Origin: an uncultured Flavobacteriales bacterium
Lineage (GTDB): Bacteria; Bacteroidota; Bacteroidia; Flavobacteriales_E; Vicingaceae
Length of the DNA: 64,000 bases
Assembly (NCBI GenBank): GCA_905479915.1
Contig: CAJQOH010000015.1
Coordinates: 186,001-250,000 of the forward strand
Direction: 5' to 3'
The translations under genes were made by a program, and so were the position numbers. Positions 1-64,000 of this stretch are shown one piece after another. Numbering within the stretch: position 1 is the first letter of the stretch; each line of letters begins with the position of its first letter. The notes beneath the pieces were generated by a model that ran no database searches, had not been told where the DNA came from, and saw only the letters and a program-made list of their open reading frames with translations.

Positions 1-669
1 TCCCATTATCGTCTCTGGACGAGTAGTAGCAATTGTTAAGAACTCATCAGAACCAACAATCTTATAGTTAATGTGGTATAATTTAGATTGAACATCTTTT
101 CGAATTACTTCTTCATTAGATAAAGTAGTTTGAGCTTTTGGATCCCAATTTACTATCTTCCAATCTTTGTATACATACCCTTTCTTATTTAACTCAACAA
201 ACGATTTAATTACCGCATCCGATAATTTTGGTTCCATAGTAAATCGAGTTCTATCCCAATCACAACTCGCTCCTAATCTTTTTAACTGCTCTAATATTAT
301 CCCTCCGTATTTATCTTTCCATTCAAAAGCATGTTCAAGAAACTTTTCTCTTCCGATATCATGCTTGCTTATACCTTGTTCTCTTAAAAGGTTAACAACT
401 TTAGATTCTGTTGCAATAGATGCATGATCAGTTCCAGGAACCCAACAAGCATTGTATCCCATCATCCTTGCTCTACGGATTAAAACATCCTGAATAGTAT
501 TATTTAACATATGTCCCATATGCAACACTCCTGTTACATTTGGTGGTGGAATGACGATAGTATATGCCTCTCTCTCATCTGGTTTAGAACTAAAAAAGTC
601 ATTTTTCATCCAGTAATCATACCATTTATTCTCTATGGTTTGAGGATTGTATTTACTATCGATATTCAT
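1..669 (-). CDS. valS: Valyl-tRNA synthetase, N-terminal part (cut by window edge)
   Basis: Charges tRNA-Val with valine in the cytosol. Only the first 223 codons are in the window; the gene runs off the left edge with no stop. The reading begins [20 protein letters not shown], and the class I signature [13 protein letters not shown] is at residues 41-53 (the HIGH motif is HMGH here). [13 protein letters not shown] follows, as is usual for ValRS. The last visible residues, [10 protein letters not shown], are the start of the CP1 editing insertion; KMSKS lies outside. The ATG at 669 is the natural start. A good promoter lies about 120 bases upstream, so the mRNA has a leader that can fold. Identity is certain; the 3' part is unseen. 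Confidence 0.97.
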
Positions 670-691
670 GTTATTTCAATATTTTAATTAG

Positions 692-765
692 ATCCCGTTC
701 TTCAACGGGATTAGTTCAACTTACCATTTCATTTCTTTCGCAAAAGGCGAAATCCTTAAAAAGGA
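692..765 (-). promoter_or_regulatory. Structured 5' leader of valS (three small hairpins)
   Basis: Between the valS promoter and its start codon the minus strand can form three hairpins. Bases 692-699 and 704-711 pair perfectly (8 bp, four-base loop). Bases 736-741 pair with 747-752 (6 bp). Bases 755-765 hold a short CCTT/AAGG palindrome. The first hairpin ends about 22 bases before the ATG. No known riboswitch or T-box pattern was recognised, so any regulatory role is inference. Confidence 0.4.
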
Positions 766-785
766 GTTTCACTAAAATAAGTTTG

Positions 786-816
786 CAAAGATAAGTTTTT
801 GTAAAGCAAGAATCAA
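786..816 (-). promoter_or_regulatory. Bacteroidota-type promoter of valS
   Basis: On the minus strand TTG (816-814) is followed after 20 bases by TATCTTTG (793-786), which fits the Bacteroidota sigma-A consensus TTG-N(17-23)-TAnnTTTG exactly. It points toward valS and would give a leader of about 110 bases. Confidence 0.65.
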
Positions 817-943
817 TACTTATAGTATAGAAAATTATTTTGTTAAATCTCTGTTATAGAGAAGTTAAGGATTTGTTAATTAACATTTCTCTAACAATTC
901 CAGCAATAGCTTTGATCTTTATTAATCAAATAACTAATCTATT

Positions 944-1384
944 ATGAAAAAAATCATCTTAACACTTAATATCGTTTTAATCGGAATTTTAGCAGCTGCT
1001 CAACCAGTTTCAATAGAAAATCTAAATCAAGTAAAAATTGAATTTGAAACAGAAATCATTGATTATGGAACTATTGAACAACATGCTAATGGAATTCGTG
1101 AGTTTAAATTTAAGAATGTTGGGAATGCTCCATTAATAATATCAGAAGCAAAGAAATCTTGTGGATGCACTATCCCTACCTGGCCAAAAGAGCCTATTAA
1201 ACCAGGACAAAGCTCATCTATAAAGGTTAAATATGCTACTGAACGTGTAGGAATAATTAACAAATCAGTCACCTTAATATCAAATGCAGAAAGAGCTTCT
1301 ATTGTCTTAAGAATAAAAGGTAAAGTGATCAGTCCACAAACAACTCCATTAGTTCAAGAGAATGGAAAACCAGTGGCTAAATAA
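944..1384 (+). CDS. Secreted DUF1573 protein (copy 1)
   Basis: A 146-residue exported protein of unknown biochemical role. It has a signal peptide (about residues 1-19, cleavage after AAA) and one DUF1573 domain, an Ig-like beta-sandwich recognisable by EFKFKNVGNAPLII, then KSCGCTIPTWPKEPIKPG near residues 74-91. The SCGCT cysteines are the conserved family feature. It is the first of three consecutive DUF1573 genes and is most like copy 2, sharing the whole CGCT-to-WPKEPIKPG block. A TAnnTTTG box (907-914) lies 29 bases before the ATG, with no convincing -33 element. The family is very common in Bacteroidota; binding partners are unknown. Confidence 0.88.
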   Translation: MKKIILTLNIVLIGILAAAQPVSIENLNQVKIEFETEIIDYGTIEQHANGIREFKFKNVGNAPLIISEAKKSCGCTIPTWPKEPIKPGQSSSIKVKYATERVGIINKSVTLISNAERASIVLRIKGKVISPQTTPLVQENGKPVAK

Positions 1385-1447
1385 TTTGGTACAATATTGG
1401 TAAACTATCCATCAAATTTGTATTGTTAAAGAAGTGTTAACAGAAAA

Positions 1448-1475
1448 TTGAAACAACAATTAATCAGTATGTTTG
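1448..1475 (+). promoter_or_regulatory. Promoter of the second DUF1573 gene
   Basis: TTG at 1448-1450 and TATGTTTG at 1468-1475 are separated by 17 bases and match the Bacteroidota consensus. The box ends 30 bases before the ATG at 1506, so copy 2 is probably transcribed on its own as well as from upstream. Confidence 0.6.
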
Positions 1476-1505
1476 TACTGTTATAGAAAATTAAACTAAT
1501 TAATC

Positions 1506-1970
1506 ATGAAAAAAGTATTATTTACATTTGGCTTATTAGCTTTTGTTGCGGTTGGTGCTAATGCACAGACTACTGCTACTCCTGCTGCTAAGGTTGAAGT
1601 TCAAAATCCTAATGCTCCTACTATTACTTTCGAATCAGAAGTTGTTGATTACGGAACTATAGATCAAGGCGCTGATGGTGTAAGAGAATTTAAATTTACA
1701 AACAACGGTAAAGAACCGTTAATCATTTCTAACGCTAGAGGTAGCTGTGGATGTACAGTTCCAACTTGGCCAAAAGAACCAATTAAGCCAGGTGAAAGTT
1801 CAGTAATCAAAGTTAAGTATGACACGAAAAGATTAGGTGCTATTAACAAATCGGTTACAATTACATCTAATGCTTCTACTCCAACTAAAGTAGTTAGAAT
1901 TAAAGGTAAAATTATTGCACCGAAAACTTCTCCAGTTAAAGAAACTGTAGGGTCTCCGGCTGCACATTAA
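1506..1970 (+). CDS. Secreted DUF1573 protein (copy 2)
   Basis: A 154-residue exported protein and close paralogue of the preceding gene. It has a clear signal peptide (residues 1-20, ending GANAQ) and a DUF1573 domain with REFKFTNNGKEPLIISNARG, then the conserved SCGCTVPTWPKEPIKPGE block. The linker after the signal peptide is Thr/Ala/Pro-rich. A promoter that matches consensus precedes it. Codon use looks biased toward frequent codons (GCT, ACT, GTT, GGT), which may mean high expression; this is an impression, not a calculation. Function unknown; periplasmic or surface location inferred from the signal peptide. Confidence 0.9.
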   Translation: MKKVLFTFGLLAFVAVGANAQTTATPAAKVEVQNPNAPTITFESEVVDYGTIDQGADGVREFKFTNNGKEPLIISNARGSCGCTVPTWPKEPIKPGESSVIKVKYDTKRLGAINKSVTITSNASTPTKVVRIKGKIIAPKTSPVKETVGSPAAH

Positions 1971-1991
1971 TAAAGATAGGTTATTGATACA

Positions 1992-2438
1992 ATGAAAAGT
2001 TATCTTTTCAAAATCAATTTAAGCTTGCTACTTTCATTAGTAGCAAGCTTTTCTTTTGCACAAAACTCCGATGAATTAAGTTTTAAAAAACTTAGTCAAA
2101 AATTTATGAAAGTGGATGAAGGGCATCAAATAACACTTTCTTACAACTTTACATACACCGGAAAATCTAATCTAAAAATTACTCCACCCAAAGTAGATTG
2201 CTCCTGTACAGAAGTAGTTTTACCAGAAAATGACATCCTACCAAACAGTACAAATACCATTAAAATAAAATTTGATACTTCTGATAAAATTGGATGGCAA
2301 GAAAGAGATGTAACTCTCCACTTCACTTCTGATGCAATGGATTCTCAGTCCATTGAAAAGAAAATTACTTTTAAAGGAATGGTAAAAGCTAGTAAAGCAA
2401 GAAAAGCTGCTTACAAAGCCAACAAAAAGAAGAGGTGA
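1992..2438 (+). CDS. Secreted DUF1573-like protein (copy 3, divergent)
   Basis: A 148-residue exported protein, 21 bases after copy 2 and probably co-transcribed with it. The signal peptide is residues 1-23. The body is a divergent DUF1573-like beta-sandwich: LSYNFTYTGKSNLKITPP, then DCSCTEVVLPENDILPNSTN, where DCSCT replaces SCGCT, then IKIKFDTSDKIGWQERDVTL. The C-terminus is very basic (KARKAAYKANKKKR). The signal-peptide coding sequence contains a perfect 12-bp inverted repeat (2021-2050) that may act as an intragenic terminator or translation control. Function unknown. Confidence 0.85.
   Translation: MKSYLFKINLSLLLSLVASFSFAQNSDELSFKKLSQKFMKVDEGHQITLSYNFTYTGKSNLKITPPKVDCSCTEVVLPENDILPNSTNTIKIKFDTSDKIGWQERDVTLHFTSDAMDSQSIEKKITFKGMVKASKARKAAYKANKKKR
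2021..2050 (+). promoter_or_regulatory. Perfect 12-bp hairpin inside a signal-peptide coding region
   Basis: AAGCTTGCTACT (2021-2032) and its exact complement (2039-2050) enclose a 6-base loop, and T-rich sequence follows. The hairpin starts ten codons into the third DUF1573 gene. The shape resembles a Rho-independent terminator or attenuator inside the gene. It also encodes a normal signal-peptide core (LSLLLSLVAS). Confidence 0.45.
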
Positions 2439-2484
2439 TTTCATTCTTCTTTATTAACTTCGCCAAAATTATTTTTTTTTAGCG

Positions 2485-3684
2485 ATGCCAGAATTATCAA
2501 ATAGAGGTTTTGAAATGCCTGAATCACCAATTAGAAAATTGGTTCCTTATGCTGAAGCAGCAAAGAAGAAAGGAAAAACGGTTTACCATTTAAACATTGG
2601 TCAACCAGATATTGAAACACCAGAAGTTGCTCTAAATGCAATTAAAAATATTGACAGAACTGTTATAGAATATAGTCATTCAGCTGGATTTGAATCTTAC
2701 AGAAGAGGCTTGGCTGATTATTACAACACCTTTGAATTAGGAGTTTCTTATGAAGACATCCTAATAACAACTGGAGGGTCTGAAGCATTATTGTTTGCAT
2801 TTAACTCTTGTTTAAACCAAGGTGATGAAGTAATAATTCCAGAACCATTTTATGCAAACTACAATGGTTTTGCTAAAACATGTGGAGTTAATGTAACACC
2901 TGTTACTGCAAACATTGAGAATGGGTTTGCTTTACCTCCTATCTCTGATTTTGAAAAATTAATTACCCCAAAAACAAAGGCAATTTTAATTTGCAATCCT
3001 GGTAACCCAACAGGTTATTTATACTCTAAAGAAGAATTAGAAACACTTAAAGAAATTGTACTTAAACACAATCTCTTTTTATTTGCTGACGAAGTTTATA
3101 GAGAGTTTAGTTATGACGGTAAAAAACATACTTCTGTTTTAGAATTAGATGGATTAGAAAACAATGTTGTTGTTATTGACTCGGTATCTAAAAGATACAG
3201 CATGTGTGGCGCAAGAATAGGAGCTTTAATCTCTAAGAATAATGAAATTATAACTACAGCTTTAAAATATGCTCAAGCAAGACTGAGCCCTCCTACTTTA
3301 GCTCAAATTGCAGCTGAAGCAGCTTTAAAAACTCCTCAAAGTTATTTTGATGATGTAACAACAGAGTATGTAAAGAGAAGAGATATTGTTATTGAAGGCC
3401 TAAATGCCATTGAAGGTGTGGTATGTCCTAATCCTGGTGGAGCATTTTATGCAGTAGCCAAACTACCAGTTAAAGATTCTGAAAAATTTTGCCAATGGTT
3501 GTTGGAAGAGTTTGAATATGAAAACCAAACAGTAATGTTAGCTCCAGCCGGAGGTTTTTACGCTACTAAAGGTCTAGGGAAAGACGAAGTAAGACTTGCT
3601 TACGTATTAAATATTGATTCTCTAACCAAGGCTGTTGAGTGTTTAAAACAAGCTTTAAAAACCTACCCGGATAAAACCAATTGA
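2485..3684 (+). CDS. Class I/II pyridoxal-phosphate aminotransferase
   Basis: A 399-residue cytosolic fold-type I aminotransferase, of the length usual for aspartate/aromatic aminotransferases. Visible motifs: LNIGQPDIETP (37-47), NPGNPTG (171-177), DEVYREF (about 202) and SVSKRYSMCGARIG, where Lys236 should hold the cofactor. The substrate cannot be fixed from sequence; the N-terminal arrangement resembles the aspartate/alanine-type aminotransferases of Bacteroidota. It lies 46 bases after the DUF1573 trio, behind a T-rich stretch, and ends at a strong terminator, so it may be its own unit. No sign of damage. Confidence 0.9.
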   Translation: MPELSNRGFEMPESPIRKLVPYAEAAKKKGKTVYHLNIGQPDIETPEVALNAIKNIDRTVIEYSHSAGFESYRRGLADYYNTFELGVSYEDILITTGGSEALLFAFNSCLNQGDEVIIPEPFYANYNGFAKTCGVNVTPVTANIENGFALPPISDFEKLITPKTKAILICNPGNPTGYLYSKEELETLKEIVLKHNLFLFADEVYREFSYDGKKHTSVLELDGLENNVVVIDSVSKRYSMCGARIGALISKNNEIITTALKYAQARLSPPTLAQIAAEAALKTPQSYFDDVTTEYVKRRDIVIEGLNAIEGVVCPNPGGAFYAVAKLPVKDSEKFCQWLLEEFEYENQTVMLAPAGGFYATKGLGKDEVRLAYVLNIDSLTKAVECLKQALKTYPDKTN

Positions 3685-3708
3685 GAAGGTAAAGCATTTT
3701 ATTTTTAA

Positions 3709-3753
3709 AACTAAAAAGGGAATAATGTTATTAACATTATTCCCTTTTTAGTT
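3709..3753. terminator. Strong Rho-independent terminator
   Basis: A 22-bp near-perfect inverted repeat centred on 3731, with a T-rich right arm (CCCTTTTTAG), 25 bases after the aminotransferase stop. It is symmetrical enough to work in both directions. Confidence 0.7.
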
Positions 3754-3839
3754 AATAACTTTGTTAATAAGGTATTTTCAATCGCTTAAAATCGCACCTT
3801 TCAATCACCTAGATTTGTATCAACCTACAGGTTTTATCT

Positions 3840-4379
3840 ATGTTTAAGATATTCGGTAAAAAGAAAATAAAAGAAGACGTTGTTGCCAATGTCTTTATCA
3901 ATTCTATTTTAAATACAATTGATAAAGGTTTTCCTGAAATCGTAGGGATTATTAATGATGCTCCAGAATTTACTACTTCTCCTAATCTTCATGTAAATGA
4001 TGATGATCAATTTGCATTAATCGTTTTTGCAGCAAATATATCTTACATCCCTACTCACTTAAGAGATGCTAAAGAAGATAGAATTACCAACCTTATCTAT
4101 TCTAAATTGAGTAATGTATTTGGATGCGATCAAGAAGAATTAGAAAAAGCCATTAAAGATTATCAGTGTTATTTAACAAAGGTAAATCACCCATCCAAAA
4201 ACATGCATTATGCAATGTCTAAGGGTATCTATGGAAAATACAACCTGAATGACTTCCAAGATGAGTACTTCAAAAATATGAAGAGCCCAAACCCTATGCT
4301 TTTAAAAAGGTTAGACGAAGCAATGAATAATTTCATTTGGAATTGGGATTCATTCAAGGATAAGTATCAAATTATCTAA
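3840..4379 (+). CDS. Conserved-looking cytosolic protein of unknown function
   Basis: A 179-residue protein that I do not recognise. It starts MFKIFGKKKIKED, has no signal peptide or membrane segment, and looks mostly alpha-helical and mixed-charge, ending in a helical stretch rich in aromatic residues (FIWNWDSFKDKY). A TAnnTTTG box (3810-3817) lies 23 bases upstream, without a clear -33 partner. The stop overlaps by four bases the stop of a minus-strand gene, so transcription is convergent there. No function is proposed. Confidence 0.8.
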   Translation: MFKIFGKKKIKEDVVANVFINSILNTIDKGFPEIVGIINDAPEFTTSPNLHVNDDDQFALIVFAANISYIPTHLRDAKEDRITNLIYSKLSNVFGCDQEELEKAIKDYQCYLTKVNHPSKNMHYAMSKGIYGKYNLNDFQDEYFKNMKSPNPMLLKRLDEAMNNFIWNWDSFKDKYQII

Positions 4380-4606
4380 GCCTCTTTTCTAGCTTTCATT
4401 AAATAAATCAAGTTAATAGCAACAATTGCTACATTGGTAAATATTATTGGAATAGAATTATCCAACAATACTCCATAGGCTATAAAAAATGAACACCCAA
4501 CAATATTGACCATCCTTAATTTTATCACATCTTTCATTAAAAATGATAATAAAACAGTTAGTGAGGCACAATAACCTATTATTTCTGTAAAAGAAAAGTA
4601 CTCCAT
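4376..4606 (-). CDS. Small multi-pass membrane protein (YgjV/CBU_0592-like)
   Basis: A 76-residue protein with about three hydrophobic segments: EIIGYCASLTVLLSFLM, MVNIVGCSFFIAYGVLL and PIIFTNVAIVAINLIYLM. The IGY...LLSFLM...R..N..G...F..YG pattern resembles the small YgjV/CBU_0592-type inner-membrane proteins, which are SemiSWEET-like in layout. It starts directly after the stop of lhgO on the same strand, so the two are very likely co-transcribed. Transport function is only suggested by the fold class. Confidence 0.75.
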   Translation of the reverse strand: MEYFSFTEIIGYCASLTVLLSFLMKDVIKLRMVNIVGCSFFIAYGVLLDNSIPIIFTNVAIVAINLIYLMKARKEA

Positions 4607-5830
4607 TTAATTTAAGCTAAATTGCTCTGAAGCTAGGTTACAAATAGCATCTCCTATTGCTAAACATGATGTAGCTGCTGGAGATGGGGCATTCAATACA
4701 TGAATACTTTTATCTTTATATTCAATTCTAAAATCATCACGGGTATCACCCTGCTCATTCAAAAGCATAGCTCTTACCCCTGCTCCTCCGGGTTGTATAT
4801 CATCCATTTCCAAATCTGGAATCATTCTTTGCAAAGTTTGTAAAAACAACTTTTTAGAAAATGCCCTTCTATACTCATTAGTAGCAAAACCAAAATTATT
4901 CAACAATAATTTCCAAGTGCCTTTATAACTTAAAGCATCAACAGTATCTTTTAAACTAAAGTCTGTTTTCTTATACCCTTCACGTTTAAATGTAAATACA
5001 GCATTTGGTCCACATTCAATATCGCCATTAACCATTCTTGTAAAATGAACTCCTAAAAATGGAAAAGCAGGGTTTGGAACTGGATAAATAAGATTCTTTA
5101 CTTTATGTTTCGCTTTTTCAGTTAATTCATAATAATCACCTCTAAAACCAACCACTTTCTCTTTTAAATCAACCTTATCTTTTTTTGCTAATCGATCTGC
5201 ATGCAAACCACCACAAAAAATCATGTATCTAGTCAAGTACTTATTTTTTGAAGTTATTACTTCAGTAGTTTCCTGTCCATGTTCATAGGTTAATACCTCT
5301 TCACCCAATACAATTTTACTTTCGGGTTGTTTTGCAACAACCAACTCCCCTAACTTCTCTGTAGTTCCTCTATAATCGATAATTCCTGTACAAGGCACCC
5401 AAATTCCACCAATACTTTTTACATAAGGTTCAATTTCTTTTAACTGATCTCTACTAATTTTTTCAATACCTTCAGTATCATTTGCCAAACCATTTTCAAA
5501 AATTTTATTCATGAATGGCAATTCACTCTCTTCAACAGCTGCTACAACCTTACCACACACATCATGTTTAATATTGTGCTCTTGAGCAAATTTCACTAAC
5601 TGTCTTCTTCCGTCAACACAATTCTTAGCCTTATACGAACCTGGCTTATAATACAACCCTGAATGAATCACTCCAGAATTATTTCCTGTTTGATGATCTG
5701 CTAATTTGTTTTCTTTTTCTACTAAAAGAATCTTAAGGTTTGGATACTTTAATTGTATTTTATACGCAGTGGCAACTCCAACAATTCCTCCTCCAACTAT
5801 TGTAATATCATAAATTTTCTTATTCTCCAA
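4607..5830 (-). CDS. lhgO: L-2-hydroxyglutarate oxidase / dehydrogenase
   Basis: A 407-residue FAD enzyme of the DAO superfamily that oxidises L-2-hydroxyglutarate to 2-oxoglutarate, removing a toxic side product of central metabolism. The FAD-binding GGGIVG is at residues 13-18. The family block HQTGNNSGVIHSGLYYKPGS and the C-terminal PAATSCLAIG are both present. Length is normal for LhgO. It is followed without a gap by a small membrane protein and preceded by a DUF423 protein, suggesting one minus-strand transcript. Confidence 0.92.
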   Translation of the reverse strand: MENKKIYDITIVGGGIVGVATAYKIQLKYPNLKILLVEKENKLADHQTGNNSGVIHSGLYYKPGSYKAKNCVDGRRQLVKFAQEHNIKHDVCGKVVAAVEESELPFMNKIFENGLANDTEGIEKISRDQLKEIEPYVKSIGGIWVPCTGIIDYRGTTEKLGELVVAKQPESKIVLGEEVLTYEHGQETTEVITSKNKYLTRYMIFCGGLHADRLAKKDKVDLKEKVVGFRGDYYELTEKAKHKVKNLIYPVPNPAFPFLGVHFTRMVNGDIECGPNAVFTFKREGYKKTDFSLKDTVDALSYKGTWKLLLNNFGFATNEYRRAFSKKLFLQTLQRMIPDLEMDDIQPGGAGVRAMLLNEQGDTRDDFRIEYKDKSIHVLNAPSPAATSCLAIGDAICNLASEQFSLN

Positions 5831-5864
5831 ATCTGATAATTTAAAAATGTAAAAGTAAGCTTAA

Positions 5865-6254
5865 TCAGTCTTTTATTTTTAATCCTCCTAACACTATAAA
5901 TACCCACCCCAAAATAATTAACAGCCCTCCGATTGGAGTAATTGGTCCTGCATATTTTAAGATTTCTAAACCAATTATATTTTTCAATGTAAGTAAGTAA
6001 ATCGAACCTGAAAATAAAACAACTCCCCAAAATATTAGTGTAGAAGAAATCTTAAACTGTTTAATCTCATATTTTGTCATCAATAAAAAAACAAACAACA
6101 AAACCACGGCATGTATTAACTGATAACGAACTCCCGTATTAAAACTCATCAATTGTTCTGCGGTTAAAACTTCTTTTAGTGCATGCGCACCAAAAGCTCC
6201 TCCTGATACAGCAATTACTCCTAAAATGCCCGCCTTAATTAAACCATTTTTCAT
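5865..6254 (-). CDS. DUF423 membrane protein (YgdD family)
   Basis: A 129-residue integral membrane protein with about four transmembrane helices. The family signature GGAFGAHALK is near residue 18, with FNTGVRYQLIHAVVLL next and PITPIGGLLIILGW near the C-terminus. The molecular role of DUF423 is unknown; Bacillus and E. coli homologues are inner-membrane proteins. It is the first gene of the minus-strand group with lhgO, 34 bases upstream of it. Confidence 0.9.
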   Translation of the reverse strand: MKNGLIKAGILGVIAVSGGAFGAHALKEVLTAEQLMSFNTGVRYQLIHAVVLLFVFLLMTKYEIKQFKISSTLIFWGVVLFSGSIYLLTLKNIIGLEILKYAGPITPIGGLLIILGWVFIVLGGLKIKD

Positions 6255-6391
6255 TATTAAACTATTGAATTCTTACTAACTTTTATAAAACTTATTTGTT
6301 AGTAAAATTCGTTAAAAAGTATTAGGAAAACTTAAATAAATAACGAAATTCGAACCTCTTGTTACAATTAATAAACAATCAAGAATAAACG

Positions 6392-7738
6392 ATGAAAAAA
6401 ATACTCTTAATAGGTGCAGGAAGATCAACATCTTCATTAGTTCAGTACTTACTTTTTAATGCTGAAAATGAAAACTGGTTTATCACAATTGCAGATCAAT
6501 CTAAAGATTTTGCTAGTGAAGCAGCAGGTAATCATAAACTAGCTAAAGCAATTGCTTTTGATGTAAATAATGGTGAAGAAAGAGAACGTTTAGTAGATGA
6601 ACATGATTTGATTATTTCTATGCTTCCTGCTCATATGCATATTTCTGTTGCGAATGATTGCATCAAGTACAAAAAACATATGGCTACTGCTTCTTATGTT
6701 TCTGAAGAAATGAAAGCATTGGATGGACAAGCTAAATCTGCTGGAATTGTAATGATGAATGAAATAGGCGTGGATCCAGGAATTGATCACCTTTCTGCAA
6801 TGAGAGTTATTGACCACATTAGAGAAAATGGTGGAGAACTTAAAGCTTTTGAAACCTTTACAGGTGGTTTAGTTGCTCCAGAAAGTGATAATAACCCTTG
6901 GAATTATAAGTTTACATGGAACCCAAGAAATGTTGTTTTAGCTGGAACAGGAACTGCTAAATTTATTCAAGAAGGAAAATATAAATACATCCCTTACAAC
7001 AAACTATTTAGAAGAACTGAAATAATTGATATTGAAGGATATGGGAAATTTGAAGGCTACGCCAATAGAGATTCTCTTTCTTATAGAGAAACTTATGGGC
7101 TAGAAAATATTCCTACAATGTACAGAGGTACATTAAGAAAACCAGGATACTGTAAAGCTTGGGATGTTTTTGTTCAACTTGGAGCAACAGATGATAGTTA
7201 TACTATTGAGAATTCTGAAAACATGACGAACAGAGAATTTATCAATTCTTTTTTAGCATATAATCAAAATGATTCTGTTGAACTTAAGTTTCAACACTAT
7301 CTAAATATTAGACAAGATGATATAGAGTTGTTTGATAAATTTGTTTGGCTTGGAATTTTTGAAGACACCAAAATTGGTATCAAAGATGCTACACCAGCCC
7401 AAATGTTGCAACATATTTTAGAACAAAAATGGACTTTAGAAGATGATGACAAAGACATGATTGTTATGTGGCATCGTTTCCGATATGTTTTAAACGGAGA
7501 AAATAAAGAGATTCATTCTTCAATGGTTGTTAAAGGTGACGACCAAAAATATACTGCTATGGCCAAAACCGTTGGTTTACCTTTAGCTATTTCTGTAAAA
7601 ATGATCTTAAACGGTACCATTTCTTCTCCAGGAGTGCATGTCCCAATTATTAAAGAAATTTACAATCCTATTTTGGATGAATTAGAAAATTATGGGATTA
7701 ACTTTACTGAAAAAGAAGTAACACCAACCTTCTATTAA
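6392..7738 (+). CDS. Saccharopine dehydrogenase-family oxidoreductase
   Basis: A 448-residue NAD(P)-dependent enzyme of the saccharopine dehydrogenase / LYS9 family. An N-terminal Rossmann motif (LLIGAGRSTSSLVQYLL) is followed by a catalytic-type region including NEIGVDPGIDHLSAM and ETFTGGL. Relatives reduce or oxidise the saccharopine C-N bond or make related polyamine precursors. Which reaction occurs here is undecided: no partner lysine-ketoglutarate reductase gene is nearby. It lies three bases before mqnB, so they probably share a transcript, although their pathways are unrelated. Confidence 0.85.
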   Translation: MKKILLIGAGRSTSSLVQYLLFNAENENWFITIADQSKDFASEAAGNHKLAKAIAFDVNNGEERERLVDEHDLIISMLPAHMHISVANDCIKYKKHMATASYVSEEMKALDGQAKSAGIVMMNEIGVDPGIDHLSAMRVIDHIRENGGELKAFETFTGGLVAPESDNNPWNYKFTWNPRNVVLAGTGTAKFIQEGKYKYIPYNKLFRRTEIIDIEGYGKFEGYANRDSLSYRETYGLENIPTMYRGTLRKPGYCKAWDVFVQLGATDDSYTIENSENMTNREFINSFLAYNQNDSVELKFQHYLNIRQDDIELFDKFVWLGIFEDTKIGIKDATPAQMLQHILEQKWTLEDDDKDMIVMWHRFRYVLNGENKEIHSSMVVKGDDQKYTAMAKTVGLPLAISVKMILNGTISSPGVHVPIIKEIYNPILDELENYGINFTEKEVTPTFY

Positions 7739-7741
7739 AAA

Positions 7742-8404
7742 ATGAACGTTTTAATTGTATCAGCAACATTATTAGAGATTGAACAGTTGCTTGTACATTT
7801 TAATTTTGAGAAAGAAATTAATCAAAATCTAAACTCATACACCTATAAAAGTCATAGAATAGATATTTTAAAAACAGGAGTTGGTATGACTAACACTGCC
7901 TTTATGATGGGTAGAACACTAGCCAAAGAATCATATGATCTTGCTATTAATTTAGGCATAGCTGGAAGTTTTGATAACACTATAAAAATTGGAGAAACTG
8001 TACATGTTATTACAGATCAGATTTCAGAGTTAGGAGCTGAAGATGGTGATGATTTTCTCTCTTTAGATGAAATGGGATTATCAGATAATGATACCGAAAT
8101 AATCAATTCATTTTCATTCAAAAATTCAGTAATCTCAACACTTAAAGAAGTAAAAGGTATCACTGTAAATACAGTACATGGCAACAAAGAATCCATTGAA
8201 AAAATAACAAAGCGATTGAACCCTCAAACAGAGAGTATGGAAGGTGCTGCATTTTTTATCGCTTGTAAAGCTGAAAAAATTAAATGTGCTCAAATTAGAA
8301 CCATATCTAATATAGTAGAAAGAAGAAATCGAAATAATTGGGATATTCCTAAAGCTTTAAATAACTTGTCTAAAACTGGATTAAAGATTATTGATACATT
8401 ATAG
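7742..8404 (+). CDS. mqnB: Futalosine hydrolase
   Basis: A 220-residue nucleoside phosphorylase-fold enzyme that cleaves the N-glycosidic bond of futalosine in the alternative (futalosine) menaquinone pathway. Family features are the N-terminal MNVLIVSATLLEIEQ, NLGIAGSFDN near residue 78, GAEDGDDF, and the SMEGAAFFIACKAE block that carries the ligand-binding Met-Glu. mqnD follows 64 bases later, which supports the assignment over a general MTA/SAH nucleosidase. The spacer to mqnD is rich in AACTTT-type repeats. Confidence 0.9.
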   Translation: MNVLIVSATLLEIEQLLVHFNFEKEINQNLNSYTYKSHRIDILKTGVGMTNTAFMMGRTLAKESYDLAINLGIAGSFDNTIKIGETVHVITDQISELGAEDGDDFLSLDEMGLSDNDTEIINSFSFKNSVISTLKEVKGITVNTVHGNKESIEKITKRLNPQTESMEGAAFFIACKAEKIKCAQIRTISNIVERRNRNNWDIPKALNNLSKTGLKIIDTL

Positions 8405-8468
8405 TAGGAAGTTGTCAAGACAAAAGTCAAAAGTCTTTTTTAACTTTACAAACTTTAAATTTTAAACT
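8405..8468. repeat. AAAGT/ACTTT-rich spacer
   Basis: The mqnB-mqnD spacer consists of left-side AAGTC/AAAGT units and right-side AACTTT/AAACTTT units, so opposite arms can pair imperfectly. The same composition recurs before hldD (9300-9392) and lolD. Function unknown. Confidence 0.5.
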
Positions 8469-9299
8469 TTGAAACTAACTTTAGGCTTTTCTCCTTGTCC
8501 AAACGACACCTTTATTTTTGATGCTTTAGTGCATCACAAAATAGACACAGAAGGTTTAGATTTTGAGGTATACTTAGGAGATGTAGAAGACCTGAACAAT
8601 AAAGCTTTTAACAGCGAATTAGACATTACAAAGATAAGCTACCATGCTTATGGTTACTTAACCAATAATTATGTTTTATTAGATTCAGGAAGCGCTTTAG
8701 GAAAGGGTTGTGGGCCTATATTAGTTAAACGTTCAAACGTTGAAACGTTAAACATTAAAAACGCTACTATTGCTATTCCTGGTAAATACACTACAGCCAA
8801 TTTCTTATTAAGCATTGCTCACCCGGAAGCAAACAATAAAAAAGAAATGCTATTTTCAGACATAGAAAGTGCAGTTATAAATAATGATGTTGATGCTGGA
8901 TTAATCATTCATGAAAACCGCTTTACTTATAAAGAGAAAGGTCTAAAAAAAATAATTGATCTTGGAGAGTATTGGGAAAATACTACAGGAGTATTAATTC
9001 CTTTAGGAGGAATAATTATTAAAAGAGACATCCCTAAAGAAATCATTCTAAAATTTAATCGCCTATTAAAAAAAAGTATTGAATATGCATTCGATAATCC
9101 AGATTCTCCCCTTGCATACATGAAGAAACATTCTCAAGAAATGGATAAAAACGTAATGATGCAACATGTAGAACTTTACGTGAATAAATATTCTATTGAT
9201 TTAGGTGTTGATGGTAAAAGTGCTATTTCTCAAATGTTTAATTTGGCTCAAGAAAAAAATATAATACCACAACTAACAAATGAACTATTTATTAGTTAG
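8469..9299 (+). CDS. mqnD: 1,4-dihydroxy-6-naphthoate synthase
   Basis: A 276-residue enzyme that converts cyclic dehypoxanthine futalosine to 1,4-dihydroxy-6-naphthoate in menaquinone synthesis. It belongs to the periplasmic-binding-protein-like MqnA/MqnD fold but is cytosolic. The N-terminus KLTLGFSPCPNDTFIFDALV is diagnostic, and the later block DAGLIIHENRFTY is typical. Translation appears to start at TTG (8469): the conserved N-terminus begins at the next codon and no ATG is available. Adjacent to mqnB; the other mqn genes are not in the window. Confidence 0.93.
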   Translation: MKLTLGFSPCPNDTFIFDALVHHKIDTEGLDFEVYLGDVEDLNNKAFNSELDITKISYHAYGYLTNNYVLLDSGSALGKGCGPILVKRSNVETLNIKNATIAIPGKYTTANFLLSIAHPEANNKKEMLFSDIESAVINNDVDAGLIIHENRFTYKEKGLKKIIDLGEYWENTTGVLIPLGGIIIKRDIPKEIILKFNRLLKKSIEYAFDNPDSPLAYMKKHSQEMDKNVMMQHVELYVNKYSIDLGVDGKSAISQMFNLAQEKNIIPQLTNELFIS

Positions 9300-9392
9300 T
9301 TGAAAGTTTATAAAGTGTAAAAGTTAAAAAAGTTTTTATGACTTCTATAACTTGAAACTTTACGAACTTTACGAACTTTATAACTCAACAAT
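9300..9392. repeat. AAAGTT / AACTTT inverted low-complexity array
   Basis: The spacer before hldD begins with AAAGTTT/AAAGTG/AAAGTT units and ends with ACTTTACG repeated twice plus AACTTTATAAC. The two halves are complementary enough to form an imperfect hairpin in the hldD leader. Confidence 0.5.
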
Positions 9393-10358
9393 ATGATAAT
9401 AGTAACAGGTGCCGCAGGATTTATTGCAAGTTGTTTAGTAAGCAAACTAAACCAAGAAGGATTTAAAGATATCGTTTTAGTAGATGATTTTTCTAACGAA
9501 GAGAAAAACAAAAATTTTGAAGGAAAAATTTTTTCTCAAAAAGTAGAAAGAACTGAATTTATCCCTTGGTTAAAAGAAAACGAACATTTTATTCAATTTG
9601 TTTTTCACATTGGAGCAAGAACAGATACCACAGAATTTGATCGCGATTTATTTGATAAATTGAACCTAAATTACACTAAAGACATTTGGAATATTTGTGT
9701 TGAATATGGATTACCTTTAGTTTACGCATCATCTGCAGCAACTTATGGTTTAGGTGAATATGGTTATGATGACAATCATGAAGTAGTAGACAAATTAAAG
9801 CCTCTAAATCCTTATGGAGATTCTAAAAATGATTTTGATAAATGGGCACTAAAACAAGAAAAACAGCCTTACTTCTGGGCAGGCTTAAAATTCTTTAATG
9901 TTTACGGACCAAATGAATTTCATAAAGGAAGAATGGCTTCGGTAATTTTCCATGCTTTTAATCAAATAAAAGAAACAGGAGCAATGAAATTATTTGCATC
10001 TCATAATCCAGATTATAAAGATGGAGAACAATTGCGTGATTTTGTCTATGTAAAAGATGTTGTAAATGTTTGTATGTTTTTACTAAATCATAGAAAAGAC
10101 TCTGGTTTGTATAATTTAGGATCAGGACAAGCTCGATCATTTAAAGACCTTGTAAAAAATACTTTTAAAGCATTGGATAAAGAACCTGACATATCATTTA
10201 TTCCTACTCCAGAAGATATTAGAGATAAATACCAATATTTTACTGAAGCCAATATGGAGAAATTAAAATCCATTGGTTATGATACTTCTTTTCATACTTT
10301 AGAGGAAGGGGTTACTGATTATGTGAAGAATTACTTAGCTGATAAGACTTATTATTAA
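9393..10358 (+). CDS. hldD: ADP-L-glycero-D-manno-heptose 6-epimerase
   Basis: A 321-residue SDR-type epimerase that makes ADP-L-glycero-D-manno-heptose for lipopolysaccharide core. MIIVTGAAGFIASCL is the Rossmann motif. ASSAATYG gives the catalytic Ser/Thr region and NPYGDSKNDFD the Tyr-x-x-x-Lys pair. FNVYGPNEFHKGRMASV and DFVYVKDVV are typical of HldD rather than generic sugar epimerases. Length is normal. It stands alone, downstream of the repeat-rich spacer and just upstream of the GIY-YIG repeat element. Confidence 0.93.
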   Translation: MIIVTGAAGFIASCLVSKLNQEGFKDIVLVDDFSNEEKNKNFEGKIFSQKVERTEFIPWLKENEHFIQFVFHIGARTDTTEFDRDLFDKLNLNYTKDIWNICVEYGLPLVYASSAATYGLGEYGYDDNHEVVDKLKPLNPYGDSKNDFDKWALKQEKQPYFWAGLKFFNVYGPNEFHKGRMASVIFHAFNQIKETGAMKLFASHNPDYKDGEQLRDFVYVKDVVNVCMFLLNHRKDSGLYNLGSGQARSFKDLVKNTFKALDKEPDISFIPTPEDIRDKYQYFTEANMEKLKSIGYDTSFHTLEEGVTDYVKNYLADKTYY

Positions 10359-10363
10359 ATTTC

Positions 10364-10389
10364 TGTCATTCTCAGCTTGACTGGGAACC
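10364..10389 (+). repeat. Interspersed repeat copy 1 (direct)
   Basis: The core TCTCAGCTTGACTGGGAA ends eight bases before the GIY-YIG start. It matches the reverse complement of copy 2 over its whole length except near one end. Confidence 0.7.
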
Positions 10390-10396
10390 TGAAAGT

Positions 10397-10684
10397 ATGA
10401 AAGAGTATTACATTTATATAATGTCAAGTAATAATAAAAACTCAATTTATATTGGTGTAACAAATGATTTAGAGAGAAGAATTTACGAACATAAGAATAA
10501 ATTAGTTAAAGGGTTTACACAAAAATACAATTGCGTAAACTTAGTTTATTATGAAACTCACAACCAAATTGTAGATGCTATTTATAGAGAAAAACAACTC
10601 AAAAACTGGAATAGAATTTGGAAAAACCAATTAATCGAAAAAGAAAACCCAAATTGGCTAGATTTATCAAAAGATTGGGAATAA
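10397..10684 (+). CDS. Small GIY-YIG nuclease-family protein
   Basis: A 95-residue single-domain GIY-YIG protein of the UPF0213/YhbQ type. YYIYIMSSNN and SIYIGVTNDLERRIYEHK carry the two signature strands (here YIY...YIG) and the Arg of the active site. A Glu near residue 64 (YREKQLKNW) would be the metal ligand. Such proteins are widespread in Bacteroidota and often sit in repeat-bounded units. This one lies between inverted copies of a 26-base repeat, eight and four bases from its ends. It may be the enzyme that moves or processes that repeat; this is inference. Confidence 0.88.
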   Translation: MKEYYIYIMSSNNKNSIYIGVTNDLERRIYEHKNKLVKGFTQKYNCVNLVYYETHNQIVDAIYREKQLKNWNRIWKNQLIEKENPNWLDLSKDWE

Positions 10685-10688
10685 AATA

Positions 10689-10714
10689 GATTCCCAGTCA
10701 AGCTGAGAATGACA
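10689..10714 (-). repeat. Interspersed repeat copy 2 (inverted)
   Basis: The core TTCCCAGTCAAGCTGAGA begins four bases after the GIY-YIG stop and is the exact complement of the core of copy 1. Confidence 0.7.
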
Positions 10715-10725
10715 TTTTATTTTTT

Positions 10726-10752
10726 TGCCATCTTCAGCTTGACTGGAGATCT
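10726..10752 (+). repeat. Interspersed repeat copy 3 (direct, diverged)
   Basis: TTCAGCTTGACTGGAGATCT repeats the orientation of copy 1 with several changes. Together with copy 2 it can form a hairpin across the T-rich segment 10715-10725, just upstream of the DUF1697 gene. Confidence 0.6.
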
Positions 10753-10767
10753 AAAAAATATTAATCA

Positions 10768-11301
10768 ATGAATACCTACATCTCATTATTAAGAGGAATA
10801 AACGTTAGCGGTCAAAAAAAGATTTTGATGGCTGATCTAAAATCTTTGTATGAAGACTTAGGATTTAAAAATGTTCAAACATATATACAAAGTGGAAACG
10901 TTGTTTTTGATTTCAAAGAAAAAAAAGCTGATCAGATTCAGCAAATGATATTTGATAAAATTCAAGCTCATTATGGGTTCGATGTTCCTAATTTAATTTT
11001 AACTCCAAATCAAATTATAACAGCTTTAAAAGATAATCCTTATCAAGATATTGAGAAAATGTACTTTGTTTTTTTAGCAAAAACACCCTCTCAAGAAAAC
11101 ATTGATTTACTCAATACTTTTAGTTTTGATAATGAATTTTATGAATTAAAGAATAATGTAATCTACTTTCATTGTCCAGATGGATATGGCAGAGCTAAAC
11201 TGAACAATAATTTTTTTGAGAAAAAACTTAAAGTTTCTGCTACCACTCGCAACCTAAGAACAGTTAAAAAATTGTTAGAGATGACAAATTCTTTTAACTA
11301 A
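10768..11301 (+). CDS. DUF1697 family protein
   Basis: A 177-residue cytosolic protein matching DUF1697 from end to end: YISLLRGINVSGQKKILMADL at residues 4-24, then YIQSGNVVFD, and the C-terminal ATTRNLRTVKKLLEM. The family is broadly distributed in bacteria and of unknown biochemical activity. It begins 15 bases after repeat copy 3, so its promoter region is largely replaced by the repeat element. Confidence 0.9.
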   Translation: MNTYISLLRGINVSGQKKILMADLKSLYEDLGFKNVQTYIQSGNVVFDFKEKKADQIQQMIFDKIQAHYGFDVPNLILTPNQIITALKDNPYQDIEKMYFVFLAKTPSQENIDLLNTFSFDNEFYELKNNVIYFHCPDGYGRAKLNNNFFEKKLKVSATTRNLRTVKKLLEMTNSFN

Positions 11302-11330
11302 CTTTAACCTTCAATATTCTTAATATTCAA

Positions 11331-11729
11331 ATGAAAAAGATACTTTTAATTCTAACCGTTTTATTTTCAATTAATACTGCATTTGCGCAAAATGACATAA
11401 CTTTTAATATTTGTGAAATCCAATCAGAATTAAAAGAAGGAAAAAAACAAGGTAAATATAATTCCCTTACAATTTCTAAAGAAAAACTTTTAGCATGTTT
11501 AGAAATAAACATTAACAAAAAGGAATATAAAATAAGTTCTTTTAGCTTCGGTATAGCTACTGAAAAAGATTATATAGAAATAAACACCTTAGACAATAAG
11601 ATAAATGAAAAGATGATTAACCTTATAAAAGAACATAAGGTTGACAGAGTTTATATCGAAAAAATAATAGTAGAAAATAAATCTGGAGAAAAATCTAGTG
11701 CTGGATTCCTAACATTACATCTTAAATAA
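11331..11729 (+). CDS. Exported protein, possibly GldM C-terminal-like
   Basis: A 132-residue exported protein with a clear signal peptide (residues 1-19, ending TAFAQ). The remaining ~110 residues have a beta-rich pattern (YKISSFSFGIATEKD... VDRVYIEKIIVENKSGE... FLTLHLK) resembling the C-terminal beta domain of gliding/T9SS protein GldM, but here it stands alone. The resemblance is by eye and weak. It ends two bases before the rarA start and may be co-transcribed with rarA and the TIR-like gene. Confidence 0.7.
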   Translation: MKKILLILTVLFSINTAFAQNDITFNICEIQSELKEGKKQGKYNSLTISKEKLLACLEININKKEYKISSFSFGIATEKDYIEINTLDNKINEKMINLIKEHKVDRVYIEKIIVENKSGEKSSAGFLTLHLK

Positions 11730-11730
11730 A

Positions 11731-13011
11731 TTGAGCAACCTTACTCCTTTAGCCGAAAGACTTAGACCCAATACTTTTGAAAATTATATTGGACAACAAC
11801 ACCTTATCGGTGAAGGAAGTACACTGCGTAATTTTATAGAAAAAGGAATTATTCCTTCCATGATTTTTTGGGGACCTCCAGGAGTTGGAAAAACAACATT
11901 GGCCAATATTATTGCCAATTATTTGGAGCGACCTTTCTACACTTTAAGTGCAATCAATTCAGGCGTTAAAGACATTCGAGAAATAATAGAAAAAGCAAAA
12001 TCTCAACAATTTTTCGGAACCAACAATCCTGTTTTATTTATTGATGAAATTCATCGTTTTAGCAAATCTCAACAAGATAGTTTATTGGGAGCTGTTGAAA
12101 AGGGAATTATAACCTTAATTGGTGCAACTACAGAAAACCCTTCATTTGAAGTTATTTCCGCCTTACTATCTCGCTGTCAGGTTTACATTTTAAAAGAACA
12201 AACTAAAGAAGATTTATTACTTCTAATTGACATTGCTTTAAAAACAGATACTGAACTAAAAAAGAAAAAAGTAAAAATAAAAGAATACGAATCCCTACTG
12301 CAATTGTCTGGTGGAGATGCACGTAAACTTTTAAATACCCTAGAAATTGTTGTTAATAGTTACGATACAGAAAAAATTGAAATCACCAATGATGCTGTTT
12401 TAAATATCGTTCAACAAAATATTGTACGTTATGATAAAGCAGGAGATCAACACTATGATATCATATCGGCATTTATAAAATCTATAAGAGGAAGTGATCC
12501 TAATGCAGCTGTTTATTGGTTAGCTAGAATGATTGAAGGAGGTGAAGATGCCAAATTTATTGCTCGTAGATTATTAATTTCAGCTTCTGAAGATATTGGA
12601 AATGCAAATCCAACGGCTCTTGTTATTGCCAACAATTGTTTTCAAGCTGTTAGTGTAATTGGATTCCCAGAAAGCAGAATCATACTTTCTCAAACTGCAG
12701 TTTACTTAGCCAATTCACCAAAAAGCAATGCCTCATATATGGCAATTAATGAAGCTCAACAATTGGTCAAAAGCACCGGAACATTGCCTGTTCCATTGCA
12801 CATCAGAAATGCCCCAACTAAGCTAATGAAAGACATTGGCTATGGTGATGGATATAAATACTCTCACAATTATGAAGGGAACGATGGAGCTCAAGAGTAT
12901 TTACCTGATGAAGTAAAAGGAACAAAATTATACGAACCCGGAAACAATGCTAAAGAAGCTAGTTTTAGAAAATTCTTGCAAGACAAGTGGAAGGACAAAT
13001 ACGATTATTAA
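11731..13011 (+). CDS. rarA: Replication-associated recombination protein A (AAA+ ATPase)
   Basis: A 426-residue RarA/MgsA/WRNIP1-family ATPase that acts at stalled replication forks. N-terminal PLAERLRPNTFENYIGQQHL is diagnostic. Walker A GPPGVGKTT is near residue 48, Walker B FIDEIHRF near 101, and the C-terminal tetramerisation part includes GSDPNAAVYWLARMIEGGED. Translation appears to start at TTG (11731), one base after the previous stop. The stop is followed one base later by the ATG of the TIR-like gene, so these genes are tightly linked. Confidence 0.95.
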   Translation: MSNLTPLAERLRPNTFENYIGQQHLIGEGSTLRNFIEKGIIPSMIFWGPPGVGKTTLANIIANYLERPFYTLSAINSGVKDIREIIEKAKSQQFFGTNNPVLFIDEIHRFSKSQQDSLLGAVEKGIITLIGATTENPSFEVISALLSRCQVYILKEQTKEDLLLLIDIALKTDTELKKKKVKIKEYESLLQLSGGDARKLLNTLEIVVNSYDTEKIEITNDAVLNIVQQNIVRYDKAGDQHYDIISAFIKSIRGSDPNAAVYWLARMIEGGEDAKFIARRLLISASEDIGNANPTALVIANNCFQAVSVIGFPESRIILSQTAVYLANSPKSNASYMAINEAQQLVKSTGTLPVPLHIRNAPTKLMKDIGYGDGYKYSHNYEGNDGAQEYLPDEVKGTKLYEPGNNAKEASFRKFLQDKWKDKYDY

Positions 13012-13012
13012 T

Positions 13013-13921
13013 ATGAGCTTAAACCCGAAAATAAAACCACTTTGTGCTAATTTAAAACGCTTAAATATTGGCGAATATCTTTCATCTGAGCATTTTGATT
13101 TATTTTGTCTTGAAAATAACCTAGATGAAGTTTGGAATTCATGTTGGGATGATACTCCAGCTCAAATGATTATTATGGGGCCTAATCATTCTAGATATGA
13201 AAAAGTATTTTTACATTTATTAAGCTCTGTGCATAATAGCTTTTCTCATAAGTTCTTTGATGTATTATTACCTATTTTGATTGATTTTGCAAATTGGAAT
13301 AAATACAAACTTGACTTCACAAAAATCATCCAAGACTTAAAAGACTTAGATTTAGCAAAGGAAAAAGTTTTAGAATTCATAAATGAATACCGTTCCATAA
13401 CAAATTCAAAACCACTAGAGGAAATTCGCACAGAAATAATAGATGAAAAAGGGACTATTTCAAAGGTGAAAAATTATAATAAAGTATTTATTGTTCACGG
13501 GCATGACGAAGCTTCTACTAATCTTGTTGCTAGATTCATTTCAGACTTAGGGCTTGAACCCATAATTCTAAGAGAGCAAGCTAGCTCAAGTAAAACAATT
13601 ATTGAGAAAATTGAAACTTATTCGAATGAGGTTGATTTTGGAATAGTCCTTTATACAGCATGTGATGTTGGTGCAAAATCTGGAGATAGAGGTAATCTTA
13701 AAAATAGAGCACGACAAAATGTAGTTTTTGAGCATGGTTATTTAATGGGAAAAATAGGTCGTGAAAATGTATGCCCTCTTGTAAAAGGAGAAATTGAAAC
13801 TCCAAACGATATTTCTGGAGTTGTTTATGTTTCAATGAACGAGGATGAAGGCTGGAAGTTAAAATTAGCTAGAGAATTGAAATCATCTGGATATAATATT
13901 AACACAAATAAATTGATTTAA
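13013..13921 (+). CDS. TIR-like nucleotide-binding protein, candidate immune effector
   Basis: A 302-residue protein. The start is the ATG at 13013, one base after rarA; a longer frame from 12947 would only re-read the end of rarA. Residues 1-150 are alpha-helical and unrecognised. Residues 157-295 match the predicted nucleotide-binding TIR-like domain (PF10137 type): [35 protein letters not shown], then [20 protein letters not shown], with Glu240 the likely NADase residue, and [14 protein letters not shown] at the end. This family supplies effectors in CBASS and Pycsar systems. No cyclase lies beside it, so a solo defence protein with an N-terminal sensor is possible. It overlaps the folD stop by four bases (convergent). 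Confidence 0.85.
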
Positions 13922-14793
13922 TTCTTCAACTGAACAGCCAATAAGGTATTCTTTAGTAAAGAAGCAATTGTCATTGGGCCTACTCCGCCAGGAACAGGAG
14001 AAATATGAGAACATTTAGGAGCTACCTCATCAAACTTAACGTCTCCTAATAACTTAAAACCAGATTTTTTAGAGCTATCTTCAACTCTATGGATACCTAC
14101 ATCAATAACTGTTGCACCTTCTTTAACCATATCTGCAGTAACAAATTCTGGTTTACCTATAGCAACAATTAATATATCTGCAGAAGCAGCCACTTCTTTT
14201 AAATTTTGAGTTCTACTATGAGCTAAAGTTACCGTACAATTTCCAGGATAATCTTTACGCGCCATTAAAACACTCATCGGAGATCCTACAATATGACTTC
14301 TTCCTAAAACCACACAATGCTTTCCTTCTGTAGGAATATTGTAATGTCTTAACATTTCTACAATTCCATAAGGTGTTGCAGGTAAAAAACTAGGCAAGTG
14401 CAATAACATTTTACCTAAACTTACAGGGTGAAAACCATCAACATCTTTAGCCGGGTTTATTGCTTCTGTTACCTTCTGTTCATCAATATGATTTGGTAAA
14501 GGCAATTGAACTATAAAGCCATCAATTTCATCATTGTTGTTCAATTGATCTATTTCAGCTAACAAATCAGCCTCACTAATATCATTATCCAATTGCACTA
14601 AAGTAGAGCCAAAACCTACTCTTTCACAAGCTTTCACTTTTGCATTTACATAAGTTCTACTTGCTCCATCATCTCCAACTAATACTGCAGCTAAATGGGG
14701 TGTTTTTCCACCATTACTTTTTAGTTTCTCTACTTCTAAAGCTATCTCATCTTTAATTTTATTAGAAACTTCCTTTCCGCTTACCAGTATCAT
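13918..14793 (-). CDS. folD: Bifunctional methylene-THF dehydrogenase / methenyl-THF cyclohydrolase
   Basis: A 291-residue cytosolic enzyme interconverting 5,10-methylene-, methenyl- and 10-formyl-tetrahydrofolate. Family blocks are [17 protein letters not shown] (catalytic Lys), [31 protein letters not shown] for NADP binding, and the C-terminal [15 protein letters not shown]. Length is normal. A short palindromic repeat (14832-14857) lies upstream, between it and ffh. Its 3' end overlaps the TIR-like gene. Confidence 0.97.
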
Positions 14794-14831
14794 AGTTCTT
14801 AATTTTAGTATTTGGTTTTTAGTCTTACCAA

Positions 14832-14857
14832 GTCATTGCGAGGAACGAAGCAATGAC
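14832..14857. repeat. Short palindromic repeat (GTCATTGC...GCAATGAC)
   Basis: An 8-bp perfect inverted repeat around GAGGAACGAA. It is a short form of the element at 63647-63712. It occupies most of the 72-base ffh-folD gap. REP-like interspersed repeats of this sequence type are common in Bacteroidota. Confidence 0.65.
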
Positions 14858-14865
14858 GTTATTAA

Positions 14866-16194
14866 TTATCGTTTTGGCATATTCTGCATCATCTTAGCCA
14901 TCTTTTTCTTGTCTCCCATCATTCGCATCATTTTGCTCGTTTGATCAAATTGTTTAATCAATTTGTTCACATCTTGAATTGATGTTCCGCTCCCCTTTGC
15001 CAATCGTTTTCTTCTACTTCCGTTTAATATTTTTGGTTGAGCGCGTTCTTCAGGAGTCATTGATTGAATAATTGCTTCAATTCCTTTAAACGCATCATCA
15101 TCTACATCCATGTTTTTCATTGCTTTCCCAACTCCAGGAATCATTCCCATTAAATCTTTTACATTACCCATCTTTTTAATTTGAGCAATCTGATCCATGA
15201 AATCGTTAAAATCAAACTTGTTCTGGGAAATCTTCTTTTGTAATTTTCTTGCAGCCTCTTCATCATACTGCTCTTGGGCACGTTCAACTAAACTTACCAC
15301 ATCTCCCATTCCTAAGATACGGTCTGCCATTCTTTCTGGATGAAAAACATCCAAAGCTTCCATCTTCTCTCCCGTACCAATAAATTTAATTGGTTTATCT
15401 ACAATGTTTTTAATAGACAATGCAGCTCCACCTCTTGTATCACCATCTAATTTAGTCAATACAACTCCATCAAAATCTAATCTATCATTAAAGGCTTTTG
15501 CAGTATTTACCGCATCCTGACCGGTCATAGAATCTACAACGAATAAAGTCTCTTGAGGAGAAACTGCGCTCTTTACCTCAGCAATTTCCGTCATCATTTG
15601 TTCATCAACCGCTAATCGTCCAGCAGTATCAATAATAACAACATTATGTCCTTTAGCTTTTGCTTCAGCAACAGCTTTTTTCGCAATATCAACAGGATTC
15701 TTATTTTCCTTATCACTCCAAACTTCTACACCAACTTGCTCTCCTAAAACATGTAATTGATCAATTGCTGCAGGTCTATAAACATCACCAGCAACCAACA
15801 AAGGGTTTTTCCCTTTCTTCGTTTTAAGGTGTAAAGCTAATTTTCCAGAGAAAGTAGTTTTACCAGAACCTTGTAAACCTGAAATTAAAATTACGGCTGG
15901 ATTTCCAGTAATGTTAATCTCAGAAGCTCCACCACCCATCAATTTAGCCAACTCATCATGAGTTATCTTCACCATTAATTGGTTAGGAGAAACAGCATTA
16001 ATTACATTCTCTCCTAATGCTTTTTCTTTTACCGTATCGGTAAATTTCTTAGCAACTTTATAACTAACATCTGCATCTAATAATGCTCTACGAATTTCTT
16101 TTATCGTTTCAGCTACATTAATCTCAGTAACTTGTCCTTGTCCTTTTAAGACCTTAAAGGCTCTATCTAACTTATCGGATAAACTATCAAACAT
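14866..16194 (-). CDS. ffh: Signal recognition particle protein Ffh (SRP54)
   Basis: A 442-residue GTPase that binds signal sequences and SRP RNA and delivers ribosomes to FtsY. N domain (1-90), then G domain with GLQGSGKTT near 108, DTAGRL, and [11 protein letters not shown]. The C-terminal M domain is methionine-rich ([19 protein letters not shown]) and includes the RNA-binding [12 protein letters not shown]. Length normal. A perfect TAAATTTG box (16227-16220) lies 25 bases before the ATG; its -33 element is unclear. The SRP RNA gene was not seen here. Confidence 0.97.
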
Positions 16195-16276
16195 GATTTT
16201 CTCTCAATTTTATTGAACACAAATTTAACATTTCTTGTTGATTTAATCTTAGCTAAAATCAACAAATAATAAGCAA

Positions 16277-16305
16277 TAAAAAACCCCATACTTTCGCATG
16301 GGGTT
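16277..16305 (-). terminator. Terminator of sucC
   Basis: On the minus strand AACCCCAT and ATGGGGTT (16305-16298 and 16289-16282) enclose an 8-base loop and are followed by a T-run. It lies 20 bases after the sucC stop and 83 bases before ffh. Confidence 0.75.
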
Positions 16306-16325
16306 CTTATTAAATTTATTCTGTT

Positions 16326-17537
16326 TTAAGCTAAAACTGCTTTTACTTTACTAGCAGCTTCTTTCAACAATACAGCAGATTGTACATCTAAACCTGAATC
16401 ATCAATCAACTTTTTAGCTTCTTCAGCATTAGTTCCTTGTAAACGAACAATAATTGGTACTGGAATGTTTCCAATATTTTGATAAGCATCAACAACTCCT
16501 TGTGCTACTCTATCACATCTTACAATACCTCCAAAAATGTTAATCAAAATTGCTTTTACATTAGGGTCTTTTAAGATCATTCTAAATGCTTTTTCAACTC
16601 TTTCAGCATCTGCAGTACCTCCAACATCTAAAAAGTTAGCAGGCTCTCCTCCAGATAATTTAATGATATCCATAGTTGCCATTGCTAAACCAGCTCCGTT
16701 AACCATACAACCAACGTTTCCATCTAAATCAACATAATTTAAACCTGCTTCTGCAGCTTCTAATTCAACTGGATTATCTTCTGTTGGATCATGCATTGCT
16801 GCAATATCTTTATGTCTGTATAAAGCACTTTCATCAATACTAACCTTAGAATCTACCGCAATGATATTATTATCAGATGTTTTTAATACTGGATTAATTT
16901 CAAACATCGCAGAATCTGTTCCTTCATAAGCAGCATATAATGCGTAAACAAACTTTGTCATTTGTTTAAATGCCATACCAGAAAGCCCTAAGTTAAAAGC
17001 AATTCTTCTTGCCTGAAAACCTTGTAAACCAACTGTAGGATCAATTTCTTCTTTAAAAATTAAGTGCGGAGTCTCTTCTGCAACAGTTTCAATATCCATT
17101 CCACCTTCAGTAGAATACATAATGATGTTTCTTCCTGTATCTCTGTTCAATAAAACAGACATGTAAAACTCTTCAGTCTCAACTTCACCAGGATAATAAA
17201 CATCTTGTGCAATTAACACTTTACTTACTAATTTTCCTGTAGCACTTGTTTGAGCAGTTACTAAATGACCTCCTAAAATTCCTTTAGCGATATCAGCAAC
17301 CTTGTCTAATCCTTTTGCAAGAACTACACCATGAGAACCAGTTTCAGTAACTGTTCCTTTTCCTCTACCTCCAGCATGAATTTGTGCCTTAACAACAAAC
17401 CACTCTGTTCCAGTATCAGCATTTAATTGCTTTGCAGCCTCAACAGCTTGCTCTGGTGTATCAGCAACAATTCCTTCTTGAATTGCAACTCCAAATCCTT
17501 TCAATAAAGATTTCCCTTGATATTCATGTATATTCAT
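16326..17537 (-). CDS. sucC: Succinyl-CoA synthetase (ADP-forming), beta subunit
   Basis: A 403-residue ATP-grasp protein that, with SucD, makes ATP from succinyl-CoA in the TCA cycle. [17 protein letters not shown] starts the ATP-grasp domain. [13 protein letters not shown] follows, and the C-terminal CoA-ligase part has [25 protein letters not shown] and [11 protein letters not shown]. It is slightly longer than the E. coli protein. sucD is not adjacent, as often in this phylum. A TACTTTTG box (17573-17566) lies 28 bases upstream, and a clear terminator follows. Confidence 0.96.
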
Positions 17538-17679
17538 TCTTGTCTAGTTTTTCAAAATTATCCACCAAAAGTAACAGTTTTAATTCGTTTTTCCCTATTG
17601 AGTTTTGAACAAATAATTAACTAATTTAGCTCAATCAACTTTAAGAACTTTTTAACTTTAACACTTTCCAACACAATTA

Positions 17680-18330
17680 ATGATAAAAGCAGAAAACATA
17701 CATAAGTCTTATGGCGATTTAGAAGTTCTAAAAGGTGTTGATCTTCACATAAAAAAAGGAGAAGTTGTCTCCATTGTGGGCTCTTCTGGAGCTGGAAAAT
17801 CTACTTTACTCCAAATTATTGGAACTTTAGATTTACCAAACACAGGTAATGTTGCTATAAATGAAGTAAACACATCTGTTTTAAATGATAAAGATTTGTC
17901 GTTGTTTAGAAATAAAAACATTGGTTTTGTTTTTCAATTTCACCATTTACTTCCAGAATTTACAGCTTTAGAAAATGTTTGTATTCCGGCATTTATTCAT
18001 AAAACCAATAAAGCTGAAGCCGAAAAAAAGGCCATGGAATTATTGAACAAGCTAGGTGTTGCTGATAGAGCAAGCCATAAACCTTCTGAACTTTCTGGTG
18101 GAGAACAACAAAGAGTTGCCGTTTGTAGAGCATTAATTAATAACCCTGCCGTTATTTTAGCTGACGAACCTTCTGGAAATCTAGATTCTGCCTCCGCTAA
18201 AGAATTGCACCAGTTATTTTTTACGTTACGTGACGAATTAAATCAAACCTTTGTTATTGTTACACATAATGAAGAATTAGCAAATATGGCGGATAGAAAA
18301 TTAACCATGAAAGATGGGAAAATTGTTTAA
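17680..18330 (+). CDS. lolD: LolD-like ABC transporter ATP-binding protein
   Basis: A 216-residue ATPase of the MacB/LolD branch, which powers lipoprotein release or related envelope transport. Walker [10 protein letters not shown] is near residue 34, Q-loop [10 protein letters not shown] near 87, signature LSGGEQQR near 138, Walker [13 protein letters not shown] and switch His VTHNEE. The membrane subunit (LolC/E) is not adjacent. It opens a run of plus-strand genes; the next (acyltransferase) starts 48 bases later. The leader is AACTTT-rich. LolD is the usual label for this branch in Bacteroidota, but another substrate is possible. Confidence 0.88.
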
Positions 18331-18378
18331 TTCATACCTTAATTTCTTTTAATTTTACATTCTAAAAGGAACTCAAAA

Positions 18379-19200
18379 TTGCAAAAAAAATTCATAGACA
18401 TAGAAAAAGTAATCAAGGATAAAAACCCTAAGCTTTTAAAGTGGCTCCCTAAGTTTATTGTTAACTACCTTAAACGAATTGCTCATCAAGATGAAGTAAA
18501 CGAAATCTTGGATGACTTCAAAGATATCTATGATTACGAATTTAGTTCAGAATTAATTAAAAGGTTAAACATAAAAACAACTGTCTCTGGACAAGAAAAC
18601 ATCCCTAAAGAAGGAGGTTTTATTTTTGCTGCCAACCACCCTTTAGGAGGAATGGACGCAATGGCTTTAGTTACTGTTATTAAACCATACAGAAAAGACG
18701 TAAAGTTTATTGTTAATGATATTTTGTTAAACCTTAAAAATCTTAACGGTTTGTTTGTTGGAGTAAACAAACATGGAGGAAACACTAAGAGTTCGTTAAA
18801 AGTAATTGATGATTTATTTGCTTCAGATCAAGCCGTTTTTGTATTTCCTGCAGGATTAGTAAGCAGAAGAAAAAAAGGTGTAATTGCTGATTTAGAATGG
18901 AAAAAAACATTTATCACTAGAGCTAAAAAACACAACAAAACAATTATACCAGTTTATGTTGATGGAAGTTTATCTAACTTCTTTTACAACCTTTCTAATT
19001 TAAGATTTAAACTGGGTATTAAAGCCAATTTAGAAATGCTATATTTATGTGATGAATCTTTTAAACAAAGAGATAAAACATTAAATATAACGTTTGGAAA
19101 ACCTATTGAAGCATCTTTTTTTGACAATTCAAAGTCAGATAAAGAATGGAGTAAATGGATGGAAGAAAAAGTACATTCAATGAAAAAAATTAACAAATAG
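18379..19200 (+). CDS. glsA: PlsC-type O-acyltransferase (GlsA-like)
   Basis: A 273-residue lysophospholipid-acyltransferase-fold protein. The active-site motif is NHPLGGMDAM, with five residues between His and Asp instead of the usual four; this form is typical of the hemolysin/GlsA-like branch. VFPAGLVSRRKKG replaces the FPEGTRS block. In Bacteroides GlsA adds the second, ester-linked fatty acid to N-acyl-glycine. Here the next gene, three bases on, is the matching GNAT. Start is TTG (18379), preceded by AAAGGA. It begins the putative aminolipid operon. Substrate assignment is by analogy. Confidence 0.75.
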   Translation: MQKKFIDIEKVIKDKNPKLLKWLPKFIVNYLKRIAHQDEVNEILDDFKDIYDYEFSSELIKRLNIKTTVSGQENIPKEGGFIFAANHPLGGMDAMALVTVIKPYRKDVKFIVNDILLNLKNLNGLFVGVNKHGGNTKSSLKVIDDLFASDQAVFVFPAGLVSRRKKGVIADLEWKKTFITRAKKHNKTIIPVYVDGSLSNFFYNLSNLRFKLGIKANLEMLYLCDESFKQRDKTLNITFGKPIEASFFDNSKSDKEWSKWMEEKVHSMKKINK

Positions 19201-19203
19201 TAG

Positions 19204-20115
19204 ATGAGTAATACAATTGCACCAATAGACATAAAACTTATTGAGCAAGAGCTTAACGAGAACACTTTTGTTAGAAAAACTAACAAAGTAAATAATGAAA
19301 TTTATATTGTTAATTACCACAACGCTCCTAATGTTGTTAAAGAAATAGGACGATTAAGAGAAATTACTTTTTCTGAAGCTGGAGGAGGAACAGGAAAAGA
19401 CATTGATCTTGATGATTTTGACACTTCAGAAAATTGTTACGATCAACTAATAGTTTACGATAGAGACAATCAAATCATATCTAGTGGGTATCGATTTATC
19501 TATGGAGAAAAAGTTATAAATAATAGTGGTGATATTGCATTGTCAACAAAACATTATTTTAATTTCTCTGAAGAGTTTATAAATGATTATTTACCCTATA
19601 CAATTGAGCTTGGAAGATCTTGGGTTCATCCAGATTATCAGGCAGGAAAATCTAGAAAAGCATTATTTGCTTTAGACAACTTATGGGATGGCTTAGGTGC
19701 TATTACTATAAAATACCCTAACATGAAGTACTTTTTTGGTAAAGTAACCATGTACACATCCTACAATATAGATGCTCGAAATGCCTTACTTTTCTTTATG
19801 AACTCTTATTTCCCTGATAAAGATAAATTGGTAACCCCTATTCACCCTATTGAAGTAGATGCAGATTTATCAGGAATTAAAACCCTCCTTGATGGTAAAA
19901 GTTTTGATGATGGTCTAAAAGCGCTTAATGGATTTCTTAAAGAGTATAACGAAAGAGTTCCTCCGCTTATTAATATCTACATGAAACTCTCTCCTACGAT
20001 GAAATCATTTGGAACTGCTATTAATCCTGAATTTGGAGGTGTTGAAGAAACAGGAATATTAGTTACTACTGCTGATATTTACACTGAGAAAAAAGAAAGA
20101 CACATCAACTTTTAA
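19204..20115 (+). CDS. glsB: GNAT N-acyltransferase (GlsB/OlsB-like)
   Basis: A 303-residue protein of the OlsB/GlsB (hemolysin-type GNAT) family. It has an N-terminal segment around EIGRLREITFSEAGGGTGKD, which is the family hallmark (RxxxF...GTG), then YDQLIVYDRDNQIISSGYRF and ELGRSWVHPDYQ. GlsB of Bacteroides N-acylates glycine with 3-hydroxy fatty acids to start glycine-lipid and Gly-Ser dipeptide-lipid synthesis; OlsB does so with ornithine. The amino acid here cannot be told from sequence. Three bases follow the GlsA-like gene and twenty precede the adenylation enzyme. Confidence 0.8.
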   Translation: MSNTIAPIDIKLIEQELNENTFVRKTNKVNNEIYIVNYHNAPNVVKEIGRLREITFSEAGGGTGKDIDLDDFDTSENCYDQLIVYDRDNQIISSGYRFIYGEKVINNSGDIALSTKHYFNFSEEFINDYLPYTIELGRSWVHPDYQAGKSRKALFALDNLWDGLGAITIKYPNMKYFFGKVTMYTSYNIDARNALLFFMNSYFPDKDKLVTPIHPIEVDADLSGIKTLLDGKSFDDGLKALNGFLKEYNERVPPLINIYMKLSPTMKSFGTAINPEFGGVEETGILVTTADIYTEKKERHINF

Positions 20116-20135
20116 TTAAAATTCTGTGATGTTTC

Positions 20136-21608
20136 ATGACTAACTTTCTTAACATAATTACCGAAAACTTAGTTTTGCATCAAAACGAAAATGCATTCTG
20201 TATTAACGATCGTTTTTACACCTATAAAGAGTTTGGGCAAAAAATTGCTGGAATTGTAGAGAAAATAAATCATCTTGATCAACAAACCATTGTTGGTGTA
20301 ATTACTACTGACACTATTGAAACCTACGCAAGTATTATTGCACTATGGCTAAACAACCTTGTTTTTGTACCCATCAGCCCTAACAATTCAAAAAGCAGAA
20401 ATGAAATTATCATACAAGATACAGCTATTCAGACTATATTATCAGCTAACAAAGTAGACCCTAATACAATTGATAATTCTGATCACAACATCATTGAAAC
20501 AGCATCCTTATCAGCTCAAAATACAGTTAATAATTACAATACCGATTTAAATAATTTGCTCTACATATTATTTACTTCGGGAAGTTCAGGAAAACCTAAA
20601 GGAGTTCCTATTTCATTGAAAAATTTAAACTCTTTTGTAAAGTCTTTTTTTAAGATAGGATACCCTATTAATGAACAAGATCGGTTCTTACAAATTTTTG
20701 ATTTTACTTTTGATGTCTCAGTGCAGTCATATGTTTTACCATTAGTAAAAGGAGCTTCTATTTTTACTGTACCACAAACAGATATTAAATTTATTAATGC
20801 GCTCAAAATTTTAATTGCACATAAAATCACTTTTGCCAAACTAGTTCCTTCTACCCTCAATTACTTTAAACCTTATTTTAATAAAATAAACTTACCAGAC
20901 TTAAAGCACTCTCTTTTTTCTGGTGAAGCTTTACCTTACTCATTAGCTCAAGAATGGAGAAAATGTGTGCCTAACGCCAGCATAGAAAACCATTACGGAC
21001 CAACTGAAGCAACAATTGATTGCTTATATTATAAGCTAGAAAACAACGATGCTGAAAGCCATCAAGGCATCATGAGTATTGGAAAACCTTTTCATGAAAT
21101 AGATGCTCAAGTAATAGATCAAGAAGGAAACATCATCAATTCTGAAGAGCAGGGAGAATTAATAATACACGGTTCTCAAGTAACAAACGGATACATCAAT
21201 AACCCTTCAAAAAACAAGGAGAGCTTTATTGTAATAGATTCAAAAATCTATTACAAAACTGGAGATATTGTTTTTAAAAATAAGGTTGGAGATTACTTTT
21301 ACTGTGGAAGAAAAGACAATCAAATTCAAATACAAGGATATAGAGTAGAAATTGGTGAAGTAGAGTTTCAAGTTAAAAAGCTACTCCAATCTAAAAACAT
21401 TGTGATCACTTCCTATCAAGAAAACGATATTACTTCATTAGCTTTATTTATTGAGGGGGAAAAAGATTTTGAGATTGAAAAATTTGAAGTCAACCTAAAA
21501 ACTGCCTTGCCTTATTACATGCATCCAAAAAAAATTAATTTTGTAAAGCAATTCCCCTTAAGTACGAGCGGAAAAACTGATGTTAAACAATTAATAGAAT
21601 TACTTTAA
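20136..21608 (+). CDS. Stand-alone amino-acid adenylation enzyme (NRPS A-domain-like)
   Basis: A 490-residue ANL-superfamily enzyme that should activate a carboxylic acid as the adenylate and load it on a carrier protein. Core motifs: LFTSGSSGKPKGVP (A3), FDFTFDVSVQSY (A4, whose FDVS Asp is the usual binder of an alpha-amino group), NHYGPTEAT (A5), YKTGDIV (A7), GRKDNQIQIQGYRVEIGE (A8) and PLSTSGKTD with the late Lys (A10). It looks like DltA or a free A-domain rather than acyl-CoA synthetase. No condensation domain or DltB/DltD is present. The carrier is two genes downstream. Substrate (Ser, Gly or Ala?) is unknown. Confidence 0.88.
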   Translation: MTNFLNIITENLVLHQNENAFCINDRFYTYKEFGQKIAGIVEKINHLDQQTIVGVITTDTIETYASIIALWLNNLVFVPISPNNSKSRNEIIIQDTAIQTILSANKVDPNTIDNSDHNIIETASLSAQNTVNNYNTDLNNLLYILFTSGSSGKPKGVPISLKNLNSFVKSFFKIGYPINEQDRFLQIFDFTFDVSVQSYVLPLVKGASIFTVPQTDIKFINALKILIAHKITFAKLVPSTLNYFKPYFNKINLPDLKHSLFSGEALPYSLAQEWRKCVPNASIENHYGPTEATIDCLYYKLENNDAESHQGIMSIGKPFHEIDAQVIDQEGNIINSEEQGELIIHGSQVTNGYINNPSKNKESFIVIDSKIYYKTGDIVFKNKVGDYFYCGRKDNQIQIQGYRVEIGEVEFQVKKLLQSKNIVITSYQENDITSLALFIEGEKDFEIEKFEVNLKTALPYYMHPKKINFVKQFPLSTSGKTDVKQLIELL

Positions 21609-21609
21609 A

Positions 21610-22347
21610 TTGGAGATAGACATTTCTAAAATAGCAGTAAACCACCATTTTTCCCTTTACAGAGAATTAGCTGATGCTACTCAATCTTCTAACGGCATTG
21701 AATCTTGTTTAACTCCGGAAAACTCATTTCCAAATTTCATTTTTAACGAAAATGAAGATTTTAATTTAAACACTATTCAAGAACTTGTTCAAAACAATAA
21801 AATTCCAGCATTTTGGATTACTGACAATAAAGATGTAGCCACTCAAATTAATAAGAACGGGTTTAAACTAATAAGAGCTTGGCCGTTATTGGTAATGAAT
21901 AAAAGTGAATTAATTGCACCTCGAAAAGTAGATCATTTTAAACTAATTAAGATTAGCAACCCTTCTGATTTAGCTGAGTGGAAAGCTATAGTTGAAGCAG
22001 AATACAACTATAGTTTCAAAATAGAGACTTTAGAAAATTGGTTCAATAAAACATCCATAGATTTTTTTATTGGAAAAGTAAATGATACCGTAGTTTCTGC
22101 CACGCTAAACTTTACAAGCAACAACATTGTTGGTTCACACTTAACAGCAACAAAAGAAACATACCGTAAAAAAGGCATAGGAATGCAAACAGTTTATGAT
22201 GCTTTAAATCATTCTTTTAAAAGCGGTACTGTACAATCAATTGCTTCTTCTACCGAACTAGGAATAAATGCATGGAAAAAAATTGGATATAACGTTTTAG
22301 ATGATAAACTTTACATCAATTGGTATTTAGGAACACACACCGTATAA
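21610..22347 (+). CDS. GNAT-family acyl/aminoacyltransferase
   Basis: A 245-residue two-part protein. The first ~110 residues form a degenerate GNAT-like half, and the second half is a full GNAT with the acyl-CoA-binding motif YRKKGIGMQTVYDAL near residue 190 and SSTELGINAWKKIGY after it. It starts at TTG (21610), one base after the adenylation gene, and its stop overlaps the ATG of the carrier gene (TAATG). That coupling suggests it works with the adenylate/carrier pair, for example by moving the carrier-bound group to an amine. The acceptor is unknown. Confidence 0.82.
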   Translation: MEIDISKIAVNHHFSLYRELADATQSSNGIESCLTPENSFPNFIFNENEDFNLNTIQELVQNNKIPAFWITDNKDVATQINKNGFKLIRAWPLLVMNKSELIAPRKVDHFKLIKISNPSDLAEWKAIVEAEYNYSFKIETLENWFNKTSIDFFIGKVNDTVVSATLNFTSNNIVGSHLTATKETYRKKGIGMQTVYDALNHSFKSGTVQSIASSTELGINAWKKIGYNVLDDKLYINWYLGTHTV

Positions 22348-22589
22348 TGGAACAATTATTAGATCAACTAGAAGTAATTTTTATTAGAGTTTTTAAAAAA
22401 GAAAATTTAAAAATAACCCTAACAACTTCTGCTGAAGATATTAATAATTGGGACTCTTTAAGCCATGTTTTGTTATTAAATGAAATTGAAAAAGAATTTG
22501 AAATTCAATTTGAATTAGAAGAAATACTTAATTTTAAAACGGTAGAAGATATACTTAAATCTATTGCCTCAAAAAACAATGGAGCTTAA
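22347..22589 (+). CDS. Discrete acyl/peptidyl carrier protein
   Basis: An 80-residue four-helix carrier protein. The phosphopantetheine site is Ser in NNWDSLSHVLLLNEIEKEF near residue 33. The start is the ATG at 22347, which shares its A with the previous stop; an upstream in-frame ATG at 22320 would give an unusual extension. The protein is acidic, like other ACP/PCPs. It sits between two GNAT-like genes and two genes after the adenylation enzyme, so it is most likely loaded by that enzyme rather than a general fatty-acid ACP. Confidence 0.88.
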   Translation: MEQLLDQLEVIFIRVFKKENLKITLTTSAEDINNWDSLSHVLLLNEIEKEFEIQFELEEILNFKTVEDILKSIASKNNGA

Positions 22590-23628
22590 AACCGTTCTTA
22601 TTTCCGAATTACCCGATTTTGTAAAATCTGATCTTTACGAAAACTCTAAAAACTGTCCTATTACAGTACACAGAGCAATTTCTCAACACCATAATCCAAG
22701 AGCAGATAATAATGACCCCGCACTAATCGTTGCAATAGAAAAGAAAAATATTGTAGGATTTATAGGCTTTTTGCCAGATACAATTAAGGCTACAAAGGTA
22801 TATTGGAACAGCTGCTGGTGGGTAGATAAAGAGTATTCAAACGTTGCTATCCCTCTTTTATTAAACTTTATTAAAACAGGTAAAGAACAAATTATATTAA
22901 CTGATTTTACTCCCCACACTAAAGAAATAATTGATCAATTAAACTTCTTCAACACACTTAAACTTAACAATGGATTTAGAGGGTATCTTAAACTAAATCT
23001 AAACGAACTACTTCCTAAAAAGAATATAAAACTCAAGCCGTTCAAGTTTCTATTTAAAATTATGGATAGCTGTATTAATATTTTAATCCAGCCTAAGGCA
23101 AAACCTATAGAACTGCAACCCGAAGAAATTACAAGTCTTAATAAGGATGATGTTGAGTTTATTAAATCTCATTCAGAACAGGAACTCATTCAAAGAAATA
23201 AAGCAGAAATTGAATGGATTTCTAATTATCCATGGGTAAAAAACACGTCAAACGAATACAAGAATTACCCTTTCACTTCAGCTGCTAGACAGTTTAATAC
23301 TAAAGTTTTTAGATTAACCAAAAGCCATAAAACCGTTGCCCTAATTTATTTAAGAAGATTAAATCATGAGCTTACAATTCCTTTTATTTATTACGAAGCT
23401 GACAGTCTAAATGCTATTTCGCAATTCATTTACAACAATGCTGTTGAGCATAAATGCATTAACATAACTACCTATAACACTCAACTAATAAAAGTTTTAA
23501 AAGGAAACTTCACCTTTATTGTGAAACGAGAGTTATCAAGAGATTTTGCCTATCACAAATCTTTACAACATCTAATTAAAAATACAGTTACTTTACAAGA
23601 TGGTGATGCGGATGTTGCTTTCTGTTAA
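22579..23628 (+). CDS. GNAT-like protein of unknown specificity
   Basis: A 349-residue protein not assigned to a named family. Residues ~30-130 look like a GNAT core (ALIVAIEKKNIVGFIGFLPD, then SCWWVDKEYSNVAIPLLL). The C-terminal half repeats a similar beta-alpha pattern (AARQFNTKVFRLTKSHKTVALIYL). The chosen ATG (22579) overlaps the carrier gene by 11 bases; a TTG at 22564 is less likely. There is no signal peptide. Tight overlap places it in the same operon. It may be a tandem-GNAT transferase. Confidence 0.7.
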   Translation: MELKTVLISELPDFVKSDLYENSKNCPITVHRAISQHHNPRADNNDPALIVAIEKKNIVGFIGFLPDTIKATKVYWNSCWWVDKEYSNVAIPLLLNFIKTGKEQIILTDFTPHTKEIIDQLNFFNTLKLNNGFRGYLKLNLNELLPKKNIKLKPFKFLFKIMDSCINILIQPKAKPIELQPEEITSLNKDDVEFIKSHSEQELIQRNKAEIEWISNYPWVKNTSNEYKNYPFTSAARQFNTKVFRLTKSHKTVALIYLRRLNHELTIPFIYYEADSLNAISQFIYNNAVEHKCINITTYNTQLIKVLKGNFTFIVKRELSRDFAYHKSLQHLIKNTVTLQDGDADVAFC

Positions 23629-23637
23629 AATATAAAA

Positions 23638-24540
23638 TTGAATATAAAATACCTTACATATCAAAACATAGATAAAGAAAAATGGGACGAGTGTGTTTCA
23701 TCATCAAAAAATCATTTGGTCTACGCAGAATCTTGGTATTTAGATATTGTATGTAGTAAAAATTGGGATGCCCTAATTTTAAACGATTACGAAACTGTTG
23801 TGCCACTTCCTCTCAAATCTAAAATGGGGTTAACTTATGTTCAACAACCAATTTGGACACAGCAGCTAGGTATTTTTTCTAAGTATGAGATCACTGCTAA
23901 TACAACTCATTTATTCTTAAAAGAAATTCCAACGAAACTAGCTATTATAAGTCTAAATTTAAATGAAACAAATTTTTCTAACCAAACTAAACTTACCACC
24001 AAAACAAATCTTGTACTTAAACTGAATAAACCTTTCGAAGATTTACAAACTTCTTTTTCATCCAACACAAAAAGGAACTGTAAAAAATCTAGGGCAGAAA
24101 AATTAGAAATTGATTTTGAGAATAATAACATCAACTTGTTCATTGATTTTTTTAAGGAAAACATCTCAAAACCTATCTCAGAATTTCATCACAACAGTTT
24201 AAAAGAACTTGTTACCAAAAGTATACAATCGAAAAAGGGATGTATCATGCTGGTAAAACATCAAAACGAAATAGTTGCTGCATCATTCATCCTTAAATCT
24301 AAGAACCGACTAATTTATAGAACAGGAACATCTAATGAAAAAGGAAAAAAATTAAAAGCAATGTTTTTCCTCATAGAATCCCTTATTAAAAAACACGAAG
24401 ACTCAAACTATCTACTAGATTTTGAAGGCTCAGAAATAGATGGTGTTGCCAGATTTTATAAAGGTTTTGGAGCTAAGGATCAGCCTTATTATTATTACAA
24501 AAAAACCAACAATAAATTATTGAAGTTGGTAGGAAAATAA
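23638..24540 (+). CDS. FemAB-like / BioF2-type GNAT acyltransferase
   Basis: A 300-residue protein with the double-GNAT layout of FemAB-like proteins (Acetyltransf_6 type). Signs are the SSNTKRNCKKSRAEKLEI segment, then VKHQNEIVAASFILKSKNRLIYRTGTSN and the final LLDFEGSEIDGVARFYKGFGA, a common end of the Bacteroidota members. FemAB relatives transfer amino acids to amines of peptidoglycan or lipids. It starts at TTG (23638), nine bases after the previous stop, and ends the operon. Its stop lies three bases from the convergent sulfotransferase gene. Confidence 0.8.
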   Translation: MNIKYLTYQNIDKEKWDECVSSSKNHLVYAESWYLDIVCSKNWDALILNDYETVVPLPLKSKMGLTYVQQPIWTQQLGIFSKYEITANTTHLFLKEIPTKLAIISLNLNETNFSNQTKLTTKTNLVLKLNKPFEDLQTSFSSNTKRNCKKSRAEKLEIDFENNNINLFIDFFKENISKPISEFHHNSLKELVTKSIQSKKGCIMLVKHQNEIVAASFILKSKNRLIYRTGTSNEKGKKLKAMFFLIESLIKKHEDSNYLLDFEGSEIDGVARFYKGFGAKDQPYYYYKKTNNKLLKLVGK

Positions 24541-24543
24541 TTG

Positions 24544-25416
24544 CTAAAATTCTATCCCAAAATCTTCTTTAAGTTGAATCAAATCTTCTTTAAAATAGTG
24601 ATTACAGAAATCCTTTTCTTCTGTAGTTAAAACCCTATATGCTTGTTCTCTTCTATTCACATTCTTTACCATTTCCACAACATTAGAGTTCAAAATAATA
24701 TTTCTTAGAAAAGATATTTGTAAAGGCTTGCTTATCAGTTTTCTTACCGGGTGATCTCGATTAACTAAAAACTTATTTAACGTTTTATTCTTAATTCCAG
24801 CTGCTTTATTTTGACTGGTTAATTGTTCTAAATGAATTTTTTCAATACCTAAAAAGGTAAAATATTCATCCATTAAACCTTGAGGATTACTCTTAAGTTG
24901 ATCAGTTGTACAGATAAAAAGTTGCTCTCTTTTAAAATAGCTTAACCAGTGTGTTAAATGCAAATGGTATAAGCTTCCATAAAAATTACAATGATTGTTT
25001 TGCTGAATAATATCACCCTCCTTTAAAACTGTATCTTCTTGTTGCTGACTTTCAATTAATGATATGGATCCATCAATATATCCATGATTAACTGAAAAAT
25101 TATAATTTGAATAGGTTCTGGTTGAGGGCTCTCTTAAAATGACAGTAATTTTTGCTTCAGGATTATAATCAAACAAACGCCTTGGGGCTTCCTTATCCAT
25201 CAATAGATAAGTATCTGAAGTTACATTAAGTGCACCTTCTTTTTCTTTAAAAAAGGAATTTAAAAAACGTGTACCTCGTTTATAATGATCTTCTACAGAA
25301 AAGTAAGTTACTTCCTTTATTGAAGAAAAGTTAACAGCACTGTGTTGTTTTAAATAAGCAACCAAACTTGTTGTTCCAGCCCTTCCTGATCCTATTATTA
25401 TATGATTAAGTTTCAT
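24544..25416 (-). CDS. Sulfotransferase-family protein
   Basis: A 290-residue PAPS-dependent sulfotransferase fold. The PAPS 5'-phosphosulfate loop is IIIGSGRAGTTSLVAYLKQH near the N-terminus, and the 3'-phosphate loop is VILREPSTRTYSNYNFSVNHG near residue 105. I take the ATG at 25416 as start. A TTG at 25443 would read through the rny terminator hairpin. The acceptor could be a polysaccharide, lipid or small molecule. It converges on the aminolipid operon, which makes a sulfated lipid or glycan head group conceivable but unproven. Confidence 0.85.
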   Translation of the reverse strand: MKLNHIIIGSGRAGTTSLVAYLKQHSAVNFSSIKEVTYFSVEDHYKRGTRFLNSFFKEKEGALNVTSDTYLLMDKEAPRRLFDYNPEAKITVILREPSTRTYSNYNFSVNHGYIDGSISLIESQQQEDTVLKEGDIIQQNNHCNFYGSLYHLHLTHWLSYFKREQLFICTTDQLKSNPQGLMDEYFTFLGIEKIHLEQLTSQNKAAGIKNKTLNKFLVNRDHPVRKLISKPLQISFLRNIILNSNVVEMVKNVNRREQAYRVLTTEEKDFCNHYFKEDLIQLKEDFGIEF

Positions 25417-25421
25417 AAAAG

Positions 25422-25456
25422 AAAATCCCCAACTTTTATTCAAAGGTGGGGATTTT
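25422..25456 (-). terminator. Terminator of rny
   Basis: AAAATCCCCA (25422-25431) pairs perfectly with TGGGGATTTT (25447-25456). It lies 22 bases after the rny stop and six bases before the sulfotransferase ATG. On the minus strand the arm ends in TTTTCTTTT. Confidence 0.75.
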
Positions 25457-25478
25457 GTATTAAATAATTGTAATGAAT

Positions 25479-27020
25479 TTACTTCGCATAATTAACAGCT
25501 CTTTTCTCTCTAATAACAGTAACCTTAACCTGTCCTGGATAAGTCATTTCTGTTTGAATTTTTTCTGCTAAATTAAATGACATAGTATCTGCTTCAGCAT
25601 CACTTACCTTTCCACTTTCAACAATTACCCTTAACTCTCTACCTGCTTGTATTGCATAAGCTTGCTCTACACCTGGATAAGTCATTCCTATTTTTTCTAA
25701 ATCTTTAATACGGTTAATGTACTGTTCCATCACCTCACGTCTCGCTCCTGGTCTTGCTCCAGAAATAGCATCACACACCTGAACTATAGGAGAAATAATA
25801 GAAGTCATTTCAATCTCATCGTGGTGAGCACCAATTGCATTTAAAACATCAGGTTTCTCTTTATATTTTTCAGCGATTTTCATCCCCAAAATAGCGTGTG
25901 GTAATTCTGGCTCATCATCTGGTACTTTACCTATATCGTGTAACAATCCAGCTCTTTTAGCAACTTTAGCATTTAATCCTAATTCTGATGCCATTGTAGC
26001 ACATAAATTAGCAACCTCTCTAGAGTGCTGCAATAAGTTCTGTCCGTAAGAAGAACGGTATTTCATTCTACCAACCATTCTAATTAATTCTGGATGTAAA
26101 CCATGAATTCCTAGATCAATAGTGGTTCTTTTTCCTACTTCTAAAATTTCTTCTTCTAATTTTTTCTTGGTCTTCTTAGCAACCTCTTCAATTCTTGCTG
26201 GGTGAATTCTACCATCAGAAACCAATTGATGTAGAGAAAGTCTTGCAATCTCTCTTCTAACGGGGTCAAAACAAGAAAGAATAATTGCTTCTGGTGTATC
26301 GTCAACAATAATTTCTACACCTGTAGCAGCTTCTAAGGCTCTAATGTTACGCCCTTCTCTACCAATAATTCTACCCTTAATCTCATCACTCTCAATTCTG
26401 AAGATAGAAACAGAATTTTCAACAGCTTGTTCAGTAGCAACTCTTTGTATTGTTTGAACAACAATTTTACGAGCCTCTTTATTGGCATTAAGCTTAGCTT
26501 CCTCAACAACATCTTTAATCAAAGCCAAAGCATCTGTCTTAGCTTCATCTTTTAATGCGTCAACTAATTCTGCTTTTGCTTCATCAGCTTTTAAACCTGA
26601 AATTGCTTCTAATTGTTCTACTTGTTTTCTATGAGCAGACGCTAAATCATTCTCCTTACTCTCAACAATCTCTAATTGTTGTGTTAAATTTTCTTTAATA
26701 CGAATAACTTCTTTTTCTTTCCTTTTAGCATCTTCAATTTGCTTTGACGCTGAATCGTTTTTTTGTTTCGCACGATTTTCTAAATCAGCAATTTTACGTT
26801 CTCTTTCGTTAATTACCTTTTCGTGTTCTTCTTTAAGTGCTAAAAACTTTTCTTTTGCCTGTAGTAATTTTTCTTTCTTAATTACTTCTGCATCAGCCTT
26901 AGCATCTTCTACAATTTTACTGCCCTTACCTTCTGCAGCTTTTTTCATCATCATCATAACAACGGCACCAATTATAGCCCCACCTATTACAAATCCGATA
27001 ACAATACTTAGTATGTCCAT
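25479..27020 (-). CDS. rny: Ribonuclease Y
   Basis: A 513-residue membrane-anchored endoribonuclease that starts mRNA decay. One N-terminal transmembrane helix ([18 protein letters not shown]), a long coiled coil (about 30-190), a KH domain with [21 protein letters not shown], and an HD domain with HSREVANLC and GLLHDIGK. All expected residues are present and length is normal. Upstream lie a leader with competing hairpins, the 6S-like RNA and zapA, all on the same strand. A clean terminator follows. Confidence 0.97.
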
Positions 27021-27060
27021 TTTACTTTAATTATTTAGTGACTTGTGCTCTGCTTTTGGA

Positions 27061-27106
27061 GATTGTACTTTAAGGTTGTTACAAGGCTTAAAGTTTTGTA
27101 ACAATC
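27061..27106 (-). promoter_or_regulatory. Two mutually exclusive hairpins in the rny leader
   Basis: Bases 27061-27066 and 27067-27074 can pair with 27101-27106 and 27087-27094, giving one long, bulged stem. Alternatively 27076-27084 pairs perfectly with 27096-27104 (9 bp). The two folds share bases and cannot coexist. They lie about 40 bases before the rny ATG and could influence rny expression. Confidence 0.4.
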
Positions 27107-27127
27107 TTTTCACATTATTTTCGGCAT

Positions 27128-27324
27128 AAAAAAACCCGCACAAATTTGGTTTGGATAAACCCGCTAAAATAATGATTAGAGCCGCCAAGTATTTTCAAAC
27201 TTCCCACGTCCACTCTAAAGTGAATTCCTTATAAAGGTTTACAAGGGGCCTGTCTTAGTTACTTATGAGCTATGCTCTAATGAAGTAAAATGTTAGTTTA
27301 TCAAACGAAATAAATTTGTACGGG
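27128..27324 (-). ncRNA. ssrS: 6S RNA (candidate ssrS)
   Basis: The 367-base zapA-rny gap contains a rod-like RNA on the minus strand. Its 5' end (27324-27312) pairs over 13 positions with 27147-27135, with one G-U. An inner stem follows (GTTTGATAAAC with GTTTATCCAAAC), then ATTAGAGC with GCTCTAAT, leaving a large central bubble. A T-run follows the 3' arm. About 190-200 bases, a long closing stem, a central bubble and a position beside zapA all fit 6S RNA, which sequesters RNA polymerase. No covariance model was run. Confidence 0.7.
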
Positions 27325-27332
27325 ACTTTTAG

Positions 27333-27350
27333 TTAAGTATTGCTACTTAA
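27333..27350 (-). promoter_or_regulatory. 7-bp hairpin with GCAA loop before the 6S-like RNA
   Basis: TTAAGTA and TACTTAA enclose GCAA on the minus strand. It lies 8 bases upstream of the 6S-like RNA and 38 bases after the zapA stop. No T-run follows, so it is more likely an mRNA-end or processing structure than a terminator. Confidence 0.35.
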
Positions 27351-27388
27351 ATATCCTGATAATTTTATTGCTTCTTATTTAAAGAACG

Positions 27389-27673
27389 TTATAGATGCTT
27401 ATCGAACAATTGTTCTACAGCTATTAAATCTTCCTCAATTCCAGCATTATCAACAATGCCTTTCTTTTCCAATTCAAAGTTACGAGTAGCCACTTTAAGA
27501 GCGGCCATTGCTAATAAGTCTTGTTTGTCTTTAACATCATACAACCGTTCAAAATCTCCAATAGATTGGTTAATTTTTTCAGCAGCACTTCTAATTCCTT
27601 CTTCCTCAGAGGAATCTACAGTTAAAGGGTAAACCCTATTTGCAATTTTTATTTTTATCGATAACTCTCCCAT
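27389..27673 (-). CDS. zapA: Cell division protein ZapA-like
   Basis: A 94-residue cytosolic protein that bundles FtsZ filaments at the division ring. The N-terminus MGELSIKIKIANRVYPLTVDSSEEEGIRSAAEKIN is the ZapA globular domain, with the coiled coil after residue 50. KQDLLAMAALKVA is typical. It lies 13 bases after a small coiled-coil gene and directly upstream of the 6S-like RNA, the arrangement known from many bacteria. Confidence 0.9.
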   Translation of the reverse strand: MGELSIKIKIANRVYPLTVDSSEEEGIRSAAEKINQSIGDFERLYDVKDKQDLLAMAALKVATRNFELEKKGIVDNAGIEEDLIAVEQLFDKHL

Positions 27674-27686
27674 CGGGAATATTTAA

Positions 27687-27974
27687 TTATCTATTTATTT
27701 GAGCAATACATTTATCAATCTCCCGTACCATTTCGTTGATTTTTAATTTCACTTCCTTGGTACTCTCTCCTTCTCCAACACTTCCCGCAATTTTTAACAA
27801 TTTAATTTTGTCGTTTAACTCCGAAATTTGCTGGTTCTTTTCTGTTAATTCTAATTTTATCTTATCAATTTCGTTAGAAAGACTCTCATTTTTTTCTTTT
27901 AATACGATTTGTTTTTCAATCAGCTTTTCAGCTTTTTTACGAACTCCACTTACTAAAATCGAAATATCCTTCAT
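27687..27974 (-). CDS. Small coiled-coil protein upstream of zapA
   Basis: A 95-residue protein, nearly all heptad-repeat coiled coil (about residues 15-65: EKLIEKQIVLKEKNESLSNE and onward), with a short C-terminal helix. There is no signal peptide. Gene order and size suggest a ZapB-like division partner of ZapA, but no sequence identity with ZapB is claimed. A TAAATTTG box (28022-28015) lies 41 bases upstream, making this the likely first gene of the zapA-6S-rny unit. Confidence 0.75.
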   Translation of the reverse strand: MKDISILVSGVRKKAEKLIEKQIVLKEKNESLSNEIDKIKLELTEKNQQISELNDKIKLLKIAGSVGEGESTKEVKLKINEMVREIDKCIAQINR

Positions 27975-28014
27975 TCTGTAAAGATCAAAATAATTAGATA
28001 AAAATCAACCATTA

Positions 28015-28096
28015 CAAATTTAGTTCTTTTACACGGTAAATTGTGAATAATCTTATTTAAAAAGAACTTTTTTTTATTTATCGCTACATAGCTTTG
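28015..28096. promoter_or_regulatory. Divergent promoter region
   Basis: TAAATTTG on the minus strand (28022-28015) faces the zapA group, and TAGCTTTG on the plus strand (28089-28096) faces the M23 peptidase gene. Both match TAnnTTTG; neither has a clear TTG at the right distance. Confidence 0.45.
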
Positions 28097-28137
28097 TGAG
28101 TCTTACTCTTTGGTAAGATTATTGAACTATTAAAAGC

Positions 28138-29856
28138 ATGATTAAAAAACTATTTTTAACATTATTGACTCTTTTTGTAGGGTTTAACTCTTTTTCACAA
28201 GACACTATTCCAAAAAATTACTTCCGTTCACCTTTGGGTATCCCATTATTTTTAGCAGGAAATTTTGGAGAATTACGTTCCAATCACTTTCATGGTGGTT
28301 TAGATATGAAAACGCAAGGGAAAGAAGGTTTTAAAATTTATGCTGCAGCTGATGGCTTTGTATCTAGGGTAAAAGTTTCTCCTTGGGGATATGGAAAAAC
28401 AATTTACATTGATCATCCAAATGGATATACCACAGTTTATGCTCATTTACAACGTTACAAAGGAGATATAGCAAAGCAAATAAAAACACACCAATACGAA
28501 AATGAAAGTTGGGAAATTGATTGGTATCCATCTGATACATTGATGAAAGTTAAAAAAGGTGACGTAATTGCATTATCAGGAAATACTGGAGGTTCTGGTG
28601 GTCCTCACCTTCATTTTGAGATTCGAGAAACAATATCTGAACACCCTGTTAATCCTTTGTTATTTGGTTTTGATATTAAAGACAACATCAAACCCATTAT
28701 AAGAAGTATTGTTTTAACTCCTCTAAATGATACCAGTTATGTCAATAATAAATCGAAACCTCAACGCTTCTTAATAACCGGAGGTGGAGGAAATTATAAA
28801 CTAAAATATGCCACACCAATTAATGCTTACGGAGAAATTTGTATCGGTATTGAAACAATCGACAAACTAAATGGTGTGGGTAACAGAAATGGTATTTATT
28901 CTATTGAACTTTTAAAAAACGACACTACCATATACAAATCAGAAATGAAAGAATTTAGTTTTGATGAATCAAGAGCCCTTAACTCCTTAATTGATTACGA
29001 GTACTTCTTAAAAGATAAAATTCGTTTTCAAAGAAGTTATATCGAACCTAATAACCCATTATCAATATATACCAAAAATAAAAACAATGGAATAATTCAA
29101 TTCGCTAAAAAAGATAAAGCTTCATTTAACTATATCGTTAAAGATACTTATGGAAATACATCTAAAGTTAATTTCAGTGTAACTGGTAGTTATAATAAAA
29201 AGAGTATTCAAAAAGTATTAAAACCAATTGTTGATACAACATTTAGCTATTCTGATAGCAATTTTTTCAAAGACAAAAACATATCTATATCTATTCCCAA
29301 CGGAGCATTGTATAAAGACTTAAAATTACAATACCATTCTTCTGATACGTTATCTGGAGCTATTACTCCTACCTACTTTATTCATAATGATTATACTCCT
29401 CTTCACAAAGCCATTGAAGTTTCCATAAAAGTTGGAAGGTTAAGTAATTACTTAAGAAGTAAGGCAACCATTGTTCATTTTGATAGAAGAAAGAAATACT
29501 ATTCTAAAGGCGGAACGTGGAGAAATAATTACATCACTGCTAAATCAAAAGCTTTTGGTGGTTTTGCTGTTATGATAGACACCATTCCTCCTAAAATTAG
29601 CCCGACCAATATTTTTGCAAATAAAAACATGTCAGCTAATACAACAATAACGGTTAAAATTGCTGACAACTTATCTGGTATAAAATCATTTAAGGGAAAA
29701 ATTGATGGGAAATGGGTGATTATGGAATATGAGGCAAAAAAAGCTAAATTATTTTACACTTTTGACAACATCACAAAAGGAAAGCATAATTTTGAATTAA
29801 CATTAACAGATGGAGTTGGAAACGAATCTCACGTTTCTATTCCTTTTATAAGGTAA
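28138..29856 (+). CDS. M23 (LytM-type) metallopeptidase, exported
   Basis: A 572-residue cell-wall peptidase. Signal peptide residues 1-20. The M23 domain is at residues ~30-180 with the zinc ligands in HFHGGLDMK (His...Asp) and GPHLHFEIRE (HxH), and GYTTVYAHL between. The catalytic set is complete, so it should cut peptidoglycan cross-links or a related peptide. The ~390-residue remainder is beta-rich and ends in an Ig-like domain (DNLSGIKSFKGKIDGKWVIM). A small helical gene follows after three bases. A TAGCTTTG box lies 41 bases upstream. Confidence 0.9.
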   Translation: MIKKLFLTLLTLFVGFNSFSQDTIPKNYFRSPLGIPLFLAGNFGELRSNHFHGGLDMKTQGKEGFKIYAAADGFVSRVKVSPWGYGKTIYIDHPNGYTTVYAHLQRYKGDIAKQIKTHQYENESWEIDWYPSDTLMKVKKGDVIALSGNTGGSGGPHLHFEIRETISEHPVNPLLFGFDIKDNIKPIIRSIVLTPLNDTSYVNNKSKPQRFLITGGGGNYKLKYATPINAYGEICIGIETIDKLNGVGNRNGIYSIELLKNDTTIYKSEMKEFSFDESRALNSLIDYEYFLKDKIRFQRSYIEPNNPLSIYTKNKNNGIIQFAKKDKASFNYIVKDTYGNTSKVNFSVTGSYNKKSIQKVLKPIVDTTFSYSDSNFFKDKNISISIPNGALYKDLKLQYHSSDTLSGAITPTYFIHNDYTPLHKAIEVSIKVGRLSNYLRSKATIVHFDRRKKYYSKGGTWRNNYITAKSKAFGGFAVMIDTIPPKISPTNIFANKNMSANTTITVKIADNLSGIKSFKGKIDGKWVIMEYEAKKAKLFYTFDNITKGKHNFELTLTDGVGNESHVSIPFIR

Positions 29857-29859
29857 ACA

Positions 29860-30261
29860 ATGGATTTAAGTCAAGAGTTTGAAAATAGTAGTTATAGTGT
29901 TAACATGCGTAAACTAGCGCGTAAATCGCGTTTAGGTTTTGGTTATCAAGATATCAAGAATATAACCATTCAAGATATTATGATAATGAATAAGCACAAA
30001 CAACTCATCAACATCTATTATGGTTTAGATAAGATTACTTTTATGGATGACATTCTAGAAGAGTGTGGTATTATGGAAGATGCCAGAATAGAGAAACCAG
30101 GAAAGATTAGAGACTTGGATGAACGAGCTAAAATGGTTGCTAAAGCCGTTGAAATTGTAAAGGCTCGTAAAAAAGAAGAAGTTGCTGCTTTCAGGGAAAT
30201 GGCCAAAGAAATGCGAGCAGAAATTAAAGAAGAGTTAAAGAAAGAAAAGAAAAAGAAGTAA
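29860..30261 (+). CDS. Small basic helical protein of unknown function
   Basis: A 133-residue cytosolic protein. The middle (YQDIKNITIQDIMIMNKHKQLINIYYGLDKITFMDDIL) is mixed alpha/beta, and the C-terminal 45 residues form a highly charged helix ending in a lysine run. I do not recognise the family. It starts three bases after the M23 peptidase stop, so it is surely co-transcribed with it. It converges on the MauG-like gene 12 bases away. No function is proposed. Confidence 0.75.
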   Translation: MDLSQEFENSSYSVNMRKLARKSRLGFGYQDIKNITIQDIMIMNKHKQLINIYYGLDKITFMDDILEECGIMEDARIEKPGKIRDLDERAKMVAKAVEIVKARKKEEVAAFREMAKEMRAEIKEELKKEKKKK

Positions 30262-30273
30262 ATCCAATACGAC

Positions 30274-31341
30274 TTAATATCTATTTGGATCTGCATGCGC
30301 TTTATTCCTTATAAAACTTATATCTGTTAACGTTTTTAAGAATATTATCAAGTTCCGTTTATCATCTTCTCCCATATTTAATCCTTTTTTTAATGCTGGA
30401 TCTAAGGTTTTCGAATCTGTTATCCCATTGGAATAATGGAAAAGAATCATTTGTAAGCTTTTATATCTACCATCATGCATGTATGGATAAGATACCTCAA
30501 TATTTCTAAGAGAAGGAACTTTAAATTTTAATGAATCATCTATATTTCTGGTAATTTTAATTCTACCGCCATCATTTAAATTAGTATCAACGGCTAAACC
30601 ATTATTTCTAAATGTACCATCTGTAAATAATGGTTCTTTATGGCAACTAGCACATTTAGCACGAAACACTTCCAATCCTTTTTGCTCCCTTTCTGTAAAA
30701 GTAGCACCCGCTTCTTTTCTCATAACCTTATCGTATTTCGAATTATATGTGTTTAAAGTTAGTATGAACTGACTCATTGCTCTAAACATATAATACCCAC
30801 TAACATCTGCATCCTTTCCAAATGCCTGTTTAAAAAGTTTTGGATATTCACTTGATGATTCTAACCTAGTTATCAATTCATCAGGGTCCATATCCATTTC
30901 AAAAAAAGAGGTTAATGGAGCTAAAGGTTGTACATCTAAATTTGTTATCCCGCCATCCCACATAAATGTGTTGTACCATGCTAGGTTCATAATAGACAAA
31001 GTATTTCTGGTTCCAATACGATCTTCAATACCATGACTTAACTTATGGTCTATATGCGTAAAATTGGTATAACTTAAATGACAAAACGCACAAGAAACAG
31101 TGCTGTCTCGAGATAACATATCATCGTAAAATAATTTTCGACCTAAAGCTATTCCGTTTTTGGTTAATGGATTCTTATCAAAATCATATAAGGGTTGCGG
31201 CCAACCCTCTGGAACCACAAACGTAAGCGTATCATCTGGAGTATAATCACTTAACTCATAAGTACCGTCTACACCTTCAAAAGATAGCGTAACTAAACCT
31301 AATATTGTTAGGAGGATTAATCCTGGAAATATTTTCTTCAT
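30274..31341 (-). CDS. MauG/cytochrome c peroxidase-like di-heme protein (MbnH-like)
   Basis: A 355-residue exported di-heme protein. N-terminal signal or anchor (PGLILLTILGLVTLSFEG). Heme sites are CAFCH near residue 85 and CASCH near 233. The body matches the CcpA/MauG family (NGIALGRKLFYDD, GTRNTLSIMNLAW, FMWDGG). It overlaps the stop of the MbnP-like gene by four bases (ATGA), so the two are translated together. In the methanobactin-linked MbnH/MbnP pair the di-heme enzyme oxidises a tryptophan of MbnP to kynurenine for copper binding. The same role is likely here but not shown. Confidence 0.88.
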   Translation of the reverse strand: MKKIFPGLILLTILGLVTLSFEGVDGTYELSDYTPDDTLTFVVPEGWPQPLYDFDKNPLTKNGIALGRKLFYDDMLSRDSTVSCAFCHLSYTNFTHIDHKLSHGIEDRIGTRNTLSIMNLAWYNTFMWDGGITNLDVQPLAPLTSFFEMDMDPDELITRLESSSEYPKLFKQAFGKDADVSGYYMFRAMSQFILTLNTYNSKYDKVMRKEAGATFTEREQKGLEVFRAKCASCHKEPLFTDGTFRNNGLAVDTNLNDGGRIKITRNIDDSLKFKVPSLRNIEVSYPYMHDGRYKSLQMILFHYSNGITDSKTLDPALKKGLNMGEDDKRNLIIFLKTLTDISFIRNKAHADPNRY

Positions 31342-32030
31342 AATTTAATACTAAACATTTGAGGCAATATCTCTGAAAAACACTTAGAAGTTTTGGATGG
31401 AGACATTACTTTATGAAGTAGACTAGCTTTATTTTCTAAAAACACTTCTCCAATATTAACAATCATTTCTATTGCAACATCTTTATCTGAAACTTCCTGT
31501 TCAACTGCAACTAAAGTTGTTTGAAAAGATTGGTATGGAGCAATAAACCCACCTATATGATAGGTAAACTCTTTATTCGATTCACAATTCACACAAGAAC
31601 CTTCTAGTTTGAAATTTATAAAACCAGACGACCATGCCCAATACATTCCTTTTAAAGGATCTAAATCTCCCTCCATTAATCCATTTGAGTTGGTTAAACT
31701 GTCTACACCAATAGAGAATTTAATGGTTTTAATGTTTCCTTCAGGTACATTGTTCAACTCCAAAATCATAGTTTCAGGGTTGTCTAAATCTATTAGATGA
31801 TACCTTACCAAGTCGGTGTAAGAATCGCCATTATCATAATTGAGAACAATATTACCTAGGTAGTATTTTAATCTAGAAAAGGTAAGCTCTTCATTATTTA
31901 CTGAAGTATAAGTCTTTTCATTAAGAGCGAATACTTCATCCGAAAATTTATGTGAAAGCTTAATTCTGAAATTTGAAGCAAAACAATCACTTAAAAAAAA
32001 TGTAACTATGATAATCAAAAAGTACTTCAT
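31338..32030 (-). CDS. MbnP-like copper-binding protein
   Basis: A 230-residue exported protein with a signal peptide (ending CFAS). The family core is visible: KFSIGVDSLTNSNGLMEGDLDP, then GMYWAWSSGFINFKLEGSC, and FTYHIGG. These are the signature blocks of MbnP/CorA-type periplasmic or surface copper proteins, and the WAW tryptophans are candidates for modification by the partner enzyme. It is the first gene of a two-gene unit with the MauG-like gene and has a consensus promoter upstream. The Cys pair CVNC is an added feature. Confidence 0.87.
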   Translation of the reverse strand: MKYFLIIIVTFFLSDCFASNFRIKLSHKFSDEVFALNEKTYTSVNNEELTFSRLKYYLGNIVLNYDNGDSYTDLVRYHLIDLDNPETMILELNNVPEGNIKTIKFSIGVDSLTNSNGLMEGDLDPLKGMYWAWSSGFINFKLEGSCVNCESNKEFTYHIGGFIAPYQSFQTTLVAVEQEVSDKDVAIEMIVNIGEVFLENKASLLHKVMSPSKTSKCFSEILPQMFSIKL

Positions 32031-32054
32031 CTAATAAATCGTTTTACTATATAA

Positions 32055-32085
32055 CAAACTTAACATCTTAAAATTAGCATTCCAA
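32055..32085 (-). promoter_or_regulatory. Promoter of the MbnP/MauG-like operon
   Basis: On the minus strand TTG (32085-32083) is followed after 20 bases by TAAGTTTG (32062-32055), 25 bases before the ATG. It matches the Bacteroidota consensus. Confidence 0.65.
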
Positions 32086-32107
32086 AAAGCATTCCAACAA
32101 TTCTTCA

Positions 32108-32143
32108 GCAAAAAAAAGGTTTTCTCTAATCGAAAAAACCTTT
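32108..32143 (-). terminator. Terminator of the first YHYH gene
   Basis: AAAGGTTTT and AAAACCTTT pair on the minus strand around an 11-base loop, and a T-run follows. It lies 30 bases after the stop of the 431-residue YHYH protein. Confidence 0.7.
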
Positions 32144-32172
32144 AATTGAACTAACATTTATAACTAAAAGTG

Positions 32173-33468
32173 TTACTCTTTTATAAACTTGGATGTAAAC
32201 AATTGATTATATCCAATAATTCTTACCATATATAATCCCGAAGATAAATGATCTAAATCAATTAACGTCATATCATTTGAATCAATCATATTTTTAGAAT
32301 AAACTAATTTACCGGTATTGTCGATAATCCTTAAATCAAACTTATCTTCAACTCCTTCTGGCATAGCTATAGATATAAATCTATTGGATGGATTTGGAAA
32401 CACTTCTAATTCATTTGAAACAAAATCACTCGTTCTAATTCCTGTACTTAACGGTAAGCATTGAACTCCAGAAGTTGGAACTGTAGCCTTACCTCCATTA
32501 TTTGCACTTGCCGGAGTACCATAATAAGTTGTACCTATGTAATAAGGGAAAATAGGTGTTCCTACAGCATCTACAGTTACAAAATATGCATAGGTTCCAT
32601 TAGGATATTCAGGTGTAACACATAATCTACCGTTGTGTTCATCTAAAGTACCTATTCCTAAATACTCATAATCCTGCACAAAGGTTCCAATATCAAAATT
32701 CCCTCCTGATGTTACCGCTGGTCCTGCTGGCGTAGAAACAATCCCACCAGGCAAAGTATCTCGTGTTGTAATATTTCTCAATTCATATCCTGACACCATC
32801 CTTGACAAACCACTAGTACTATCCATTGAAGAAGTATATCCAAATGGTCCATAGACAGGGAAACCATCATCTGCAAAACCTACTATAGGTGAGTGCACTG
32901 ATCCTGGATCGTCATATAATCTAAATGGTGTAGCATGAGAATGATAGGCCCCTGTTTGTTGTGGGTGTGCAGCAAACGCAGTATCTAAGGTCATACCCTC
33001 TGTATAATAAGCTTCTCCTACCCAAAGCCCATCCCCCATAGGGCTAGTTAACTGTGTTGCAGAACTATAAGATTTTCCATCACTTAATCCGTAAATTGGA
33101 ATACCATTTAATAATACACCAATAGAATTAGCTTCTGGAACAGCATCATTTCCTGATCCTGCTACTGGGTTTCGTGGAAATTTAAAAGCATAACCTTGAC
33201 CTGAAGGTGCTCCAGGGTTAGAAAATTGCCCCATATCATTCGTCATACCTTCTGATTCAATCCAAACAGTATCTACATCAAAACAAACTGTTAGAACATC
33301 AGCCAAAGTATTAGAAGTATTAAATGTATAAGAATTTGGTCCAATATTTTCCCAATAGGAAGAGGTTTTTGATGTAGAATTAAATATCCACTCATCGATA
33401 ATTGGACTCTGAGCAAAAAGTGAACTTGTTACCAAGCTTATTAAAGTTAAAATGTATCCTCTTTTCAT
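32173..33468 (-). CDS. YHYH-domain protein with T9SS sorting domain
   Basis: A 431-residue secreted protein. Signal peptide 1-19. The body (about 20-330) is a YHYH-type domain; the motif is AYHSHATPF near residue 175, preceded by HPQQTG and followed by GFADDGFPVYGPFGY. The C-terminal ~75 residues (VFPNPSNRFISI... LYMVRIIGYNQLF) are a T9SS type A sorting domain, so the protein is sent to the surface or medium. It is closely similar to the second YHYH unit of the neighbouring 1479-residue protein. Biochemical function of YHYH is unknown. A weak TATTTTTG box lies 53 bases upstream and a terminator follows. Confidence 0.88.
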   Translation of the reverse strand: MKRGYILTLISLVTSSLFAQSPIIDEWIFNSTSKTSSYWENIGPNSYTFNTSNTLADVLTVCFDVDTVWIESEGMTNDMGQFSNPGAPSGQGYAFKFPRNPVAGSGNDAVPEANSIGVLLNGIPIYGLSDGKSYSSATQLTSPMGDGLWVGEAYYTEGMTLDTAFAAHPQQTGAYHSHATPFRLYDDPGSVHSPIVGFADDGFPVYGPFGYTSSMDSTSGLSRMVSGYELRNITTRDTLPGGIVSTPAGPAVTSGGNFDIGTFVQDYEYLGIGTLDEHNGRLCVTPEYPNGTYAYFVTVDAVGTPIFPYYIGTTYYGTPASANNGGKATVPTSGVQCLPLSTGIRTSDFVSNELEVFPNPSNRFISIAMPEGVEDKFDLRIIDNTGKLVYSKNMIDSNDMTLIDLDHLSSGLYMVRIIGYNQLFTSKFIKE

Positions 33469-33556
33469 AATATTGTATTTAGTGCGTTTTATTTATATTG
33501 TTTTTAATAAAACTCTTGAATCAAAAATAACCCTACCCTTTTTAGTTTATTTTTTA

Positions 33557-33580
33557 AGCCGCACTTTTTCAAGTGCGGCT
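33557..33580 (-). promoter_or_regulatory. 10-bp hairpin with GAAA tetraloop after the large YHYH gene
   Basis: AGCCGCACTT and AAGTGCGGCT pair perfectly; the minus-strand loop is GAAA. It starts nine bases after the stop of the 1479-residue gene. A-rich, not T-rich, sequence follows, so it is not a standard terminator; it may protect the mRNA end. Confidence 0.4.
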
Positions 33581-33589
33581 CTACCTCTA

Positions 33590-36500
33590 TTATTGAAGGA
33601 TAACTTTTCTAACTAAAGTTGCATCAATTGTTTCAACATTCACAAAGTAAACTCCTTTACTTTTTCCTGACAAATCAATAACAGTGGTTTTATTGAATAC
33701 CTTTTGTTCTATAATTATATTCCCTAACATATCGTAAACTCTAATTAAATTGTTTGCTCCGAAACTATTCAATTGAATTGTTAATTCTCCTTTTGTTGGG
33801 TTTGGATAAATATTAAATGTTTTATTTATTGCTATCCCATTTTTAACATCTGTTACTACATAATTATAACAGGTTGAAGTATCAGAACACCCACCTGATG
33901 TTATGATCACAGCATAACTCCCACTAACAGATGGTGTATAACTTTGATTGGTCTCTCCTGTTATCAAGTTATTATTGTTTCCACAATCAATCCATTGATA
34001 AGTTGCGCCATTTTGATTAGATGAAATTGCTAACCCTACAACTGATAATGAAGTATCTACACTTGTTAAAGTTATAGCTAAAGAACCTAACGCTCCATTA
34101 CCACATGTAAATGTTGGAGTAACCGTTACATTTCCTGATGTTGTTCCAAATGATACAACAATATTAGTTGTTCCTGAACCACTAGTTATAGATGCTCCTG
34201 CCGGAACCGTCCATGAATAACCTGTAGCTCCAGTTATTGCTGAAATGCTATAACCAACTCCTGCAGCATTCTCACATAGTGCAGTATCTCCAGTTACAAC
34301 TCCTGTTACTCCTGGAGCTGAATTTAATGTTACTGCAACAGAGCTTAATGTTCCATTTCCACATGTATTTGTTGGTGTAACTGTTACATTTCCTGATGTT
34401 GTTCCAAATGTTACAACTATACTATTTGTTCCTGAACCACTAGTTATAGATGCTCCGGTAGGAACTGTCCATGTATATCCTGTAGCACCTATTACAGAAG
34501 AAATATTATAGTTAACTCCTGAAGCATTTTCACATTGAGTTGTAGGTCCTGAAATTGCTCCTGCCGCATTTGGCATAGAGTTTAACGTTACTGCTATTGA
34601 ACTTGATGTTCCATTTCCACATGCGTTCGTTGGTGTAACTGTAATATTTCCTGATGTTGTTCCATATGTGACAACTATACTATTTGTTCCAGCTCCAGAA
34701 GTAATAGACGCACCAGCTGGTCTTGTCCATGTATATCCAGTAGCTCCAGCTACTGCAGCTATACTATAAGTAACTCCTGTAGCATTTTCACACGGTATAG
34801 TATCTCCAGATATTACACCAGCTGCGCTTGGAACAGTACTTAAAACTATTGCAGCAGAACTCATCGTACCATTTCCACAGGCATTCGTTGGTGTAACTGT
34901 AACATTTCCTGATGTTGTTCCAAATGTTACTACAATACTATTTGTTCCTGAACCACTAGTTATAGATGCTCCTGTAGGAACTGCCCATGAATACCCAGTA
35001 GCTCCTGTTACTGCCGAAATACTATAGGTTACTCCTGTAGCATTTTCACAAGGTATAGTATCTCCAGATATTACACCTGCTGCACTTGGCACTGTACTCA
35101 GTGCTATTGAAGCAGAAACCGCAGTACCATTTCCACAAGAATTTGAAGGTGTTACCCAAACATTTCCTGAGTTTGTTCCAAATGTTACAACAATACTATT
35201 GGTACCTGAACCACTAGTTATAGATGCTCCTGTAGGAACTGTCCAATTATAAATTGATGCATTAGTTACTGCAGGAATACTATAAGTTACTCCTGTAGCA
35301 TTTTCACAAAGCGTTGTACTTCCTGTTATAGAACCTGTAGCACCTATTGCAGGACTTAATGTTACTGCTATTGAACTTGATGTTCCGCTACCACATGCAT
35401 TTGTTGGTGTAACAGTTACATTTCCTGATGTTGTTCCGAAATTAATAGTAATACTATTTGTTCCTGCTCCAGAAGTAACTGTAGCGCCTGCTGGTCTCGT
35501 CCATGTATACCCAGTAGCTCCTGAAACAGCAGCGATACTATATGAAACTCCAGTTGCATTATCACACTCTGAAGCTGATCCTGTTATTGCTCCAGCATCT
35601 CCTGGAAGAGAATCAACAGTTATATAGGCAATTTTTATTTCTGTAGCACTACCACTAGCATTACTAGCTGTTAAAGCTACTTGATATGTTCCTCCAGCAT
35701 CAAAGCGAACATCTGGATTCTGAGATGTTGATGATGTTGTGTTAATATAAGTGACAGTATTCGGTGTAAACGACCAAGACCAGGTGGTTGGTGTATTGGT
35801 AGAAGCATCCGTAAAAACTGTAGATGTACCTTCACAAATAGTTGTAGAACCAGCGCTAAAATTTGGAACTGGTGTTAAACATGTTGTTCCATCATAACAA
35901 ACCACTCCAGAAGGTGCTGTAACTGATCCATCATTATTGTCTGCTACCGGTGTTCCATAATAAGTTGTTCCAACATAATATGGAAATTTAGGTGTTCCTA
36001 AAGCATCTACTGTTACAAAATATGCATAAGTTCCATTTGGATATTCAGGTGTAACACATAACCTACCATTATGTTCATCTAAAGTTCCTGTTCCTAAATA
36101 TTCATAATCTTGTACATAAGATCCGATATCATAACTACCTCCTGATGTAACTGCAGGACCTGGTGGCATAGAAGCACTTCCATCAGGTAAGGTATCTCTT
36201 GTTGTAATATTTCTCAAGGCATACCCAGAAACCATTCGAGTAACTCCACTACTACTATCTAATGCTGTAGAATATCCAAAAGGTCCATAAACTGGAAACC
36301 CATCATTAGCAAAACCTACCAAAGGAGAATGAACTACATCCGGATCATCATAATATCTAAATGGTGTAGCATGAGAATGATAAGCTCCTGATTGTTGAGG
36401 GTGAGCTGCAAAAGCGGTATCTAATGTAACACCCTCTGTATAATAAGCTTCTCCCACCCATAAACCATCTCCATTAGGCTCATTTGAACCCAATCCAAAA

Positions 36501-38029
36501 TGATACGATTTTCCATCTCCTAATCCATAAATTGGAATACCATTTAACAATACTCCAATCGTGTTTGATTCTGGTGCTGATTCAGTTCCACTTCCTGCAA
36601 CAGGATCTCTTGAGAATTTAAAACGATATCCTTGAGCTATAACACTTCCTGGATTTGAAAACTGTCCCATATCATTCGTCATCCCTTCAGACTCAATCCA
36701 AACAGTATCCTCATCATAACACACAGATAACACATCTGCTAAATCAGTTGTTGTATTGAATGAATATCCTGGTCCAACATACTGCCAATAAGAAGCTGTT
36801 TTTCCTGTTGTATTTAATTCCCAATCCGTTATTACTGGTCCTATAGAACACCCAGAAGATGAAGTAATAGTAACTGTAACGGTATAAACAGTATCACAAC
36901 CAGCTGCAACAATGGTATCATTGTATGTTCCTGATGTTGTCCAAGTATAATTTCCACTTGGTGATACTACACTGGTACTTGAGTTTTCAGAAGAAGTTTC
37001 ATAAGTATAAGAGTAATCACAACTCCCATCATCTACAGTTGCTGAAGGATTATAATTACATGAAAATGGATCCATACAACCTAGCACTGACGAGGGAGTA
37101 GTAGAACAATCAGTAGATGCTGTTGATGCTGGACAATTAGACAAAGATCTAAACGTATTGTCCAAAACAGTTCCTTTAAAACATCTTGGTATGTATGGAT
37201 AGTTGTCTGTTAATACATAATAGTAAGTCCCATTTGGATATTCAGGTGTTATTCCATACCTACCATTACAACTATCCAAATCTGTTGCTGTATACTCGTA
37301 ATCTTCATAATACAAACCAGAATATGCTCCATCTGGTGCAGATTCTCCATCTCCTGGTCTAGTTCCAGATTTCAAACTATACCCTGACGACAACCCAACA
37401 ATTCCACTACCAGCATTATTAGGATCTGAATACACATATTTGTAATAAATAGGAAAACCATCTGCAGCATACCCCACTATAGATGAATGGCCAGAACTGT
37501 TGATCCCTAAACTGTCTGTAAAATAATCTACGGGTACATCATGATAATGATAAGAACCAAAGGCATTGATGTGCCCACCGTTATTTCCAAAATTGGCATT
37601 AAACATATATCTAGCTTCTTTATGCCACTCTATATTGTTAGCACCCGTAAGTGTATCTACAAAAGTTTCGTTTGAATTTGGGGTAAAGCCAATTCCATTG
37701 ATAGCTACACCAAACTGGTAAGTATAATTACAGCCTAGTGGTGTTTCTGTTTCTTCATATAAAGGGGTAAAATTAACTGCTGTATCAGGATACAAACACA
37801 TGTAATATTCTTGATTACTTGCAGCTACTGTAAAAGGAGAATTATAACTATCATCATGATCTGGAAAATTATTACTATAACAACCGTAAACGTTTGTTCC
37901 AATGGTATCAAAACACACCGCATTAGAAGTTGTATTAGAATATATGGTTGCAGTATCACAACTAGTTTGAGCAAAAGCTACACTTGAAAAAAGCGTAACT
38001 ACAAGAAATAATAAGTTCTTTTTCATCAT
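33590..38029 (-). CDS. Large surface protein: two YHYH units, PKD and six Ig-like repeats, T9SS
   Basis: A 1479-residue secreted protein. Signal peptide 1-20; first YHYH unit with GSYHYHDVP near residue 160; a GCMDPFSCNYNPSATVDDGS linker; second YHYH unit (AYHSHATPF near 548) almost the same as the downstream neighbour; a PKD domain (about 718-805); six tandem ~84-residue PKD-like repeats (806-1323), each with CENATGV-type starts and TPTNACGNG ends; and a C-terminal T9SS sorting domain. The repeats should form an extended stalk that displays the YHYH heads. It follows a small exported protein by 10 bases. Confidence 0.9.
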   Translation of the reverse strand: MMKKNLLFLVVTLFSSVAFAQTSCDTATIYSNTTSNAVCFDTIGTNVYGCYSNNFPDHDDSYNSPFTVAASNQEYYMCLYPDTAVNFTPLYEETETPLGCNYTYQFGVAINGIGFTPNSNETFVDTLTGANNIEWHKEARYMFNANFGNNGGHINAFGSYHYHDVPVDYFTDSLGINSSGHSSIVGYAADGFPIYYKYVYSDPNNAGSGIVGLSSGYSLKSGTRPGDGESAPDGAYSGLYYEDYEYTATDLDSCNGRYGITPEYPNGTYYYVLTDNYPYIPRCFKGTVLDNTFRSLSNCPASTASTDCSTTPSSVLGCMDPFSCNYNPSATVDDGSCDYSYTYETSSENSSTSVVSPSGNYTWTTSGTYNDTIVAAGCDTVYTVTVTITSSSGCSIGPVITDWELNTTGKTASYWQYVGPGYSFNTTTDLADVLSVCYDEDTVWIESEGMTNDMGQFSNPGSVIAQGYRFKFSRDPVAGSGTESAPESNTIGVLLNGIPIYGLGDGKSYHFGLGSNEPNGDGLWVGEAYYTEGVTLDTAFAAHPQQSGAYHSHATPFRYYDDPDVVHSPLVGFANDGFPVYGPFGYSTALDSSSGVTRMVSGYALRNITTRDTLPDGSASMPPGPAVTSGGSYDIGSYVQDYEYLGTGTLDEHNGRLCVTPEYPNGTYAYFVTVDALGTPKFPYYVGTTYYGTPVADNNDGSVTAPSGVVCYDGTTCLTPVPNFSAGSTTICEGTSTVFTDASTNTPTTWSWSFTPNTVTYINTTSSTSQNPDVRFDAGGTYQVALTASNASGSATEIKIAYITVDSLPGDAGAITGSASECDNATGVSYSIAAVSGATGYTWTRPAGATVTSGAGTNSITINFGTTSGNVTVTPTNACGSGTSSSIAVTLSPAIGATGSITGSTTLCENATGVTYSIPAVTNASIYNWTVPTGASITSGSGTNSIVVTFGTNSGNVWVTPSNSCGNGTAVSASIALSTVPSAAGVISGDTIPCENATGVTYSISAVTGATGYSWAVPTGASITSGSGTNSIVVTFGTTSGNVTVTPTNACGNGTMSSAAIVLSTVPSAAGVISGDTIPCENATGVTYSIAAVAGATGYTWTRPAGASITSGAGTNSIVVTYGTTSGNITVTPTNACGNGTSSSIAVTLNSMPNAAGAISGPTTQCENASGVNYNISSVIGATGYTWTVPTGASITSGSGTNSIVVTFGTTSGNVTVTPTNTCGNGTLSSVAVTLNSAPGVTGVVTGDTALCENAAGVGYSISAITGATGYSWTVPAGASITSGSGTTNIVVSFGTTSGNVTVTPTFTCGNGALGSLAITLTSVDTSLSVVGLAISSNQNGATYQWIDCGNNNNLITGETNQSYTPSVSGSYAVIITSGGCSDTSTCYNYVVTDVKNGIAINKTFNIYPNPTKGELTIQLNSFGANNLIRVYDMLGNIIIEQKVFNKTTVIDLSGKSKGVYFVNVETIDATLVRKVILQ
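34060..35610 (-). repeat. Six tandem ~250-bp repeats inside the YHYH gene
   Basis: Six in-frame copies of a PKD-like domain unit with long near-identical DNA stretches, such as the block coding for GTNSIVVTFGTTSGNVTVTP. High DNA identity between neighbours suggests recent duplication or gene conversion. Confidence 0.85.
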
Positions 38030-38039
38030 GTTTATTTAT

Positions 38040-38540
38040 TTAGTGGTTGGTCTGAGTGTTATTGAAGTTTGCTGTAATCTTTTTTCGTATTGCTGTCATT
38101 GTGTAAGAAGATCTATGTTCATCTATCTCAAAAAACACATTGATCCCACCATGAGAATTGTATTTAAGCATATAATCGCTTTCAAGAGATATGCTATTGA
38201 TTTTAGCATGTGTTTTAACTTTATAGTTAAATACAACTTGCTTTTGTTTAATTTCAAAAGCTGTTCTTTCTAATGTTACTTCTTCATTATTGACCTTAGT
38301 CTTGATATAGGTTTTAAAAAAATTATCCCCACATTCTTTCAACATCATTTGAGGAGAACAGTCTCCTTCTTCTTTAAGGGCAAAAACCAAATTCTTTTTA
38401 TCTAAAACAGCCTTAACATATAGCTCATCATTATAATTTACAATGGATAGTTGTGCTAAGATTTCTATGTGAGCCATAGCTTTTTGAGAAAACAAAAAAC
38501 CTACAACAATTAGTATAAAAACGCTACTTAATTTTTTCAT
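38040..38540 (-). CDS. Small exported protein with predicted N-terminal histidine (DUF6702-like?)
   Basis: A 166-residue exported protein. The signal peptide ends ...QKAMA, and the predicted mature protein starts HIEILAQLSIVNYNDELYV, a beta-rich body. A mature N-terminal His is what histidine-brace copper proteins use, and DUF6702 proteins of Bacteroidota also begin this way; the resemblance is partial. Further His residues (THAKI, NSHGG, DEHRSS) are available. It lies 10 bases upstream of the large YHYH gene in the same direction. Copper binding is inference only. Confidence 0.75.
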   Translation of the reverse strand: MKKLSSVFILIVVGFLFSQKAMAHIEILAQLSIVNYNDELYVKAVLDKKNLVFALKEEGDCSPQMMLKECGDNFFKTYIKTKVNNEEVTLERTAFEIKQKQVVFNYKVKTHAKINSISLESDYMLKYNSHGGINVFFEIDEHRSSYTMTAIRKKITANFNNTQTNH

Positions 38541-38644
38541 AAAATGATCTATCTTTTAAATTCTTACGCTAATAAAACACTTACTATTAATAATACCCTA
38601 CTTTATTTTTCTTGAAAGAAAAAACAATATTTATTCAAGATTTT

Positions 38645-41600
38645 TTATTCACTTACAATTAGTTTAATTGTTTTTACTTGAGTGTTAGCTGCATCGTAAA
38701 GCCTAACAAAGTAAATTCCTGTATCAAAATTAGAATCAACTAGTACAGATTGGTTTTTCTTATTTACCCTATCCTCTAAAACTACTTTCCCTAATACATC
38801 TACTATACTAATTGTATAATCTGATGTAGCTTCAAAAGAAAATTGTAAGTGTTCTCCAATCTTCACTGGATTTGGATAAACTGTCAACCCATTTAACGAC
38901 AACTCATTTACCGAAGTAACTCCTGAAGAAACAACCTCTACTTGTCTTACTTGACTCTCTACACATGATTGTAATCCGCCTACTTCTAATCTAACATTAT
39001 ACAATCCAGCTTGTGTATAATGGTGTACTGGGTTTTCTGCTGTTGATGTAGTGTTATCTCCAAAATCCCAGAAGTATTGTGATACATTAATTGATGTATT
39101 GCTAGGGCTAAATGCTCCATTGTTTACTCCTAAATCAACTGTATCTACTGCTGTAAAGTCTGCAACCAATTGCTCTAAGTGCAACACAAACCTTGCTGTA
39201 CTGGTTGTATCATAAAGATAAAAAGTATATCCACTTGATGTTAATACATCTACAAATGTTCCTGATTGTTTATCTTCTAAATACACACAATTAAAATCAC
39301 TTAATCCTGATAGGTTCTCAAATGAAAGTTGAGCCAATCCAGAAGTAACTGCTGTAATTTTTACTGGAATACTTCCTCCTGAATTAGAATTAATACTGTT
39401 AATCGATAATTCTCCAGCATCTTTTGATATGGTACATATTGATGGAACATTGGCACTTGTACTATACATCTTGTATGCATCATATTGACTGTCAAAATTC
39501 ATGGTTGCTCCAGAGCCAATTCTAAGGGTAGTTTGATCTGTATAACTTCCTTTTAATACATTAATCCTAAATGGAAGATTTCCTTGTTTAAAGAAAGTTG
39601 AATCCACATTAGACTTAACTCCTTCCTTAGCTGTTAATACTGGTGCTGCACTTACTGTTTGAACCCAAAATCCTTGCGATGAAGCAATGTATTGAGAACC
39701 TCCATTGTTTGATGCTCCCGAAACATATTCTGCAAATTGCTGTAAGTCTGGATCGTACACATAAACAGCATCACTAATTCCTGTTTTTACCCAGTCAGTA
39801 TGATCCCAATCAATAGTAGATGGATAAGGATTACCTACCAAGTTCCACCCATCACGTGCAGAATCTCCACTATTACTGTATGTAACTGGCATGCTAATAT
39901 CTCCTTTATTAATAGAACCAGCCATGTCTATTGTAAATGGATTGGTTCCTGTTATGGTATCTCCACACCAAACCATATATCCTGAACCAGCTCCCATCAC
40001 ATTACTCATAGCAGTTGGTGCAACAAACCCTGAGTCTAAATGATCTAAAACTGTTTCGTCATATTCATAAACTGAAGCCCATGGCGTTCCTGTATAAGGG
40101 AACAATGGATAAAGTGAACCAGGAATTCCTGAAGTTTCAAAATCATCATTCCAATCTGATAATACGGAACCACTTATAGGTGAACTAAATAAATGCCAAT
40201 TAGTTTGTCCAATATTTATATATCTCTGAACCTCTACATCTCCTGTAATATCAGCTCCAGATTGAATCGTTGCAATACTCCCTGTTCCTGATTCATCAGA
40301 AACTATAGTTAAAGAATTATTTGTTGTAAATGTTCCTGAAGTTAAGGTCATCACCCCAGATATAGAATCTGCTCCAGAAGTTATATTTACACCAGCCGAA
40401 TTATCAACCTCAACATCATGGAATGTTTGGTCTCCTGTAATTGCTTGGACAGAAGTTCCTGCAAACTTAACAGATCCAATAGTAGTATCTTTAAGAATTC
40501 CATCCTGATTGTCCCAATCTCCTTCAACAGTTAATTCAAAACCATTTAAATCAAATGTTCCTCCATAAAATTCTAACCCTCCTATTGTTCTATCCATATC
40601 TAGTACTGGATAATTAATTTTTCCGGAAGGTATAATTATCGTATCTCCTGGAGATGGGACCACTAAACCTTGCCAATTCGTTGCAGTTCCCCAATCTGTA
40701 TCAGTATTACCGCTCCAAGTATTATCCCCACAACTAATAATATCAATATAATTAGAAATAGTAATGGAATCACTACCAAATTCGTTGGTCACTTTTAATT
40801 TAACATCCCATAAACCTGCAACAAAATATGAAATTCCTACAGGGTTCTGAAGTGTATCCGTTCCAGGCACTCCAAATGATCCTCCTGGTGAAAATGTCCA
40901 TTTCCAAGATGTCGGATTCCCTGTAGAAAGGTCTGTAAAATCAATAAAACCAACACAAGATTGAGTAACTGAAGAAGTAAATGCTGCAACAGGTGGAGCG
41001 CAAGAATAAGCTGTCATGGAAGCAACAGATGTGATTGTATCACTACCATCAGCATTTGTAGCAATCAATTGTACATCATAATCTCCTGCTGCTGCATAAG
41101 TAATTCCAGTTGGGTTTTGAGCTGTTGACGTTCCCGGTGTTCCTCCAGTAAAAGTCCACAACCATGAGGTTGGACTCTCTGTAGAAGTATCTGTAAAATC
41201 CATTGTTGCACCACCAGTACATACACTATCATTTAATGAAGTAAAGGATGCTACAGGTGGAGTACATAAATAAGCTTCCATATAAGCAACAGATGTGATT
41301 GTATCACTACCATTAGCATTTGTAGCTATTAATTGCACATCATAATTCCCTGCCACTGCATAAGTAATTCCTGTTGGATTTTGAGCTGTTGATGTTCCTG
41401 GTGTTCCTCCAGTAAAAGTCCACAACCATGAGGTTGGGCTATCTGTAGAAGTATCTGTAAAATCCATCGTTGCACCACCTATACATACACTATCATTTAA
41501 TGAGGTAAACGATGCAACTGGTAAAGCACAAGAATAAGCAGTCATGTAAGCAACAGATGTTATTGTGTCACTACCATTAGCATTTGTAGCAATTAATTGA

Positions 41601-43354
41601 ACATCATAATCTCCTGCTGCTGCATAAGAAATTCCTGTTGGATTCTGATCCGTTGACGTTCCCGGTGTTCCTCCAGTAAAAGTCCAAGCCCATGATGTTG
41701 GACTCTCTGTAGAAGTATCTGTAAAGCTCATTGTAGAATCAATACAAACACTATCGTTTAATGAAGTAAATGAGGCAACAGGTACTGTTACTGAAGACTG
41801 GATATATAACTTATAATCTTCAGCTTGTCCATATCTTAGATTCCCACATGATGTTACCGTTGGCTGACCATCATATTCTGAAATAACACGTATTCTTACA
41901 GAAGAATCACTAGGCAATACAGCAGGATAAATTATAGGCACATTAACAACATCACTAGAATCATGCCCTGAAGAAACTACTTGTTCTTCATTTGTATCAT
42001 CGAAATCTCCATCATTATTCCAATCTATCCAAACACCTATCTGGTGCTGAAGTGTATGGAATCCAACTTCCACATTCATGGAATTAGGGACAGTTGCATC
42101 AATGGAAAAATACTGTGCACAATTACCACTATTGTCTAAATATCCATTTGGATTATTATCCGTTACTGCTCCAGCACTTTCAACAGTAAATCCATTAAGT
42201 TCTAAACCAAAAACTCCAAAAGCAGCAAAAGCTTGCGTTGATATTGGAGTACAAGTCGCTGCAGCAATAGCTGGAGTTGTAGTTGGTGCTTCATCTCCTC
42301 TAGACTGAATCATAGATGCCATATTACCTTCCAGTTGAGCTCTAATTCTTGTTTTTTGATCCGCTGTCAACTTTTCTTTACAGCTATGGTAAGACATATA
42401 ATTTCTTGCAGCATTGTCATTAAAAGTAAGTCCTGTACAGTCATTTATTGAATCAGTCATACAGTCATACCTTAATTTATGAGGTTCAGTATCCGCACAA
42501 CCGTCACTATCAGTACCAATAGTAAGGTCTGCTGGACAAACAGTATTGTCAACATCTCCAGTAAAAGTATGGTACAAATGTAAATAATGTCCTATTTCAT
42601 GTACCACTGTTCCTCCTTCACCATTACTGTTCAAATTCCATCCATTTCCATTTCCAGGGTCATATCCAAAAACTGAAGCCATCATCACAGAGCCTTCTAA
42701 CGCATTACCGTAATAAAAGTTAGCATATCCCTGTATTCCACTACCGCCATCATTCCCTTCAATTTCAGATACTACCCAAATATTAAAATACTGTGTTTCA
42801 TCCCAAACAGATAAAGCCCTTAAAACATCGGGGTCCATTCCTACAACAGGTGCGTAAACTCCAGAAGAAGCTTCAAAATCTACTCCGTCAGCAGCATAAG
42901 TTGCATTTCCAGTCATATCAATTCTATTGATGCCATCAGTAACAGCACAATTCTCATCTTGTTCCGCCAAGGCAAACTCAACTTCAAAGTCAATTGGACT
43001 TAAAGCATCATTCCCTCTATAATATTCGGTCAGTCTATCTATAGCGCTATTAATTTGAGCATCAGAAATATTAGATCCTACACCAACTGCTTCACCAGCA
43101 AGATGCATAACATGTACAACTACTGGAATTGTATAAACAGTTCCTCCAGCCTTATTTTGAGACACTGCTCCAGAAGATATTATTTGTGCAATCTTAGCTT
43201 CCGAAGAACTATGTTTAGTCGCATAATTTGGATTCTGCATCAATTTAGCATGTTCATAATCAAAACCACACGGTTCTTGAGAAAAAAGCGGAAAAGAAAT
43301 ACCAATTAATACAAGAGTAATTAGCATTTGTGGGAAAGTATATTTCATATTCAT
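38645..43354 (-). CDS. Secreted M43 (pappalysin-type) metalloprotease with PKD repeats and T9SS domain
   Basis: A 1569-residue exported protease. Signal peptide 1-25. The M43 zinc site is HEIGHYLHLYH near residue 250, with the Met-turn NYMSYHSC downstream, so it should be active. A GEVED domain follows (about 413-518: WIDWNNDGDFDDTNE), then four PKD domains (521-870), a G8/adhesin-like beta region, a late PKD domain (FWDFGDNTTSTAENPVHHYT) and a C-terminal T9SS sorting domain (LTVYPNPVKIGEHLQFSF). A TAAATTTG box (43387-43380) lies 25 bases upstream. It probably digests extracellular protein. Confidence 0.92.
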   Translation of the reverse strand: MNMKYTFPQMLITLVLIGISFPLFSQEPCGFDYEHAKLMQNPNYATKHSSSEAKIAQIISSGAVSQNKAGGTVYTIPVVVHVMHLAGEAVGVGSNISDAQINSAIDRLTEYYRGNDALSPIDFEVEFALAEQDENCAVTDGINRIDMTGNATYAADGVDFEASSGVYAPVVGMDPDVLRALSVWDETQYFNIWVVSEIEGNDGGSGIQGYANFYYGNALEGSVMMASVFGYDPGNGNGWNLNSNGEGGTVVHEIGHYLHLYHTFTGDVDNTVCPADLTIGTDSDGCADTEPHKLRYDCMTDSINDCTGLTFNDNAARNYMSYHSCKEKLTADQKTRIRAQLEGNMASMIQSRGDEAPTTTPAIAAATCTPISTQAFAAFGVFGLELNGFTVESAGAVTDNNPNGYLDNSGNCAQYFSIDATVPNSMNVEVGFHTLQHQIGVWIDWNNDGDFDDTNEEQVVSSGHDSSDVVNVPIIYPAVLPSDSSVRIRVISEYDGQPTVTSCGNLRYGQAEDYKLYIQSSVTVPVASFTSLNDSVCIDSTMSFTDTSTESPTSWAWTFTGGTPGTSTDQNPTGISYAAAGDYDVQLIATNANGSDTITSVAYMTAYSCALPVASFTSLNDSVCIGGATMDFTDTSTDSPTSWLWTFTGGTPGTSTAQNPTGITYAVAGNYDVQLIATNANGSDTITSVAYMEAYLCTPPVASFTSLNDSVCTGGATMDFTDTSTESPTSWLWTFTGGTPGTSTAQNPTGITYAAAGDYDVQLIATNADGSDTITSVASMTAYSCAPPVAAFTSSVTQSCVGFIDFTDLSTGNPTSWKWTFSPGGSFGVPGTDTLQNPVGISYFVAGLWDVKLKVTNEFGSDSITISNYIDIISCGDNTWSGNTDTDWGTATNWQGLVVPSPGDTIIIPSGKINYPVLDMDRTIGGLEFYGGTFDLNGFELTVEGDWDNQDGILKDTTIGSVKFAGTSVQAITGDQTFHDVEVDNSAGVNITSGADSISGVMTLTSGTFTTNNSLTIVSDESGTGSIATIQSGADITGDVEVQRYINIGQTNWHLFSSPISGSVLSDWNDDFETSGIPGSLYPLFPYTGTPWASVYEYDETVLDHLDSGFVAPTAMSNVMGAGSGYMVWCGDTITGTNPFTIDMAGSINKGDISMPVTYSNSGDSARDGWNLVGNPYPSTIDWDHTDWVKTGISDAVYVYDPDLQQFAEYVSGASNNGGSQYIASSQGFWVQTVSAAPVLTAKEGVKSNVDSTFFKQGNLPFRINVLKGSYTDQTTLRIGSGATMNFDSQYDAYKMYSTSANVPSICTISKDAGELSINSINSNSGGSIPVKITAVTSGLAQLSFENLSGLSDFNCVYLEDKQSGTFVDVLTSSGYTFYLYDTTSTARFVLHLEQLVADFTAVDTVDLGVNNGAFSPSNTSINVSQYFWDFGDNTTSTAENPVHHYTQAGLYNVRLEVGGLQSCVESQVRQVEVVSSGVTSVNELSLNGLTVYPNPVKIGEHLQFSFEATSDYTISIVDVLGKVVLEDRVNKKNQSVLVDSNFDTGIYFVRLYDAANTQVKTIKLIVSE
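40735..41790 (-). repeat. PKD repeat array in the M43 protease gene
   Basis: Three nearly identical ~250-bp units plus one diverged unit. Blocks such as the one coding for TGGTPGTSTAQNPTGITYA recur with few base changes. Confidence 0.8.
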
Positions 43355-43518
43355 TTATTTAAGGTTGAAAAAGTGTGTTCAAATTTACATTAAAATATTC
43401 TTTTAAAAAACAGTATTTTTTGCAATACAAGTTATCTGTAAAAATACTAGTTCTCAATCCAGTAAATCAGGCTTTCGTAAGCTAAAAAATTCAACTTTAG
43501 AATTAAGAATTATTGCTT

Positions 43519-44568
43519 CTACGTTAAAAACCTATTTATGTTCGCTTCGGGTGATATTTTTTTATTTTTCAATAAAAACTGTACCATTTTTTCTGCAAAA
43601 TATGGAGCCAACATCACACCTTTAGTTCCCATACCATTAAACACAGCCAATTGATATTGCTCAGGATGAATCCCTAAAAGAGGCCTTCTATCTGAAACCG
43701 TTGGTCGAACTCCTGCTTTATGTTCTACTGTTATTATTTCATCATTTATAAATCGCTTAGCTCGTTTTATAAGTTCTGTCTCTCCTTCTTTTGTTGATTT
43801 GTTATCAATTTGATCCCAATTGTATGTTGCTCCTAATTTATACTCCCCTTCAAAGGGTAAAACAAAAACACCCTTATTAATAGCATGATCAATTTTTAGA
43901 TTTTTAAACTTTACAGTTAACACTTCTCCTTTTGTTAACTTAAATGGCAACCAATCAAAATAAGGATTGTAAATACTTTGATATCCCTCGCAAAAAATAA
44001 TTTTTTTAGCTGAATAATCATTCCAAACAACGGCATTTTCACTAAACTTTATTTTATCGTAATCAAACTTCATGTTGATATAAGATTCTTTTTCAATCAA
44101 ATAGTGTTTGAACTTTTCTAACCAATTGGCCGTTTTTAAAAATCCCGATTGCAAAGTTTTTGAGGCTCCAAAAGGGTACATCATTTTTTCTTTGTCAAAT
44201 GGATATTCCACTTTATGATTGATCCAGTCGAATAAGTGAGGTTCATTACTTTTTTGTTTCCAAAAACTTTGTTCCTTTTCATCTACAAACAATTTATAGA
44301 TTGGAACATCAAAATAAAATTGATCGTTTAATAGAGCTTCTTGCTTTTGATAGAATTCTTTTGCTAAAGGTAAAACTTCATCAATCATCCAACTTTTTGT
44401 CAGTCGCTTAAAAACAACCGGATTACAAAGTCCTGCGGCTACTCTAGAAGAACTTGATTCGGCCTCCTCATCAACAACAAGAACTTTCTGATTTTCCTGA
44501 ATTAATGAATACGCTAATACAGATCCAGCCAAGCCCTGTCCAACTATAATGTAATCTATTTCTTTCAT
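43519..44568 (-). CDS. FAD-dependent oxidoreductase (DAO family)
   Basis: A 349-residue enzyme with the FAD-binding motif DYIIVGQGLAGSVLAYSL near the N-terminus, SSRVAAGLCNPVVFKRLTKS, and the C-terminal AVFNGMGTKGVMLAPYFAE, which closes the FAD site. The last part resembles the MnmC oxidase and glycine-oxidase branches. The substrate is unknown; no methyltransferase partner is adjacent. I use the ATG at 44568; a TTG at 44577 would add three residues. It is divergent from the von Willebrand-domain gene. Confidence 0.85.
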   Translation of the reverse strand: MKEIDYIIVGQGLAGSVLAYSLIQENQKVLVVDEEAESSSSRVAAGLCNPVVFKRLTKSWMIDEVLPLAKEFYQKQEALLNDQFYFDVPIYKLFVDEKEQSFWKQKSNEPHLFDWINHKVEYPFDKEKMMYPFGASKTLQSGFLKTANWLEKFKHYLIEKESYINMKFDYDKIKFSENAVVWNDYSAKKIIFCEGYQSIYNPYFDWLPFKLTKGEVLTVKFKNLKIDHAINKGVFVLPFEGEYKLGATYNWDQIDNKSTKEGETELIKRAKRFINDEIITVEHKAGVRPTVSDRRPLLGIHPEQYQLAVFNGMGTKGVMLAPYFAEKMVQFLLKNKKISPEANINRFLT

Positions 44569-44656
44569 TTTGAACAAAAATAAACATTCGTTTTATGGAA
44601 TTTTTAAACTGTCATCATCTAACTCCAAAAATAAGTCTCATTAAAAATATTGAATC

Positions 44657-46660
44657 ATGAAAACACCAACAAAAATCAAAAAAACACTACAGGTAATTTT
44701 AGTCCTATTCCTTTTTTCATCAACGAGCCTTTTCGCTCAAAATAATTTTGGAACTATAAAAGGGCAATTAACTGATGCTACAAATGGAGACCCATTACCT
44801 TTTGCGAACGTTGTCTTATTACAAGCAGATAGTCAACTAACAGGAATATTATCTGATTTTAACGGAAAGTACATTTTTAAAAACCTTAAACCAGGAAAAT
44901 ATAATGTGCAGGTTTCTTTTGTTGGATACAATCCTTCTAAAATTAAAGGTATAGTTGTAACAACTAATAAAATCACTTTTGCTAGTATTAAATTAAGTGG
45001 AGCAGCAGTTGTTTTAGAAGAGTTTGTAACTGTAGAAGATCATGAAACTCCTCTAATTAGTAAAGATGAAGTTTCTTACAGCAGAGCCATAGTAGCTCAA
45101 GATTTAAAAAGTACAGCCTCACGATCCGTTAATACAACAAAAAAGTATAGGAGACATAAATATAAAGAATCGAACAAAGCAAGTTCTGGATATTCAATAG
45201 CTCCAATAGAAGCTAAAAGAGATCGTTTTAACACTGAGGGATATGCTCATAACCCAGAAAATGACTTTAAAAACGTAAAATCTACACCTCTTTCTACTTT
45301 TTCTATAGATGTTGATGCTGCTTCATATTCCAATATGAGAAGGTTTATAAATAATGGGCAAAACCCACCTATTGATGCTGTAAGAACTGAAGAAATGATT
45401 AATTACTTTAGCTATAACTACCCTCAACCAAAAGGCGAAGATCCTTTTTCTATTACCACAGAAATGAGCGATTGCCCTTGGAACAAAAAACATAAACTAA
45501 TTCATGTTGGAATACAAGGTGAAAAGATTGACACAGATGAGCTACCTTCTAGTAATTTAGTTTTCTTGTTAGATGTTTCAGGCTCAATGAGTTCTTCTAA
45601 CAAGCTTCCATTATTGAAGAAATCGTTTGGATTATTAGTTAATAATTTAACTGAAAAAGACAGAGTTGCAATAGTTGTTTATGCCGGTGCAGCAGGATTA
45701 GTGTTACCTGCAACTCCAGGAAATCAAAGAGAAAAAATAATGAATGCCTTAAACAATTTAAATGCTGGAGGATCTACAGCTGGAGGAGCAGGAATTAAAT
45801 TAGCCTACAAAATTGCTTTAGAAAATTTCATAAAGGAAGGAAACAATAGAGTGATTTTAGCAACTGACGGAGATTTTAATATTGGCGCAAGCAGTGATGG
45901 AGAAATGACTCGACTTATCGAAAAAAAGCGAGAATCAGGAGTTTTTCTTACTTGTTTAGGCTTTGGAATGGGGAATTACAAAGATTCGAAAATGGAAACT
46001 TTAGCTGATCAAGGAAATGGGAACTACGCTTACATTGATAATATTTTAGAAGCTAAAAAAGTATTGGTTACAGAAATGGGCGGTACCATGCATACAATTG
46101 CTAAGGATGTAAAAATTCAGGTAGAATTTAATCCAAATAAAATAGCTTCATATAAATTAATAGGCTATGAGAACAGATTATTAAATGATGAAGACTTTAA
46201 TGACGACACAAAAGATGCTGGAGAACTAGGTTCTGGACATACTGTTACAGCGTTATATGAAGTGGCAATGAAGGGAAGTAAAGATGGGGTTCCTTCTGTT
46301 GACCCTTTAAGGTATCAAGAAAACGAAATGATTTCAAACTCTGGTTCAAATGAAATCTTAACGGTTAAATTTAGATATAAGAAACCTCAAAGTAAAACGA
46401 GTAAATTGATAGTTCGTCACTTAAAAGATAAGTCAACACAACTATCAAAAAGCTCCGAGAATTTTAGATTTTCTGCTGCAGTAGCCGAATTCGGATTATT
46501 ACTAAGAAATTCTAAACACAAATCTAAAGCCTCTTACCAACAGGTAATTGAGTTGGCAAAAAATAGTAAGGGCAAAGATGAAAATGGATATAGAGCAGAG
46601 TTTATAAGGTTGGTAGAAATGAGTGAGATGCAAGCAAGTGCGTTGTTGATTGAAAAATAG
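44657..46660 (+). CDS. Von Willebrand factor A-domain protein (YfbK-like) with carboxypeptidase-regulatory-like domain
   Basis: A 667-residue exported protein. Signal peptide about 1-27; a CarboxypepD_reg-like beta domain (GTIKGQLTDATNGDPLPFAN, residues ~32-115); a linker; a YfbK-type N-terminal region (STFSIDVDAASYSNMRRFI); a vWA domain with intact MIDAS motif LDVSGSMSS; and a C-terminal DUF3520-type region. Widespread in Bacteroidota with unclear function, probably metal-dependent protein binding in the envelope. A strong terminator follows. Confidence 0.88.
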   Translation: MKTPTKIKKTLQVILVLFLFSSTSLFAQNNFGTIKGQLTDATNGDPLPFANVVLLQADSQLTGILSDFNGKYIFKNLKPGKYNVQVSFVGYNPSKIKGIVVTTNKITFASIKLSGAAVVLEEFVTVEDHETPLISKDEVSYSRAIVAQDLKSTASRSVNTTKKYRRHKYKESNKASSGYSIAPIEAKRDRFNTEGYAHNPENDFKNVKSTPLSTFSIDVDAASYSNMRRFINNGQNPPIDAVRTEEMINYFSYNYPQPKGEDPFSITTEMSDCPWNKKHKLIHVGIQGEKIDTDELPSSNLVFLLDVSGSMSSSNKLPLLKKSFGLLVNNLTEKDRVAIVVYAGAAGLVLPATPGNQREKIMNALNNLNAGGSTAGGAGIKLAYKIALENFIKEGNNRVILATDGDFNIGASSDGEMTRLIEKKRESGVFLTCLGFGMGNYKDSKMETLADQGNGNYAYIDNILEAKKVLVTEMGGTMHTIAKDVKIQVEFNPNKIASYKLIGYENRLLNDEDFNDDTKDAGELGSGHTVTALYEVAMKGSKDGVPSVDPLRYQENEMISNSGSNEILTVKFRYKKPQSKTSKLIVRHLKDKSTQLSKSSENFRFSAAVAEFGLLLRNSKHKSKASYQQVIELAKNSKGKDENGYRAEFIRLVEMSEMQASALLIEK

Positions 46661-46690
46661 TAAATCAACAACCACACACTTTCCAATCTG

Positions 46691-46718
46691 CACCCTCTTT
46701 TTAAGAGGGTGTTTTTTT
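46691..46718 (+). terminator. Terminator after the vWA-domain gene
   Basis: CACCCTCTT (46691-46699) pairs with AAGAGGGTG (46703-46711) around a 3-base loop, followed by seven T residues. It is 30 bases after the stop. Confidence 0.85.
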
Positions 46719-46753
46719 ATTTTTTATCCAATTGGTGTCATTATATTTGTACC

Positions 46754-47239
46754 ATGGCAGAAGAACTTATTATAACAAATAATCTTTCTAAGGAAGAAAA
46801 GTATCAAGAACTATATCCTCAAATTTTTGCTTTAATTCAAGGTGAAGATGATTTAATCGCTAGTTTATCTAATATGATGTCTGCACTTAAATATGGTTTT
46901 GGATGGCTATGGGTTGGAGTTTATTTTGTGAAGAATAGTGAATTAGTCTTAGGCCCTTTCCAAGGTCCAATTGCTTGTACAAGAATACAATTAGGACGAG
47001 GAGTAAGTGGAACTTCTTGGCACAAAAAAGAAACGATTATTGTTCCAAACGTTGATGAATTTCCTGACCATATTATTTGTAATGCTGCTTCTAAATCGGA
47101 AATTGTAATTCCTGTTTTTAATAAAAATAACGAGGTTGCGTTAATATTAGATGTTGACAGTAATCAACTAAATGATTTTGACGAAATAGATAAAAAGTAT
47201 TTAACTCAAATTATCCAGCTTATAGTTCCTCTTCTTTGA
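46754..47239 (+). CDS. msrC: Free methionine-R-sulfoxide reductase (GAF domain)
   Basis: A 161-residue single GAF-domain enzyme that reduces free L-methionine-R-sulfoxide. Family blocks: WVGVYF, GPFQGPIACTRIQLGRGVSG and HIICNAASKSEIVIPV. Cys75 and Cys109 match the resolving and catalytic cysteines (84 and 118 in E. coli), but the middle one (94) is Ser85. The start is the ATG at 46754; an upstream ATG at 46709 falls against the preceding terminator. The next gene starts at a TTG that overlaps this stop, so they are coupled. Confidence 0.9.
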   Translation: MAEELIITNNLSKEEKYQELYPQIFALIQGEDDLIASLSNMMSALKYGFGWLWVGVYFVKNSELVLGPFQGPIACTRIQLGRGVSGTSWHKKETIIVPNVDEFPDHIICNAASKSEIVIPVFNKNNEVALILDVDSNQLNDFDEIDKKYLTQIIQLIVPLL

Positions 47240-48828
47240 ATTTAAAACAAACCATATTTTATCTTATCAGCACGACTATTTTACTTTCTTGTGCTCAAAT
47301 CGTTCCTTTAACAGGGGGTGAAAAAGATATGACTGCTCCGGTAGAAATTGAAAGTACACCAATATATGGAGCTACAAATTTCACAGAAAACACCATAATT
47401 GTTGAGTTTAATGAATTTATAAAACTGAACAACTTATCAAGTCAATTAATTGTTTCTCCTTTAATGGATCCTGTCCCAGAAATTACAATTAAAGGGAAAA
47501 AATTAGTCATAAAAATTAAAAGTGAATTGGCAGAAAATACCACTTACTGTTTAAACTTTGGGACTGCAATTTCTGACATTACTGAAAATAATGATACAAA
47601 CTATAAGTATGTTTTTTCTACAGGTGCTTACATTGATTCCCTTTCTTATTCTGGAAGAGTCATTAATGCCTTTGATCTAAAACCTCAAGAAAAAGTTTAC
47701 ACACTACTTTATGATCAATTAGATGATTCTATTCCCTTAAAAGAACGGCCAAGGTATGTTGCTATAACTAATAAAGAGGGAGAATTTTCTATAACCAATA
47801 TCGCTAAAGGAAAATACAAGTTCTTTGCCATTAATGACATTAATAGCAATTATTTATTTGATCTTCCTAATGAAGAAATAGCTTTTCAAAATGAACCTAT
47901 TCAACTAGATTCTTCTAGTTTTGATCATCTTATTTATTTATTCGAAGAAAATAATACCCTTCAATTTTTAAAAAGTGCTGAAAACAATGTTTTTGGAAAA
48001 GTTGATATCATCCTTAATAATCCAACAAAAGATCTTGTTGTTACTCCTATTGGCCAAAGCTTTAAAAAGCAATGGTACATTGAAGAAAAAAATACAACAG
48101 GTGATAGCTTAACAATGTGGTTATTGGTTCAGGATGCATTTAAAAATTTAGAATTGGAAATTAAAGATGGTAATGACGTAATTGATACAGCAGATGTTAA
48201 AATTATACAGAGTGATGAGTTTAAGGATACTTCATTATTTATTACAACAAATACCTTTGGAAGTTTCGATTTAAACCAAAATATTACAATTGATATTACA
48301 AGACCTTTTGTAGATTACAAGACCGAAAACATACGATTATTAGAAGATAGTATGCCTGTAACTTCTTTTAATATTAGTGTAGTTGGAGTAAACAGGTTTG
48401 AATTAGCTTATGACTTTAAAGAGAATAAAGAGTATGATCTTATTATTGCTCCCAACACTTTTGAAGATATTTTTGGTTTAAAAAACGACAGTCTCTACTC
48501 TAAATTCAAAACAAAAAAAGAGTCTGATTATGGAATGATCAACCTAACCGTTTCTCCTGATTTTTCTGAAAACTATATCATACAGTTGTTTCAAAAAGAT
48601 AATTTAATTCAAGAAAGTTATTTAAAAGATTCTGCTATATTCAAATACAATTACTTGCGCCCTGGTGATTATGAAATGAAACTTATCATTGACAATAACA
48701 ATGATAGAAAATGGAATACGGGAAATTATCTAGAAGGCAAACAACCTGAAAAAGTAATTTATTACGAAAAGGAAATTAAAATTAAAGCCAACTGGGACAA
48801 CGATATTAACTGGATTATTACTGAGTAA
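47236..48828 (+). CDS. Lipoprotein with SbsA-type Ig-like domain
   Basis: A 530-residue predicted lipoprotein. The lipobox is LLSC near residue 19. The first domain (NTIIVEFNEFIKLNNLSSQL... YCLNFGTAISDITENND) is a Big_5/SbsA-like Ig domain. A beta-sandwich with NKEGEFSITNIAKGKYKFFA follows, then two more Ig-like stretches and a final domain with LRPGDYEMKLIIDNNNDRKWNTG. Typical of Bacteroidota envelope lipoproteins of unknown role. It starts at TTG (47236), overlapping the msrC stop, and its end overlaps the convergent omega-amidase gene by 11 bases. Confidence 0.85.
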   Translation: MNLKQTIFYLISTTILLSCAQIVPLTGGEKDMTAPVEIESTPIYGATNFTENTIIVEFNEFIKLNNLSSQLIVSPLMDPVPEITIKGKKLVIKIKSELAENTTYCLNFGTAISDITENNDTNYKYVFSTGAYIDSLSYSGRVINAFDLKPQEKVYTLLYDQLDDSIPLKERPRYVAITNKEGEFSITNIAKGKYKFFAINDINSNYLFDLPNEEIAFQNEPIQLDSSSFDHLIYLFEENNTLQFLKSAENNVFGKVDIILNNPTKDLVVTPIGQSFKKQWYIEEKNTTGDSLTMWLLVQDAFKNLELEIKDGNDVIDTADVKIIQSDEFKDTSLFITTNTFGSFDLNQNITIDITRPFVDYKTENIRLLEDSMPVTSFNISVVGVNRFELAYDFKENKEYDLIIAPNTFEDIFGLKNDSLYSKFKTKKESDYGMINLTVSPDFSENYIIQLFQKDNLIQESYLKDSAIFKYNYLRPGDYEMKLIIDNNNDRKWNTGNYLEGKQPEKVIYYEKEIKIKANWDNDINWIITE

Positions 48829-49606
48829 TCCGATACTCATCTGCATCCATTCCTACTGGAAAAACTTTTCTAAAGCTATTCAAGTCATCTAGTGATAAAG
48901 AAACCGTTTCTGTACAATTATTATTTTCTGGAATATGAGAAACCAATTCTCCTTTAGGGTTTATTATTGCACTGTTTCCAGTATATGCATACCCTTTTCC
49001 ATCTTCTCCAACTCGATTAACTCCTACTACATAACTTTGATTTTCTATCGCTCTTGCTTCAAGTAATTTACTCCAAGGAGCTTTTCTTGCTCCTGGCCAA
49101 TTGGCAATATAAATTAAAAGGTCATATTGTTCTTCTAATGAGTTTCTTGACCATACAGGAAATCGTAAATCATAGCAAACAAGCGGACAAATTTTCCATC
49201 CCTTATATTCAATAATTATACGTTTTGTTCCAGCTGAAAAATGACTGTGTTCATCAGCCATTCTAAACAAGTGTCGTTTATCGTATACATGAATAACTTC
49301 ATCTGGTTGAACCCAAACCAAACGATTATAATACTTGTTGCTTTCTTTAACAATTAAACTTCCTACAATAACAGCATTTGTTTTCTTTGCTTGTGCTATC
49401 ATCCATGAAACAGACTTCCCATCCATTTTTTCTGAAAGCTTTTGAGACAACATCGAAAAGCCTGTGTTAAACATTTCTGGCAAAACAATGATATCCGTAC
49501 TCTCAGAAATTGCATCAATTTTCTTTGCAAACATTGCAAGGTTTTGGTCTACATCTTCCCAATGTAAATCAGATTGTATGGCAGTAACTTTTAAATCCAT
49601 TGCCAT
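48818..49606 (-). CDS. Omega-amidase (YafV-type nitrilase-family hydrolase)
   Basis: A 262-residue carbon-nitrogen hydrolase. The catalytic triad is visible: Glu in IVLPEMFNTGFSM, Lys in YDKRHLFRMADE, Cys in ICPLVCYDLRFPVWSRN. HFSAGTKR and WPGARKAPWSKLLEARAIEN are hallmarks of YafV. It converts 2-oxoglutaramate or 2-oxosuccinamate to the dicarboxylate. It lies 13 bases after the aminotransferase gene, and the pair forms a glutamine transaminase-omega-amidase route used in methionine salvage. Start could also be the ATG six bases downstream. Confidence 0.92.
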   Translation of the reverse strand: MAMDLKVTAIQSDLHWEDVDQNLAMFAKKIDAISESTDIIVLPEMFNTGFSMLSQKLSEKMDGKSVSWMIAQAKKTNAVIVGSLIVKESNKYYNRLVWVQPDEVIHVYDKRHLFRMADEHSHFSAGTKRIIIEYKGWKICPLVCYDLRFPVWSRNSLEEQYDLLIYIANWPGARKAPWSKLLEARAIENQSYVVGVNRVGEDGKGYAYTGNSAIINPKGELVSHIPENNNCTETVSLSLDDLNSFRKVFPVGMDADEYRITQ

Positions 49607-49619
49607 CAAATATAAAGAA

Positions 49620-50777
49620 TTATACTTTGTTTAGAATTTCGGCCGCTTTTTCAAGAGTCGCTTCTTTTTTAGCAACACAAAAACGAAGAATTTTTTCGTC
49701 TACCTTTTGGTGATAAAATACAGAAACAGGAATAGAGGCTATTTTATGTTGCTGTGTCAATTCAATCGCAAATTCTGTATCTGCCATATCCGTTATTCCT
49801 TTATACCTCAACAATTGAAAGTAGGTTCCTGAAGATGGCAAAATTTCAAATCTTGAATCTTTAATTAAACTAGTAAAACGATCTCTCTTTTCTTGATAAA
49901 AAGAATTTAAGCTTAAATAATTATCCTCGTTTTTCAGGTATTCAGTTAATCCATACTGAATAGGTGTGTTTGCAGAAAAGACAATAAACTGATGTGCTTT
50001 TCTAAATTCTGTCATTAGATTTTTAGGGGCCAAACAATACCCCATCTTCCAACCAGTATTGTGAAACGTTTTACCGAAAGAAGAAATAATAAACGATCGT
50101 TCTGCTAGGCCTGGATATTTAGAGGCACTTTGATGTTTTTTACCATCAAAAATAATATGCTCATATACTTCATCACTAATCAACAAAATATCAGTATCAG
50201 AAACAATTTTTTCTAATGCCAACATGTCTTCATCTTCTAAGATTGTTCCTGTTGGATTATGCGGAGAATTGATGATAATCATTTTAGTACGTTGATTAAT
50301 CAATTTTTTTACTTGCTCCCAATTTATTTTATAATCTGGTGCATGCATTTGAACAAAAACTGTTCTACCACCATTTAATTCAATTGCAGGCTCATAGCAA
50401 TCATATGCAGGAGTAAATATAATTACCTCATCGCCTTCAGTTATTGTTGCTGCTATAGCAGTATAGATTGCCTGTGTGGCTCCTGAAGTAATTGTTATTT
50501 CAGATTCAGGATGATACACTGCCCCGTAAAGTTTCTCTGTTTTTATAGCAATTTGCTCTCTTAAAGGTAATATACCCGGCATAGGAGCATATTGATTTAA
50601 TCCTTTTTCCATCGCACTACTAACCAAACCGGTTAATTCTTCTGAGCTTTCAAAATCAGGAAATCCTTGTGACAGGTTAATTGCTTGATGCTCATTCGCC
50701 AATTGGCTCATTACCGTAAAAATAGTAGTTCCTACTTGTGGTAATTTGGATTTTATTGTACTAGGATAAGTTGGCAT
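49620..50777 (-). CDS. Methionine/glutamine aminotransferase (YbdL-type)
   Basis: A 385-residue PLP enzyme of the YbdL/KAT branch. Visible: NLSQGFPDFESS, QYAPMPGILPLREQIA, NSPHNPTGT, SDEVYEHIIFDG, and the PLP lysine in SSFGKTFHNTGWKMGYCL. These enzymes move amino groups from methionine or glutamine to 2-oxo acids, and the omega-amidase next door removes the glutamine-derived product. A TACATTTG box (50802-50795) lies 17 bases upstream. Confidence 0.92.
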   Translation of the reverse strand: MPTYPSTIKSKLPQVGTTIFTVMSQLANEHQAINLSQGFPDFESSEELTGLVSSAMEKGLNQYAPMPGILPLREQIAIKTEKLYGAVYHPESEITITSGATQAIYTAIAATITEGDEVIIFTPAYDCYEPAIELNGGRTVFVQMHAPDYKINWEQVKKLINQRTKMIIINSPHNPTGTILEDEDMLALEKIVSDTDILLISDEVYEHIIFDGKKHQSASKYPGLAERSFIISSFGKTFHNTGWKMGYCLAPKNLMTEFRKAHQFIVFSANTPIQYGLTEYLKNEDNYLSLNSFYQEKRDRFTSLIKDSRFEILPSSGTYFQLLRYKGITDMADTEFAIELTQQHKIASIPVSVFYHQKVDEKILRFCVAKKEATLEKAAEILNKV

Positions 50778-50858
50778 ATCTCACAAAAAGACGGCAAATG
50801 TAACAAAAGGGTTGGTTGCTTTTATGAAAAGATAAACAAAAGAAAAAATTGGCTTCTT

Positions 50859-50996
50859 TTAACCTAAAACTAACAAAGTGATTGCAGAAACCAGTACTAG
50901 TAATGTGGCACTAACAATATAAAATTGTTCCATCAATGAAATCTGACTATTGGTATGAAATATTTTAGCGTAAGTATATCGAATAACTCTTTCCAT
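50859..50996 (-). CDS. Small single-pass membrane protein, coupled to the STAS-like gene
   Basis: A 45-residue reading frame. It begins MERVIRYTYAKIFHTNSQIS and has one C-terminal hydrophobic helix (FYIVSATLLVLVSAITLLVL). Its ATG overlaps the stop of the upstream 80-residue gene (TAATG), and GGAGGG lies just before, an unusually good Shine-Dalgarno match for this phylum, though it also encodes Gly-Gly. It fills the otherwise empty gap before the aminotransferase gene. Reality as a gene is likely but unproven; function unknown. Confidence 0.5.
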   Translation of the reverse strand: MERVIRYTYAKIFHTNSQISLMEQFYIVSATLLVLVSAITLLVLG

Positions 50997-51238
50997 TACC
51001 CTCCAATAATTGCAACAGGAAAGTTACTATCAATACAAAGAACTCGATTAAAAAATTCTGATGCACTTCTATTTACCCTTGGCGTATTTTCAAATTCAAT
51101 AATTACTGAATTTGCTTTATTCTGAGCAATCATCCTTCTTGCTTTAACAATCAATTCTTTCGCTTTATCTACCGTAATCTTTTCATTTTTAGAAATGAAT
51201 ACTCTTACTTCAAAATTGTTGCACCTTAAACTTGTCAT
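50996..51238 (-). CDS. Small STAS-like protein (copy A)
   Basis: An 80-residue cytosolic protein with a beta-alpha-beta-alpha-beta pattern: FEVRVFISKNEKITVDKAKEL, SVIIEFENTPRVNRSASEFF, FPVAIIGG. The middle strand followed by a helix starting at the Ser-rich turn resembles STAS/anti-sigma-antagonist folds. It is about 75% identical by eye to the 80-residue gene at 56118. It begins seven bases after the stop of a T9SS cargo gene and is followed by the coupled membrane peptide. No partner kinase is seen. Confidence 0.75.
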   Translation of the reverse strand: MTSLRCNNFEVRVFISKNEKITVDKAKELIVKARRMIAQNKANSVIIEFENTPRVNRSASEFFNRVLCIDSNFPVAIIGG

Positions 51239-51245
51239 TCTATAC

Positions 51246-54155
51246 TTATTTCATTTTAATTATTTGATCTACTAATTGTGTTCTTTCATTAAACACTTTT
51301 ACAAAGTAGGTTCCAATTGGCAATTGTTTATCCAAAACTATTTCTGCCGAGTTTGCTGCTATAGTTTGAATATGAACTCTCCTCCCTAAATAATCTATAA
51401 CCTCAACAGTAAATACCTGATTTACAAAGTTATCTGACAATTGTAATCTAAAGTTATTTTTAAAAGGATTAGGATAAACACTAATATCTCTTGCTTGATC
51501 ACAGGTAATTGATCTGATACCGTGATATTGAAATTTACCATCAAAATCAGTTTGTTTTAAACGGTAATAAACCGTTCCATTAATTGGGTTATCGTCAGTC
51601 CAACTGTAATTAATTGATGTAGAACTGTTTCCATTTCCTTCTACATTACCAATAGGGTTAAACCCAACACCATCAATACTTCTCTCAATTGTAAAATAAT
51701 CATTATTGATTTCTGAGATTGTTTCCCATGTCAATTCAGGTAACTCGTTTTGACAATCCACATCAAATTGCACTAACTCTACCGGCAAAGGAGTTAAAAC
51801 ATTTATAGAAGCAAGCGTAACATAACGTGTACTATTGTTGGCAATATGAGTAGGAGATATTCCAGAAATAGTAACTACTGGATTGTTGTAAGTGATAACT
51901 ATTCCTGTTCCGTCCCCATTGTAATAACATGTAGTTCCTCCATTAGCAAAATTTCCATCTGTATCAACTAACAGTCTTAAATGTGCAACATTCACTGACC
52001 CTGGATTCGCTCCTGTTGATAAAGTCATATCCCAACTAAAATCTTCTGCAATATTTGTTTTGGTTACTTTCCATTCCCTTTCTAATCTATAAGCCAAGGA
52101 ACATCCAGTTAATCCGGTAGGAATTTCTGCATTTGCTGAAGTAGAATTCCTCATTGCTCCTTGATTGTCTCCAACCAACATGTAAGATACATCAGAAGCA
52201 AAGCTCCCTGTATTAGCAGCATTAGTTGCTTGTAAAGTATTTAAATAAACTCTAGATACATCATCTGTAGTATGTGATTGCTTCTGAAGTAAAGATTGAT
52301 TATCGTCTCTTCCTATTCCAATAACATTGTTATGATAACTTGCATTGTCATCTGCGTCCCAAATAGGAGTGGAATAAGAAGCTGTATAATCTCCAGCTGT
52401 AGTACCAGCAGAATTATCCAATGTAATTCCATATTTTACAGCAAAATAAGATTCTACCCTATTTTTATCTGTAGCTCCATGAGAAGCGTCATAAATCGCA
52501 AGCTCTCCAAAAAGAACAGAGCCTGGCCATCCATGATTATGAAGTTTCCCGAATGTGATAGGTGATGCTACTGTCCCAGAAGGTGAAGTAACTGTTGTTC
52601 CATTTTTATAAGCCCCAGCATTGTAAACATTCAAACTCGTTCCACTTGCAATACTTGAAACTAACTGTTGCTCTGTATTACCACTACCGACCCCTGTGCT
52701 TACAGGATTCCCACCATTTTTGTCATAATAAGAACTTCCTGGTGATAAAGTAATTTTACCACTAGATCCAGCATCATCCCATGTAAAATTAGTTCCAGCA
52801 CCACTAATATGTTGCATCACACCATACATAGATATTTTCGAACCATCTGTAAAAGTTGAGAACTGAACGCTTGATGATGACAAAAAATCATCTACTCCAT
52901 CAAACAATATTGCAGGGTTATAATTGAATGAATTGTTGTTATAAATTGGCTGATTTCCTGCTGTTGAATGCGAGACATTTGGAATTGACGCATTACTAGA
53001 TTGTTCATTCCATTGTTGAACAGTTCCACTATTTACTGCCGCAGTTACCCCTGCATCAGAATACACTCCTGCATCAGATTTAAACCAAATTGTCATATCT
53101 GATGAAACACTTCCTGGAGATGGGCTACAAGCTCCAATTGTTCGGTTACCTCCTGGAGCTGTAACTGTTGGCGTATAGTTTGATCCACCTACTGTTATTT
53201 GGTTACACAATGCATCAATAACATTGCCAATACTAGAACCTGCAGCCATATCATAAGTTACCCAAAAATAATTGGTTCCGCTGCTCAATGTTTGAGTCCC
53301 ATTTACCGATATATTATTACCCGTTGCTAATGGCGTAGCACTACCAAAAAGAGTTGTTGTAGCGAAAGTTGAGCTAGCTCCGGTATAATAAACATTAATG
53401 TTTGTAACATCTGAAAGAGGTAAAGTACTACCATCTGTACGTAGTATAAATTGAGTAATACCTAAAGGACTTAATGAACCAGATGTTACCACTTCAATTC
53501 CAATTACTTCTGCATCAGAAGCACATTTCTCTACTGTTGAAGTGTTTGTTTGAGTAACCGTACTAGAGCTATACGTCATCGCAACTTGATCAACAATATT
53601 GATGTTATCGATTGCTGCATCCCCTGTATAACTGGTACCATAAGCTCCTCTAAAACGAAATTCAACTGTTTGTCCAGCATAAGCAGCTAAACTAACACTT
53701 GCTGTATTCCATACATTACCTTGATCTCCTGCTAATGTCCAAAGAGAAGTCCAAGTAGTTCCATTAGTACTGATTAATAATTCTAATGTTCCCATAGTAG
53801 CTCCATACATATGATAATCAAAACTTATTTCTGGACTTGACAAAGAAGTAAAATCAAAACAATAAGATTCCAACCAAGCTTCATCTCCTCCAACTCTAGG
53901 AGAAGAAGTCTCTATGTACATATACCAAGTAGATGAATTAGAACCTGTACTTGGTCCTGTAGAACCAGATGTTGTACCTGCATCATCTCGAGTCCAATCA
54001 AATTGATCTCCAGCGGCATTGTTCCAATTTCCAAAACCTGATTCAAATCCTTCTGAATAAGGGAAAGTATTAACTGATGTAGCGCAACCTGGAAGCTGAG
54101 CGTTAACTGTCAAAACAGAAACTATTAGGGTAAATAAAATTGTTAAATTCTTCAT
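51246..54155 (-). CDS. Large T9SS-secreted multidomain protein (module A)
   Basis: A 969-residue secreted protein. The start is the ATG at 54155, giving signal peptide MKNLTILFTLIVSVLTVNAQ; a longer frame would add a non-signal segment. A MAM-like jelly roll comes first (EGFESGFGNWN ... EFRFRGAYGTSYTGDAAIDNI), then a BNR-associated-type beta domain (GITQFILRTDGSTLPLSDV), a LamG-like region (WFKSDAGVYSDAG ... LFDGVDDFLSSS), and a YKQTDFDG-type FN3-like domain plus a T9SS sorting domain (ISVYPNPFKNNFRLQLS). The last two domains are nearly identical to those of the 358-residue protein of module B. Confidence 0.87.
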   Translation of the reverse strand: MKNLTILFTLIVSVLTVNAQLPGCATSVNTFPYSEGFESGFGNWNNAAGDQFDWTRDDAGTTSGSTGPSTGSNSSTWYMYIETSSPRVGGDEAWLESYCFDFTSLSSPEISFDYHMYGATMGTLELLISTNGTTWTSLWTLAGDQGNVWNTASVSLAAYAGQTVEFRFRGAYGTSYTGDAAIDNINIVDQVAMTYSSSTVTQTNTSTVEKCASDAEVIGIEVVTSGSLSPLGITQFILRTDGSTLPLSDVTNINVYYTGASSTFATTTLFGSATPLATGNNISVNGTQTLSSGTNYFWVTYDMAAGSSIGNVIDALCNQITVGGSNYTPTVTAPGGNRTIGACSPSPGSVSSDMTIWFKSDAGVYSDAGVTAAVNSGTVQQWNEQSSNASIPNVSHSTAGNQPIYNNNSFNYNPAILFDGVDDFLSSSSVQFSTFTDGSKISMYGVMQHISGAGTNFTWDDAGSSGKITLSPGSSYYDKNGGNPVSTGVGSGNTEQQLVSSIASGTSLNVYNAGAYKNGTTVTSPSGTVASPITFGKLHNHGWPGSVLFGELAIYDASHGATDKNRVESYFAVKYGITLDNSAGTTAGDYTASYSTPIWDADDNASYHNNVIGIGRDDNQSLLQKQSHTTDDVSRVYLNTLQATNAANTGSFASDVSYMLVGDNQGAMRNSTSANAEIPTGLTGCSLAYRLEREWKVTKTNIAEDFSWDMTLSTGANPGSVNVAHLRLLVDTDGNFANGGTTCYYNGDGTGIVITYNNPVVTISGISPTHIANNSTRYVTLASINVLTPLPVELVQFDVDCQNELPELTWETISEINNDYFTIERSIDGVGFNPIGNVEGNGNSSTSINYSWTDDNPINGTVYYRLKQTDFDGKFQYHGIRSITCDQARDISVYPNPFKNNFRLQLSDNFVNQVFTVEVIDYLGRRVHIQTIAANSAEIVLDKQLPIGTYFVKVFNERTQLVDQIIKMK

Positions 54156-54273
54156 TTTGGGTAGAGTTAAATTAAATAAGACAAATGCCTTATCTTCATA
54201 CGCCAAAAATAATATGAGTTTCTATGTCTAAAAAAAATGAAGGGCGACAAGAGGGCGACAATTCGGCAGCCAA

Positions 54274-56019
54274 CTACAACATAGACTTCAAGAATTCAGT
54301 TAAATCATCTTCATACGACAAATTTAACTTTTGCTTCAATCTAGTTTTTGTTTTTTTAACAGAAGTTGTCGCAATATTTTTACTAATAGCTATTTCTTTG
54401 TTAGACATATTCATTACAATCATAGCTGCCAACTTTAAATCCATATCAGTAAGGTTAGGAAATTGAACCGTTAGAGAGTTATAGAATTCTCCACTCAACC
54501 CACCCATTTCTTCTTGAATTTGTGCTCTTGAAGATTTTACATCAAGTTCATTTTGGATAAAAAGTTCCATATTTTTTAATTCAGCCGTAGTTAAACTTCC
54601 TACCTGGTCGAGTTGACGCATTAAATTTGAAGAGAAATCTTGTTTTACTTGAAGTTCATGAGATAATAACTGAACATTCTTACTTTCCTTTTTCACCTTT
54701 AGCCTTAACAATTCTTGTTCATATCTAGCAGCATCCAATCTTGCCTGTTTAATTATAGTCATCTTTGTTTGATTAACTCTATACCTCCAAAAGAAAAACA
54801 ACACCACTCCCATTCCCATAACTAAAGCCATAATCAATAAAAAAAGTTTAAATCGCTTTTTCTCGGCCTCATTTTTCAAAGCAACAAGTTCCTGATCTTT
54901 TAATTGTTTTTCCAATTTCATCTTTTCAGTAACCTGCTTTAAAGAAGTTTCTGCTTGTTGGCTTATCATACTTTTATATGTTTCACCTTGAGATTGATAG
55001 TACTCCTTATTTAAGTCTATCCACAAATTCATATAAATTTTATACGCAGACTCTTTACCTAGCGCTTTATAGACATTCATCAGCTTTTCAACAACTGTCA
55101 ACCTTTCAAGAGGCAGCATATGCTTACCATAATTATCTAATAAGTTATTTAATCGCTTAATTAAAACTGAATAATCTTTTCTTATAAAGTCGATTTCAGC
55201 CAAGGTTATTTCTGCTTTTATAAAAGACTGCTTATACTTATTCATATCACTACCTTCTGAATCTAGCAATAAGTATTCATAAGCCTTTTCATAATTTTCA
55301 ACTTGATAATAACATGAGCCTAAATTTCCCATAATAAAGGCATAATTGGGGAGGTTTAACCCCCTTTTTCGGGCAATTTCTATTGCATTAGAAAAAGCAA
55401 CTATTGCTACATCAAACCTTTTTAAACCTCTTGCAATAATTCCGTGTTGATTGTAAGCTCCTATTAAATTAACTTCACTACCTTCTTTTTTCTGTAATAC
55501 AATCCATTTCTCAGTCATTATTAATGCGCTATCAGACAGTCCAAGCTCTAGGTATAATTTTGCTTTTTGAAAATAAAAATTGCTCTCTTTTTTTTCTTCA
55601 CAAATCATATCCAAATACCTAATCCCCTGTCTATAAGCCTTTAGGATATTCATAAGCTTTGCAAGTTCTATAGAGATATGACCACAGCCGGTACAATTTT
55701 TTACACTCTTGGTTTCTTCACAATGCTCATTGTAGGTTGTAAGTGCTAATTCAAAAGCTTCCTCTTGCCTATTAAAAAGTAATAAGGTATGCACCTTTGT
55801 ATTGATTCCACCAACATTTCCTAATCCATCAGGTTTATCTGTAAAACGAATAAGTTCATCTACATAATAAATAGCAGAATCTTCATTTAGGTTTTCTCTA
55901 TGATAATTAAGCCTTTCATAAATTTCTTCAGTATTATTCCAAATACGTTTTTCTTGTCCAAGTAATAAATTACTAGACATCAGAAAAAGTATAACCGTAT
56001 AGACTATTGTTAACCTCAT
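54274..56019 (-). CDS. TPR-membrane-HTH regulator (module A)
   Basis: A 581-residue regulator. Signal peptide (residues 1-21), about eight TPR-like helical repeats outside the cytosol (RGIRYLDMICEEKKESNFYFQ ... ENYEKAYEYLL), a transmembrane helix near residue 372 (LFLLIMALVMGMGVVLFFFW), a cytosolic coiled coil and a C-terminal LuxR-like helix-turn-helix (LTDMDLKLAAMIVMNMSNKE... SVKKTKTRLKQKL). A sensor that passes an outside signal to transcription is likely. The ATG at 56019 is chosen over a TTG at 56031. Target genes are unknown; the adjacent T9SS cargo genes are candidates. Confidence 0.82.
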   Translation of the reverse strand: MRLTIVYTVILFLMSSNLLLGQEKRIWNNTEEIYERLNYHRENLNEDSAIYYVDELIRFTDKPDGLGNVGGINTKVHTLLLFNRQEEAFELALTTYNEHCEETKSVKNCTGCGHISIELAKLMNILKAYRQGIRYLDMICEEKKESNFYFQKAKLYLELGLSDSALIMTEKWIVLQKKEGSEVNLIGAYNQHGIIARGLKRFDVAIVAFSNAIEIARKRGLNLPNYAFIMGNLGSCYYQVENYEKAYEYLLLDSEGSDMNKYKQSFIKAEITLAEIDFIRKDYSVLIKRLNNLLDNYGKHMLPLERLTVVEKLMNVYKALGKESAYKIYMNLWIDLNKEYYQSQGETYKSMISQQAETSLKQVTEKMKLEKQLKDQELVALKNEAEKKRFKLFLLIMALVMGMGVVLFFFWRYRVNQTKMTIIKQARLDAARYEQELLRLKVKKESKNVQLLSHELQVKQDFSSNLMRQLDQVGSLTTAELKNMELFIQNELDVKSSRAQIQEEMGGLSGEFYNSLTVQFPNLTDMDLKLAAMIVMNMSNKEIAISKNIATTSVKKTKTRLKQKLNLSYEDDLTEFLKSML

Positions 56020-56117
56020 AGTTAAGGTCAAATATACAGCTAATTTGGAAAAAAATAATTCAGTTAAAATGGAAGGGGAAATTGAACCGACATGTTATAT
56101 TGAGGAATTACCTCCTA

Positions 56118-56360
56118 CTAACCTCCTATTATTACTACAGGGAAACTACTATCAATACAAAGAACTCGATTGAAAAATTTAAAGGCACTTTTATTAATCC
56201 TTGGTGTATTTTCAAATTCAATAAGTACTGAACTTGCATTATTTTGAGCAATCATCCGTCTTGCTTTAAGGATCAACCCTTTTGTCTTATCGATCGTAAT
56301 TTTTTCATTTTTAGAAATAAATACTTTTACTACAAAATCATTGCATCTTAAACTTGTCAT
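56118..56360 (-). CDS. Small STAS-like protein (copy B)
   Basis: An 80-residue paralogue of the gene at 50996. The same pattern FVVKVFISKNEKITIDKTKGL, SVLIEFENTPRINKSAFKFF, FPVVIIGG is kept. It starts eight bases after the stop of the module B secreted protein. After its stop the minus strand reads AGGAGGTTAGTAGGAGGT, with two Shine-Dalgarno-like motifs but no coupled membrane peptide as in module A. Function unknown. Confidence 0.75.
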   Translation of the reverse strand: MTSLRCNDFVVKVFISKNEKITIDKTKGLILKARRMIAQNNASSVLIEFENTPRINKSAFKFFNRVLCIDSSFPVVIIGG

Positions 56361-56368
56361 TTTTTTAC

Positions 56369-57445
56369 CTATTTCATTTTATTGATTCGTTCTATTGATT
56401 GCATTGTTTCGTTAAACACTTTAACAAAGTAAGTTCCTATTGGTAATTGTTCGTCCAAAACTATTTCTACAGAACTTGATTCAATTTTTTGAGTATGCAC
56501 TTGTCTACCTAAACAATCAATTACCTCAACATTTAAAGACTGTGAAATCGAATTATCAGACAATTGAAGCTTAAAACTATTCTTAAAAGGATTTGGGTAA
56601 ATACTAAAATCACTCCCTTTACTACAAGTAATTGATCTAACACCGTGGTACTCAAATTGACCATCAAAATCAGTTTGTTTTAAACGGTAATAAACTGTTC
56701 CATTAAGCGGGTTATCATCGGTCCAGCTATAATTAATAGGTGTAGAACTATTTCCATTTCCTTCTGTAGTGCCAACCGATTCAAAATTCACTCCATCAAG
56801 ACTCCTCTCTATTGTAAAAAAATCATTATTGATTTCTGATTGTGTCCCCCAATTGAGCTGAACATTTCCATTGTTACAATTTGCTTCAAAAGAAGTTAAC
56901 GTTACAGGAAGTGGTATAACATAATATATTTCATAAAGATCATCATAATTAGAAGTAGTCGTTCCAGTATTTGCTGAACGGTTATTCCATGAGTGACCTC
57001 CAGGTTCTGTATCAATAGCTGCTGCATGTTCATTCATTACATAAGCATAAATACCACCTATTGCTCCTCCTGGAAAGTAGATTTCATAAGTATATTGATC
57101 TCCAGGAGAAATACTTACGTTAGAGCTTAAATTATAGGTGTTAGCCCCTCTATTCACTGTTATATTCTCAGGGCCATAGATTACACCTCCTGACATACCA
57201 TTACCACTATAGATACGCAACTCGGCAGAGAAACCATCATTAGCACTTATGTTTGCCATATGAACAACTAATTGATTCATACAACAATAACCATAACTAA
57301 CAGGTACAGTAAAACTTTGGCCAAGACTATACTTCCTCCAGTTTCCAGAAACGTTTGAGCTAGGCTGGTGATTAATAACCGTGGCTATTTGAGCCAAACA
57401 AAACATCGGTGCAATAAGCACTATTAATAACAATATCTTTTTCAT
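56369..57445 (-). CDS. T9SS-secreted protein (module B)
   Basis: A 358-residue secreted protein. Signal peptide 1-19 (ending CLAQ). Residues 20-175 form an unrecognised beta domain (YSLGQSFTVPVSYGYCCMNQ ... GDQYTYEIYFPGG). Residues 178-280 form an FN3-like unit (LTSFEANCNNGNVQLNWGTQ, SWTDDNPLNGTVYYRLKQTD), and the end is a T9SS sorting domain (FSIYPNPFKNSFKLQLSDN). The last 180 residues are very close to the C-terminus of the module A protein. It is divergent from the second TPR-HTH regulator, with an inverted repeat between them. Confidence 0.85.
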   Translation of the reverse strand: MKKILLLIVLIAPMFCLAQIATVINHQPSSNVSGNWRKYSLGQSFTVPVSYGYCCMNQLVVHMANISANDGFSAELRIYSGNGMSGGVIYGPENITVNRGANTYNLSSNVSISPGDQYTYEIYFPGGAIGGIYAYVMNEHAAAIDTEPGGHSWNNRSANTGTTTSNYDDLYEIYYVIPLPVTLTSFEANCNNGNVQLNWGTQSEINNDFFTIERSLDGVNFESVGTTEGNGNSSTPINYSWTDDNPLNGTVYYRLKQTDFDGQFEYHGVRSITCSKGSDFSIYPNPFKNSFKLQLSDNSISQSLNVEVIDCLGRQVHTQKIESSSVEIVLDEQLPIGTYFVKVFNETMQSIERINKMK

Positions 57446-57472
57446 ATCAACACAGTTTAATATTAATGCAAA

Positions 57473-57493
57473 TTTGATCTCATTATGATCAAA
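57473..57493. promoter_or_regulatory. Inverted repeat between module B cargo and regulator genes
   Basis: TTTGATC (57473-57479) and GATCAAA (57487-57493) are exact complements around seven bases. It lies 28 bases upstream of the secreted-protein ATG in the 223-base divergent gap. It could be an operator for the neighbouring HTH regulator. The rest of the gap is AT-rich with no other structure seen. Confidence 0.3.
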
Positions 57494-57668
57494 ATAGAAA
57501 CATCAATACCCTACAATATCTCTACAAAGAGCATTATCAATAAGACAACTTCTCTACATAATATTAATTTAATCGCTGATAAACAGATAGATACATTTAA
57601 TTTTATATCTACAGATAGCAAATAACATCCCTAAAGATGCTTACTTTCACATCAATAAATTTTTTGTC

Positions 57669-59297
57669 ATGATAAACAAATGGTTATTTTTAATCTTAGG
57701 TAGTATAGCTATACTACCTTCAAAAGCACAACCAACAGGATCATCTTACTTGAGGGATCTACAGGTATTTGATTCTATAAATACCTCTATACCCTATTTA
57801 ATTTCTGCCAACAAAAGTCATATTGAGGCTAATTATGAAGCAGCTATCTTAGAATTAGAAAAAGGAATAAAAACTTCTTTAATACAAAAAGACTCTATCG
57901 CACTGCTTTGTGCATACAAACAATTAGGAAACAATTATAAAAGGCTCGGTTTATTTGATCAGACATTAGATAATTATACCAAAGGATTAGAATTGAGTAA
58001 AAAACTTCAATCTCAAGCACACATCACGTCTTTTTCTAACTCTATTGGCATATACTTTTTTGTAATAGGAGATATTAAAACTGCTGAAAAGTATTACTTA
58101 AAGGCCCTAAAGACTAGAGAATATTATAATGATAAGATTGGCCTGATAAGCTCATATAATAATGTTGGTGTAATTAATAAAGTACATAAAAATCCAAAAG
58201 AAGCTTTAAACTACTATTTCAAATCTCTAGCAATTATTAAATCTGAGAAATTAGATTCTTCAAAATACATACACATCTTTAGCAACATTGGCAATGCTTA
58301 CAAAGATTTACTCAATTACGATAAAGCAAGAAATTATTTAAATCAAGCATATCAAATTAGTTTAGCTTCAGGATCTAAATACTATCAAGCTTCAAGCTTA
58401 CACAATCTTGGATCCTCCTACCAACATGAAAAGAATCCTAAAAAGGCGATAGCGTTTCTTCTTCGTTCCTACAAAATTAGCGAGAGTATTCAAACTCCAA
58501 AATTGATAATGAAATCAAGTGAAGAGCTGAGTCAAGCTTATGAAGCAGAAGGAGATCTTAAAAATGCATTAATGTATGCCCAACAGCACTTTAAACTAAA
58601 AGAAGAAATGCTAGAGCAAAAGCTGAATAAGAAGTTCGCTTTTATGCAAGTTAAATATGAATCATCTGAAAAAGATAAAAAAATAGCAATTCTCGAAAAC
58701 CAGACCGCATTAGAAGAATTTAAACTTAAAATGCTAATAATTGGTATCGTACTTCTTCTAGTGTCGGGTATTGTTACAATTAATAGACAGCGTAAATTAA
58801 TCAAGAAAGAAAAACAATTGTTACAACTAGAAATTAACTCAAAAAATCAACTAGAAAACGAACTGGATTATAAGACCAATGAATTAACCAACTTTGCACT
58901 ACATATTGCTCAGAGAAACGATTTTATAAGGGACGTAAAATCTGACTTAGTAAAGGTTTCTTCCTCTATTAGTGACACTATTCCATTTGAGAGAACAAAA
59001 AAAATATTGGTAAAGCTAAATCAGTTTGCCAATAACAGTAAGGATTTAGAGCATTTTAACAAAAAGCTAGAGAACATTAATCATGATTTTATTAAACGAT
59101 TAAAAAAGAATTTTAGCAACCTTACAGAAAATGAACTGCAATTATGTATTTACTTGAGGCTGCGCTTATCTTCTAAAGAAATTGCAAGTATTACAAATAT
59201 TACGTCAAAATCTGTAGACATGAACAGGTACAGGCTTCGTAAAAAATTAAACCTCAATGAAAAAATTGATTTTTATACTTACATACAGAACGTCTAA
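57669..59297 (+). CDS. TPR-membrane-HTH regulator (module B)
   Basis: A 542-residue regulator with the same layout as the module A regulator. Signal peptide 1-20, TPR repeats (YEAAILELEKGIKTSL, NYKRLGLFDQTLDNYTKGLE, AEKYYLKALKTREYYNDK and more), one transmembrane helix (LKMLIIGIVLLLVSGIVTI), coiled coil, and a C-terminal HTH (LTENELQLCIYLRLRLSSKE... SVDMNRYRLRKKL). It is divergent from the module B secreted protein, so regulation of that gene is plausible. Confidence 0.83.
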   Translation: MINKWLFLILGSIAILPSKAQPTGSSYLRDLQVFDSINTSIPYLISANKSHIEANYEAAILELEKGIKTSLIQKDSIALLCAYKQLGNNYKRLGLFDQTLDNYTKGLELSKKLQSQAHITSFSNSIGIYFFVIGDIKTAEKYYLKALKTREYYNDKIGLISSYNNVGVINKVHKNPKEALNYYFKSLAIIKSEKLDSSKYIHIFSNIGNAYKDLLNYDKARNYLNQAYQISLASGSKYYQASSLHNLGSSYQHEKNPKKAIAFLLRSYKISESIQTPKLIMKSSEELSQAYEAEGDLKNALMYAQQHFKLKEEMLEQKLNKKFAFMQVKYESSEKDKKIAILENQTALEEFKLKMLIIGIVLLLVSGIVTINRQRKLIKKEKQLLQLEINSKNQLENELDYKTNELTNFALHIAQRNDFIRDVKSDLVKVSSSISDTIPFERTKKILVKLNQFANNSKDLEHFNKKLENINHDFIKRLKKNFSNLTENELQLCIYLRLRLSSKEIASITNITSKSVDMNRYRLRKKLNLNEKIDFYTYIQNV

Positions 59298-59309
59298 TAC
59301 TCAGATTTT

Positions 59310-59786
59310 CTAAGATTCAAACAAGTCTGTTTTCTTAGACTCCTCATAACCTTCATCAATAAGCAAATCAGCTCCTTCGGCAGCATCTACTGCTAACTCA
59401 TCACAGCGCTCATTATACATGTTTCCTGCGTGTCCTTTTACCCAATTAAATTTTACTTTATGCTTAGGGTAAATCAACAAGAATCGCTTCCATAAATCAA
59501 TGTTCTTTTTGCCTTTAAAACCTTTTTTCTGCCAACCAAAAACCCAACCTTTTTCAACGGAATCTACAACGTATTTTGAATCCGAAAACACTTGTACATC
59601 TGCAGGGTTTTTAATTGTTTCTAAAGCCACTATAACACTCAGCAACTCCATTCTATTGTTTGTGGTTAATCTAAAACCTTCGGCCAACTCTTTTTTATGC
59701 TTTCCACTCATCATTACAATACCATAACCTCCATTACCAGGGTTTCCTTTAGCTGCGCCATCAGTATATATTGTAATTTTTGCCAT
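59310..59786 (-). CDS. rnhA: Ribonuclease HI
   Basis: A 158-residue enzyme that cuts RNA in RNA-DNA hybrids. The four catalytic acids are visible: Asp in IYTDGAAKGNPGNGG, Glu in NRMELLSVIVALE, Asp in VQVFSDSKYVVDSV and Asp in ERCDELAVDAAE. The His loop is KGHAGNMYNE. Length is normal with a short acidic tail. It begins directly after the marC stop on the same strand. Confidence 0.96.
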   Translation of the reverse strand: MAKITIYTDGAAKGNPGNGGYGIVMMSGKHKKELAEGFRLTTNNRMELLSVIVALETIKNPADVQVFSDSKYVVDSVEKGWVFGWQKKGFKGKKNIDLWKRFLLIYPKHKVKFNWVKGHAGNMYNERCDELAVDAAEGADLLIDEGYEESKKTDLFES

Positions 59787-60359
59787 TTATAATCCGATAT
59801 TCGTTCGAAATAACTTTACAGCTATTGCCAATAAAATTACACCAAATACTTTACGCAAAATAGCAATACCTCCTTTTCCTAATAACTTTTCAATTCTAGC
59901 CGATAATTTTAATACCCCATAAACCAATAGTATATTCACAACAATTGCAACAATTATATTCTGCACAGCAAATTCTGCCCGTAAAGAAAGTAAAGCTGTC
60001 ATTGTTCCTGCTCCAGCAATCAAAGGAAATGCAATCGGAACAATAGATGCAGTTTCTGGAGCATCATCTTTATACAAACGAATCCCTAAAATCATTTCTA
60101 AGGCCAAGAAAAATAAAATAAATGCACCAGCAATCGCAAAAGAACTTACATCAATACCGATCAAACCTAAAATAGATTCTCCTACAAACAAAAATACAAT
60201 CATAATAATCAACGCAACAATACTGGCTTTTTCAGACTGTATATGACCTACTCTTTGTTTTAAATCTAAAATAATAGGAATAGATCCTACAATATCAATC
60301 ACAGCAAATAAAATCATAGTTGCTGTAGCAATTTCTTTAATGTTAAAATAATCCATCAT
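59787..60359 (-). CDS. MarC-family integral membrane protein
   Basis: A 190-residue protein with six transmembrane helices. The family pattern is present: FAVIDIVGSIPIILDL near the start, GFALG-equivalent ISSFAIAGAFILFFLALEMI, and VPIAFPLIAGAGTMTALLSL. MarC proteins are of unknown transport function. I choose the double ATG at 60359; a longer frame (to 60383) has a less typical N-terminus. rnhA follows without a gap. Confidence 0.87.
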   Translation of the reverse strand: MMDYFNIKEIATATMILFAVIDIVGSIPIILDLKQRVGHIQSEKASIVALIIMIVFLFVGESILGLIGIDVSSFAIAGAFILFFLALEMILGIRLYKDDAPETASIVPIAFPLIAGAGTMTALLSLRAEFAVQNIIVAIVVNILLVYGVLKLSARIEKLLGKGGIAILRKVFGVILLAIAVKLFRTNIGL

Positions 60360-60550
60360 AACCTTATTTTTTTGAGCCGGCAAACGTAGGTAATAAAGTT
60401 AATCTAAAATTATTTTTTTTACAAAAAAAGCTATGCATTATTGACTTTCAAACATTTCCTCAACACTCATCCTCCTTAAGGCCTCTTGTATTTCCCTTTA
60501 AAAGAATGAGATTTTCTAAAACAATAAGGTTTTACTTCTTCTATTCAACA

Positions 60551-60584
60551 AAAAGGTTCCTCAAATTGAGGAACCTTTTTTATT
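60551..60584. terminator. Bidirectional terminator in the marC / carboxylase gap
   Basis: AAAAGGTTCCTC (60551-60562) pairs with GAGGAACCTTTT (60568-60579), flanked by A-rich and T-rich runs, so it can work both ways. It sits in the 323-base gap between the divergent marC and carboxylase genes, where no coding transcript should end. The rest of the gap (60360-60550 and 60585-60682) is AT-rich; I see no gene there, but a short RNA is possible. Confidence 0.65.
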
Positions 60585-60682
60585 ATATGCCACTATTAAT
60601 TTGGTGTAATATTTTTTATCAAAAATGAAATAACTAATTCCGCTCTATTTTTTTTATTTTTACTCTCTATTAGAACAACATT

Positions 60683-62224
60683 ATGGAAGAGAAATTTAAT
60701 CAGCTAGATGCCAAAATTGAAGAAGCCAAATTAGGTGGAGGAGAAAAAAGAATAGAATCTCAACACAGTAAAGGAAAACTTACTGCAAGAGAAAGAATTC
60801 ACTTCTTACTGGATGAAGGGTCTTTTCAAGAAATGGGAATGTTAGTTTCCCATCGATCTACCAATTTTGGATTGGACAAAACTAAATTCTTAGGAGATGG
60901 TGTTGTTACTGGTTATGGAAACATTAATGGAAGGCTAGTCTATGTTTTTTCTCAAGATTTTACTGTTTTAGGAGGTTCTTTAGCTGAAGCTCATGCAGAA
61001 AAAATTTGTAAAGTAATGGACATGGCTATGAAAAATGGTGCTCCTGTTATTGGATTAAATGATTCTGGAGGAGCTCGTATTCAAGAGGGTGTTGTAAGTT
61101 TAGGTGGGTATGCAGATATCTTTTATAAAAACACTCAGGCTAGTGGTGTTGTACCTCAGCTTTCTGCAATTATGGGCCCATGTGCAGGAGGAGCCGTTTA
61201 CTCTCCGGCATTAACAGATTTTATTATGATGGTAGAAAATACATCATACATGTTTGTAACCGGACCTAATGTTGTAAAAACGGTAACTCATGAAGAGGTA
61301 AGTTCTGAAGATTTGGGAGGAGCTTCTGCTCATTCTACAAAGTCTGGAGTTACCCATTTAACGTATGAGAATGAAATAGAATGTATCAACGGACTTAAAG
61401 ACATGCTTTCATACATGCCTCAGAACTGTGAGGAAGATGCTCCTTCTGTTCCTTATGAAATGGGTGATGAAAATAGAGATGGGTTAAACACTATCATTCC
61501 TGACAACCCCAATCAACCCTACGATATTAAAGAAGTAATTGAACAAACAGTAGATACGGACAGCTTTTATGAAATTCATAAAGACTATGCTGAAAATATA
61601 GTTGTTGGATTTGCTCGTTTGGCAGGAAAATCAATTGGTGTTGTTGCCAATCAACCAGCATTTTTAGCAGGAGTATTAGATATTAAATCATCTCAAAAAG
61701 GAGCTCGTTTTGTTCGTTTTTGTGATTCTTTTAACATTCCATTATTAGTTTTAGAAGATGTTCCTGGATTTTTACCTGGAACAGATCAAGAATGGAATGC
61801 AATTATTACCAATGGAGCAAAGTTATTGTATGCATTTTGTGAAGCAACCGTTCCAAGAATTACGGTAATTACCCGTAAAGCTTACGGAGGAGCTTATGAT
61901 GTAATGAACTCTAAACATATCGGTGCAGATATGAACTTTGCTTGGCCAAGTGCAGAAATCGCGGTTATGGGCGCTAAAGGTGCTGCAGAAATTATTTTCA
62001 AAAAAGAGATTAAAGAAGCTTCTAATCCTGAAGAAAAATGGAAAGAAAAAGAGGCTGAGTATGCCGAAATGTTCGCAAACCCATATAATGCTGCTGCTCG
62101 TGGTTATGTTGATGCAGTAATTAAACCTGCTGAAACAAGAGAAAAGCTAATTGCCGCATTTAAAATGTTAGAAAATAAAGTGGATACGCTTCCTAAAAAG
62201 AAGCATGGGAATATTCCTTTATAG
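60683..62224 (+). CDS. Acyl-CoA carboxylase carboxyltransferase subunit (PccB/MmdA type)
   Basis: A 513-residue carboxyltransferase that moves CO2 from biotin to propionyl-CoA or a similar acyl-CoA, or works in reverse in methylmalonyl-CoA decarboxylase. Visible: [81 protein letters not shown] and [19 protein letters not shown]. Length is normal. The biotin carrier and carboxylase subunits are not adjacent, so the exact complex is undecided. Confidence 0.93.
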
Positions 62225-62226
62225 AC

Positions 62227-62928
62227 TTAAGAGTTCCCTAATTCTTCTACAGCTAACTTAGCATCAGCCATAAAGTTTTTAATGGTCTTTTTGGTATAAT
62301 TAGCCGAATCTATTGGTTTTCCAATATTCACCGAAACAGGCCCTGGAGTAATTGTGTTACTCTTGGTTGGCCAAACTTTAAATGTTCCCTCAATATGAAT
62401 TGGAACGACACTTACTCCTGCATCTAACGCTAAATGAAAAGCTCCTTTTTTAAACTCTCCGAGTTCTCCCGTTTTAGTTCTGGTACCCTCAGGGTACATC
62501 ACTACACTTTTACCATTTTTAATTTTTAATGCAGCCTTCTTAAGGCTTTCAACCGCTTTCCTTTTATTACTTCTATCAATAAAAATATGACCTGCAATAA
62601 ACATATACCACCCTACAACCGGCATCCAAATCAGTTCTTTTTTACCAATAAAATGAAGATTTACAGGAACGCTTCTACATAAACAAGCAATATCTAGATG
62701 TGAACAATGATTGGCAATAAAAATAACAGGTTGGTCTTTCGGTACATTCTCTTTTCCTAATGTACTTAAGTTAATTCCTACTATTCTCATTAATACGGAA
62801 GAGAATAATGTTCTCGCAACCACTAATGGGAACTGTCTGTTAAAGGTAAGAGGAATAAATAGCGGAGCCAATAACATTAATAAAAATGTCCAACAGACTA
62901 TAAAAAACAAACGAATTGCTGATATCAT
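62227..62928 (-). CDS. plsC: 1-acyl-sn-glycerol-3-phosphate acyltransferase
   Basis: A 233-residue membrane acyltransferase that makes phosphatidic acid. An N-terminal hydrophobic anchor (FFIVCWTFLLMLLAPLFIPL), NHCSHLD (the HX4D site, near residue 74), the block IDRSNKRKAVESL, and MYPEGTRTKTGELGEFKKG for the phosphate. All catalytic motifs are intact. A perfect TATCTTTG box (62952-62945) lies 16 bases upstream. It converges on the carboxylase gene two bases away. Confidence 0.93.
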   Translation of the reverse strand: MISAIRLFFIVCWTFLLMLLAPLFIPLTFNRQFPLVVARTLFSSVLMRIVGINLSTLGKENVPKDQPVIFIANHCSHLDIACLCRSVPVNLHFIGKKELIWMPVVGWYMFIAGHIFIDRSNKRKAVESLKKAALKIKNGKSVVMYPEGTRTKTGELGEFKKGAFHLALDAGVSVVPIHIEGTFKVWPTKSNTITPGPVSVNIGKPIDSANYTKKTIKNFMADAKLAVEELGNS

Positions 62929-62971
62929 ACCTCTAATTTCGGAGCAAAGATAATAACTGTAACTAGATAAT

Positions 62972-63739
62972 TTAATTATCTATTGGTTTATTCAACTGAT
63001 CAACTACGGTACCAATAAAGTTTGTATACGCCAACCTAAGCTCTTTTACTCTTAACAATTTAAACGAGATTTCTAAATCATTTGGCTCTTTGGCTCCATT
63101 GGCTTTTACTTTCCCCATTCCTGTAACTTGCTGTTTAAACAAATTAAAAATAGCATAGTCTAGATAATGTCCTGCATACTTTTGCCTTTTAGTTTGATTG
63201 CCTCTTCTTGCAAATGCTTCTTTTTGAATGTCATACCAGGTAATAAAAATGACAAAATCTGCTTGATGTGCTTCTAACAATTGAGTGAAATTTTGTTCAG
63301 GAAACTGTTTTAAATCTACCCCATTATAATGCTTCCCATCAAATTTACCATACTTATACTTTATGAACTTCTTATATGATCTAAGAACCTCAGCTTGAAC
63401 CGGGACAAATTCAAAATTTTCATCTCCATAACTGCTAAAGGCGCTTAGCAACGCTTTTTCATACGTTAAAAAAACCTTTGAAACGGGTACTTCATTTTTT
63501 TCGGCAATAAGCTCTAAATCAAATTCTGATACAAATTCAAAACGACTAGGAGGTATTACCAATACTCTTTTTTTATTTGAAGTTTGAGCAAATGACAACA
63601 ATGTTGTTCCTAAAACTAAAAACACTAACAAAGCCCATTTATTAGCGTCATTTCGAACAAAGAATGAGTGAAGCAATCTCCTGAATAAGATTGCTTCGTA
63701 CCTCGCAATGACAAATTTTCTATCTTTAGGGTTACTCAC
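62972..63739 (-). CDS. Exported protein of unknown function with repeat-derived N-terminus
   Basis: As read, 255 residues from a GTG (63739) that overlaps the tyrS stop (TAGTG). Codons 10-31 are exactly a palindromic repeat (KFVIARYEAILFRRLLHSFF is its translation), followed by KWALLVFLVLGTTLLSFAQ, a normal signal-peptide core. So the original start has been displaced or the repeat has been captured. A TTG at 63631 could give a shorter form. The mature part (RVLVIPPSRFEFVSEFDLEL ... DFVIFITWYDIQKEAF) is not recognised. Confidence 0.7.
   Translation of the reverse strand: MSNPKDRKFVIARYEAILFRRLLHSFFVRNDANKWALLVFLVLGTTLLSFAQTSNKKRVLVIPPSRFEFVSEFDLELIAEKNEVPVSKVFLTYEKALLSAFSSYGDENFEFVPVQAEVLRSYKKFIKYKYGKFDGKHYNGVDLKQFPEQNFTQLLEAHQADFVIFITWYDIQKEAFARRGNQTKRQKYAGHYLDYAIFNLFKQQVTGMGKVKANGAKEPNDLEISFKLLRVKELRLAYTNFIGTVVDQLNKPIDN
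63647..63712. repeat. Palindromic interspersed repeat over a gene start
   Basis: A 66-base element with outer ends GTCATT/AATGAC and an inner perfect 10-bp stem (GAAGCAATCT 63670-63679 with AGATTGCTTC 63688-63697). It shares the GTCATTGCGAGG...CGAAGCAAT sequence with the element at 14832-14857. It lies inside the 5' end of the unknown exported protein gene. Confidence 0.75.
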
Positions 63740-64000
63740 TATATAGCTTTAACTAAAAAATAATTTTTCTTCCCGCGTTGCAACAAGATGTGCTTCTCAT
63801 TTATTAAATCGTCCTCATTAAGAATCTTATCATCTCCAACTTTAGCTTTATTTACGCTAATGGAATTTTCTTTTAAAGCTCTTCTTGCTTCTCCTCCAGA
63901 TTTTAAGAATGCCGTTTTAGCTGATAATGCATCAACAATAGACAGCCCTCCTTCTATTTCAGACTTTGCAATTTCTGCCTGAGGAACACCTTCAAAAACA
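63739..64000 (-). CDS. tyrS: Tyrosyl-tRNA synthetase, C-terminal part (cut by window edge)
   Basis: Charges tRNA-Tyr. Only the last 87 codons are in the window; the gene enters from the right edge. VFEGVPQAEIAKSEIEGGLS is typical of bacterial TyrRS just before the S4-like RNA-binding domain. The remainder (FLKSGGEARRALKENSIS ... LLQRGKKNYFLVKA) is that S4-like domain, ending in the usual GKKNYFLV. The stop overlaps by one base a GTG that may begin the next gene. Confidence 0.93.
   Translation of the reverse strand, partial: VFEGVPQAEIAKSEIEGGLSIVDALSAKTAFLKSGGEARRALKENSISVNKAKVGDDKILNEDDLINEKHILLQRGKKNYFLVKAI

Follow-up and report, generated by a model that had tools for sequence, protein, structure and literature searches.

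Small STAS-like and single-transmembrane protein genes trailing particular type IX secretion cargo genes in a Flavobacteriales family

A minority of the cargo genes for the type IX secretion system (T9SS) examined here carry, closely behind them and on the same strand, a gene for a single-transmembrane microprotein (TM protein), a gene for a soluble STAS-like protein of about 80 aa, or both. We propose that these small genes form a cassette of cargo-dedicated microproteins that are coupled to particular T9SS cargoes and act at the inner membrane. We give this reading a probability of about 45%; its functional part is one that we infer from gene arrangement and predicted protein features. The arrangement suggests that particular secreted proteins have a helper or control device of their own, of a kind not described before. 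If so, dedicated proteins in the cytosol or inner membrane would control or handle some cargoes before they reach the periplasm.

Two gene sets in the window

We analysed a 64,000-nt stretch of DNA (the window), in which positions 50859-59297 hold two adjacent gene sets, A and B. All of the listed genes are present as open reading frames (Table 1). Set A reads from regulator A through cargo A and STAS A to TM A on the minus strand, with the regulator directly upstream of the cargo gene. Set B has cargo B followed by STAS B on the minus strand, and its regulator is divergent on the plus strand. Cargo A measures 986 aa from a TTG start and 969 aa from an inner ATG. The distance from the cargo stop to the 80-aa gene is 7 nt in set A and 8 nt in set B, exactly as the original prediction had stated.

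Table 1. Genes of sets A and B, with positions in the window
Feature	Coordinates	Strand	Basis
TM A, 45-aa single-transmembrane microprotein	50859..50996	-	ORF and hydrophobicity scan, family membership
STAS-like protein A, 80 aa	50996..51238	-	ORF, predicted STAS fold, 26-copy family
Cargo A, T9SS type A sorting domain, MAM and BNR_assoc_N in front	51246..54206	-	Pfam and NCBIfam above cut-offs
Regulator A: signal-like N-terminus, TPR, one TM, HTH-like C-terminus	54274..56031	-	TPR_12 above cut-off
STAS-like protein B, 80 aa	56118..56360	-	ORF; 80% identical to A
Cargo B, 358 aa, T9SS type A sorting domain	56369..57445	-	Pfam, NCBIfam
Regulator B: TPR, TM, HTH-like	57669..59297	+	TPR above cut-off, GerE below cut-off

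The gene for TM A lies within these coordinates and was not named in the original prediction; position 50859 is the last base of its stop codon. Its ATG shares one base with the stop codon of STAS A (TAATG). The N-terminal half of the encoded protein is charged and rich in aromatic residues, a single hydrophobic stretch is present, and the sequence aligns with small open reading frames behind other STAS copies. Set B has no counterpart of this gene.

Both cargo proteins are T9SS cargo by the Por_Secre_tail criterion, a score above the curated cut-off. TIGR04183 scores 39.0 bits for cargo A and 35.7 bits for cargo B (cut-off 23), and PF18962 scores 36.9 and 44.6 bits (cut-off 27). In a local protein alignment the two match over their last 226 aa only, at 60% identity. 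Two DNA repeats, one of 300 nt at 75% identity (D1) and one of 243 nt at 84% (D2), span the C-terminal sorting domain (CTD) and the 80-aa gene. The front of cargo B has no Pfam match. The two cargoes had been described as sharing FN3/T9SS ends behind different fronts: the shared T9SS end and the differing fronts are borne out, but the FN3 label found no Pfam hit.

The two sets are adjacent and alike at their 3' ends, as would be expected from a local duplication of no wider significance. They are not simple duplicates, however, because their regulators share only 22% identity and belong to different subfamilies. The earlier description of a duplicated module thus holds for the cargo ends and the 80-aa genes, but not for the regulators or for the 45-aa gene, which is confined to set A. 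The linkage is also seen at many other, unlinked loci and beyond the genus (below), which refutes local duplication as a sufficient account and leaves it barely credible.

Predicted fold of the STAS-like family

We took a beta-beta-alpha-beta-alpha-beta domain matching solved STAS structures as the mark of a STAS fold. AlphaFold2, run on six sequences, returned a model of the 80-aa protein with a pLDDT of 77.6 and the secondary-structure order E E H E H E. A Foldseek search with this model ranked Bacillus subtilis RsbS second (TM-score 0.70, E 6.7e-3) among crotonase-fold chains. We preferred STAS to a crotonase fold, since the crotonase matches cover a fragment of a larger protein. VIA-align placed RsfB (Z 8.1), RsbS (8.0) and SpoIIAA (7.5) near the top, in a range of 7-8 that some unrelated chains also reach.

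Profile comparisons gave weak matches to PF01740 (STAS) in 5 of 20 members (best E 0.044) and to DUF7793 (PF25056), a Pfam family itself of unknown function, in 8 of 20 (best E 8.6e-5; the first member reaches 17.6 bits, below the gathering score of 26). The profile of the 80-aa family in turn picks up a canonical STAS protein with the IDSSG motif in another bacterium (E 1.3e-4). The predicted model and these weak profile matches agree with the STAS-like label given earlier, and we assign the 80-aa protein to the STAS fold with moderate confidence.

STAS-fold proteins commonly regulate sigma factors. The main rival to our reading is feedback to transcription: the STAS-like protein, tethered to the membrane by the TM protein, would bind a transcription-controlling partner and so report that the cargo is being translated. 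This partner could be the TPR-membrane-HTH regulator, through its cytosolic half, or an anti-sigma-like kinase. The sigma-regulating STAS proteins among the top structural matches favour such a role. Against it, the column equivalent to the switch loop (D-S-S-G) holds serine in only 6 of 20 members, the others having N, R, K, G, Y, E, Q or H (alignment A4). Because the phosphorylatable serine is not conserved, a switch of the SpoIIAA/RsbV type is not supported, and the protein should not be called an anti-sigma-factor antagonist. Reading the neighbouring open reading frames by eye, we also recognised no RsbW-like kinase beside the sets. SpoIIAA, RsbV and RsbS resemble the 80-aa family in predicted fold and small size, but they are encoded with a sigma factor and a kinase, whereas the 80-aa family is encoded with secreted cargo.

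Linkage of the STAS-like family to T9SS cargo genes

We placed 26 copies of the STAS-like family in the GTDB family of the source genome, 8 of them in that genome itself. CTD genes were detected with two profiles, one built from 60 cargoes of the genome and one from 6 type B cargoes. For 21 of the 26 copies, a same-strand CTD gene ends no more than 800 nt upstream; the other 5 have none, and among them are the split copy on C54 and the copy next to a PorP/SprF gene that are described below. The association of the 80-residue family with T9SS genes, on which the original prediction depended, therefore extends well beyond the window. The source genome contains at least 130 type A and 64 type B CTD genes, or at least about 194. 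Set against roughly 2700 genes, a number extrapolated from the window, this gives a chance-neighbour rate of at least about 7% if all CTD genes are counted. Binomial values on the linkage are only indicative because the copies share ancestry.

The cargoes with a cassette carry CTDs of types A and B behind varied front domains (LamG, MAM, subtilase, FG-GAP). This diversity indicates that the linkage does not reflect one duplicated cargo. STAS linkage was also found in another genus of the GTDB family (g16). A phylum-wide search with the STAS-like family returned, outside the GTDB family, nothing but one canonical STAS protein. A contig scan with a narrower alignment (A2) found only 4 loci. We discarded matches at C15:81937, C25:105341 and G028:C132 as fragments or chance.

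Most comparison genomes, one per species, are drafts broken into many contigs, and some are "Flavobacteriales bacterium" MAGs. Some cassette copies are frameshifted or split. CTD fragments occupy bases 5-136 of contigs C45 and C56 of the source genome with identical coordinates and scores; this suggests that near-identical cargo ends broke the assembly there, so that cassette copy number in this genome is possibly underestimated. An apparently split STAS copy lies behind a type B cargo gene on contig C54 (L013:349-1945). A piece like the first 18 residues (MIRLLIIDNNVLRVVLYK) opens a frame at 1945, the rest is at 349-609, and an unclassified 439-aa frame separates the two parts.

One STAS copy (L015:7609-7848) sits between genes for a PorE/CHU_0125-like OmpA protein and a PorP/SprF protein. 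A gene for a 96-aa protein (L041:12300-12590) occupies the same place between PorE/OmpA-like and PorP/SprF-like genes, and its product may be a very divergent relative of that STAS copy.

The single-transmembrane microprotein family

The TM family is commoner than the STAS-like family, and its members measure 43-52 aa. We searched 46 genomes. Fourteen of them belong to the window's genus, and 12 of these contain one or more matches at E below 1e-6. For 40 of 47 examined copies a T9SS CTD gene ends within 800 nt upstream, and 7 have none. The gap between cargo and TM gene is within 30 nt in 22 of those 40, and many gaps are 1-5 nt.

The TM gene is found with or without a STAS gene, and gene order varies: cargo-STAS-TM in set A and at C71, cargo-TM-STAS at C19, and cargo-TM alone at C45 and C53. 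STAS and TM genes adjoin in set A and at C71, C19, G028, G016, G026, G027, G025 and G021. TM linkage extends to other genera of the GTDB family (g6 and g16); the arrangement in two genera outside the window's own (L165 and L166) comes with weak profile scores. A class-wide search gave convincing matches only inside the GTDB family (G012 and G045). The other class-wide matches that we read lay inside larger proteins or lacked an upstream CTD gene, and we set them aside.

The TM protein matched no family in Pfam or NCBIfam. One of 36 members matched Cap15_TM at E 9e-4, which we took as a chance match between hydrophobic sequences. A short, hydrophobic and unclassified protein of this kind could belong to some other membrane-active pair, such as a toxin and its antidote or a local stress protein, that uses a cargo promoter. 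We judge this very unlikely: the TM gene often occurs without a STAS gene, and the genes it is linked to are those of T9SS cargo, not mobile or defence genes.

As a control we inspected 60 other CTD genes of the source genome. None is followed by a member of the STAS-like or TM family, and only 2 have any open reading frame of up to 100 aa within 30 nt, neither belonging to either family. The cassette is thus a feature of a minority of cargoes. It accompanies roughly 10 of the at least about 194 cargoes of the genome, and since about 95% do without it, T9SS export does not generally require it.

Most tested pairs of the small genes have a low dN/dS. STAS-like proteins A and B show a dN/dS of 0.14, which indicates that both are kept as proteins, and the STAS pairs tested span 0.14-0.30. 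Among TM pairs, three of four lie at 0.15-0.39 (0.15 for TM A against the C45 copy) and one reaches 0.83. These values bear on a conservative rival, passive spread, in which the 3' end of a cargo gene (the CTD and the small genes) would travel by recombination and the small genes would have no function tied to the cargo. The similar block shared by sets A and B, which is CTD plus STAS gene behind different fronts, is what passive spread would produce. The identical CTD fragments at two contig starts, the broken copies and the TM pair at 0.83 point the same way. On the other hand, dN/dS is low in most tested pairs, and the link persists, with its short spacing, in highly divergent copies, with both CTD types and in other genera. 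We therefore regard passive spread as quite unlikely.

TPR-membrane-HTH regulators

Both regulators exceed the TPR_12 cut-off of 30.1 bits (36.1 and 114.9 bits), and each scores 21.9 bits for the GerE (LuxR) HTH, whose cut-off is 23.5. A profile of the C-terminal 255 positions identified 9 members of the regulator A type in the source genome. Six of the nine lie upstream of a T9SS cargo gene: five have a same-strand CTD gene within 200 nt, and the sixth, on C54, is separated by 777 nt from a type B cargo set. The same type also lies beside STAS sets in G016 and G027. A regulator had been predicted beside each set; this link is real for the regulator A subfamily, but A and B do not form a duplicated pair. 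In G016, next to the same aminotransferase gene, we found a divergent regulator, a LamG cargo and a 45%-identical STAS protein. To judge from these genes, this is a locus where the architecture is kept and the cargo exchanged.

The association of regulator A with cargo and STAS genes adds to the case for transcriptional feedback. Within the stretches examined, however, not every cassette has a regulator; most TM cassettes show none there, and many have no STAS gene. We regard feedback as somewhat unlikely.

Proposed mechanism and comparison with known systems

For our preferred reading, cargo-dedicated microproteins, we propose the following sequence of events. The cargo and small genes would be co-transcribed. 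Tight spacing and overlapping codons suggest coupled translation, by which the small proteins would be made only once translation of the cargo message is complete, and close to the site where the cargo enters the inner membrane. A soluble STAS-like protein encoded with a single-transmembrane protein suggests a unit at the cytoplasmic face of the inner membrane, where the TM protein, in its presumed topology, may anchor or partner the STAS-like protein. Together they could act on the production of their own cargo or on its hand-over, be it during Sec export, on entry into the periplasm or at the PorLM side of the T9SS. Some sets would be governed by the membrane TPR-HTH regulator encoded just upstream.

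A more specific version, which we consider possible but somewhat doubtful, is that the translationally coupled STAS-like and TM proteins form a checkpoint for their own cargo on the cytoplasmic side of the secretion process, where they gate or report its export. The per-cargo type IX accessory proteins that we know of act at the outer membrane (SprF-type shuttles). To our knowledge, such a checkpoint would be the first accessory factor of the cytosol or inner membrane to be encoded per T9SS cargo.

These shuttles are the closest precedent, as they too are dedicated partners encoded directly behind a T9SS cargo gene. Genes for type B substrates in Flavobacterium johnsoniae are often followed immediately by one for a cognate PorP/SprF shuttle (PMC12618676). 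Such shuttles serve type B cargo and are outer-membrane proteins about 300 aa long, whereas the cassette proteins have 45-80 aa, show no signal peptide on inspection and mostly follow type A cargo. We rejected a PorP/SprF identity for the small proteins on the basis of their size (45 and 80 aa) and the lack of a PF11751 or TIGR03519 match. PorX-type control of T9SS genes (PMC11320123) is similar in that type IX secretion is controlled from the cytosol. The two differ: the cassette has no response regulator and is encoded per cargo, while PorX is encoded once per genome. In the open-licence literature we found no paper that ties T9SS cargo genes to STAS proteins or microproteins, and nothing relevant on DUF7793 and the T9SS.

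Other small proteins near the cassettes

Several further small proteins occur near the cassettes. A family of 57-80 aa with the motif WSNFRKxYKL adjoins STAS genes or T9SS cargo genes (L032:3575-3772, L041:7004-7213 and L059:1158-1400; 65-80 aa). It has no Pfam match, and L048:1331-1504 may encode a distant member. A putative lipoprotein of 66 aa (HRKGSVIKGxSAK) is common to two relatives near cassettes (L031:6531-6731 and L032:3086-3286). Finally, a second type of single-transmembrane microprotein (PPN[IL]HAxLFW, 41-46 aa) is encoded just upstream of STAS genes at L046 (gap 12) and L162 (gap 4), where it occupies the place of the first TM family in two genera.
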